The notes under the pieces: generated by a model
Told to the model about the DNA's origin: nothing
Database searches by the model: none
The model's input: the letters and a program-made list of their open reading frames with translations, nothing else
Source: Rugosibacter sp.
GTDB taxonomy: Bacteria > Pseudomonadota > Gammaproteobacteria > Burkholderiales > Rhodocyclaceae
Length of the DNA stretch: 36,728 nt
NCBI GenBank assembly: GCA_004322535.1
Contig: SCUZ01000029.1
Coordinates: 1-36,728 of the forward strand
Direction: 5' to 3'
In this document: piece by piece, positions 1-36,728 of the stretch
How the letters are laid out: each line of letters opens with the position of its first letter
Numbering within the stretch: the first letter of the stretch is position 1
Position numbers and translations under genes: made by a program

Positions 1-1782
1 CGCCCACATCTGCGCATACAGCCCGCCTTGATCGAGCAGGACGCGATGCGTACCGCGCTCAATAATACGGCCCGCATCCAGCACCAGAATTTCATCGGCA
101 TTCATCACGGTGGACAGCCGATGCGCGATGATCAATGTAGTGCGCCCAAGAGCGGCCAGATCGAGTTCCGCCTGAATGGCTTTTTCCGTTTTCGAATCCA
201 GCGCGGAAGTGGCTTCGTCAAAAATCAGGATGGGCGGATTTTTGAGCAGCGCACGAGCAATCGCCACGCGCTGTTTTTCACCACCCGAAAGTTTCAGGCC
301 CCGTTCGCCCACGCGCGTGCTGTAGCCCTCAGGCAGGCGCTCGATAAATTCGTGAATGTGCGCTGCTTGTGCAGCCGCCAGCACTTCGGCACGCGGCGCA
401 TCCGGGCGGCCATACTGGATGTTGTAAAAAATCGTGTCATTGAACAGCACCGTGTCTTGCGGCACGATACCGATAGCAGCGCGTAGCGAGACTTGCTGCA
501 AGGCGCGCAAATCATTACCGTTGATTTTGACACCACCGGAATTCACATCATAAAAACGAAACAGCAACCGGGCGAGCGTGGACTTGCCCGAACCGCTATG
601 ACCCACGACAGCCACCGTCTTGCCAGCGCCGACTTTGAACGACATATCAAACAGAATCTGCCGTGCCGGGTCGTAACTGAAATTGACGTGATCAAATTCA
701 ATGGCGCAAGGGGCCATCTTGCCATCCGCAAACAAGGGGCGCGCACCTGGCGCGTCGCGCACTTCGCGGTTGGTGTCGAGCAGAGCGAACATGCGCTCGA
801 TGTCAGTCAACGCCTGGCGAATCTCGCGATAGAGCACGCCCAGGTGATTCAACGGCAGGTAGAGCTGAATCAGAAAGGCATTCACCAGTACGATGTCGCC
901 CACTGTCATGCGCCCCGCAGCCACGCCATCTGCCGCGCGCCACATCATCAGGCTGACGCCTGCCGCAATGATGAGTGACTGGCCCAGGTTGAGCCAGGAA
1001 AGCGAAATCTGGCTTTTGATCTGCGCGGCCTCCCATTTTTTCAGCTGCTCGTCGTAGCGGGTGCGCTCCCATGCTTCGTTGTTGAAATACTTCACTGTCT
1101 CGAAATTAATCAGACTATCGACCGCACGCACATTGGCGGCGGAATCCAGCTCATTCACCGTGCGCCGCAGATGGGTGCGCCAATTGCTGACCACCACGGT
1201 GAAGATGACATAAGCACTCAACGTGATGAACGTGATGAGACCAAAATCCCACGTGTAGCGATAGAGCAAAATTCCCAGCACCAGCGCGATTTCAACGAAT
1301 GTCGGCAGAATCGAATACAGCGTGTAGCTGATAAGCGAACTGATTGAGCGCGTACCGCGCTCGACATCGCGCGTAAGCCCTCCCGTTTGGCGCTCCAGAT
1401 GAAAGCGCAATGAGAGCGCATGTAGATGTTCAAATACTTGCAGAGCGATGGTGCGCACCGCCTGTTGCGTGACACGGGCAAAAAGAATTTCGCGCAACTC
1501 GGAAAACAGCGCGGTAGAAAACCGCAGCGCGCCGTAGGCTGCGAGCAAGCCGACCGGCACCAAAAGATAAGCCTGCTCGCGTGGCAAGGTAAAAGAATCG
1601 ATGATGTCTTTGAACACCAGCGGCACAGCGATGTTGGTGAGTTTGGCGGTAATCAGGCAGACCAGCGCAAAAATTACCCGGGCCTTCCATGCCCACAAAT
1701 AAGGCAACAACGTTTTGATTGTCTGCCAGTCGTGGCGAGTACTGGTTGCGGCGGCAGGCAGTGAAATGGAAGATGGACGCAT
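1..1782 (-). CDS. Atm1/HMT1-type ABC exporter, permease fused to ATPase (3' end cut by window)
   Basis: A half-transporter of the inner membrane with an N-terminal six-helix exporter domain followed by an ATPase domain. I translated 594 codons from the ATG at 1782; the C-terminal end lies beyond the window. The permease part carries the Atm1-family phrases HLERQTGGLTRDVERGTRSI (about residues 125-145) and a VDSLINFETVKYFNNEAWE stretch. The ATPase has Walker A GHSGSGKST (near 391-399), signature LSGGEKQR (near 497), Walker B ILIFDEATSALDS (near 517) and an H-loop IIAHRLS. Family members export glutathione-linked metals or persulfides in bacteria and mitochondria; the substrate here is inferred only from the family. 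It is the last visible gene of the fatty-acid operon, 39 bp after the thioesterase, and lacks a strong ribosome-binding site. Confidence 0.88.
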   Translation of the reverse strand, partial: MRPSSISLPAAATSTRHDWQTIKTLLPYLWAWKARVIFALVCLITAKLTNIAVPLVFKDIIDSFTLPREQAYLLVPVGLLAAYGALRFSTALFSELREILFARVTQQAVRTIALQVFEHLHALSLRFHLERQTGGLTRDVERGTRSISSLISYTLYSILPTFVEIALVLGILLYRYTWDFGLITFITLSAYVIFTVVVSNWRTHLRRTVNELDSAANVRAVDSLINFETVKYFNNEAWERTRYDEQLKKWEAAQIKSQISLSWLNLGQSLIIAAGVSLMMWRAADGVAAGRMTVGDIVLVNAFLIQLYLPLNHLGVLYREIRQALTDIERMFALLDTNREVRDAPGARPLFADGKMAPCAIEFDHVNFSYDPARQILFDMSFKVGAGKTVAVVGHSGSGKSTLARLLFRFYDVNSGGVKINGNDLRALQQVSLRAAIGIVPQDTVLFNDTIFYNIQYGRPDAPRAEVLAAAQAAHIHEFIERLPEGYSTRVGERGLKLSGGEKQRVAIARALLKNPPILIFDEATSALDSKTEKAIQAELDLAALGRTTLIIAHRLSTVMNADEILVLDAGRIIERGTHRVLLDQGGLYAQMWA

Positions 1783-1821
1783 GGGTAACGAAAAATTAGC
1801 CAGAGATGAACCAGGTAAAAA

Positions 1822-2262
1822 CTAGGCGCGGGTAAGCGCAGCCACCATCGGCTCTGATGGCACGAGACGCTTGCTGCCATCGACATTTAGCGCAACGTAC
1901 ACCAGTTGCGCTTCGGTCACTTTGACGATCACCGGGTCTTCGGGGTGGCGTTCGGCAAACACCTGTACGTCCACCGCGATGGACGTTTTCCCGACGCGGA
2001 TAATCTGCGTATAAAAGCTCACTTGGTCGCCCACGGAAATCGGCTGCTTGAAGACGAATGAAGTAACTGCCACAGTCGCCACTCGACCGCGAGCGCGGCG
2101 TTGCGCGGCAAACCCACCGGCGATATCCACCTGCGCCATCACCCAGCCGCCAAAAATGTCGCCACCGGCATTCACATCGGACGGCATCGGCACCACGCGT
2201 AACTCCAGTGCGCCCTGTGGCGGAGCGATTAAATTTTCATTGACTTTCGTTGCAGTTGTCAT
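1822..2262 (-). CDS. YciA-like acyl-CoA thioesterase (hotdog fold)
   Basis: A 146-residue single hotdog-domain protein that should hydrolyse acyl-CoA esters to free acid and CoA in the cytoplasm. The motif NAGGDIFGGWVMAQVDIAGG near the N-terminus matches the YciA family, with the Asp of GDIFGGW as the expected catalytic residue. I chose the ATG at 2262 because AAGGAAG lies 5-6 bases upstream; an in-frame start 30 bases earlier (2292) lacks such a site. It lies in the beta-oxidation operon, between the methyltransferase and the ABC exporter, which fits a role in relieving acyl-CoA build-up. Its chain-length preference cannot be read from sequence. Confidence 0.85.
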   Translation of the reverse strand: MTTATKVNENLIAPPQGALELRVVPMPSDVNAGGDIFGGWVMAQVDIAGGFAAQRRARGRVATVAVTSFVFKQPISVGDQVSFYTQIIRVGKTSIAVDVQVFAERHPEDPVIVKVTEAQLVYVALNVDGSKRLVPSEPMVAALTRA

Positions 2263-2384
2263 AGCAGCTTCCTTGTGGCTGATTGCGATCATTCATCGAG
2301 CAGTCAGTATACAAGGTGGCGCTGGCATGCCGGGCCTCGCGCTTGTACTTCTGCTGGTACTCTTATTAAATCGCTCAGCGATGC

Positions 2385-3044
2385 TCAATCCCTGACAGCG
2401 ATACCCGTGTAAAGATAAGTGAGCAATCGCGGGCCGGGGTGATAACGCTGCGTCAGGCGATCGATCCTGAATCCGGCCGTTTGCAGTAAAGCAGGCATCT
2501 CGCGGTTAAGGTGGCACCCACCCGCGATAGTCTTCCAATAGGGCGTGATGCGATCTTGCCAGCGTCGCACGTTGTGATCCGGCGCTGCTCCGTGCTCCAG
2601 AAACAATAAGCGCCCGCCGGGCGCAAGCACCCGATGAACTTCCCTGAGTGCAGCGTCGATATCAGGAATAGTGCACAGCGTGTAAGTGGACACCACACAA
2701 TCAAAGCTGTGGTCTTGCATCGGGAGGTGCTCGGCTGAAAGCGGCACAGGATCAATAGCCAGCCCCACCGCCTTGGCCCGCTGGTCAGCTTTGGAATGCA
2801 GCCCCGGGTCAAGCCCGCACAGACAGGTCAATTTTTCCGGCTGGTAATAAGGCAAATTACGTCCCGTCCCCATGCCAATTTCCAGCACCCGGCCTGAAGC
2901 TTCTGGCAAGAGGTCAACACGACCTTGCTCAAAAGTCGGCAAGCCACAAACAAAGTCAATGACGCGCGGTAAAACATAAGTATCGTAAAAATGTTTCATG
3001 GGGTGCGCTGGTGAGACGGTGCGGAGAGACAATGAATCGCTCAT
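2385..3044 (-). CDS. Class I SAM-dependent methyltransferase (UbiE/Methyltransf_11 type)
   Basis: A 219-residue cytoplasmic methyltransferase. Motif I reads VLEIGMGTGRNLPYY (around residue 50), followed by GLDPG and later an LREVHRVLAPGGRLLFLEHG block typical of the UbiE-like superfamily. The ATG at 3044 overlaps the stop of the upstream hydratase/dehydrogenase gene as ATGA, so translation is probably coupled. A second possible start is the ATG at 2999, which gives MKHFYDTYVLPRVIDF, the usual family N-terminus; neither has a good ribosome-binding site. The substrate is unknown. Relatives include phospholipid N-methyltransferases and quinone-pathway enzymes, and its place in a fatty-acid operon does not decide between them. 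Confidence 0.82.
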   Translation of the reverse strand: MSDSLSLRTVSPAHPMKHFYDTYVLPRVIDFVCGLPTFEQGRVDLLPEASGRVLEIGMGTGRNLPYYQPEKLTCLCGLDPGLHSKADQRAKAVGLAIDPVPLSAEHLPMQDHSFDCVVSTYTLCTIPDIDAALREVHRVLAPGGRLLFLEHGAAPDHNVRRWQDRITPYWKTIAGGCHLNREMPALLQTAGFRIDRLTQRYHPGPRLLTYLYTGIAVRD

Positions 3045-4984
3045 TTCGTATCGAGATGCTGTGCGCAGTAATTCATCGGCCCGCCAGTGTACGGCGCAAA
3101 GCCGGTGCCGAAGATGACGCCGGCATCGGCGAGATCTGCGTCTTGCACCACGCCTGCGGCCACGCGTTCGGCGGTGGCGGCAAGCAGCGGCTTGAGCAGC
3201 CGTTGCATCAAGCCAGGGGGAACAATGTCTGCAGGCGTTTTTTGCGCTTGCCCTGTCATCCACACGTAAAAACCCTGTCCGCTTTTTTTACCCAGGTGGC
3301 CTGCGGCGACCAACTCCCCCAGCTTCTTTGGCTGCATCTCTGCGGCGACCAGTTGCCGACCCACGGCGAGTGCGATATCGAGGCCCACGGTATCGGCCAG
3401 TTCAATCGGCCCCATTGGCATGCCAAAGGCCAGCGCGGCGGCATCGATGGTTTCCGGCGCGATGCCTTCATCAACGCAACGCATGGCTTCGTTGAGATAA
3501 GGCGCGAGCACGGCATTCACCAAAAAGCCCGGCGCATCTTTCACGGGCAGCGGCAGCTTGTCTATCTGGCGCACGAAGGCTGCGGCCTGCTGCGCGGCAA
3601 AGCTTGACGTGACATCACTTGCCACCACTTCGACAAGCGGCATCTGCGCCACGGGATTAAAGAAGTGTATGCCCACTAGTCGCCCCGGCTGTTGTAACGC
3701 ACTGGCGATATCCGCCAGCCGCAATGATGACGTGTTAGATGCCAGCAGCGCTTCCGGTTTGGCGCGGCGCTCAAGATCGGCAAACAGTTTTTGCTTGGCT
3801 TCGAGGTTTTCGAAAATCGCTTCGATGACGACATCGGCCTGGCGCACGCCGTCGCCGTGCGGATCGGCAATCAACCGATCAAGCGCAAAATGCGCGGCCG
3901 TTTTATCGCGCAGCTTTTTCTCGAACAGCAGCGCTGCGCGGGCAATGGCCGGGGCAATGCGTTCCACGTTTTGATCCTGCAAAGTGACCGTCAGGCCCGA
4001 CAAGGCGCACCAGGCGGCGATGTCGCCTCCCATGACGCCCGCGCCGACGACATGCACATGGCGTGGAATAAAGCTGGGCGCTTCTTTGCCGAAACCCTTG
4101 AGCCGCTCCTGTAAAAAGAATACGCGTAACAGATTTTTTGTCGTGGGTGACGTAATCAGCGCGTCGAGCGATGTGGGTTTTTCTGTCGCCACGAGCAGCG
4201 CATTGCCACCGTAATGCGCCCACATGTCGAGAATGGCATACGGCGCGGGATAGTGTTCCGGCCGTGCGCGGCGGGCGACTTGTTTTCTTGCTTGCGCGGC
4301 AACGATGCTTTTTAACGGGCCATTCAGCAATCGCTGAAAAAACGACAACGTGTGCGGCGGCTGGCCAGAATTCACCAGCATGTGCGCAGCATTGTCCATT
4401 ACGCGCGGCGGCACGCAGACATCCGCCAATCCCATTTTTTGTGCGCGGCGCGCGTCGATGCTCTTGCCCGTGAGCATCATGTCCAGCGCCGCAGCAGCGC
4501 CGACTTTTTGCGGCAGGCGCAACATGCCGCCCCAGCCAGGCACGATGCCCAGCATCACTTCCGGCAGGGCGATTTTGGTTTGCGCTTCATCCACCGCAAT
4601 GCGATAGCGGCAGGCCAGCGCCAGTTCCGTGCCGCCACCCAGACAATGCCCGCGGATCAACGCCAGCGTCGGGTAAGCCACAATCGCCAGCCGGTTATAT
4701 AAATCCCAGCCGCGCTTGATCAGCGCATGGGCTGCCGCACCTGAATCAAGCCGGGCTAATTCCTCGATGTCCGCTCCGGCGATGAAACCCGCCGCCTTGC
4801 CGGATTTGAAAATCAGCGCTCTCGGCACTTGCCGGTCGCACTCGTCAAGCAGCGTAGTGAGCTCTGCCATCACCTCGGCAGTCAGCACATTGGTAGATGC
4901 GTTTTGACGATCAAGAATCGCCCAGGCCGTGCCGTCGGCATCGCGTTGCAGTTTCCAATGAACGAGGTTGGTTAGCGTGTTCAT
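3041..4984 (-). CDS. FadB/FadJ-like enoyl-CoA hydratase / 3-hydroxyacyl-CoA dehydrogenase
   Basis: A 647-residue bifunctional beta-oxidation enzyme. The N-terminal crotonase domain has the oxyanion-hole region FIAGADIEEL (67-76) and the two acidic residues expected for hydration, Glu120 in HCLGGGTELAL and Glu142 in ALPEVMLGIVPGWGG. The C-terminal dehydrogenase domain begins with a Rossmann motif VVGAGVMGGDIA (from residue 312) and has catalytic His440 in VGIHFFNPV. The length is somewhat shorter than E. coli FadB (729). The ATG at 4984 shares one base with the thiolase stop (TGATG) and has GGAGG upstream, so the two subunits of the trifunctional complex are translated in tandem. Its own stop overlaps the methyltransferase start. 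Confidence 0.93.
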   Translation of the reverse strand: MNTLTNLVHWKLQRDADGTAWAILDRQNASTNVLTAEVMAELTTLLDECDRQVPRALIFKSGKAAGFIAGADIEELARLDSGAAAHALIKRGWDLYNRLAIVAYPTLALIRGHCLGGGTELALACRYRIAVDEAQTKIALPEVMLGIVPGWGGMLRLPQKVGAAAALDMMLTGKSIDARRAQKMGLADVCVPPRVMDNAAHMLVNSGQPPHTLSFFQRLLNGPLKSIVAAQARKQVARRARPEHYPAPYAILDMWAHYGGNALLVATEKPTSLDALITSPTTKNLLRVFFLQERLKGFGKEAPSFIPRHVHVVGAGVMGGDIAAWCALSGLTVTLQDQNVERIAPAIARAALLFEKKLRDKTAAHFALDRLIADPHGDGVRQADVVIEAIFENLEAKQKLFADLERRAKPEALLASNTSSLRLADIASALQQPGRLVGIHFFNPVAQMPLVEVVASDVTSSFAAQQAAAFVRQIDKLPLPVKDAPGFLVNAVLAPYLNEAMRCVDEGIAPETIDAAALAFGMPMGPIELADTVGLDIALAVGRQLVAAEMQPKKLGELVAAGHLGKKSGQGFYVWMTGQAQKTPADIVPPGLMQRLLKPLLAATAERVAAGVVQDADLADAGVIFGTGFAPYTGGPMNYCAQHLDTK

Positions 4985-6282
4985 CACAATGCCTCCACCA
5001 AGACTGCACCGCCCTGTCCGCCACCGATGCAGATGGTGGCGATGCCGCGCTTCTTTTTCTCGCGGCGCAAGACATGCAACAGATGCAACACGATGCGCGC
5101 GCCCGATGCACCCACCGGGTGGCCGAGCGCAATCGCACCACCATCGACATTGATTTTGCGCTGGTCGAGCGGCCCCAGTGCCTGCGTCAAGCCAAGTTCG
5201 TTGCGGCAATAGTCATCATCATTCCACGCGCGCAAACAGCCAAGCACTTGCGCGGCGAAGGCCTCGTTGATTTCCCATGCATCGATGTCGTTCAACTGCA
5301 AACCCTGGCGCTGCAAAATCGGCGTTGAGGCATGCACGGGGCCCAGACCCATCAGCGCCGGATCCAGACCGGCCCATTGCGTATCCACGATGCGTCCGAT
5401 CGGTTGCAGCTTCCATTGCTCCACCGCAGCGGCAGATGCCAGCAGGAGCCAGGCCGCGCCGTCGGTGATTTGCGAGCTGTTGCCCGCTGTCACGGCACCA
5501 TACGTCCGATCGAAAAAAGGTTTCAGGCGCGCCAGATTTTCCATGCTCGAATCGCGCCGCAAGCCATCGTCATGCTTGTACACCGTTCCATCAGCGCCGA
5601 CTAATGGGATGATTTCTTCAAGATAACCGGCATCTTGTGCGGCGGCCAGGCGGCGATGGCTCTCGACTGAATAAGCATCCATCTCCTGCCGCGTAATGCC
5701 AAACTTCCACGCCAGATTTTCTGCCGTCTGACCCATCATCAAGCCGACAACCGGGTCGGTCAGGCCACGCACAATGCCGATGACGGGCGAGAGCAAGGTG
5801 CTCGGCCGCAGACGGAAAAACAATTTCAATTTTTCGCCAAAACTGCGCGCAGCAGCCATGTCCGAAAACCACTTGACCATCGGTGCGGAATAAAACAGCG
5901 GGGTGCGCGACAGCGCATCGACACCACCGGCCAGCACCAGGCTGGCGCGTCCGCGTTGGATATTGGCAATGGCGGAATCAATCGCCTGCATGCCCGAGGC
6001 GCAATTGCGCATCACCGTCCACCCCGGCACCTTGTAGCCACAACCCAGACGCAGTGAAATAACGCGGCCGATGTTGGTTTCATCCACGCTGGGGCTGACG
6101 CAGCCCACAATGACCTCATCCAGTGCAGTGGGCCAAAATGCCTGCCGCGCCAGCAGCGCGCGGCCAGAGAGTGTGGCCAAGTCAGAGGCAGAAAACGGCC
6201 CCGGCGTGTTGCGTGATTTTAAAAACGGCGTGCGTGCGCCGTCGATGATGTAAATCGGTTCACTTTTTACGCCAGCCATCAT
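4984..6282 (-). CDS. Acetyl-CoA acyltransferase (FadA/FadI-type thiolase)
   Basis: A 432-residue thiolase that cleaves 3-ketoacyl-CoA to acetyl-CoA and a shortened acyl-CoA. The acylated cysteine is Cys94 in VMRNCASGMQA, and the C-terminal catalytic pair is His388 in ALGHPVGASGAR and Cys418 in ICIGGGQGGA. The length is closer to FadI (about 436) than to FadA (about 390), matching a FadJ/FadI-type pair with the next gene. The start region contains AGGAGGAGG followed by two adjacent ATG codons at 6282 and 6279; the second has the better spacing. It sits 24 bp after the glutaryl-CoA-type dehydrogenase. Confidence 0.93.
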   Translation of the reverse strand: MMAGVKSEPIYIIDGARTPFLKSRNTPGPFSASDLATLSGRALLARQAFWPTALDEVIVGCVSPSVDETNIGRVISLRLGCGYKVPGWTVMRNCASGMQAIDSAIANIQRGRASLVLAGGVDALSRTPLFYSAPMVKWFSDMAAARSFGEKLKLFFRLRPSTLLSPVIGIVRGLTDPVVGLMMGQTAENLAWKFGITRQEMDAYSVESHRRLAAAQDAGYLEEIIPLVGADGTVYKHDDGLRRDSSMENLARLKPFFDRTYGAVTAGNSSQITDGAAWLLLASAAAVEQWKLQPIGRIVDTQWAGLDPALMGLGPVHASTPILQRQGLQLNDIDAWEINEAFAAQVLGCLRAWNDDDYCRNELGLTQALGPLDQRKINVDGGAIALGHPVGASGARIVLHLLHVLRREKKKRGIATICIGGGQGGAVLVEAL

Positions 6283-6306
6283 GCCTCCTCCTGCGCAGCG
6301 GCAGGA

Positions 6307-7494
6307 CTATGAAAAAGCTTGTATCCCCGTTTGTGCGCGCCCCAAAATCAAGGCATGTACGTCGTGTGTGCCCTCATACGTGTTTACCACTTCCAGATTC
6401 ACCACATGGCGGATGACGCCAAATTCATCCGAGATGCCGTTACCGCCCAGCATGTCGCGCGCGACGCGCGCGATATCCAGCGACTTGCCGCACGAATTGC
6501 GCTTCATGAGCGACGTTATTTCCGGCGCGGCCTGACCCTCATCTTTTAGCCGGCCCAGCCGCAAACAGCCCTGCAGGCCGAGTGTGATCTCGGTTTGCAT
6601 GTCGGCCAGTTTTTTCTGCACCAGTTGATTCGCCGCCAGTGGGCGGCCGAACTGCTGGCGATCCAGCACATACTGCCGCGCGCGAAACCAGCAGTCTTCC
6701 GCCGCCCCCAACGCGCCCCAGGCAATGCCATAGCGCGCCGAGTTAAGGCAGGTAAAGGGGCCCTTCAGGCCGCTGACATTGAGCTCGTTTTCATCCGGCA
6801 CGAACACCTCATCCATCACAATCTCGCCCGTGATCGACGAGCGCAAACCAACCTTGCCGTGAATCGCCGGGGCTGACAAACCCGGCATGCCCTTCTCTAA
6901 AATGAAGCCGCGAATCACGCCCTCGTCATTCTTTGCCCAGACCACAAACACATCGGCAATCGGCGAGTTGGTAATCCACATTTTCGCGCCCGATAAGCTA
7001 AAACCACCCGCCACTTTTTTCGCGCGGGTAATCATCGAACCGGGGTCGGAACCATGATTCGGTTCGGTCAAGCCGAAACAGCCGATCCATTCGCCGCTCG
7101 CCAGCTTGGGCAGATATTTTTGTCTTTGCGCCCCGGTGCCGAATTCGTTGATCGGCACCATGACGAGGGATGATTGCACGCTCATCATCGAGCGGTAACC
7201 GGAATCGACACGCTCGACTTCACGCGCGATCAAGCCGTAGCTGACGTAATTCAACCCGGCGCCGCCATATTCCATGCCTATCGTCGCACCGAGCAACCCC
7301 ATTTCGCCCATCTCGCGGAAAATGCTCGGGTCGGTGGTCTCGTTGCGAAATGCCAACTGGATGCGCGGGGCAAGCTTGCCCTGGCAATAGTCGCGCGCGG
7401 CGTCGCGCAGCATGCGCTCGTCCTCGTTGAGTTGCTGCTCCAGCAACAACGGGTCGTCCCAGCAAAATTTAGCGGTGGATTTGGCGATGCCCAT
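6307..7494 (-). CDS. gcdH: Glutaryl-CoA dehydrogenase-like acyl-CoA dehydrogenase
   Basis: A 395-residue flavin acyl-CoA dehydrogenase. It looks like glutaryl-CoA dehydrogenase rather than a generic short-chain enzyme: [15 protein letters not shown] carries Arg101, the position that binds the distal carboxylate in GCDH, and the C-terminal [20 protein letters not shown] holds catalytic Glu374. The N-terminal phrase [11 protein letters not shown] is also typical of the family. The enzyme oxidises and decarboxylates glutaryl-CoA to crotonyl-CoA, the end of lysine and tryptophan breakdown. I chose the ATG at 7494 because AAGGAAG precedes it by 5 bases. It follows fadE by 31 bp, so crotonyl-CoA would feed directly into the hydratase encoded downstream. 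Confidence 0.88.
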
Positions 7495-7525
7495 TCGTGC
7501 TTCCTTATTCTGAAAATTGTTCATT

Positions 7526-9907
7526 CTAATCGTGCGCTGCCACCGAAAAATCAGGTGGGAAATCATCCACGCGAATCACTTTATCGCGCAGATCATAACG
7601 GCGCGTAACCAGCGCGGCTTCTGCAGCGGTCAACGTGCCTGCCTGTTGGGCATGGCGCAGGCGTTCGCGTTCGTTATTTGCCACGTGGTTCGCTGCACTT
7701 CTCATCGCTGCTGGCATATCCACCGCCACACGAGCGCCGACTTTTCCCGCATCCTCCGCGCGCAGCGCAGCACGCAATTTCGCCTCGACAGGTTCCGCCG
7801 CAAGCGTTGCTTCCAGCGCCAGCTCAATAACACCAACTGCATCGTTCATCGCTTCAGCCTCGTTTTGCGGCAAATACATGCCCGCCGTCAGCCGGTCGCG
7901 CGTGGAGGAAGGTTCGATCAGGCACTTCGCCACATCATGCCCCAGCGCGTCCGACGGCACCACATACGGACTGCCCAGCGGAAAAATAATCCGCGCCAGA
8001 AACCACGCCACAGCCTTGTTCGGAAAGTTGGCAAGCACGCCTTCAAACGCATTTTGCGCCTTGAACATCGCATCCCAAATCGCCCAATGCACTAGAGGCG
8101 CATCGGCGCTTTGGCGGCCTTCATCCTCGAAACGCTTGAGCGTGGCCGAGGCCAGATACATCAGTGACAAAATATCGCCCAGCCGCGCCGAGAGCTTTTC
8201 GCGACGCTTCAAACCCCCGCCCAGCACCAGCATCGAGACATCAGAAAGAAACGCAAACGCTGCTGAAAAACGCGTGAGCTGCTGAAAATAACGCTTCGTT
8301 TCCGGTGCTGAATTTTCCGGCACGCCGACAAAATGTGAACCGGTGAGCCCCAGCCAGACAGTGCGCAACGCGTTGCGCATGGCGAATCCGACATGGCCAA
8401 TCAACGCCGCATCGAATGCGCGCAAACCGGCCCTGGCATCCCTGTTTTGAGTCGCCTGCATTTCACTCAATACATACGGATGGCAACGGATCGCGCCCTG
8501 GCCGAAGATGATAAGGCTGCGCGTGAGAATGTTTGCGCCTTCAACCGTGATGGCAATGGGAATCTGCTGGTAAGCGCGGCCCATGAAGTTGCTGGGGCCC
8601 AGGCAAATGCCCTTGCCGCCAAGGATGTCCATCGCATCATTCACCACCTGCCGGGCACGTTCAGTGACGTGATATTTGACAATTGCCGAGGCCACCGATG
8701 GGTGCTCGCCAAGATCTACCGCGCCGGCGGTCATCATGCGCGCCGCGTCCATCAAATAAGTGTTGCCACCCATGCGCACCAGCGCTTCTTCGATGCCTTC
8801 GAATTTGCCAATTGCCAAGTTGAACTGGCTGCGCACCCGCGCATAGCCGCCCGTGGCGCGCACCGCCAGCTTGGCCATGCCCGTGCTGGATGAGGGCAGC
8901 GAAATTGAGCGCCCTGCCGCCAGGCATTCCATCAGCATGCGCCAGCCCTGACCGGCCATCTGTGGTCCGCCGATGATCCAGCTAAGCGGCATGAACACAT
9001 TTTCGCCTGAGTTCGGCCCGTTCTGGAATACGGCGTTCAACGGCCAATGGCGACGGCCGATATTCACGCCGGGATGATTGCTTGGCACCAGCGCGCAGGT
9101 AATGCCAATGTCCTCGACATCGCCCAGCAGATGATCCGGGTCGTGCAGATGAAACGCCAGGCCGAGGAGCGTGCACACCGGCCCCAGCGTGATGTAGCGT
9201 TTCTCCCAGGTGACGCGCATGCCGATCACCTGCTGCCCCTGCCATTCGCCCATGCAGACGATGCCGGTGTCGGGAATCGCTGCCGCGTCCGAACCGGCAT
9301 GCGGATTGGTCAGCGCAAAGGCGGGGACTTCAAGCCCTTTGGCCAAGCGGGGCAGATAATGATCTTTTTGAGCTTCCGTGCCGTAACGCAGCAGCAACTC
9401 GGCTGGACCCAGCGAATTGGGTACCATTACCGAAACCGCAGCGGCAGATGATCGCGTGGACAATTTTTGCACCACCTGCGAATGCGCATAAGCCGAAAAT
9501 TCCAGCCCGCCATAGCGACGCGGGATGATCATGCCGAGAAAGCCCTTGTCCTTGACGAACTGCCACGCAGTGGGCGACAGATCGTGGTGAATCTGCGTCG
9601 CCTCCCAATCATTGGCCAGGCGACACAACTCGGCACATTCGGTATCGAGAAAAGACTGCTCGGCAGGCGTAAGCTTCGGTGCCGGATAAGCCAGTAACTT
9701 CGCCCAGCGCGGCTTGCCCGAAAACAGCTCGCCCTCCCACCACACTGTGCCCGCGGCAAGCGCGTCGCTTTCGGTTTGCGACATCCTTGGCAGAATTTTT
9801 CTGTACAACGCAAATACCGGGCCGGTGATCACCAGCCGCCGCAGGCCGGGCAAGCCAAACACGGCAATGACGATTGCCCCGACAGAGATTAACAGCAGCC
9901 AGAACAT
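7526..9907 (-). CDS. fadE: FadE-type long acyl-CoA dehydrogenase
   Basis: A 793-residue acyl-CoA dehydrogenase of the large FadE type. The N-terminus has one or two hydrophobic stretches (residues 1-40), the central dehydrogenase domain contains [13 protein letters not shown] and the catalytic base Glu456 in [20 protein letters not shown], and a long C-terminal domain (DUF1974) is present up to [15 protein letters not shown]. It makes the first oxidation in fatty-acid beta-oxidation and passes electrons to ETF. The ATG at 9907 follows GGAGGAGA with good spacing. It is the first gene of the seven-gene minus-strand operon; a perfect hairpin lies just upstream. Confidence 0.95.
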
Positions 9908-9930
9908 GATCTTCTCCTCCAGACCAAGAT

Positions 9931-9953
9931 CGCCGACGGAAAATCCGTCGGCG
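9931..9953 (-). terminator. Perfect 10-bp hairpin between darP and fadE
   Basis: CGCCGACGGA and its exact complement TCCGTCGGCG flank a three-base loop. On the minus strand it lies 57 bases after the darP stop and 24 bases before the fadE start. No T-run follows on the minus strand; on the plus strand GTTTTAG follows. It may be a weak terminator for darP, or a hairpin in the fadE leader. Confidence 0.45.
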
Positions 9954-10009
9954 GTTTTAGGCCAAGACTGGGGCAGAACTAACCAGCTGTCAAGCGAACA
10001 GAACGGGTG

Positions 10010-10567
10010 TCAGTCAGTCGCCGCCTCATCAGTATCGGCGCCGTAAGTCTCTCCGGCACCCGTTTTATCCAAGTCGCGCAATACACGAAACAGCTCGCGG
10101 TAGGCGCGCGGCGGTTTGCTTTGTTGTGCTTCTTTGATTGCATTGCGGCGTAGCTGGCGCAGATGCTGGATGTCTGTCTCAGGATAATCACGCGCGATGT
10201 TGCTACACACGGACTCATCCTCCATCAGCTGCGTGCGCAGGCGTTCAAGTTGCTGCAGGCGCAAAGCAGCAACCGCCGATACGCCATTGATTTCATCGAG
10301 TGCGGCTTGCAGGGGTGCAGAATCAATATCACGCATGACTTTGCCGATGTATTGCAGCTGGCGGCGATGTGCTTCGTGCCGAGTGAAACGCTGGGCATCA
10401 TGGATGGCATCCCTCAAGCGTTCAGGCATATCAATCTTTTTTAGCTGGTCTCTCGACAGCGCGACAAGCGCCACACCGAGCTTTTGCAGCGCCGTCATCT
10501 CGCGCTTGAGCGCCGACTTGCTGGGCCCGAGGTTTTCTTCTTCATCGTCGGGCGTGCCGTATTTCAT
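10010..10567 (-). CDS. darP: DarP (YjgA, DUF615), 50S subunit assembly factor
   Basis: A 185-residue charged, helical protein of the DUF615 family, known in E. coli as YjgA or DarP, a late 50S ribosomal subunit maturation factor. Recognisable blocks are PSKSALKREMTALQKLG (about residues 15-32), DAIHDAQRFTRHEAHRRQLQYIGKLM-like text here ending in GKVMRD, and RQLRRNAIKEAQQSKPPRAYRELFRVLRDL near the C-terminus. The ATG at 10567 gives the usual family start; an upstream in-frame extension does not look like the family. It diverges from pmbA with a 77-bp gap, an arrangement also common in other proteobacteria. Confidence 0.9.
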   Translation of the reverse strand: MKYGTPDDEEENLGPSKSALKREMTALQKLGVALVALSRDQLKKIDMPERLRDAIHDAQRFTRHEAHRRQLQYIGKVMRDIDSAPLQAALDEINGVSAVAALRLQQLERLRTQLMEDESVCSNIARDYPETDIQHLRQLRRNAIKEAQQSKPPRAYRELFRVLRDLDKTGAGETYGADTDEAATD

Positions 10568-10644
10568 GTGTTTTGTTCCGTTTGTTTTATAGGTTCCACG
10601 GTTATGATTATAACTTCGCCACTCGTCACGCAAAGGGTTCTCGC

Positions 10645-12000
10645 ATGCCGCACCGTTCCGCACCGGATTCCGCCTTTAGTTTTTCGCAAGAAGCCTTACG
10701 TCATTTGGCGCAAAGCGTGCTTGATCACGCGAAAAAAAGTGGTGCCACGGCGTGTGAAGTCGATGTTTCCGAAGGGTTTGGGCAATCCATCAGTGTGCGT
10801 CGGCAAGCGGTTGAAACCATCGAATACAACCGCGATAAAGGTTTAGGTGTCACGATTTACCTGGGCCAGCGGCGTGGTCATGCAAGTAGTTCCGATTTTT
10901 CTCCGGCAGCGGTACAAGACACCGTTAACGCTGCGCTCTCTATCGCCAGATTTACGGCAGAAGATGAGTGCGCCGGGCTGCCTGACGAAAAACTGCTGGC
11001 AAAAAAATCCATGGATCTGGATCTTTTCCATCCATGGAATATCCCGGTAGATGAAGCCATTGCCTTGGCGCAGCACTGTGAACAAGGCGCGTTTGATGTG
11101 AGTCCGCAAATCACGAATTCCGAAGGCGCAACAGTGTCTACCCATCAATCCCATTTCATCGCGGCCAACAGCCTGGGCTTTATGGATGGCTTTGCCAGCA
11201 CGCGGCACTATGTGGCGTGCTCGGTAATTGCAGGCAGTGGCGACGATATGCAGCGCGACGACTGGTACACCTCCAGCCGCAATGCGCACGATTTTTCAAC
11301 GGTTGAACGCATTGGCGATTACGCGGCGCGCCGCGCGTTATCGCGACTTGGCTCACGCAAATTATCCACGCGCAAATGCCCCGTCATTTTTGAAGCGCCG
11401 CTGGCCACCGGCCTGATCGGCAATCTCACCTATGCGTTATCGGGCGGTGCGCTGTATCGCAAAACATCGTTCCTGCAAAACAGCCTGGGGCAGAAAATAT
11501 TTCCGGAATTTGTCAACATCAGCGAACGGCCACACATCAAAGGGGGCATTGCGTCTTCAGCGTTTGATGATGATGGCGTCGCCACGCATGATCGCGAACT
11601 GATCAAGGCAGGTGAAGTGCAGGGTTATTTGTTGTCCACCTATTCAGCCCGCAAGCTCGGCATGCAAACCACCGGCAACGCAGGCGGCGCGCATAACCTG
11701 CGCGTGGCCCCCGGACGGCATAACCTGGCCGAGCTATTGCGCGAGATGGGCCGTGGCCTGCTCGTGACCGAACTCATGGGTCAGGGCGTGAATTACGTGA
11801 CGGGTGACTATTCGCGCGGCGCCGCAGGCTACTGGGTAGAAAACGGAAAAATTGCCTACCCCGTGGCAGAAATCACCATTGCCGGTAACCTGCGCGACAT
11901 GTTCGCCCATGTGGTCGCCATAGGGAACGATGCCGACACGCGCAGCTCAAAACATGTGGGCTCGATATTGATCAACCAGATGACGGTGGCTGGCAGCTAA
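10645..12000 (+). CDS. pmbA: PmbA (TldE) metalloprotease-family protein
   Basis: A 451-residue member of the TldD/PmbA family. With TldD, PmbA processes peptide antibiotics such as microcin B17 and degrades the CcdA antitoxin in E. coli. Family text is visible throughout, for example the N-terminal ACEVDVSEGFGQSISVR, the central KCPVIFEAPLATGLIG, and the C-terminal GVNYVTGDYSRGAAGYWVENG followed by a conserved end (GNDADTRSSKHVGSILI). PmbA itself lacks the metal-binding HExxxH motif of TldD, and none is seen here. The ATG at 10645 follows AAAGGG by seven bases. The last 115 bases are duplicated, with divergence, at 17284-17398, so the gene's 3' end is the left boundary of the accessory region. 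Confidence 0.94.
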   Translation: MPHRSAPDSAFSFSQEALRHLAQSVLDHAKKSGATACEVDVSEGFGQSISVRRQAVETIEYNRDKGLGVTIYLGQRRGHASSSDFSPAAVQDTVNAALSIARFTAEDECAGLPDEKLLAKKSMDLDLFHPWNIPVDEAIALAQHCEQGAFDVSPQITNSEGATVSTHQSHFIAANSLGFMDGFASTRHYVACSVIAGSGDDMQRDDWYTSSRNAHDFSTVERIGDYAARRALSRLGSRKLSTRKCPVIFEAPLATGLIGNLTYALSGGALYRKTSFLQNSLGQKIFPEFVNISERPHIKGGIASSAFDDDGVATHDRELIKAGEVQGYLLSTYSARKLGMQTTGNAGGAHNLRVAPGRHNLAELLREMGRGLLVTELMGQGVNYVTGDYSRGAAGYWVENGKIAYPVAEITIAGNLRDMFAHVVAIGNDADTRSSKHVGSILINQMTVAGS

Positions 12001-12159
12001 ACCACAACTGACTTCCACGAAAAGTTCTCGAAAGCGACCCGAAGGTAGTGCAGAGCAAGTACAGCGCTGGCGCTGGTTATGCGGTGATGGTCAAATCTTT
12101 TACATCATGCACACACCCACTGAAGAAAAACGTCATTGAAAAGCGTTATTTTTATCGAG

Positions 12160-12181
12160 CTAACTCTTCGCTAATTCTTGG
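12160..12181 (+). promoter_or_regulatory. 11-bp tandem direct repeat, candidate response-regulator box
   Basis: CTAACTCTTCG is followed directly by CTAATTCTTGG, matching at 9 of 11 positions. Six-base half-sites separated by five bases (CTAACT-N5-CTAATT) are the usual layout of OmpR/PmrA-family binding sites, which prefer T-T-A-A-rich halves. It lies 53 bases upstream of the PepSY gene start, in a cassette that encodes a PmrA/QseB-type regulator. The assignment is an inference. Confidence 0.4.
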
Positions 12182-12194
12182 TCGCTATCTTGCC

Positions 12195-12218
12195 AATCAC
12201 GCGAATATCCGCGTGATT
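12195..12218 (+). promoter_or_regulatory. 9-bp inverted repeat in the PepSY gene leader
   Basis: AATCACGCG and CGCGTGATT are perfect complements around a six-base spacer (AATATC). The repeat ends three bases before the AGGAG ribosome-binding site of the PepSY gene. It could be an operator or an mRNA hairpin that affects translation. Confidence 0.45.
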
Positions 12219-12234
12219 TAAAGGAGTGACTATC

Positions 12235-12567
12235 ATGCACCGCAAAATCTTTCTAGCAACGCTGGCTGCGCTTTCTGTAACCACCATCAGCAGCGTGTAT
12301 GCTGCCAAGAGCATCGAAAACGATGCGTTGGCAATTGAATCTGCGAAAATCAGCCTGACACAAGCCATCACCACGGCCGAGCAACATGTAAGTGGTAAGG
12401 CGGCTCGCGCCGAATTTGAAAAGCACAAGGGGCAGTGGCTCTTTGATGTCGAAGTAGTGAATGGCAAAAAAGTCATGGACGTGAAAGTTGATTCAATGAA
12501 CGGCAAAGTTATCTCAGCCGTTGAGGATAAAACCGATAAAGACGATGACCACGACCAGGCTGATTGA
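12235..12567 (+). CDS. Small secreted PepSY-domain protein
   Basis: A 110-residue periplasmic protein. Residues 1-23 form a signal peptide (MHRKIFLATLAALSVTTISS, then VYA before the cut). The rest is one PepSY domain: a helix with SLTQAITTAEQHVSGKA, then strands QWLFDVEVVNGKKVMDVKVD and a GKVISA end. The C-terminal tail is very acidic (DKTDKDDDHDQAD) and might bind cations. I chose the ATG at 12235, with AGGAG eight to nine bases upstream, over a GTG nine bases earlier. Small PepSY proteins often sit beside two-component systems that sense envelope or metal stress; here the sensor genes are 1.5 kb downstream on the same strand. A clear terminator follows, so it may be transcribed alone. Confidence 0.85.
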   Translation: MHRKIFLATLAALSVTTISSVYAAKSIENDALAIESAKISLTQAITTAEQHVSGKAARAEFEKHKGQWLFDVEVVNGKKVMDVKVDSMNGKVISAVEDKTDKDDDHDQAD

Positions 12568-12584
12568 TTCATCGAGCCATTACC

Positions 12585-12617
12585 AAAACCTGGGGCGGCG
12601 ATACTGCCCCAGGTTTT
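12585..12617 (+). terminator. Rho-independent terminator after the PepSY gene
   Basis: A perfect 12-bp stem, AAAACCTGGGGC paired with GCCCCAGGTTTT, around a nine-base loop. The stem itself ends in a TTTT run, and the A-run on the other side makes it usable in both directions. It begins 18 bases after the PepSY stop. Confidence 0.8.
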
Positions 12618-12702
12618 ACCTGCACTTAAAATCGCTTGTCTTGCTCTATGGTCGGCTGATAAACGCCACAACAGCATAAGCTGTGAAAAAGAGAGAAAAT
12701 CC

Positions 12703-13461
12703 ATGAACAATACTTCCGCAAACACGTTGAGCAAAGTACCAGAAGTGACCTTGCTCTTCTGGGTCATCAAGATCGCCGCGACGACACTGGGTGAAACTGC
12801 AGGCGATGCGGTGTCGATGTCAATGAACTTGGGCTATTTATTGGGGACCGCTATTTTTTCCGCGATTTTTTTGGTCGCCGTGATTGCTCAAATCAGGGCA
12901 AAGGGCTTTCATCCCTTCTTGTATTGGACCACCATCATCGCCACAACAACTGTCGGCACGACACTTGCTGACTTTGCTGACCGCTCGCTGGGAATCGGTT
13001 ATGCCGGAGGAACGTCCTTATTGCTCGCGTTATTGATGGCCTCATTGTTGATCTGGTATCGGTCACTCGGCTCGATAGCTGTTGAGACCGTCAGCTCTTC
13101 CAAGGCGGAAATGTTCTACTGGGTGACAATCATGTTTTCACAAACGCTGGGAACAGCCCTAGGAGACTGGACCGCCGATACGGCCGGGCTAGGCTACGCT
13201 AGTAGCGCAATGATATTCAGTGCCTCGCTCGCACTCATCGTTGCGATCTATGTCTGGACGAGTTTATCCCGTACTTTATTGTTCTGGGCTGCCTTCATTC
13301 TGACGCGTCCGCTAGGTGCAGTGGTTGGTGATTTTCTCGACAAACCAGTAGCTGCGGGTGGCCTGGCATTGAGCCGCTATTCAGCCTCGATGGCACTCCT
13401 GGTTTTCATCGTAATCTGTATTATGTTTTCAAAACAACGAGCAGCAGCCAAGAGGCACTGA
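12703..13461 (+). CDS. DUF347 (COG4705) four-repeat membrane protein, copy A
   Basis: A 252-residue integral membrane protein of the COG4705 family, made of DUF347 repeats; the biochemical role is not known to me. Four repeats can be lined up by a core T-[LV]-G-x-x-x-x-D: TTLGETAGD (27-35), TTVGTTLAD (82-90), QTLGTALGD (147-155) and RPLGAVVGD (202-210). The aspartates fall at 35, 90, 155 and 210, that is 55, 65 and 55 residues apart, so the protein looks like a duplicated pair of pairs. Each repeat sits in a hydrophobic helix, which would place four acids inside the membrane, as expected for a cation or proton pathway (inference). GAGAG precedes the ATG. A close paralogue is at 23171-23932. 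Confidence 0.85.
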   Translation: MNNTSANTLSKVPEVTLLFWVIKIAATTLGETAGDAVSMSMNLGYLLGTAIFSAIFLVAVIAQIRAKGFHPFLYWTTIIATTTVGTTLADFADRSLGIGYAGGTSLLLALLMASLLIWYRSLGSIAVETVSSSKAEMFYWVTIMFSQTLGTALGDWTADTAGLGYASSAMIFSASLALIVAIYVWTSLSRTLLFWAAFILTRPLGAVVGDFLDKPVAAGGLALSRYSASMALLVFIVICIMFSKQRAAAKRH

Positions 13462-13502
13462 TACCACTGGAGATACGCGGATTTCCTCATTAAGGAACGC
13501 AT

Positions 13503-14099
13503 TTGGAACATTTCAATCAAGCGCTTTTTCTGATCCTAAACGCTGCACCAGGGAGCGCCAACGTTAATATTTATGTCGCAAGGGTTATGGCGGAATATCC
13601 GATTTGGCTCATTCCCGTAGCGTTGATCTTTGGCTGGCTATATGGAACTTATACCATCCGCCAACAACTGATCGTGGCCATTATTTCCGGCTTTACAGGT
13701 CTGCTGATTAATCAGATCATTGGCTGGCTTTGGTATCATCCCCGCCCTTTCGAAATGGGAATCGGTCATACATTCATCTCACATGTGCAGGACAGTTCTT
13801 TCCCTAGCGACCACCTGACTTTTATCTGGGCTTTTGCATTTAGCCAGCTTCTGCATCGAAAAACTAGTTTCGCAGGATGGACGTTCGCTCTATTAGGCCT
13901 GCCGGTGGCCTGGGCGCGCATTTATCTGGGCATTCATTTTCCACTGGATATCCTTGGTGCCGTGTTTGTCGCTTTGAGCAGTAGCTGGCTGATCTCGCGG
14001 CAAGAGCATCGCCTCATCGAACCCTTAATAGGTCTGCTGCTACGAATCTATCAGGTGCTATTTGCCAGATTGATTCGAAGAGGTTGGGTACGACAATGA
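13503..14099 (+). CDS. PAP2-family phosphatase, BcrC/UppP-like
   Basis: A 198-residue membrane phosphatase with about five to six hydrophobic segments. The PAP2 motifs are WYHPRPF (RP at 81-82), SFPSDHLTF (PSDH at 101-104) and ARIYLGIHFPLD (Arg139, His145, Asp149). PSDH rather than PSGH is typical of BcrC-type undecaprenyl-diphosphate phosphatases, which recycle the lipid carrier of cell-wall synthesis at the periplasmic face. The lysine usually found seven residues before the first-motif Arg is not seen. The start is a TTG at 13503, supported by AAGGA six bases upstream. It lies 41 bp after the DUF347 gene and 25 bp before the response regulator, so it is probably in one operon with them. 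Confidence 0.85.
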   Translation: MEHFNQALFLILNAAPGSANVNIYVARVMAEYPIWLIPVALIFGWLYGTYTIRQQLIVAIISGFTGLLINQIIGWLWYHPRPFEMGIGHTFISHVQDSSFPSDHLTFIWAFAFSQLLHRKTSFAGWTFALLGLPVAWARIYLGIHFPLDILGAVFVALSSSWLISRQEHRLIEPLIGLLLRIYQVLFARLIRRGWVRQ

Positions 14100-14124
14100 A
14101 TCATTTCAGATACAGCGATTAGTG

Positions 14125-14784
14125 ATGCGTATTTTGCTGGTAGAAGATGACTCCATGATTGGCGAAGCAATATCTGTCGCACTCAAGGATGCGGCCTATG
14201 CCGTGGATTGGGTGAAAGACGGCGCTGCGGCAAGCAACACATTAGGGTACGGCGAGCACCAAGTCGTGCTGCTCGATCTTGGCTTGCCCAAGCGCGACGG
14301 CCTGCAAGTCCTACACCGTCTACGCCAGGCGAATAACCAGATTCCGGTAATCATCATCACTGCACGCGACGGCGTGGAAGATCGCATCAAAGGACTGGAT
14401 CTCGGTGCAGATGATTACCTGGTTAAGCCCTTCGACATTCATGAGCTGCTTGCCAGGTTGCGTGCAATCATCCGCCGTCATGGTGGCCAAGCGGCACCGA
14501 TTTTTTCTAATGGAATCATCAGCCTCGACCCGGCAACGCGCGAAGTGCGACGCGGCAATGTAGCAGAGGTGCTAAGCGCTCGCGAATTTGCCTTGCTGCA
14601 TGCGCTACTGCTGCGGCCGGGGAGGATTCTCACCCGGACCGAACTGGAAGAACGAATTTACGGCTGGAACGAGGAAGTGGAAAGCAATGCGGTTGATTTT
14701 CTGATACACGGCGTGCGCAAGAAACTGGGTGCCGATGCCATCAAGAATGTACGCGGCGCTGGCTGGATGGTCGAGAAATCATAA
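14125..14784 (+). CDS. OmpR-family response regulator (QseB/PmrA-like)
   Basis: A 219-residue regulator. The receiver domain starts MRILLVEDDSMIGEAI with the acidic pair at 8-9, the phosphorylated residue is Asp51 in VVLLDLGLPKRDG, and the conserved Lys is in DDYLVKPFD. The C-terminal winged helix contains LSAREFALLHALLLRPGRIL and VDFLIHGVRKKLG. It resembles QseB and PmrA (BasR), which act in envelope modification in other proteobacteria. A GTG three bases before the ATG is an alternative start. The stop TAA shares one base with the kinase start (TAATG), so the two are translationally coupled. The 11-bp direct repeat at 12160-12181 is a candidate target. Confidence 0.93.
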   Translation: MRILLVEDDSMIGEAISVALKDAAYAVDWVKDGAAASNTLGYGEHQVVLLDLGLPKRDGLQVLHRLRQANNQIPVIIITARDGVEDRIKGLDLGADDYLVKPFDIHELLARLRAIIRRHGGQAAPIFSNGIISLDPATREVRRGNVAEVLSAREFALLHALLLRPGRILTRTELEERIYGWNEEVESNAVDFLIHGVRKKLGADAIKNVRGAGWMVEKS

Positions 14785-16103
14785 TGAAGCGCTCCCTGCA
14801 ACGGCGGCTTACGTTGATACTGGGCAGTGCCATATTGCTGTCCAGTCTTATCGCAGCTGTGGCGTCTTTCATCCTCGCCTATGCTGAAGCAAAAGAATTT
14901 CAGGACGATATCCTGCGACAGACTGCGTTGCTAGCAACGCGCAATATCGGCATTTCTGTACAGATGAATATGCGCGAAAAAAATCGGACCAAGGCCGCCT
15001 TGGTCACCTTGGGCGATTCTGAATCACGCATCAGTGTGATTCGCTTACCAGACGATCCTCGTCCCGTTTGGCTTACGGGCGATTTATCATCCGGCTTTCA
15101 TACGCTTGAGGCTGGCGGCGAACCTCTCAGGTTGTTCGTGCAGAGAAGCCTCTCTGGCAAGACAACCGTGGTGGCCCAGTCGACAGATACGCGTGACGAA
15201 ATTGCAATTCACAGCGCCCTGCGTACACTTATTCCCCTGCTGATGCTGTTGCCCGTGATGGCGTGGCTGATCGTGCGTATCGTCCGCAGCGAACTTGCGC
15301 CCGTCAATGATCTGGCCAGTCATCTGGATGCGCAACCGGCGGATCGGCCTCGCCCCCTTTCAGACGAGGGAGTTCCGGACGAAATAACGCCCTTTGTTCA
15401 TGCCATCAATCACCTGCTCAAACGTGTCAGTGATTTGATGATTCAACAACGACGCTTTATCGCCGATGCTGCCCACGAACTCCGCAGCCCGCTAACCGCA
15501 CTATCAATACAAGTGCAAAATCTGAAACAAGCCGGATCACTGGAAAACATGCGTGACCGCGTTCTGCCGCTACAGGCGGGTATCGAAAGAGTACGACAAC
15601 TGACGGAGCAACTTTTAAACCTTGCCAGAACTCAAGCAGGTGCGTTAGAAAACAAGGAAGTCGATGTCTCGACGATGGCTCGAGAACTGATTGCGGAATA
15701 CCTCCCGATGGCGGAGGCGAAAGGCATCGATTTGGGACTCGACGAGATTGAGCCGCTTAGGCTAACTTCTGCGCCGGAAACACTGCGACTAGTACTTAAA
15801 AATGCACTGGATAACGCATTGAAATATGTTCCCGAAGGCGGCGAGGTCACCCTCAGGCTTTATGCGAATGACACTAATGCGATCATCGAGATCGTCGACA
15901 ATGGCCCCGGCGTTCCTGTCGCCGAACGACAACGTGTGTTCAATCCATTTTATCGGCTGACAGAGACAACCGGCGAGGGCAGCGGGCTGGGACTCGCCAT
16001 TGCAGCAGAAGCTGCGGCAAGTCTTGGTGGGCGCATAAGCCTGCTGGATGGGCCTGAAAGTCGCGGGTTGGTCTTTCGCTACCAGCAGAGCCGCAACACA
16101 TGA
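14784..16103 (+). CDS. Sensor histidine kinase (QseC/PmrB-like)
   Basis: A 439-residue membrane kinase. Helix 1 is at about residues 10-32, a periplasmic sensor part of about 110 residues follows, and helix 2 is at about 146-166. The phosphorylated residue is His231 in FIADAAHELRSPLTALS. The ATP-binding part has an N-box LVLKNALDNALKYVP, and VDNGPGVP and GEGSGLGLAIA glycine motifs. It should phosphorylate the regulator encoded just upstream. The periplasmic part is not obviously acidic enough to call it an iron or polymyxin sensor. Its stop overlaps the original dedA start as ATGA. Confidence 0.93.
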   Translation: MKRSLQRRLTLILGSAILLSSLIAAVASFILAYAEAKEFQDDILRQTALLATRNIGISVQMNMREKNRTKAALVTLGDSESRISVIRLPDDPRPVWLTGDLSSGFHTLEAGGEPLRLFVQRSLSGKTTVVAQSTDTRDEIAIHSALRTLIPLLMLLPVMAWLIVRIVRSELAPVNDLASHLDAQPADRPRPLSDEGVPDEITPFVHAINHLLKRVSDLMIQQRRFIADAAHELRSPLTALSIQVQNLKQAGSLENMRDRVLPLQAGIERVRQLTEQLLNLARTQAGALENKEVDVSTMARELIAEYLPMAEAKGIDLGLDEIEPLRLTSAPETLRLVLKNALDNALKYVPEGGEVTLRLYANDTNAIIEIVDNGPGVPVAERQRVFNPFYRLTETTGEGSGLGLAIAAEAAASLGGRISLLDGPESRGLVFRYQQSRNT

Positions 16104-16674
16104 TCACTGCGTTCATCGCATCCTATGGTTATCTGGTTATCTCGCAATCTTCATTGGCACATTGCTTGAAGGAGAAACCATTTTGATCGCTGCCGGGTTC
16201 GCCGCTCATCGCGGCTTACTTTTCATGCCAATAGTGATTCTTGTGGCCATCGCGGGCGCAACACTGGGTGATCAGCTGGCATTCTTGCTTGGGCGCTGGA
16301 AAGGTGAAGCGTTGATTGCGCGCTTCTCCTCGCTGGCAAAACAAAAGTCGCGTGTCCATGCTTTTCTTGAGCGTTATGACCTCTTGTTCATCCTGATTGT
16401 TCGTTTTCTTTACGGATTGCGCATTGCTGGTCCGGTGATCTTGGGATCAAGCCAGGTACCGCTGCTTCGCTTTACAGCACTCAACCTCATAGGCGCCGCC
16501 ATGTGGGCGATACTCATCTCTGGTGCCGGATATGCCTTTGGTCTAGCTATCAGCTCCTTGATCGCCGACGTCAAGCGGATTGAAGCAATCGTGTTGATCG
16601 TCATACTCTCGCTTGGCGCAGTCTTTTGGGTGTGGCAAAGGTCTCGCGCCAGAATGGAAAAAAAGCAACCATGA
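16100..16674 (+). pseudogene. DedA-family membrane protein, frameshifted by an 8-bp tandem duplication
   Basis: The ATG at 16100 overlaps the kinase stop (ATGA) and gives MITAFIASYGYL, the expected DedA N-terminus. Then GGTTATCT occurs twice in a row (16127-16142) and throws the frame. Removing one copy gives MITAFIASYGYLAIFIGTLL and a 188-residue DedA protein to 16674, with family residues such as RFLYGLRIAGPVILG and NLIGAAMWA. As it stands, full-length protein from 16100 is not possible. A start at 16048 inside the kinase gene stays open through the DedA body, but it replaces the first 12 or so residues with unrelated ones. DedA proteins include the undecaprenyl-phosphate translocase UptA and factors needed for polymyxin resistance. 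The cause could be a real mutation, a reversible slippage or an assembly error. Confidence 0.78.
16127..16142 (+). repeat. 8-bp tandem duplication (GGTTATCT twice) inside dedA
   Basis: Two exact adjacent copies of GGTTATCT. The family-like reading frame continues only if one copy is removed, which dates the duplication as later than the gene's functional life. Confidence 0.9.
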
Positions 16675-16690
16675 AAAGAAGGGGGACGTA

Positions 16691-17110
16691 ATGTCCTGGC
16701 AACTGTTTGCGCTCGGTTCAGCATTTTTTGCAGGCTTAACAGCGATCTTCGGAAAGCTCGGGGTAGAAGGATTGAACTCCAACCTAGCGACATTGATACG
16801 CACTGTGGTGATTCTTGCAATGACCGCTGGCATCGTAACTTTTCGTGACGAGTGGCAGATGCCCCAAGCCTTGGAACCTCGCCCTATCGCGTTTCTGGTT
16901 CTGTCCGGCCTGGCGACGGGTTTCTCCTGGCTCCTCTATTACCGTGCGCTCCAACTTGCACCCGCATCAATGGTGGCTCCCATCGACAAGCTGAGCCTTG
17001 TATTTGCCGTTATGCTTGCTGTTGTATTCCTCGGCGAAGCGCTAACGGTGAAACTGGCACTCGGAGGGTTGCTCATTCTTTTTGGCGTGCTGATCCTCGC
17101 GTGGCCTTGA
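16691..17110 (+). CDS. Half-size EamA transporter (COG2510-like)
   Basis: A 139-residue, four- to five-helix membrane protein equal to one EamA domain. It starts MSWQLFALGSAFFAGLTAIF and ends with LVFAVMLAVVFLGEALTVKL and LGVLILAWP-like text, the standard end of an EamA unit (FLGE motif included). The start at 16691 has AGGGGG seven bases upstream. Such single-domain proteins work as homo- or heterodimers; examples are the ArnE/ArnF flippase and small multidrug-type exporters. It follows the dedA stop by 16 bp and is the last intact gene of the cassette. The substrate is unknown. Confidence 0.87.
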   Translation: MSWQLFALGSAFFAGLTAIFGKLGVEGLNSNLATLIRTVVILAMTAGIVTFRDEWQMPQALEPRPIAFLVLSGLATGFSWLLYYRALQLAPASMVAPIDKLSLVFAVMLAVVFLGEALTVKLALGGLLILFGVLILAWP

Positions 17111-17205
17111 AGGCATCTGCATGCCGGCTTGCGGATAGAAAACAGTCTTCTCCACCCGGACTTCACTGCGCACTCCGCCCCGCGGGAAGTCAGTCAGTAC
17201 CGGAT
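17111..17205. other. Non-coding stretch after the EamA gene
   Basis: Ninety-five bases with no convincing gene, terminator or repeat. It separates the EamA stop from the dctP fragment. Confidence 0.5.
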
Positions 17206-17250
17206 TCAGCGTTTATTGCGCCCCGTTTGCATGAACTGATCGAAGCTGGC
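17206..17250 (-). pseudogene. 3'-terminal fragment of a second dctP (last 15 codons)
   Basis: Read on the minus strand this gives ASFDQFMQTGRNKR and a TGA stop, identical in protein to the end of the intact dctP at 18882-18926. Forty-two of 45 bases match, and all three differences are synonymous third positions (GCC/GCG, AAT/AAC, AAA/AAG). Similarity stops sharply at 17251. The pattern suggests a piece of a dctP from a related genome, not a decayed local copy. Confidence 0.9.
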
Positions 17251-17283
17251 TATTGAAGACAGCGTAAACTGAACAGCGGCGCA

Positions 17284-17398
17284 TAGCCTGCGCGATTTGT
17301 TCGCCAATATTGTCGCTATTGGGAACGATGCCGACACGCGCAGCTCAAAACATGTAGGCTCGATATTGATAGGCCAGATGACAGTGGCTGGCAGCTAG
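17284..17398 (+). pseudogene. 3'-terminal fragment of a second pmbA (last 38 codons)
   Basis: It encodes LRDLFANIVAIGNDADTR and continues in frame to a TAG stop at 17396, matching the end of intact pmbA (11886-12000). About 101 of 115 bases are identical. From 11889 on, eleven codons differ, seven silently and four by mild changes (Met/Leu, His/Asn, Val/Ile, Asn/Gly). Such a bias shows that the sequence diverged as part of a working gene. It follows the dctP fragment by 33 bases of unmatched sequence. Confidence 0.92.
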
Positions 17399-17422
17399 CT
17401 TTAAGACACACCACCGCAGATG

Positions 17423-18518
17423 TCAGACCTCGAAGGCATTTGTGATGTGCGCAAAATCCACCTGCAATGTATCGAAGTGCGCCTTGCCGCACTGAATCTT
17501 TGCCCATTCTGAACTGCGCAACTTCAATTGATTCTTGGTGGATTTTGTCTCGCGCACCAGATAAACCCTGGCATCATCCTCTTTCACAATCGCCCAATCC
17601 GGATTGTAAGTACCAATGGGCGTGTCGATCATGAACCATCCCGGCAACTTGATGAAAAGCTTGATGTCAGTGCGCGTACTCATTGCTTCGGCAAATTCAC
17701 GCTCGATCTCGGAATCAACGGACACCTCATCGTAGATGCTGTTTTTCACAAGTACTTGGTTCAAGTCGGAGCCAAGAATCTCGCGCTCTTCAAACAACAG
17801 CATTTCATATTCCTGCCCGCCGATTTTTTCGTACTTGATTCCGTCTATCATCAGCCCTCGCAATTCGGCCTCAATGGCCTGCTGGGCTTGCTCAAGAAAT
17901 TGCTGCGGGTTGTGCTGCACCTCATTCAGGCGACCGGAGCGTATCAGTATCTCAGCAATGGTTTTGCGAGTGAGTTCGGTTTTCGTCTGTAAATACCCCA
18001 GCAAGTCGGGGACATTGATTGTGCGATAGTCGCCCGCCTCAGCTTCACGCACGGACAACAACTGCGTACCGACATCTTCGCCGGACATGCCGATGCCACC
18101 CTTTTGAACTCTCATTCTGCTTTGCGCAATTTTGTCGCGCGCAGCTAAATTCCTGGCGGCGTGCTCCACCAACTCCGACGTTTGATAATCCACCGCATAG
18201 CGTGTCTTGTGCTTGATGCGGCCATAGCTCCTTGCAATCCTCGTTCAGCCGACAGCCTTGTTTCAACTTCGCGGTACGTACTTCCTTCTTGTTGACGATG
18301 CGCCCCTCAAACTTCACGCCGCACTCATCTTCAATTTCGGTTTGCAGCTTCGCCGCAAATTCGTCGTAGTGCTCGTTAGCAATCACCCCCATCGCTTCTC
18401 CGTTGGCAATTAGATGCCGCGCGCGGCCAACGAGCCCATCAAACCTACGCCACTGGACGTAACCCATGTCTACGTAAATAGCTCGTGCGCTAACTAGATC
18501 ACGGTCTGAACTGCTCAT
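17423..18518 (-). pseudogene. Decayed type III restriction endonuclease (Res) C-terminus with a BRO-N-like head
   Basis: The part at 17423-18220 encodes a type III Res C-terminal region, about 265 residues, ending in the nuclease signature DTPIGTYNPDWAIV and YLVRETKS (PD...ExK type). Upstream, in another frame, 18221-18518 encodes EFAAKLQTEIEDECGVKFEG and NEDCKELW, which belongs directly before RIKHKTRYAVDYQTSEL. The join at about 18221 is out of frame by one extra or two missing bases. Intact Res is near 900-1000 residues, so the helicase part is gone. The first 45 residues (SARAIYVDMGYVQWRRFDG) resemble the DinD/BRO-N domain of the neighbouring gene, not Res, so a deletion may have fused them. 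The 18518 start has a good GGGGGAG site. No Mod methylase is seen. Confidence 0.8.
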
Positions 18519-18543
18519 TTCGCTCCCCCGCCGGCAAAATGGT

Positions 18544-18564
18544 AGTCGGGCTTGTTTCCCGACT
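18544..18564 (-). terminator. 7-bp inverted repeat within the DinD-like gene
   Basis: AGTCGGG and CCCGACT form a perfect stem around a seven-base loop, between the premature stop of the DinD-like gene and the next start. There is no T-run. It may be a chance hairpin. Confidence 0.3.
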
Positions 18565-18580
18565 GTTCACAAGAGGTTAT

Positions 18581-18590
18581 GGCACGGCAC
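18581..18590 (-). repeat. 5-bp tandem duplication (GGCAC twice) in the DinD-like gene
   Basis: Two adjacent copies of GGCAC on the plus strand (GTGCC on the coding strand). Removing one copy restores a DinD-like reading frame of 73 residues. Confidence 0.85.
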
Positions 18591-18832
18591 GCTGGATGGC
18601 ATCCTCGAAGCGCCGCCACTGACCGTATCCCAGCAAGGATTGCAAATCACGGGCGGGCCAGTATTCGGCACCATGGACGTTGGTTTTTTTAAGACCTTCA
18701 AAGGATGTACCTGCGATGCTGGGGACGTATTCATCTGCCATGCCTTGGTTCCTTTTTATCGCTCAATTGTATTGCCATTACGGCTTACGGACGCCTCCTG
18801 CCCAATTTGAAACGCCTATCCAGGAACTGAGC

Positions 18833-18851
18833 CGCCAACGAAAAGTCGGCG
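18833..18851 (-). terminator. Possible hairpin terminator downstream of dctP
   Basis: On the minus strand CGCCGAC and GTTGGCG (one G-U pair) enclose a five-base loop, 30 bases after the dctP stop. No T-run follows. The rest of 18742-18881 holds no recognisable gene. Confidence 0.3.
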
Positions 18852-18881
18852 CTGGTGATACGGCAAAGCTGCGGTGATAAC

Positions 18882-19967
18882 TCAGCGCTTGTTGCGCCCC
18901 GTTTGCATGAACTGATCGAAGCTCGCTTCAGCGAAGCGCGCCCACAATATCTGTTCATCACGAAACGCGGCGTAGTCGGCATAGATTTTTCGCCAGGCCG
19001 GGTTTTTGGCGGATAGGTCGCTGTACAGCGCCATCGAGGCATCATAAGCGGCTTGCATGATTTGCGGACTGAAGCGATGCACTTGCGTGCCTTTGGCCAC
19101 CAGCCGTTTTAACGCCGGGGGATTAACCACGTCATAGCGCGCCTGCATGTGCACATGGGCGTGCGAAGCAGCCGTTGTCAAAATGGCCTTGTAGTCGGCG
19201 GGCAGCTGCTCCCACGCTGTGGCATTAACGTACAGCGAGAGCTGCGGGCCGCCTTCCCACCAGCCGGGGTAATAGTAGTGCTTGGCCACTTTATAAAAGC
19301 CGAATTTTTCATCGTCATAGGGGCCCACCCATTCAGCGGCATCGATCACGCCTTTTTCCAGCGCTTGATAGGTTTCGCCACCCGGAATGCTTTGCGGCAC
19401 GGCGCCCAGGGCAGAAAACACTTTGCCGGAAAATCCGCCAATGCGAATTTTCAAGCCACGAATATCGGCAAGTGTCTTCATTTCATGGCGATACCAGCCG
19501 CCCATTTGCGCCCCGGTGTTGCCCATCGCAAAATTAACGATGTTGTAATTGCGATAGAACTCGCGAAAGAGTTTCAAGCCATTGCCTTCATAAGTCCACG
19601 CGCTCATCTGGCGTGAATTCAGGCCGAATGGAATCGCGCAGTCGATGGCAAATGTGTCATCCTTGCCGAAAAAATAATACGGCGAGGTATGCGCACATTC
19701 CACCGTGCCCTGCTGCACGGCATCCACCACGCCAAGGGCCGGCACCAGTTCGCCGCCCGCATGTACCGAGATGATAAAGCGGCCGTTAGTCGCCTCAGCC
19801 ACTTTTTTGGCGAACACTTCGGCGGCAATGTAAATCGTATCCAGCGTTTTGGGAAAGCTGGATACCAGCCGCCAGCGAATATCAGTCTGTGCGTGTACTG
19901 CAGGGGCAACACCTGTGGCAAGAATGCCACCCAAGCCGGCTTGCTGAAGAAATTTTCGTCGCTGCAT
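18882..19967 (-). CDS. dctP: TRAP transporter substrate-binding protein (DctP family, Tat signal)
   Basis: A 361-residue periplasmic binding protein. The N-terminus MQRRKFLQQAGLGG carries a twin-arginine motif followed by a hydrophobic stretch and a VHA cut site, so it probably folds before export. Family blocks are GNTGAQMGGWYRHEMKTLAD, RIGGFSGKVFSALG and a conserved DAAEWVGPYDDEKFGF / YYYPGWWEGG region. This matches the subgroup that includes TakP, which binds 2-oxo acids; the real ligand is unproved. AAGGAAA lies eight to nine bases before the ATG. It is the last gene of dctQ-dctM-dctP, 35 bp after dctM. Its 3' end is the right boundary of the accessory region. Confidence 0.92.
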   Translation of the reverse strand: MQRRKFLQQAGLGGILATGVAPAVHAQTDIRWRLVSSFPKTLDTIYIAAEVFAKKVAEATNGRFIISVHAGGELVPALGVVDAVQQGTVECAHTSPYYFFGKDDTFAIDCAIPFGLNSRQMSAWTYEGNGLKLFREFYRNYNIVNFAMGNTGAQMGGWYRHEMKTLADIRGLKIRIGGFSGKVFSALGAVPQSIPGGETYQALEKGVIDAAEWVGPYDDEKFGFYKVAKHYYYPGWWEGGPQLSLYVNATAWEQLPADYKAILTTAASHAHVHMQARYDVVNPPALKRLVAKGTQVHRFSPQIMQAAYDASMALYSDLSAKNPAWRKIYADYAAFRDEQILWARFAEASFDQFMQTGRNKR

Positions 19968-20002
19968 TAGAGTGATTTCCTTCGTTTTTAAAGCTATCTC
20001 GG

Positions 20003-21721
20003 TTAGCGCGGGTGCGTTGCTGCTTGTTCGCGGCGGATGACGTCCAGCAGATCGCGCATCGGATCATCTTCTCCGTTAGCGTCCACTGCGTCTGGTAGTT
20101 GCAAACCCTGCCCGCTCAAAGTAGCGGGTGCCGCATCAATTTGATCAAGCACCAACCCGGGCCAGCGAATAATCGCGACCACCATGAGGAGTTGCAGAAA
20201 AATAAAAGCGATTGAACCTTTATAGATCTGTGCAGTAGTCACCGCAGGAATGCGTATGCCGGTGATGCGGTCTGTCGTGTCGCCATTGGGGGCCACACTG
20301 CGCAAATAAAACAGGGCGAAACCAAAGGGTGGCGTTAAAAACGAGGTTTGCAGATTCATCGCCAAAATAACACCGAACCACACCAGATCAATACCCAGCG
20401 CATTGGCAACCGGTACCAGAAGGGGCACAACGATGAAGGCAATTTCAAAAAAGTCGATAAACATGCCCAGCACAAATACGAGCACATTCACGACCAGCAA
20501 AAATCCCATTATGCCGCCAGGTAGTTTATCAAACAAATGCCCAATCCAGGCCTGGCCATCCGCCGCATTAAAGGTGAATGAAAACACCGTTGAACCGATC
20601 AGAATAAACATCACGAAGGCGGTGAGTCGCGTGGTGTTGTCCAACGCTTCGACGAGCAGTTTTTTCGTCAAACGACGTTTGGCCAATGCCATGCATAGCG
20701 CACCGAGCGCACCCAGCGCACCACCTTCGGTGGGCGTGGCGATGCCAAGAAAAATCGTGCCCAGCACAAGAAAAATCAGCACCAGCGGCGGGATCAACAC
20801 AAAGGTAACGCGCTCGGTTAAGCGCGAAACAAATTTCAAACCCAACCCGCGATTGAGCAGCGCCAAGCCCAAGGCAGTGAGCGCGGCGATGGCGAGAGAA
20901 AAAATCACAATTTCGTCCCCCGGTGCAACACCGCTGCGATCCAGCCAGCGGCCAACCAGATCACTATGAACCTGCGACCAGCCAACCCCGGCCGTGGCTG
21001 CGATCACTAACAAGACCAGTAACGAAACATGGCCGCTGGCCCCATTGGCTTCACGATAAATACGTGCCTCGACAGGCAGTGCAGGCACCCAAGCGGGCTT
21101 TACCATGGCAACAGTGATAATAAACAACGCATACAAACCCACCAGCAACAAGCCCGGCACCATGGCACCGGCATACATATCGCCCACCGGACGGCCCAGC
21201 TGATCGGCCATCACAATCAACACCAGGGAGGGAGGAATGGCCTGCGCCAATGTGCCGGACGCCGTGATCACGCCGGTGGCAATGGTGCGGTGATAGCCAT
21301 AGCGCAACATGATGGGCAATGAAATCAGCCCCATGGAGATTACTGCGGCGGCGACCACGCCGGTGGTGGCCGCCAGCAGCGCGCCGACAAAAATAACCGC
21401 CAGCGCCAACCCGCCACGCAGGGGACCAAAGACTTGACCAACCGTTTCCAGCAAATCTTCTGCCATGCCACTTTTTTGCAGCAGGCCGCCCATGAGTGTG
21501 AAAAAAGGGATCGCCAGCAAGGTATCGTTTTGCATGATGCTCAGGACACGCAACGGCAATGCCTGGAAAAGCACGGGAGGAAACAGCCCGAGCTCAATGC
21601 CCAGCAAACCAAAACTCAAGCCTGTGGCAGCGAGCGCAAAGGCGACGGGGAAACCCGTCAATAAAAAAGCCAAAAGGCCCGCAAACAGCAGCGGCACAAA
21701 ATTGTGGGCAAGCATGATCAT
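20003..21721 (-). CDS. dctM: TRAP transporter large permease (DctM)
   Basis: A 572-residue, highly hydrophobic permease with roughly 12 or more membrane segments. Typical text includes AIPFFTLMGGLLQKSGMAED near residue 70, ATPTEGGALGALGALCMA in the middle and NLQTSFLTPPFGFALFYLRS towards the end. The length exceeds the common 430 residues of DctM and fits the larger group annotated as mannitol/chloroaromatic type (COG4664). It is driven by the sodium gradient in known members. The ATG at 21721 shares one base with the dctQ stop (TAATG), so the two membrane subunits are coupled. Confidence 0.92.
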   Translation of the reverse strand: MIMLAHNFVPLLFAGLLAFLLTGFPVAFALAATGLSFGLLGIELGLFPPVLFQALPLRVLSIMQNDTLLAIPFFTLMGGLLQKSGMAEDLLETVGQVFGPLRGGLALAVIFVGALLAATTGVVAAAVISMGLISLPIMLRYGYHRTIATGVITASGTLAQAIPPSLVLIVMADQLGRPVGDMYAGAMVPGLLLVGLYALFIITVAMVKPAWVPALPVEARIYREANGASGHVSLLVLLVIAATAGVGWSQVHSDLVGRWLDRSGVAPGDEIVIFSLAIAALTALGLALLNRGLGLKFVSRLTERVTFVLIPPLVLIFLVLGTIFLGIATPTEGGALGALGALCMALAKRRLTKKLLVEALDNTTRLTAFVMFILIGSTVFSFTFNAADGQAWIGHLFDKLPGGIMGFLLVVNVLVFVLGMFIDFFEIAFIVVPLLVPVANALGIDLVWFGVILAMNLQTSFLTPPFGFALFYLRSVAPNGDTTDRITGIRIPAVTTAQIYKGSIAFIFLQLLMVVAIIRWPGLVLDQIDAAPATLSGQGLQLPDAVDANGEDDPMRDLLDVIRREQAATHPR

Positions 21722-22320
21722 TAGCGAATTTCTTTCGATGCAGTCAGCGCATGGGTGTTGATTTCGCTCTCTGCTGCGTTGCCTTCGCTATTTTCGCCAT
21801 CTTCACTAGGCTCAATCAACACACCGCGCAAATAGGCAACTCGTTTAATCAATTCCGAAATCCCTTGCAGCAACAGCAGCGCCAAACCCGCGGGTAGCAG
21901 CAGATAGACCGGCCAGCGAATCAGCCCGCCCGCGTTCTGCGACATTTCACCGCTCACCCATGCATTCAGCACCAGCGGCCAGGAAAGGTCGATCAGCATG
22001 AAACACAGCGGCAGCAAAAACACCATGATGCCGACAATCTCGATCCAGTGAACCATGCGCCGAGAAAGATGGCTCGCCACAAAGTCGATTCGTACATGCG
22101 CATTTTTAAGCAGGGCATAGCCTGCACCGAGGAGAAACACGGCAGAAAACAGATACCACTGCACCTCAAGCAAGGCATTCGAGCTTGTCTGAAACACCTT
22201 GCGTACCAGCGCATTACCTGCGCTGATAAGCACGGTGACAAGAATCAGCCACAGTATGCTGTTGCCGATGCGTTGATTGAGTCTATCAACAAGACCAGAA
22301 ACATAAAGCAAACGCTGCAT
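21721..22320 (-). CDS. dctQ: TRAP transporter small permease (DctQ)
   Basis: A 199-residue protein with four membrane helices, as expected for DctQ. Family text: NSILWLILVTVLISAGNALV in helix 1, QWYLFSAVFLLGAGYALLKN and VRIDFVASHLSRR in the middle, and a last helix with YLLLPAGLALLLLQGISELI. I chose the ATG at 22320, preceded by GAGGGAAA; a start 96 bases earlier would add unrelated residues. It is the first gene of the TRAP operon and diverges from the histidine phosphatase gene. Confidence 0.9.
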   Translation of the reverse strand: MQRLLYVSGLVDRLNQRIGNSILWLILVTVLISAGNALVRKVFQTSSNALLEVQWYLFSAVFLLGAGYALLKNAHVRIDFVASHLSRRMVHWIEIVGIMVFLLPLCFMLIDLSWPLVLNAWVSGEMSQNAGGLIRWPVYLLLPAGLALLLLQGISELIKRVAYLRGVLIEPSEDGENSEGNAAESEINTHALTASKEIR

Positions 22321-22480
22321 GAGACAATTTCCCTCGCACTTCTTCTGTGTCCGCCTGCGAGCCGTTAAAATCGCCGCATGCATGTTGAATGGGGTGAATA
22401 TGCTGAATATCCACAACGAATCCTGTTTAGTTTAATCAATTTCCTCCGTTCCTTCTTCTATCTCTAATGGCCACGATCAA
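22321..22480. promoter_or_regulatory. Divergent promoter region of dctQ and the histidine phosphatase
   Basis: A 160-bp gap between two divergent genes that must hold both promoters. GAAT recurs at 22387, 22396 and 22405 with a nine-base period. I could not place convincing -35 and -10 boxes. Confidence 0.4.
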
Positions 22481-23128
22481 ATGACTATCACCCGCTTTTG
22501 CATTATGCGTCATGGTGAAACCGACTGGAACGCTGAAAAACGTTTGCAGGGGCAAATCGATATTTCGCTCAATACTGTCGGCCAGGCGCAGGCGATGGCC
22601 ATACGTGCACACTTGAAAAAAGCGCCCGCATTCGCTGCGGTATATAGCTCGGACCTGGCCCGTGCCTGGCATACCGCCAAAATTGCAACCGCCGATCTGG
22701 GCCTTGCCGTATCACCAGCGCCGAGTTTTCGCGAACGCCATTACGGCACGCATCAGGGGCTAACCTCTGCCGAGGCAGCGCACGCCTATCCAGCGATGTA
22801 TCACTTGCATCAGGCGCGCGACCTGCATTACACCTATGACACAGGTGAATCGCTTGCGGCTTTCGCCGCACGCATCCAAAACGGACTGAGCACCCTGGCT
22901 GAGCAACATCGCGGTCAAGCGGTGCTGATCTTCACCCACGGCGGCGTGCTCGACATCATTTACCGCCTGGCCACGCAGCGCCCGTTGGATACACCGCGTG
23001 ATTTTCCCATCCCCAATGCGGGGCTTAACTGGTTAGCCCATGACACAAGCCCCTCTGCACACCTCTGGCAAATCATCACTTGGGGCGATCAAGCACACCT
23101 CACGGTAGCGCTGGATGAGCTGGCATAG
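22481..23128 (+). CDS. Histidine phosphatase family protein (phosphoglycerate-mutase-like)
   Basis: A 215-residue cytoplasmic enzyme with the RHG motif at 10-12 (CIMRHGETDWNAEKRLQGQ), a FRERHYGTHQG acid-containing block and the second catalytic His in VLIFTHGGVLD. This is the co-factor-dependent mutase/phosphatase superfamily. It differs from GpmA, which is present separately at 31079-31828, and it has the LQGQxDxxLN form shared with GpmB- and CobC-like phosphatases. Possible activities include alpha-ribazole phosphatase and phosphoserine phosphatase; no cobalamin genes are nearby to support the former. Confidence 0.87.
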   Translation: MTITRFCIMRHGETDWNAEKRLQGQIDISLNTVGQAQAMAIRAHLKKAPAFAAVYSSDLARAWHTAKIATADLGLAVSPAPSFRERHYGTHQGLTSAEAAHAYPAMYHLHQARDLHYTYDTGESLAAFAARIQNGLSTLAEQHRGQAVLIFTHGGVLDIIYRLATQRPLDTPRDFPIPNAGLNWLAHDTSPSAHLWQIITWGDQAHLTVALDELA

Positions 23129-23170
23129 TTCGCCGCATGAGATTTTCAAGCCACTAAAAGGATTTAACTT

Positions 23171-23932
23171 ATGAAACAGACAACAGCAGCGACTTTGAGC
23201 AAAGTCCCGGAACTGACATTGATTTTCTGGCTAATCAAGATCGCCGCCACGACGTTGGGCGAAACCGGCGGCGATGCTGTGTCGATGTCCATGAATCTGG
23301 GTTACCTGGTGAGCACTGCAATTTTCGCAGTGATTTTTCTTGCTGCAGTGGTCATCCAGATTAAGGCGCAACGTTTTCACCCTATTATTTATTGGGTGAC
23401 GATTATTGCAACCACAACGGTGGGGACAACCCTGGCGGATTTCGCAGACCGCTCACTTGGCATAGGCTACGCCGGCGGCACCGCACTTTTATTCTTGCTG
23501 CTGATGACATCTTTAGCCACCTGGTATTGGTCGCTCGGCTCGATTTCCGTGGCTAGCGTAAGCTCGCCAAAAGTAGAGATGTTTTATTGGCTCACCATCA
23601 TGTTTTCACAGACGCTGGGCACCGCGTTAGGGGACTGGACGGCAGACACGGCAGGCCTTGGATACTTTGGAGGCGCTATCGTTTTTAGCGCCCTTTTAGC
23701 CTTGGTAATAGCAGCATATTTCTGGACGAAAATTTCAAGAACCACGCTTTTCTGGACAGCATTCATACTGACACGCCCCTTGGGCGCGGTGGTTGGCGAC
23801 TTCCTTGACAAACCACTGAATGCCGGAGGTTTGGCCTTGAGTCGCTATTCAGCGTCAGCCACGCTTATCGCAGTCATCATTGCGTGTATTTTGATTTTCC
23901 CTCAGCGGACAGCAAAGGGGTCGGGGCACTGA
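23171..23932 (+). CDS. DUF347 (COG4705) four-repeat membrane protein, copy B
   Basis: A 253-residue paralogue of the protein at 12703-13461, collinear with it along nearly the whole length. The four T-[LV]-G...D cores and the aspartates at 35, 90, 155 and 210 are at the same positions. The repeat cores are almost identical between copies (for example ADFADRSLGIGYAGGT and FSQTLGTALGDWTADTAGLG), while the linking helices differ, so selection acts on the cores. AAGGA precedes the ATG. It stands 42 bp after the histidine phosphatase gene and 149 bp before glyA, outside the accessory cassette. No function is assigned. Confidence 0.85.
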   Translation: MKQTTAATLSKVPELTLIFWLIKIAATTLGETGGDAVSMSMNLGYLVSTAIFAVIFLAAVVIQIKAQRFHPIIYWVTIIATTTVGTTLADFADRSLGIGYAGGTALLFLLLMTSLATWYWSLGSISVASVSSPKVEMFYWLTIMFSQTLGTALGDWTADTAGLGYFGGAIVFSALLALVIAAYFWTKISRTTLFWTAFILTRPLGAVVGDFLDKPLNAGGLALSRYSASATLIAVIIACILIFPQRTAKGSGH

Positions 23933-24081
23933 CTTTTTCAAATGCAGCGCTCAACCAAGCATAGCCGCCTATTGAATAACACCCTGTTTCTCCTATCAAT
24001 GGAGCCTTGATGGACTGAATGCTAAAATTGGCGGGTACTTTTCTTCACCCCCGCTTTTCCCTTCTCTGACAGGATACCGCC

Positions 24082-25326
24082 ATGTTTTCCAAGCAAAACA
24101 CCCTCGCTAAAACCGACGCCGAATTGTGGGCGGCAATACAGAATGAAAATCACCGTCAGGAAGAACACATCGAGCTGATCGCTTCTGAAAACTACGTGTC
24201 GTGCGCGGTGCTCGAAGCGCAGGGCTCGCAGCTCACCAACAAATATGCCGAGGGCTACCCCGGCAAACGTTACTATGGTGGCTGCGAATTTGTCGACGTG
24301 GCGGAGCAACTCGCGATTGAACGCGCCAAAAAACTGTTCGGCGCCGATTGTGCCAACGTGCAGCCGAATTCCGGCTCGCAGGCCAATCAAGCGGTGTTCA
24401 TGGCCTTTCTCAAACCCGGCGACACCGTCCTGGGCATGAATCTGGCCATGGGCGGACACTTGACGCATGGCGCATCGGTGAATATGTCGGGCAAGTGGTT
24501 TAACGTCATTCCTTATGGTTTGGATGCCAACGAAGCGATTGATTACGACGAGATGGAGCGCTTGGCGCATGAGCATAAGCCCAAGCTGATCATCGCCGGC
24601 GCTTCGGCCTATTCACTGCGCATCGACTTCGCGCGTTTTGCCAAAGTGGCCAAGGCCGTTGGCGCGATTTTCATGGTGGATATGGCGCACTACGCCGGAT
24701 TGATTGCTGCGGGGTGCTACCCCAACCCGGTGCCGCATGCCGATGTGGTGACATCCACCACGCACAAGACTTTACGCGGCCCGCGCGGTGGCTTGATATT
24801 GATGAAAGCCGAGCACGAAAAAGCCATCAACTCGGCGATTTTCCCCGGCTTGCAAGGCGGTCCGCTCATGCATGTGATCGCCGCCAAGGCCGTGGCGTTC
24901 AAAGAAGCCATGAGCAGCGACTTCCGCCATTATCAAGAGCAGGTGATCAACAATGCGCAAGTCATGGCCAAGGTGTTGAAGTCACGCGGGCTGCGCATTA
25001 TTTCCGGGCGTACTGAATCGCATGTATTTTTAGTCGATCTGCAAAGCAAGCAGATTACTGGCAAAGAAGCCGAAGCCGCGCTGGGCAATGCCCACATCAC
25101 GGTGAACAAAAATGCCATTCCGAACGACCCGCAAAAACCGTTTGTGACCTCGGGCATTCGTATCGGTACCCCGGCAATGACCACACGTGGTTTTAAAGAA
25201 ATTGAAGCGGAAAAAGTAGCCAACCTGATCGCTGACGTGCTGGATGCACCGAACGATAATATGGTGCTGCAACGCGTACGCGTTGAGGCCGCCGAACTGT
25301 GCAAGAAATTCCCGGTGTATGGCTGA
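24082..25326 (+). CDS. glyA: Serine hydroxymethyltransferase
   Basis: A 414-residue PLP enzyme that interconverts serine and glycine with transfer of a one-carbon unit to tetrahydrofolate. The PLP lysine is Lys229 in [16 protein letters not shown]. Other family blocks are [10 protein letters not shown] near the N-terminus, [15 protein letters not shown] and [10 protein letters not shown] near the C-terminus. The length matches bacterial GlyA. It leads glyA-nrdR-ribD, a gene order common in proteobacteria. The 149-bp leader shows no glycine riboswitch that I can recognise; TTGAAT and TATCAA 16 bases apart, at about 23973-24000, are a possible promoter. Confidence 0.97.
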
Positions 25327-25374
25327 TTACCCGCATGACAGGGCTTCAGGCAGAGATTCCGTCAGGGAGCTGGC

Positions 25375-25875
25375 GTGAAGTGTCCTTTTTGTGCGGACGC
25401 CAACACGCAGGTGGTCGACACACGGGAAAATGAAGAAGGCGACACCGTGCGTCGCCGCCGACGTTGCGTAGCGTGTGAAAAACGTTTCACCACCTATGAG
25501 CGGGTTGAGCTGCAACTGCCGCAAGTGATCAAGAAAAACGGTAGCCGCACGGAATATCAACGCGACAAATGCAAAGCCAGCATGATGCTGGCTTTGCGCA
25601 AACGTCCCGTCACCACCGAAAGCCTGGATGCCGCGCTGGATCGCATCGAAGAAAGGCTCGTGCAGCTGGCACAACGCGAAGTGGCGTCAGACCGCATTGG
25701 CGAGCTGGTCATGCGCGAACTAAAAAAACTCGACAACATTGCCTACATTCGATTTGCCTCAGTGTATCGAAATTTCGAAGATGTGAATGAGTTTTCTGAA
25801 GCCATCCGTGAAGTGGAAACACCGCCACAAACGCCAACGCAAGAGTCACCACCTGGCTCACCGACCGAGTCATGA
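25375..25875 (+). CDS. nrdR: Transcriptional repressor NrdR
   Basis: A 166-residue repressor of ribonucleotide reductase genes. The zinc ribbon cysteines are Cys3, Cys6, Cys31 and Cys34 ([10 protein letters not shown] and [10 protein letters not shown]), followed by the ATP-cone domain from [15 protein letters not shown] onwards, with [17 protein letters not shown] near the end. The C-terminus has a proline- and threonine-rich tail of about 18 residues beyond the usual 150. The start is a GTG at 25375 with AGGGAG upstream. It is 48 bp after glyA and 10 bp before ribD. Confidence 0.96.
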
Positions 25876-25885
25876 GCATCAGTTG

Positions 25886-27019
25886 ATGAGCTTTTCCGCA
25901 GATGATCATCGTTTCATGGCACAAGCGCTGCTGCTGGCGCAGCGTGGCATGAACACCACCACCCCCAACCCGCGCGTAGGCTGCGTGATCGTAAAAGAAG
26001 GCCGGATAATCAGCGAGGGCTGGCATGAAAAAACCGGTGGGCCGCATGCCGAAGCCGTTGCGCTGGCAAATTTGACTGCGAACTTAACGACGACCTTATC
26101 AACCAGCGCAGCAGGCGCCACCGTTTATGTCACGCTGGAACCCTGCAGCCATATCGGGCGCACGCCGCCTTGTGCGGATGCCTTGATTGCTGCGGGCGTC
26201 ACGCGCGTTGTTGCCGCGATGCAAGACCCGAATCCGCAAGTGGCGGGAAAAGGGTTGGCACGGCTTGGCGCAGCGGGCATTGCCGCAGAATGCGGTTTGC
26301 TAAGCGCCGAAGCGCATGAGCTGAACATCGGATTCGTGTCGCGCATGACGCGTGGTCGGCCATGGCTGCGGCTGAAAATCGCGGCGAGTCTGGATGGTAA
26401 AACAGCCCTCAAAAACGGGATTTCGCAATGGATTACCAGTGCGGAAGCACGGCAAGATGCACATCTCTGGCGTGCCCGCTCATGTGCTCTGTTGACCGGC
26501 ATTGGTACGGTGAAAGACGATAACCCGCGCTTGACCGTGCGTGGCGTTAACAACGCGCGGTCAACCCCGAGACCACCACTAAAAGTCATCGTCGATAGCC
26601 AACTGCAAACGCCACTCGATGCCGCCGTGCTAACCAATGGCGGCGTGCTGATCGCCTGCGCGACAGACCATCCAGCGCGCCGCGATGCATTGACCGCTGC
26701 CGGTGCGGAAATTATTGTGTTGCGCGCTGCGCACGGCAAGGTTGATCTTGCGGCTTTACTGACCGCGCTTGGCCAGCGGGGTATCAACGAGGTGCTGGTC
26801 GAGGCAGGTGCCCGCCTGAATGGCGCGTTGCTGCAAGACAATTGTGTTGATGAATTATTGCTTTATCAAGCGCCGTTATTACTGGGTGACGCCGCACGCG
26901 GGATGATCAACGAAGGCGAGCAAACCGAATTGACCACCTTGACTGACGCGCGGCGGCTGCATGTCGTCGAGCGCCGTGGCATCAGCGCCGACTTTTTTAT
27001 CCGTGCGCGTTTTTTATGA
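25886..27019 (+). CDS. ribD: Bifunctional riboflavin deaminase/reductase RibD
   Basis: A 377-residue enzyme for the second and third steps of riboflavin synthesis. The N-terminal deaminase has zinc ligands His54 and Cys87, Cys96 with catalytic Glu56 (GGPHAEAVAL and TLEPCSHIGRTPPCADAL). The C-terminal reductase begins at about residue 150 (RPWLRLKIAASLDGK) and has EVLVEAGARLNGALL. A short insert rich in Thr and Ser lies at residues 62-77. The ATG at 25886 gives the standard start; its ribosome-binding site is weak, which fits translation coupled to nrdR. The stop is two bases from the convergent moeB stop. Confidence 0.95.
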   Translation: MSFSADDHRFMAQALLLAQRGMNTTTPNPRVGCVIVKEGRIISEGWHEKTGGPHAEAVALANLTANLTTTLSTSAAGATVYVTLEPCSHIGRTPPCADALIAAGVTRVVAAMQDPNPQVAGKGLARLGAAGIAAECGLLSAEAHELNIGFVSRMTRGRPWLRLKIAASLDGKTALKNGISQWITSAEARQDAHLWRARSCALLTGIGTVKDDNPRLTVRGVNNARSTPRPPLKVIVDSQLQTPLDAAVLTNGGVLIACATDHPARRDALTAAGAEIIVLRAAHGKVDLAALLTALGQRGINEVLVEAGARLNGALLQDNCVDELLLYQAPLLLGDAARGMINEGEQTELTTLTDARRLHVVERRGISADFFIRARFL

Positions 27020-27021
27020 AC

Positions 27022-27777
27022 CTACGCCCCAGCCTCGCCGCATACCGCACACGCCGCGTCATGCGGGATGCGCACTTCACGCCAGGTCATGTGCAAGGCG
27101 TCAAGCAGCAACAGCCGTCCACCCAGACTTTGCCCGCAGCCCATGATGAGCTTGAGCGCTTCAGCTGCCTGCATGCTGCCGATGATGCCTGTCAGGGGCG
27201 CAAAAACACCGGTAACAGCGCAGCGCACATCGTCGGCTGCTTCAGCTTCAGGAAACAGACAGTCATAACAAGGTGCGTTCGGCTGACGCGGGTCAAACAC
27301 GGTGATTTGCCCGTCAAAACGAATCGCAGCGCCGGACACCAGGGGTTTTTTCCGGCGCACGCACGCCTGATTGATCGCATGACGCGTGGCAAAGTTGTCG
27401 CAACAATCGAGCACCACATCCGCTTGTGCCACTTGCTCGTCCAGCGCTTCGCCTGCTAAGCGTTCGGTGAGGGCAATAACGTGACATTGCGGATTGATTT
27501 CTGCCAGGGTGCGCTGCCCGGAAGTGGCTTTGGCTTCACCAACAGAGGCAGTGCGATGCAAAATCTGGCGTTGCAGATTAGTGAGGTCAACGCTGTCGCC
27601 ATCGGCCAGAACCAGCGTGCCCACGCCGGCTGAAGCAAGGTAACAGGCGGCGGGCGAGCCTAACCCGCCTGCGCCAACGATCAGCACGCGTGCGTTCGTT
27701 ATGGCCGCCTGACCTTCAATGCCGATCTCGGGCAACAAAATATGCCTGCTGTAACGCAGCAGTTGCTCGTCATTCAT
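27022..27777 (-). CDS. moeB: MoeB/ThiF-type adenylyltransferase
   Basis: A 251-residue E1-like enzyme that adenylates the C-terminus of a small sulfur carrier (MoaD for molybdopterin or ThiS for thiamine). The nucleotide-binding motif GAGGLG is at 35-40, the conserved DNFATR follows Asp127, and the structural zinc is held by Cys170/Cys173 (CYDC) and Cys243/Cys246 (CAVC). MoeB and ThiF cannot be separated by motifs alone; no thi or moa gene is nearby. It is the last gene of the gpmA-envC-ctpA-unknown-moeB run. Confidence 0.9.
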   Translation of the reverse strand: MNDEQLLRYSRHILLPEIGIEGQAAITNARVLIVGAGGLGSPAACYLASAGVGTLVLADGDSVDLTNLQRQILHRTASVGEAKATSGQRTLAEINPQCHVIALTERLAGEALDEQVAQADVVLDCCDNFATRHAINQACVRRKKPLVSGAAIRFDGQITVFDPRQPNAPCYDCLFPEAEAADDVRCAVTGVFAPLTGIIGSMQAAEALKLIMGCGQSLGGRLLLLDALHMTWREVRIPHDAACAVCGEAGA

Positions 27778-27779
27778 CG

Positions 27780-28265
27780 CTATTTATCTTGCCGCAAATC
27801 AGGTGGCGTGTCGTCATGATCGCCATGCAGATGGTGATCCCACGCTTTGGAATAAATATCCTGCGACTTTTTGATCAGGCGCTGCGGGCCATGCATATTG
27901 CGCAGCTGGGTTTCTTCCGCAAACGCGATCACCGCTCGCATGAAGCGCGCATGCCAGCCATTGTCCAGATGAAACCCCTGCTTGACCAACGCGCTGGCAA
28001 TCCCATCGAATGTGTATTGGCCCAGCTCGTACCACAGCGACAATGTATGTGCGGGGTTGCCTGAAAGTGGGCCCGCTTCAACCACCATCTCGGGCAATCC
28101 GGCAAGCAAAGTCTGGGCGGCAGCCGCATCGCCAGGATACTTCGCATCGAAGCGTAATACGCGATGCTTGCGCGTGCCGGGCTGCGGCACAAACATGCCC
28201 GGGCGTGGCCGATGACCGCCCGCATCACGCAGTTCACGCGCTTTTGCGGGGGTCATTTTGCTCAC
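27780..28265 (-). CDS. Uncharacterised 161-residue protein between ctpA and moeB
   Basis: I do not recognise this protein. It is soluble, with no signal peptide or membrane helix. The N-terminus is basic (MTPAKARELRDAGGHRPRPG), a central part alternates strand- and helix-like text (RVLRFDAKYP, HTLSLWYELGQYTFDGIASA, LVKQGFHLDNGW), and the C-terminus is rich in His and Asp (DHHLHGDHDDTPPD). The middle could form a small ferredoxin-like (HMA-type) fold, but without a CxxC motif; the His-rich tail hints at metal binding. Both are weak inferences. The start is a GTG at 28265 with AAAGG upstream; an ATG at 28256 is an alternative. It is two bases from moeB, so the two genes are probably co-transcribed. 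Confidence 0.7.
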   Translation of the reverse strand: MSKMTPAKARELRDAGGHRPRPGMFVPQPGTRKHRVLRFDAKYPGDAAAAQTLLAGLPEMVVEAGPLSGNPAHTLSLWYELGQYTFDGIASALVKQGFHLDNGWHARFMRAVIAFAEETQLRNMHGPQRLIKKSQDIYSKAWDHHLHGDHDDTPPDLRQDK

Positions 28266-28281
28266 ATGTTGCCTTTCGTGA

Positions 28282-29700
28282 TCAGCGCTTGAGAATCTGC
28301 AGCGCTTTTAACAAATTCACTGCCTGCGCGAGTTGGTAATCGTCTTTCGAGGCAAACTCCATTGGTGCACGTGTCGCATCATTCTCTTCGTCCGTTTTGT
28401 TTTTCTTGCCGTTTTTGACGTGCGGCCTATTTTCCGGCTTGTCTGGCCTGCTTTCCGGTTTTACATCGACACTCTTGTCTTTGTCATTGGCAAGATGCCG
28501 CTCGAGATCAGCTTCGCGCAAACGTTCATACGCTTCGCCGTTGGCTGTTTCTTCCACCACGATATCCGGCGTGATGCCCTTGGCCTGAATCGAGCGGCCT
28601 GAAGGTGTGTAGTAGCGCGCCGTGGTGAGCTTGATGGCCGTGTTGTTGGAGAGCGGCAACACCGTCTGCACGGAGCCCTTGCCGAAAGTTTGCGTGCCCA
28701 TGATGATCGCACGTTTGTGATCTTGCAAAGCCCCCGCGACAATTTCCGAAGCTGAAGCCGAGCCACCATTGACCAGCACCACCATGGGTAAGGTTTTTAT
28801 CTGGGCCGGCAGATTTTTCATATAGTCATCCTTGGTGCCGCGCAGGTAATCTTCCGGGCTGGCGGTAAAGCGGCGCTTGGCATCTTCGGTGCGCCCCTCG
28901 GTTGACGTCACCAGTGTTTTTGGCGGCAAAAAGGCCGCTGAAACACCAATCGCCCCAGTCAGCAAACCACCAGGGTCATTACGTAAATCAAGCACCAGGC
29001 CTTTGAGCCCGTCTTTTTCCTGTTTCACCAGTTTTTCGAGATGCCTGGCCACATCGGCATTGGTTTCATCCTGAAACTGGGTAATCCGCAGATAACCATA
29101 GCCGCCTTCCAGCGCTTTGGATTTAACACTTTGCACTTTGATTTTTTCGCGCGTCAGCGTGACTTCAAACGGCTTGGATTCCCCCTTGCGAAATACCGTC
29201 AGACGAATCTGCGTTTTGGGTTTGCCACGCATTTTTTTCACCGCGTCGGTCAGGGTCAGCCCCTTCACCAGCGTGTCATCCAGCTTGATGATGAGATCTC
29301 CTGGTTTCAAGCCTGCTTTGTAAGCAGGCGTATCTTCAATGGGCGAAACAATTTTAACCAAGCCATCTTCCATCCCCACTTCCAGCCCCAGGCCACCAAA
29401 CTCGCCCTGGGTTGTGACCTGCATTTCCTTGAATGCTTCGGCGTCCAGATACGCCGAGTGCGGATCAAGGTTTGCCAGCATGCCGCTGATGGCATGCGTG
29501 ATCAGGGTTTTATCATCCACGGACTCAACATAGCCCTGCTTGATCGCCCCATACACATCGGCAAAACTGCGCAGCTCCTCAATCGGCAAGGCTGACACTG
29601 CGGCATCCTTGCCCGCGCTGGCCGAAAAGTTGAGGCTGACAAAAATGCCCGCGAGAAGACCGGCGGTGAGCAAACCAATTTTTTGCAGGGTACTGCGCAT
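28282..29700 (-). CDS. ctpA: C-terminal processing protease CtpA (S41A)
   Basis: A 472-residue periplasmic serine protease. After an N-terminal signal or anchor (residues 8-28) comes a helical part, a PDZ domain at about 97-180 (GLGLEVGMEDGLVKIVSP, YKAGLKPGDLIIKLDD) and the S41 protease domain. The catalytic Ser is in GGSASASEIV (314-319) and the Lys is Lys341 in TFGKGSVQT. A Lys/Asp/Glu-rich low-complexity stretch fills about 405-445. I chose the ATG at 29700, with GGAGT upstream. It follows envC by 56 bp; in other bacteria CtpA-type proteases trim peptidoglycan hydrolases and lipoproteins, which suits that neighbour. Confidence 0.94.
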   Translation of the reverse strand: MRSTLQKIGLLTAGLLAGIFVSLNFSASAGKDAAVSALPIEELRSFADVYGAIKQGYVESVDDKTLITHAISGMLANLDPHSAYLDAEAFKEMQVTTQGEFGGLGLEVGMEDGLVKIVSPIEDTPAYKAGLKPGDLIIKLDDTLVKGLTLTDAVKKMRGKPKTQIRLTVFRKGESKPFEVTLTREKIKVQSVKSKALEGGYGYLRITQFQDETNADVARHLEKLVKQEKDGLKGLVLDLRNDPGGLLTGAIGVSAAFLPPKTLVTSTEGRTEDAKRRFTASPEDYLRGTKDDYMKNLPAQIKTLPMVVLVNGGSASASEIVAGALQDHKRAIIMGTQTFGKGSVQTVLPLSNNTAIKLTTARYYTPSGRSIQAKGITPDIVVEETANGEAYERLREADLERHLANDKDKSVDVKPESRPDKPENRPHVKNGKKNKTDEENDATRAPMEFASKDDYQLAQAVNLLKALQILKR

Positions 29701-29756
29701 AATGACTCCGTAAGCTGTAGATGAATGTGTCCGTGTTTGCGTCCAAAAGCGGCGGA

Positions 29757-31082
29757 TTAGCGTGTGCCAATCCATTTCAAGGGATCGAACGCTCGTCCCC
29801 GATGCCTCAGTTCGAAGTATAAACCCGGGTCAGGATGTCCGCCGCTATTACCCGCTGTGGCAATCGACTGGCCCGCGGTAACGGTTGCCCCCACGGCGCC
29901 CAGCAATGATTCATTGTTGGCATACACGGATAAAAAATCATTCCCGTGGTCAATAATCAATAAATTGCCAAATCCGCGCAACCATTCGGCAAAGACAATT
30001 TTGCCGGCAGCCACCGCGTGAATGGGTTCGCCCTCTGTTGCACGTATGAAAAGACCTTTCCAGGTCGTGCCGCCCTCGGCACGGGCGCTGCCATAACGGC
30101 TGACAATCTGCCCGGAAACCGGCATGCGCAGTCTGCCACGCAATGCTGAAAACGCACCACTCACCTGGCCTGGGTCGTAGCTGCGAGCAGCGGACGACTT
30201 GCCAGGAGAGACAGGGCTCTCAGAGGGAGGGCTTGCCGTATTACCAGCGCCGACTTTTGGTTGTGTCGCAGTTTTTTTCGTCCCCGCTGCCTTTGCGGCC
30301 TCTCTTGCAACCACCTTCGCTGCCTCCTTGCGTGCCGCCGCCGCAAGAGCGGCAATCACGTTCGTCAAGCGCTGCTCATCACGGCGCAAACGGGCAATCT
30401 CGGTTTTCTGCCCGCGCAGGCGTTCTGCCAGTTGTGCCAATGTGGCCGCACGTTGCTGTTGACGCATCTGTAATTGACTGCGGCTTTCCTGTTCGCGACG
30501 CGCAATCTCGGTCAACTGCGTTTGCTGCTCAAGCACGGCTGCGGTCAGGTGTTGCCGCTCACTGACTGTGGTGCGCAGTTGTTGCACCAAATCGGCTTTT
30601 GCACGCGACAGTTGAGTCAGGAAGTACTGGTCGCGAGCAATGAAATTCGGGTCACGCCCTGCCAGAAGAATGCTTAAAGCATCAGCATCGCCACTAATAA
30701 ATTGACGATTCAACAACTGCGCCAAATGGCTTTGTTGCGCTGAGGTTTGCTGCTCCAGGCGTTTGATCTGTGCTTGCAACGCGGTCAGCTTTTCTTCCAC
30801 CGCGTGACGCTCTTGCGCGAGCTGCTGCAAGCGCCGATTGGTATCGGAAATAGCCGTTTCCGTTGCGCGCAACTGTTCGCTAACATCCTGTTTTGATTTT
30901 TCTGTTTTGGACATATCCCGGCGCAGCGATTCAATTCGCGCACGCACGGAATCAAGTGTGTGTTTTTTCGCTTCAACAGGTGCCGCCCGGCTGGCCGTGG
31001 AATATGCCGCTGCAGACAGAAAGCATAACGCCAGCGATATTATTCCACCCGCATGGCGGATTTTGCCCAGATCAGGCTTCAC
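29757..31082 (-). CDS. envC: Murein hydrolase activator EnvC
   Basis: A 441-residue periplasmic protein with a signal peptide (ending near SRAAP), a long coiled coil (about residues 45-260, rich in Gln, Arg and Glu) and a C-terminal LytM (M23) domain. The LytM domain lacks the metal-binding His residues: [15 protein letters not shown] replaces the usual RxHxG, and the end reads [17 protein letters not shown]. This degenerate form is typical of EnvC, which activates amidases during cell division rather than cutting peptidoglycan. The start is a GTG overlapping the gpmA stop as GTGA. Confidence 0.92.
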
Positions 31083-31828
31083 CCTTTGGCTTTACCCTGA
31101 TTCGCTACCGCCTGAATGGCTGCATTGATGGCGTCTTGATCACCAAGATAATAGTGACAAATCGGCTTCAAATCAGCATCCAGCTCATACACCAGCGGCT
31201 GGGCGGTGGGAATGTTGATGCCGACAATATCGTCATCCGATACCTGATCGAGATATTTGATCAACGCGCGCAAGCTATTGCCATGCGCAGCAATAATCAC
31301 GCTTTTCCCCGCCTTGATGCTCGGTGCAATGGTATCACTCCAGAAGGGCAGCACGCGCCCGACAGTGTCTTTCAGGCACTCGGTGCGTGGCAACTCGGCC
31401 ACCGGAATACTGGCATACCGCGGATCATCCACCGACAGGCGGGGGTCGCCGTCAGCCAACGGTGGCGGGGGCGTGTCGTAGGCGCGCCGCCAGATCAACA
31501 CTTGTTGGTCGCCATATTTGGCCGCCGTTTCTGCTTTATCCAGGCCTTGCAGAGCGCCATAGTGCCGCTCGTTCAGCCGCCAGGAATGGCATACGGGAAT
31601 CCACATGCGGTCGAGTTCTTCGAGCACTGTCCATAGTGTTTTGATCGCGCGGCGCAAAACCGAGGTAAAGGCCAGATCAAACGCATACCCTTCTTGACGC
31701 AACAGCTGGCCAGCGGCTTGTGCCTCTGCCATGCCTTTGGCTGTCAGCCCGACATCATGCCAGCCGGTAAAGCGGTTTTCCTGGTTCCAGACGGATTCAC
31801 CATGGCGAAGAAGAACAATTTTGTACAT
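31079..31828 (-). CDS. gpmA: 2,3-bisphosphoglycerate-dependent phosphoglycerate mutase
   Basis: A 249-residue glycolytic enzyme that interconverts 3- and 2-phosphoglycerate. The phosphorylated His is His9 in [18 protein letters not shown], and [17 protein letters not shown] and [17 protein letters not shown] carry the other active-site residues. Length and text match GpmA. GGGAAGC lies five bases before the ATG. It is the first gene of a minus-strand operon with envC and ctpA, and diverges from the rhodanese gene across 166 bp. Confidence 0.97.
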
Positions 31829-31994
31829 GAAGCTTCCCGTTCATTAAAAAGGCCATTTTAGCGTGCGGCGCAACGACAAAGGCAGAAGCGATTACCTCGG
31901 GCAGGTTACAATGCATCGCTTATGGATTTAAGCCATTTTGCGTTGAATAACGCATGACCACGCATTACACAGACAATAAGGAAATAGATCGCTC

Positions 31995-32402
31995 ATGGAA
32001 TTTTTGCAACATAACTGGATGTGGGTCGCCCTTGCCATCACCTCGGGCGGCATGTTGCTGTGGCCCATGTTGAAGAACGGTGGCAGCCAAGCGCTCACAC
32101 CCAGTCAGGCCACACTGCTGATGAATCGCGAAAACGCGGTAGTGATTGATGTCCGCGAAAGTGGCGAGTGGAATAATGGACACATCGCGGGCGCCCGTCA
32201 TATTCCCATGCCTGTATTACGAGAAAGAATGATCGAGCTGGAAAAATTCAAGAAACGCCCGCTGATTATTTGCTGTGTCTCGGGCAACCGCTCTTCAGCC
32301 GCCGCGAACACTTTACGAAAAGCGGGCTTTGAAAAAGTCTTCACCCTGGCCAGTGGCATGACCAGTTGGCGGGAGGCGAAACTTCCTCTCACCATGAAAT
32401 GA
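31995..32402 (+). CDS. Membrane-anchored rhodanese-like protein
   Basis: A 135-residue protein with one N-terminal membrane helix (residues 8-26) and a single rhodanese domain. The active loop is CVSGNR (94-99), with Cys94 as the sulfur-carrying residue, and VIDVRESGEWNNGHIAGARH is the usual domain start. It could transfer sulfane sulfur at the membrane; the E. coli relative in this gene context is YibN. It leads rhodanese-grxC-secB-SH3-gpsA. TTGAAT and TACACA, 17 bases apart just upstream, are a possible promoter. Confidence 0.92.
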   Translation: MEFLQHNWMWVALAITSGGMLLWPMLKNGGSQALTPSQATLLMNRENAVVIDVRESGEWNNGHIAGARHIPMPVLRERMIELEKFKKRPLIICCVSGNRSSAAANTLRKAGFEKVFTLASGMTSWREAKLPLTMK

Positions 32403-32433
32403 ATTCGCAGCCAACTAACAGGATAATCGCGTC

Positions 32434-32691
32434 ATGGCCAAAGTACTCATGTATTCAACCGCAGTGTGTCCGTATTGCGTACGCGCCGAGCAACTATTGT
32501 TGCGTAAAGGCATTAAAGATATCGAGAAAGTGCGGGTTGATCTTAAACCAGAGCTACGCGAAGAAATGATGCAAAAAACCGGCCGCCGCAGCGTGCCGCA
32601 AATTTATATTGGCACTACCCACATAGGTGGATTTGATGAGCTTTTTTCCCTTGATCAGCAAGGCGGCCTTGACGCTTTGCTGGCTTCTTGA
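32434..32691 (+). CDS. grxC: Glutaredoxin 3
   Basis: An 85-residue dithiol glutaredoxin. The redox pair is Cys12-Pro-Tyr-Cys15 (MYSTAVCPYCVRAEQLL), followed by the cis-proline segment SVPQIYIG and the GGFDEL end that binds glutathione. It lies 31 bp after the rhodanese gene and 34 bp before secB, the same order as in E. coli and many betaproteobacteria. Confidence 0.96.
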   Translation: MAKVLMYSTAVCPYCVRAEQLLLRKGIKDIEKVRVDLKPELREEMMQKTGRRSVPQIYIGTTHIGGFDELFSLDQQGGLDALLAS

Positions 32692-32725
32692 TTTTCCACT
32701 TTTTTAAATATTCACTGACCCTGCC

Positions 32726-33187
32726 ATGAGCGATCAACAAGCCGTTTTTACCATCGAAAAAATTTATGTGCGCGACTTTTCTGTCGAGGTACCACATGCA
32801 CCGCAGATTTATCTGGAGCGTGAAGCGCCCGGGATTTCTGTACAGATTCAAACTGTCGCCACTGACGTTAGCGATGGCGTATTTGAAGTCGTGGTGACGG
32901 TTACCGTGACAGCCCAAAAGGAAGACAAAGTTTTCTTTTTGGTTGAAGCCGCCCAAGCGGGCATTTTCCAAATTAAAAATGTGCCAAACGAAGAGATGGA
33001 GCCTGTGCTAGCTGTCGGCTGTCCCAACATCTTGTTCCCCTATGTGCGCGAGACCATTTCGGATGCCGTCAATCGTGCAGGGTTTCCGCCCGTGATTCTT
33101 GCTCCGGTGAATTTCGAAGCAATGTATCAGCAACGTGCTGCTGAACAAGCCGCTGCCACCAATGCTGCACCCGCTTCCCTGCAATAG
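32726..33187 (+). CDS. secB: Protein-export chaperone SecB
   Basis: A 153-residue chaperone that keeps preproteins unfolded and hands them to SecA. The text FTIEKIYVRDFSVEVPHAP at the N-terminus, VLAVGCPNILFPYVRETISD in the middle and the acidic surface patches are typical, and the length matches the family. It forms a tetramer in known members. It is 34 bp after grxC and six bases before the SH3 gene. Confidence 0.97.
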   Translation: MSDQQAVFTIEKIYVRDFSVEVPHAPQIYLEREAPGISVQIQTVATDVSDGVFEVVVTVTVTAQKEDKVFFLVEAAQAGIFQIKNVPNEEMEPVLAVGCPNILFPYVRETISDAVNRAGFPPVILAPVNFEAMYQQRAAEQAAATNAAPASLQ

Positions 33188-33193
33188 TCGGCG

Positions 33194-33661
33194 ATGGTGA
33201 TACGCTGCAAAGATATATGGCGCAAGGCGGTAGCGATTGCCGGTACCCTGTTTTGCGTCCTCATCGTGCCACCGGCGTTTGCACTGGATTTTCTTTCTGT
33301 CGCGGCACCAGCTGTTTTATTTGATGCGCCGTCAAGTAAAGCCAAGCCCTTGTTTGTCATTAATCCCGGCACACCGGTAGAGCGCGTCATCAGTCTGGAA
33401 GGCTGGGTCAAGGTGCGTGACAATAAAGGCGATCTTGCCTGGATAGAAAAAAAATATCTCAGCGAAACCCGCCAAGTCATGGTGATTGCAGATCGTGCGC
33501 AAATTCGTGCTGCGGCTGACGATAAAGCCACCCTCGTGTTTGAAGCCGAGCGCGATGTTGTTCTCACCCTGCTCGAAGCGTTGCCCGGTGGATGGGCCAA
33601 GGTAAAACACCGCGATGGACAACAGGGCTTTATCAAGTCGGTACAGGTGTGGGGCTTGTGA
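33194..33661 (+). CDS. Periplasmic SH3b-domain protein
   Basis: A 155-residue exported protein with a signal peptide (hydrophobic residues 12-28, cut after PPAFA) and two consecutive SH3b-like units, about 36-85 (PLFVINPGTPVERVISLEGW) and 92-150 (RAQIRAAADDKATLVFEAER). Both end in WVKV or WAKV strands. SH3b domains usually bind peptidoglycan or peptides; no enzymatic domain is present. It is found between secB and gpsA in several betaproteobacteria, as here, but I know of no established role. Confidence 0.87.
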   Translation: MVIRCKDIWRKAVAIAGTLFCVLIVPPAFALDFLSVAAPAVLFDAPSSKAKPLFVINPGTPVERVISLEGWVKVRDNKGDLAWIEKKYLSETRQVMVIADRAQIRAAADDKATLVFEAERDVVLTLLEALPGGWAKVKHRDGQQGFIKSVQVWGL

Positions 33662-33717
33662 TGAAATGTGTCATCGAGTCGGCCCGTCAAGCAACGTACT
33701 AGAGTCGAGCACACTGC

Positions 33718-34743
33718 ATGAAAATAGCCATTTTAGGCGCCGGCGCATGGGGTACCGCGTTAGCCATTGCCCTCGCACCGCGCCATCATGTTTGGCTGTG
33801 GGCGCGCGATGCAGCACAAGTCGCGTTGATGAACACGCGTCGTGAAAACCCGCGTTACCTGGCTGACTGTCCGTTTCCCGAAGCATTGCAAGTAACGGGT
33901 GATTTCAACACCGCCGTTGCCTCCGCCGAACTATTGATTCTTGCTGTGCCACTCGCTGGTTTGCGGCCATTGCTTGAACAACTGCGGCAACTGGGCACTT
34001 CGGCAACACCTGCCCCGCGACGTTTTTTGTGGGTCTGCAAAGGGCTGGAAGCCATGACCGGCAAGCTGCCACATCAAGTGGTAACAGACGTCTTGAATCC
34101 TGCGACCAGCGCTGCCGATACACCACCAACATCCTTCTGGGGCGCACTCACAGGCCCCAGCTTTGCTTTTGAAGTGGCCTGCGGCTTACCCACAGCATTA
34201 ACCTTGGCCGCGACCGATATGACTTTTGCCACGGACATCGCGCATGCGCTGCATGGCGGCAATCTGCGTATTTATGCCAATGCCGACCTCACCGGCGCTG
34301 AAGTCGGCGGGGCAGTTAAAAATGTCATGGCCATTGCCGCTGGCGTGAGCGATGGCCTGGGCTTGGGACACAATGCGCGCGCCGCGCTGCTAACGCGCGG
34401 CCTGGTGGAAATCACCCGTTTTGGTGTGGCGCTCGGTGCCCGGCGCGAAACCTTCACCGGGCTCACCGGCCTGGGCGATCTGATTCTTACCAGCACGGGC
34501 GATTTATCGCGCAATCGGCGCGTGGGTTTATTGCTCGCCGAAGGCCAAAACCTCACTACCATACAAAATACCTTAGGCCACGTGGCCGAAGGCGTTTTCA
34601 CTGCCCGTGAAGTCGCGCAACGTGCCGCAGCCATGGGCATCGACATGCCCATCACCACTGCGGTGGCGGGGCTACTGGATGGCCGCATTAGCCCCCGTGA
34701 GACCGTGCATCAGCTCATGGCACGTGACGCGCGCACCGAGTAA
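33718..34743 (+). CDS. gpsA: Glycerol-3-phosphate dehydrogenase [NAD(P)+]
   Basis: A 341-residue enzyme that makes sn-glycerol-3-phosphate from dihydroxyacetone phosphate for phospholipid synthesis. The nucleotide-binding motif is ILGAGAWGTALA (GxGxxG at 7-12), with WVCKGLEAMTGKLPHQV, GPSFAFEVACGLPTA and the catalytic Lys in AEVGGAVKNVMAIAAG. It follows the SH3 gene by 56 bp and converges with trmL. Confidence 0.97.
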   Translation: MKIAILGAGAWGTALAIALAPRHHVWLWARDAAQVALMNTRRENPRYLADCPFPEALQVTGDFNTAVASAELLILAVPLAGLRPLLEQLRQLGTSATPAPRRFLWVCKGLEAMTGKLPHQVVTDVLNPATSAADTPPTSFWGALTGPSFAFEVACGLPTALTLAATDMTFATDIAHALHGGNLRIYANADLTGAEVGGAVKNVMAIAAGVSDGLGLGHNARAALLTRGLVEITRFGVALGARRETFTGLTGLGDLILTSTGDLSRNRRVGLLLAEGQNLTTIQNTLGHVAEGVFTAREVAQRAAAMGIDMPITTAVAGLLDGRISPRETVHQLMARDARTE

Positions 34744-34757
34744 GCATTCCAGCCAGC

Positions 34758-34784
34758 GCTGAATTGCCAAGCAGGCAGTTCAGC
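34758..34784. terminator. Hairpin between convergent gpsA and trmL
   Basis: An 11-bp stem, GCTGAATTGCC with GGCAGTTCAGC (one G-T pair), around a five-base loop. It lies 14 bases after the gpsA stop and 10 before the trmL stop, so it may end both transcripts. There is no T-run. Confidence 0.55.
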
Positions 34785-34794
34785 AATAGTCCAA

Positions 34795-35298
34795 TTACGA
34801 TCCGCCCGCAAACCCGTTTTGGCGCCAGGCCTCATACACCACAATGGCCACGGTATTCGATAAATTCAGACAGCGGTTGCTAGGCATCATTGGCAACCGC
34901 AGACGATTTTCCGGGGTAATATCGGCCAGTACATTGGCAGGCAATCCGCTCGACTCTGAGCCAAAGACAAATGCATCAGCCGGTGAAAAGTCGGGGCTGG
35001 TGTCATTGCCGACTCCACTACCGGCATAGGAACGCGTCCCCTTGATGGTCAAAGCAAACAGCCGCCCCGCACCTTCCGCCTTGAGCATCTCGTGACAAGC
35101 TGCCCAATCGGCATGCACGCTAACAATGGCCAGGTCGAGATAATCCATTCCGGCGCGACGCAACTGCGCTGCAGAAAGATCAAAACCGAGCGGCTCCACC
35201 AGATGCAAACGCGCCCCGGCATTAGCACACAGACGAATGACATTGCCTGTGTTGGGTGGTATTTCAGGGGCTACTAGAATCACATGGAACAATGGCAT
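34795..35298 (-). CDS. trmL: tRNA (cytidine/uridine-34 2'-O)-methyltransferase TrmL
   Basis: A 167-residue SPOUT methyltransferase. It starts MPLFHVILVAPEIPPNTGN, and the trefoil-knot region FVFGSESSGLPANVL and RLPMMPSNRCLNLSNTVAIV form the AdoMet site. It methylates the wobble ribose of leucine tRNAs in E. coli. I chose the ATG at 35298 because it gives the family length; a TTG at 35316 with AGGA upstream would add six residues and remains possible. It diverges from the MshE-like gene. Confidence 0.93.
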   Translation of the reverse strand: MPLFHVILVAPEIPPNTGNVIRLCANAGARLHLVEPLGFDLSAAQLRRAGMDYLDLAIVSVHADWAACHEMLKAEGAGRLFALTIKGTRSYAGSGVGNDTSPDFSPADAFVFGSESSGLPANVLADITPENRLRLPMMPSNRCLNLSNTVAIVVYEAWRQNGFAGGS

Positions 35299-35393
35299 AC
35301 TCTCCAAAAAATACAATATTTTCCTAAATAATCAGATGATTGGCGAAAAGACTTCGTGTAATATCGCCAAATAAACCCTTTGGAGACCATTTA

Positions 35394-36728
35394 ATGGCCC
35401 GCCCAGAAAAGATTCGTTTGGGTGATCTGCTTGTACAGCAGGGTCTTATCACTGCCGAACAATTAAAGCACGCGCTCGATGAACAAAAACGCACCGGACG
35501 CAAATTAGGGCGTGTTTTGGTAGAAAGCAACTACGTCACGGAAGAAGGCATTTCCACTGCCCTGGCGCGTCAATTGGGTGCAGACTTCATTGATCTACGC
35601 CAATTCAATCCTAAACCAGAACACATTAACCTGTTACCGGAAAGCCAAGCGCGGCGCTTGCGTGCGCTGGTGTTGAGCGAACGTGCCGACATGTTGCTGG
35701 TTGGCATGGCCGACCCGACCGATCTGGCTGCTTTTGATGATTTGGCACGACTACTCAAGCGAGACATTGACCTGGCAGTCGTCACAGAAAGCCAGTTGAT
35801 GGGCACCATTGATCGTGTCTATACCCGCACCGAAGAAATTTCTGGCCTGGCCAAAGAACTCACGGCGGACTTATCCGATATGCCAGCCGAGTTTGGCAAC
35901 CTGCTCGGTCTCACCGCAGGCGCTGAAGATGCACCTGTCGTCAAGCTACTCAATACCGTGTTTGAAGAAGCGCTGAAACTGCGCGCCTCCGACATCCATA
36001 TCGAACCACAAGAATCTTCGCTCATCATTCGTTTCCGCATTGATGGTGTATTGCGCATTCAGACAGAAGCCGATGCAAAAATTTCTACCGCACTCGTCCT
36101 GCGCCTCAAACTAATGTCCGGTCTGGATATTTCTGAAAAACGCCTGCCGCAAGATGGCCGGTTCAACATCAAGCTGCGCAATGAAGCGATTGATATCCGC
36201 ATCTCGACCATGCCGACCCAGCATGGCGAATCGGTTGTAATGCGTTTGCTCGCACAGAACACAGGTTTGCTGCATTTAGATCGGTTGCACATGCCACCGC
36301 ATATTCTCGAACGTTTCCGCCACGCGATCAATCGACCCTCCGGCATTGTGCTGGTCACCGGCCCCACCGGTTCAGGAAAAACCACCACGCTGTATGCCGC
36401 ACTCAATGCCCTGAACACACCGGAAAAGAAAATCATCACGGTGGAAGACCCGGTTGAATATCGGCTGCCGGGCATCAACCAGGTGCAGGTACATGAAAAA
36501 ATCGATCTGACCTTTAGCCGCGTATTGCGCTCAGCCTTGCGCCAAGATCCAGACATCGTATTGATCGGCGAAATGCGCGATCAGGATACGGCGGAAATCG
36601 GCATGCGTGCTTCCATGACCGGCCATTTGGTGCTCTCGACTTTGCATACCAATGATGCCTTATCGACGCCTATCCGCCTGCTGGACATGGGTGTGCCGCG
36701 TTATATGGTGGCTCTCTCCGTGCAAATC
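35394..36728 (+). CDS. GspE/PilB-family ATPase, MshE-like (3' end cut by window)
   Basis: The first 445 codons of a secretion or pilus ATPase. The N-terminus repeats the MshEN pattern that binds cyclic di-GMP in MshE: RLGDLLVQQGLITAEQL (residues 8-24) and KLGRVLVESNYVTEEGIS. The ATPase core has RASDIHIEP, Walker A GPTGSGKTTT (323-332), an Asp box ITVEDPVEYRLPG and a Walker B region IVLIGEMRDQDTAEIG. GGAGA lies eight bases before the ATG. It could power an MSHA-type pilus or a type II/IV system; the partner genes are outside the window. Confidence 0.92.
   Translation, partial: MARPEKIRLGDLLVQQGLITAEQLKHALDEQKRTGRKLGRVLVESNYVTEEGISTALARQLGADFIDLRQFNPKPEHINLLPESQARRLRALVLSERADMLLVGMADPTDLAAFDDLARLLKRDIDLAVVTESQLMGTIDRVYTRTEEISGLAKELTADLSDMPAEFGNLLGLTAGAEDAPVVKLLNTVFEEALKLRASDIHIEPQESSLIIRFRIDGVLRIQTEADAKISTALVLRLKLMSGLDISEKRLPQDGRFNIKLRNEAIDIRISTMPTQHGESVVMRLLAQNTGLLHLDRLHMPPHILERFRHAINRPSGIVLVTGPTGSGKTTTLYAALNALNTPEKKIITVEDPVEYRLPGINQVQVHEKIDLTFSRVLRSALRQDPDIVLIGEMRDQDTAEIGMRASMTGHLVLSTLHTNDALSTPIRLLDMGVPRYMVALSVQI

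Follow-up and report, generated by a model that had tools for sequence, protein, structure and literature searches.

Described mmf and DUF347 systems

The closest described relative of the locus analysed here is the mmf cluster of Tn6048, a transposon of the Tn5053 family (PMC6210171), known from Cupriavidus metallidurans and from pMOL98, pHB44, and pBS64. The gene lists of plasmids pBYT5-3 and pJAB4138 are those of this cluster (PMC4914505, PMC12029693). Their order is PepSY, undecaprenyl-diphosphatase, DUF347, small protein, DUF347, regulator, kinase, and EamA, flanked by recombinase and transposition genes. Both papers term MmfC, the DUF347 product, a putative MFS permease. The mmf cluster is described as "upregulated in the presence of Pb and Zn" in C. 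metallidurans (PMC12029693). Its function was termed unknown in 2010 and again in 2025. Growth of C. gilardii NOV2-1, which carries mmf, and of the type strain, which is without it, was equal in the presence of Cd, Co, and Zn (PMC12029693), a result that counts against a transporter.

Two phenotypes have been linked to mmf plasmids. In Variovorax bearing pHB44, growth improved when no iron was added and suffered at 5 and 50 uM, which the authors took as import; the plasmid was tested as a whole, not the DUF347 gene (PMC4914505). Bacitracin resistance was conferred by pHB44 and by pMBUI8 and was tentatively credited to mmfB, pMBUI8 carrying only mmfA and mmfB; no bacitracin effect could be demonstrated for pBS64, the host of which was already resistant (PMC4914505). 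In Frankia, three UppP-DUF347 operons were upregulated with lead, and export combined with phosphate precipitation was proposed (PMC4531530). DUF347 also occurs in microalgae (PMC9756366).

The first-pass annotation of the locus knew of no function for the family. This stands insofar as no function has been established, but it overlooked papers that propose DUF347 to be a metal transporter (PMC4531530, PMC9756366) or place it in mmf (PMC4914505). A full-text literature search, which had most subscription papers outside it, returned no study in which a DUF347 protein had been assayed for transport or resistance. PMC11952213, PMC13192273, PMC4290620, PMC8069873, PMC8999054, and PMC3384475 contributed no information about function, and the matches in PMC8069873 and PMC8999054 were to DUF3470.

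An mmf-like cluster in the window

To judge from its sequence, the gene at 12703-13461 of the window (the whole stretch of DNA analysed, 36,728 nt) belongs to a chromosomal mmf-like cluster, as its MmfC2-type member. The features are as follows.

12226-12567, plus strand: small PepSY protein whose C-terminal tail is acidic and contains His (MmfA counterpart); Pfam PepSY, E 3.7e-11; 54% identical to the MmfA type
12585-12617, no strand assigned: perfect inverted repeat between the PepSY and DUF347 genes, terminator-like, ending in TTTT; RNA fold
12703-13461, plus strand: DUF347 protein, 252 aa, counterpart of MmfC2 of Tn6048; Pfam PF03988 in four stretches, E 6.9e-61
13503-14099, plus strand: PAP2-type phosphatase, undecaprenyl-diphosphatase-like (MmfB counterpart); Pfam PAP2, E 7.5e-13; 52% identical to the MmfB type
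14122-14784, plus strand: OmpR-type response regulator (MmfR counterpart); Pfam Response_reg and Trans_reg_C; 64% identical to the MmfR type
14784-16103, plus strand: sensor histidine kinase (MmfS counterpart); Pfam HisKA and HATPase_c; 40% identical to the MmfS type
16048-16674, plus strand: DedA/VTT-family membrane protein with a disturbed start region; Pfam VTT_dom, E 8.9e-18; without a Tn6048-type counterpart
16685-17110, plus strand: small EamA-family membrane protein (cluster eamA); Pfam EamA, E 3e-21; 47% identical to the cluster EamA
23171-23932, plus strand: second DUF347 protein (253 aa), sharing 74% identity with the first; PF03988 in four stretches, alignment

The neighbours named by the first-pass annotation (a PepSY protein, a lipid-carrier phosphatase, and a two-component system) were thus recovered by Pfam beside the DUF347 gene, and a second DUF347 copy was present as well. 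Six mmf counterparts (PepSY, UppP-like, MmfC2, MmfR, MmfS, and EamA) lay within 12226-17110 and were 40-78% identical to the pBYT5-3 set, the highest value being that of the DUF347 protein itself (78% to the MmfC2-type protein of pBYT5-3). Both DUF347 proteins of the window were nearer to MmfC2 (77-78%) than to MmfC1 (33-34%), so that no copy of the divergent MmfC1 type was present in the window; MmfD had no match there by tblastn at E ≤ 1e-4. The gene order also differed: PepSY-UppP-C1-D-C2 in Tn6048 versus PepSY-C2-UppP in the window, which in addition has the dedA gene, the terminator-like hairpin after the PepSY gene, and, at a distance of 10 kb, the second C2 copy. No transposase was found among the 18 window proteins scanned by Pfam. 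The PAP2 protein scored 155.5 bits with the NCBIfam undecaprenyl-diphosphate phosphatase model, under the cut-off of 229.

The inverted repeat was not listed by the pattern scan of the window. The RNA fold of 12568-12640 had an energy of -27 kcal/mol (z = -4.56), and none of 200 shuffles was equally stable. Because this terminator-like repeat follows the PepSY gene, the latter may form a separate transcript. An acidic and often His-containing tail was found in many PepSY relatives (22 listed, a few without it) and is possibly a metal site.

The second DUF347 copy lies approximately 10 kb from the first, is flanked by histidine-phosphatase and SHMT genes, and had no two-component pair beside it. 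In a locus of the same genus (L045), the interval between these two genes holds instead a C-5 cytosine methylase gene and an HNH endonuclease gene (2169-3730), and the interval is possibly an insertion hot spot.

Compared with L045, the start region of the window dedA gene (16101-16160) shows an apparent 8-base tandem duplication that leaves the usual start, ATG 16101, out of frame; an open frame persists from an upstream ATG inside the kinase gene. The duplication may be a real change, a phase switch, or an assembly error.

Four homologous repeats

The window protein scored 202.7 bits against PF03988 (curated cut-off, 28.2) as four tandem repeats, and the eight PF03988 repeat matches reported for the genome all fell within the two DUF347 genes. 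It is an ordinary member of the family, with no distinguishing difference. The repeats, delimited by PF03988 matches and by the helices of the predicted model, are the following.

12754-12906, plus strand: repeat 1, helices 17-40 and 44-65, Asp35 codon at 12805-12807
12919-13065, plus strand: repeat 2, helices 71-95 and 99-122, Asp90 codon at 12970-12972
13114-13263, plus strand: repeat 3, helices 133-160 and 164-185, Asp155 codon at 13165-13167
13279-13425, plus strand: repeat 4, helices 190-213 and 225-242, core P-L-G, Asp210 codon at 13330-13332

The four Asp residues lie at 35, 90, 155, and 210 of the 252-aa protein, with spacings of 55, 65, and 55, exactly as first annotated. The core given for them, T-[LV]-G-x4-D, was found in three repeats (starts at 28, 83, and 148), whereas the fourth has P-L-G-x4-D (start at 203). 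The combined pattern [TP][LV]G....D had four occurrences in the protein; no more than two were seen in any of 200,000 shuffles of its residues, and two in 14 of them.

All four repeats were mutually homologous by hhalign. The most similar pairs were 2-3 (E = 3.6e-14) and 1-2 (6.9e-11), followed by 1-3 (3.7e-8), 3-4 (2.5e-7), 1-4 (1.2e-6), and 2-4 (3.2e-5). A doubled two-repeat unit would make 1-3 and 2-4 the closest pairs, and the 2+2 symmetry seen earlier in the spacings therefore fails, repeats 2 and 4 being the least alike. The 65-residue step is a longer linker joining repeats 2 and 3.

Conservation across DUF347 relatives

Conservation was measured in 219 distinct DUF347 proteins, each 200 residues or longer, from the fetched loci. 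Identical copies, shorter fragments, and entries containing unknown residues were left out; among these were the interrupted-gene pieces L232, L240, and L241 and the very weak partial match L234, L286 (E = 2.8e-4). The Asp residues were nearly invariant: Asp35 was kept in 216 proteins (two Asn, and one gap in a truncated entry), Asp90 in 218 (one Asn), Asp155 in all 219, and Asp210 in 217 (two Asn), counts that are circular for loci L047-L126, which were fetched by patterns including the Asp of repeats 1 and 3. The motif-independent subset (n = 98) gave 95, 97, 98, and 96, respectively. The complete quartet was present in 215 of the 219 relatives, which bears out the idea of an acid in each repeat; family members lacking one or more Asp, which would have spoken against that idea, numbered four, one of them the truncated entry.

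Trp20, Trp75, Trp140, and Trp195 were kept in 218, 219, 219, and 219 proteins, and the core Gly of repeats 1 to 4 in 217, 218, 219, and 219. The core Thr was more variable (214 at position 28, 156 at position 83, and 158 at position 148, of 219), and position 203 was Pro in 218. Because Thr varies while Trp, Gly, and Asp are nearly constant, the family core is better written W-x9-G-x4-D. The most distant relative (L272, 26% identical to the window protein) kept the four Asp and the four Trp but was without Lys23, Glu31, and the Gly of repeat 2. In one clade, made up of L278 and L285 (70% identity between the two), Asn takes the place of both Asp35 and Asp210, whereas Asp90 and Asp155 were kept. 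At the level of aligned residues, what the present analysis newly adds is that the four Asp and Trp are constant throughout the family and that there is a paired-Asn clade; at the level of structure, it adds the confident eight-helix model lacking a significant Foldseek match and the hint that the ring closes.

Predicted structure, topology, and fold

Pfam describes each PF03988 repeat as two transmembrane helices with a conserved Trp. The window protein agrees with this description, with eight helices in its model, and the Trp of each repeat is nearly invariant in the 219 relatives. The AlphaFold2 model, built on a 95-sequence alignment, was confident (mean pLDDT, 91.4; pTM, 0.88) and had helices at 17-40, 44-65, 71-95, 99-122, 133-160, 164-185, 190-213, and 225-242. 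Each Asp falls in an odd-numbered helix, three to five residues before the helix end, and not outside the membrane, a placement that would have counted against the first-pass annotation. The Frankia DUF347 proteins were assigned six helices (PMC4531530), compared with the eight modelled here.

Loops and termini, with four flanking residues counted, carried 10 Lys and Arg on the side of the N and C termini versus 3 on the opposite side. By the positive-inside rule, the termini would therefore be cytoplasmic and the Asp would point toward the periplasm, probably near the periplasmic ends of the odd-numbered helices. The four repeats are parallel, provided that every one of the eight helices spans the membrane. 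A transporter of this kind must have parallel repeats, unlike the inverted repeats of many transporters, which counts against that role.

Odd helices were more conserved than even helices (3.30 versus 2.40 bits; 180 sequences). Mean-field couplings calculated from 219 sequences (130 effective) placed the helix pair 1-8 second of 28, with A25-F235 as the strongest single pair, and the four neighbouring odd-odd pairs (6.2, 5.2, 4.7, and 4.0) exceeded the two diagonals (3.6 and 3.0). The couplings thus suggest that the four hairpins close into a ring that has the odd helices on its inner side. Two results count against the ring: the highest coupling density was that of h6-h8, which is not a contact of a simple odd-even ring; and with 180 sequences the odd pair of repeats 1 and 4 (4.1) was below the diagonals (4.8 and 6.0). 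In the helical wheel, drawn to see whether the Asp residues point inward, they were 83-117 degrees off the conserved face, an angle that counts against the transporter reading; the conservation moment was not significant for helix 5 (P = 0.36) or helix 7 (P = 0.19). The register correlation of the coupling map was considered as proof of ring closure and rejected, control pairings having correlated equally well.

Four parallel repeats around an acidic site, with Asp near the outer side, would be channel-like, and such a proton or alkali-cation channel could restore membrane energy under stress. We consider this very unlikely: no re-entrant loop of the K+-filter type was seen in the model, where the motif lies within unbroken helices, and the neighbouring genes are of the metal-stress kind.

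Foldseek returned no match at E ≤ 0.001 against either the PDB or viral models, an outcome that by itself does not make the fold new. VIA-align gave partial matches, mostly of the MFS type, the best with Z = 6.6 over 126 residues of an MFS protein, a range that its note calls common. By sequence, the PDB held no convincing match; the best (E = 0.027) was chain dTor_6x35L, presumably a designed repeat protein. The likeness to MFS proteins consists of these weak partial structural matches, whereas the window protein has eight helices in four repeats, and DUF347 was its only Pfam match at E ≤ 0.01, with no MFS profile. We put forward, tentatively and as somewhat doubtful, that DUF347 is a new fold: a closed ring of four parallel hairpins whose Asp would meet on one axis near the periplasmic face and serve a metal channel or carrier as its ion site, with MmfC1 and MmfC2 possibly paired and the clade with Asn in repeats 1 and 4 possibly having another ion or a regulatory role. 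A confident model with no significant Foldseek match in the PDB makes the protein a worthwhile structural target.

Gene neighbourhoods and distribution

Partner genes were counted around DUF347 in 80 named loci (537 ORF calls within 3 kb and 504 farther away). A partner was any simple ORF call similar to the window's own proteins, a definition that misses more divergent partners. Histidine kinase-like ORFs (31 near versus 4 far) and response regulator-like ORFs (27 versus 6) were the most frequent, followed by PAP2-like (9 versus 0), PepSY-like (7 versus 0), and EamA-like (5 versus 0) ORFs. At least one partner lay within 3 kb in 36 loci and none was detected in 44, which counts against the transporter reading. 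These absences are partly due to short contigs, because the sequence ends before 3 kb on one side in 19 of the 80 loci. Plainly, the cluster partners are not obligatory for DUF347. The Pfam scan of nearest neighbours (148 of the 152 listed; two of the four omitted were from L048, a near-duplicate of L047) identified 17 response regulators, 9 PAP2 proteins, and 4 PepSY proteins.

As the commonest partners are a kinase and a regulator, and as both also follow DUF347 on a Nostoc plasmid, the protein might serve the two-component system in the membrane, as a co-sensor or as a relay of its signal, and move nothing. We hold this to be unlikely, since neither gene was found within 3 kb in 47 of the 80 loci, the second window copy is without an adjacent pair, and an accessory sensor would hardly need eight conserved helices.

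The UppP-like gene adjoins DUF347 in the window, with dedA in the same gene run; PAP2-like ORFs occurred within 3 kb in 9 of the 80 loci and never among the farther ORFs; and PAP2 was found near DUF347 on a Hymenobacter plasmid (Bacteroidota) and, together with a response regulator, within approximately 6 kb of DUF347 on a Rhodococcus plasmid (Actinomycetota). DUF347 could thus act with UppP and DedA on the lipid carrier, moving or recycling undecaprenyl phosphate when metals or peptides block it, with metal induction as a sign of envelope damage. The bacitracin resistance from pHB44 and pMBUI8 fits such a role but is tentatively that of mmfB. Moreover, 71 of the 80 loci had no PAP2 ORF within 3 kb (including loci short on one side), and four buried acids fit a cation better than a phosphate group. 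The lipid-carrier role is, in our judgment, improbable.

Several neighbourhoods were of the metal type, which, as gene settings, would support a metal-cation transporter. Cation efflux (CDF) and RND genes surround a DUF347 pair with regulator and kinase in L038, an RND gene follows the cluster in L041, and a P-type cation ATPase gene follows it in L042. DUF347 of a Pantoea plasmid is accompanied by an undecaprenyl-diphosphatase, a heavy-metal sensor kinase, a regulator, and an RND pump. No such partners were found beside the plasmid copies of Klebsiella, Acinetobacter, Cronobacter, Enterobacter cloacae, Mesorhizobium, and Rhizobium. An importer of iron or vanadium, as proposed for pHB44, would account for the iron effect on Variovorax, which counts against export. 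We regard import as quite unlikely: the effect is that of a whole plasmid, export or protection would be a better match for induction by zinc and lead, and metal-transport or efflux genes are located with DUF347 in L038, L041, L042, and Pantoea.

DUF347 was patchily distributed. It was present in 12 of 61 genomes and in 36 of 299 genomes of the phylum (own genome included in both), in 259 of 72,556 plasmid records, and in none of 14 control genomes. Four phyla were represented among plasmid records that carry it. Two or more DUF347 ORFs were found in 21 of the 80 named loci. Two divergent DUF347 genes are adjacent or one gene apart in L036, L037, and L038, as in Tn6048, the two types being 31-36% and 60-79% identical to the window protein, and they may form a pair. 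In L036, a PAP2 gene lies between the two, and regulator, kinase, and DedA-like ORFs follow.

A candidate metal-cation transporter

An ion-transport role for the window protein is plausible. The reading that we favour, to which we give about an even chance, is that it is a candidate metal-cation transporter beside a UppP-like phosphatase and under a metal-responsive two-component system. A metal-cation exporter is expected to have conserved ionisable residues in the membrane, and the four Asp in the predicted odd helices are such residues. Export is more probable than import.

The cluster could work as follows. DUF347 would be a small inner-membrane metal-cation transporter in which four parallel two-helix repeats form one unit, with the odd-numbered helices lining its interior. 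Near the periplasmic ends of these helices, the four Asp would provide a site for cation binding or release. Metal stress would turn the cluster on through the two-component system. The PepSY protein may bind periplasmic metal with its acidic tail. The UppP-like phosphatase would, together with the DedA protein, maintain recycling of the lipid carrier, and the phosphate it frees might trap the exported metal, as in the proposal for the Frankia DUF347-UppP operons. Of this scheme, the present data show the family, its repeats, the conservation of the Asp, the eight predicted helices, the kinship of the cluster, and the linkage to the regulators, and the literature supplies the induction by zinc and lead. 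The ring arrangement, the meeting of the four Asp at one site, the topology, transport itself, the ion, and its direction are all what we infer.

The PbrA/PbrB lead resistance system combines an export protein with an undecaprenyl-diphosphate phosphatase and is thought to trap metal as phosphate. Its likeness to DUF347-UppP would be one of working scheme and not of kinship, DUF347 being no P-type ATPase. The Frankia operons join DUF347 to an undecaprenyl phosphatase, as in the window, and were reported as lead-induced (PMC4531530).

DUF347 occurs in several bacterial phyla, on transposons, and on broad-host-range plasmids, within a metal-responsive set. If it is true that the four Asp form one site, the function of the family is open to single substitutions combined with a metal-content assay.

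Additional observations

In another locus of the window's genus (L041), a shortened DUF347 ORF of the first type (8427-8969, 180 aa) lies just upstream of an intact gene of the second type and appears to be a copy in decay. On an Enterobacter cloacae plasmid (L160, 5526-8765), a divergent DUF347 gene lies approximately 850 bases downstream of mcr-10.1. The possibility that the DUF347-regulator-kinase unit of IncHI2 plasmids is part of the mcr-9 cassette was rejected, as no mcr-9 was annotated within 6 kb in the one such plasmid examined. A family of proteins of approximately 346 aa was found near DUF347 in 7 of 81 loci (e.g., L097, 9589-10626), and the example scanned had a YNCE-like beta-propeller match. 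Downstream of the cluster, an ORF on the minus strand of the window (17423-18193) ends in a Pfam RE_endonuc domain (E = 3.8e-37) and is overlapped by an ORF with no Pfam match (18045-18518); together they look like the remnant of a restriction enzyme gene.
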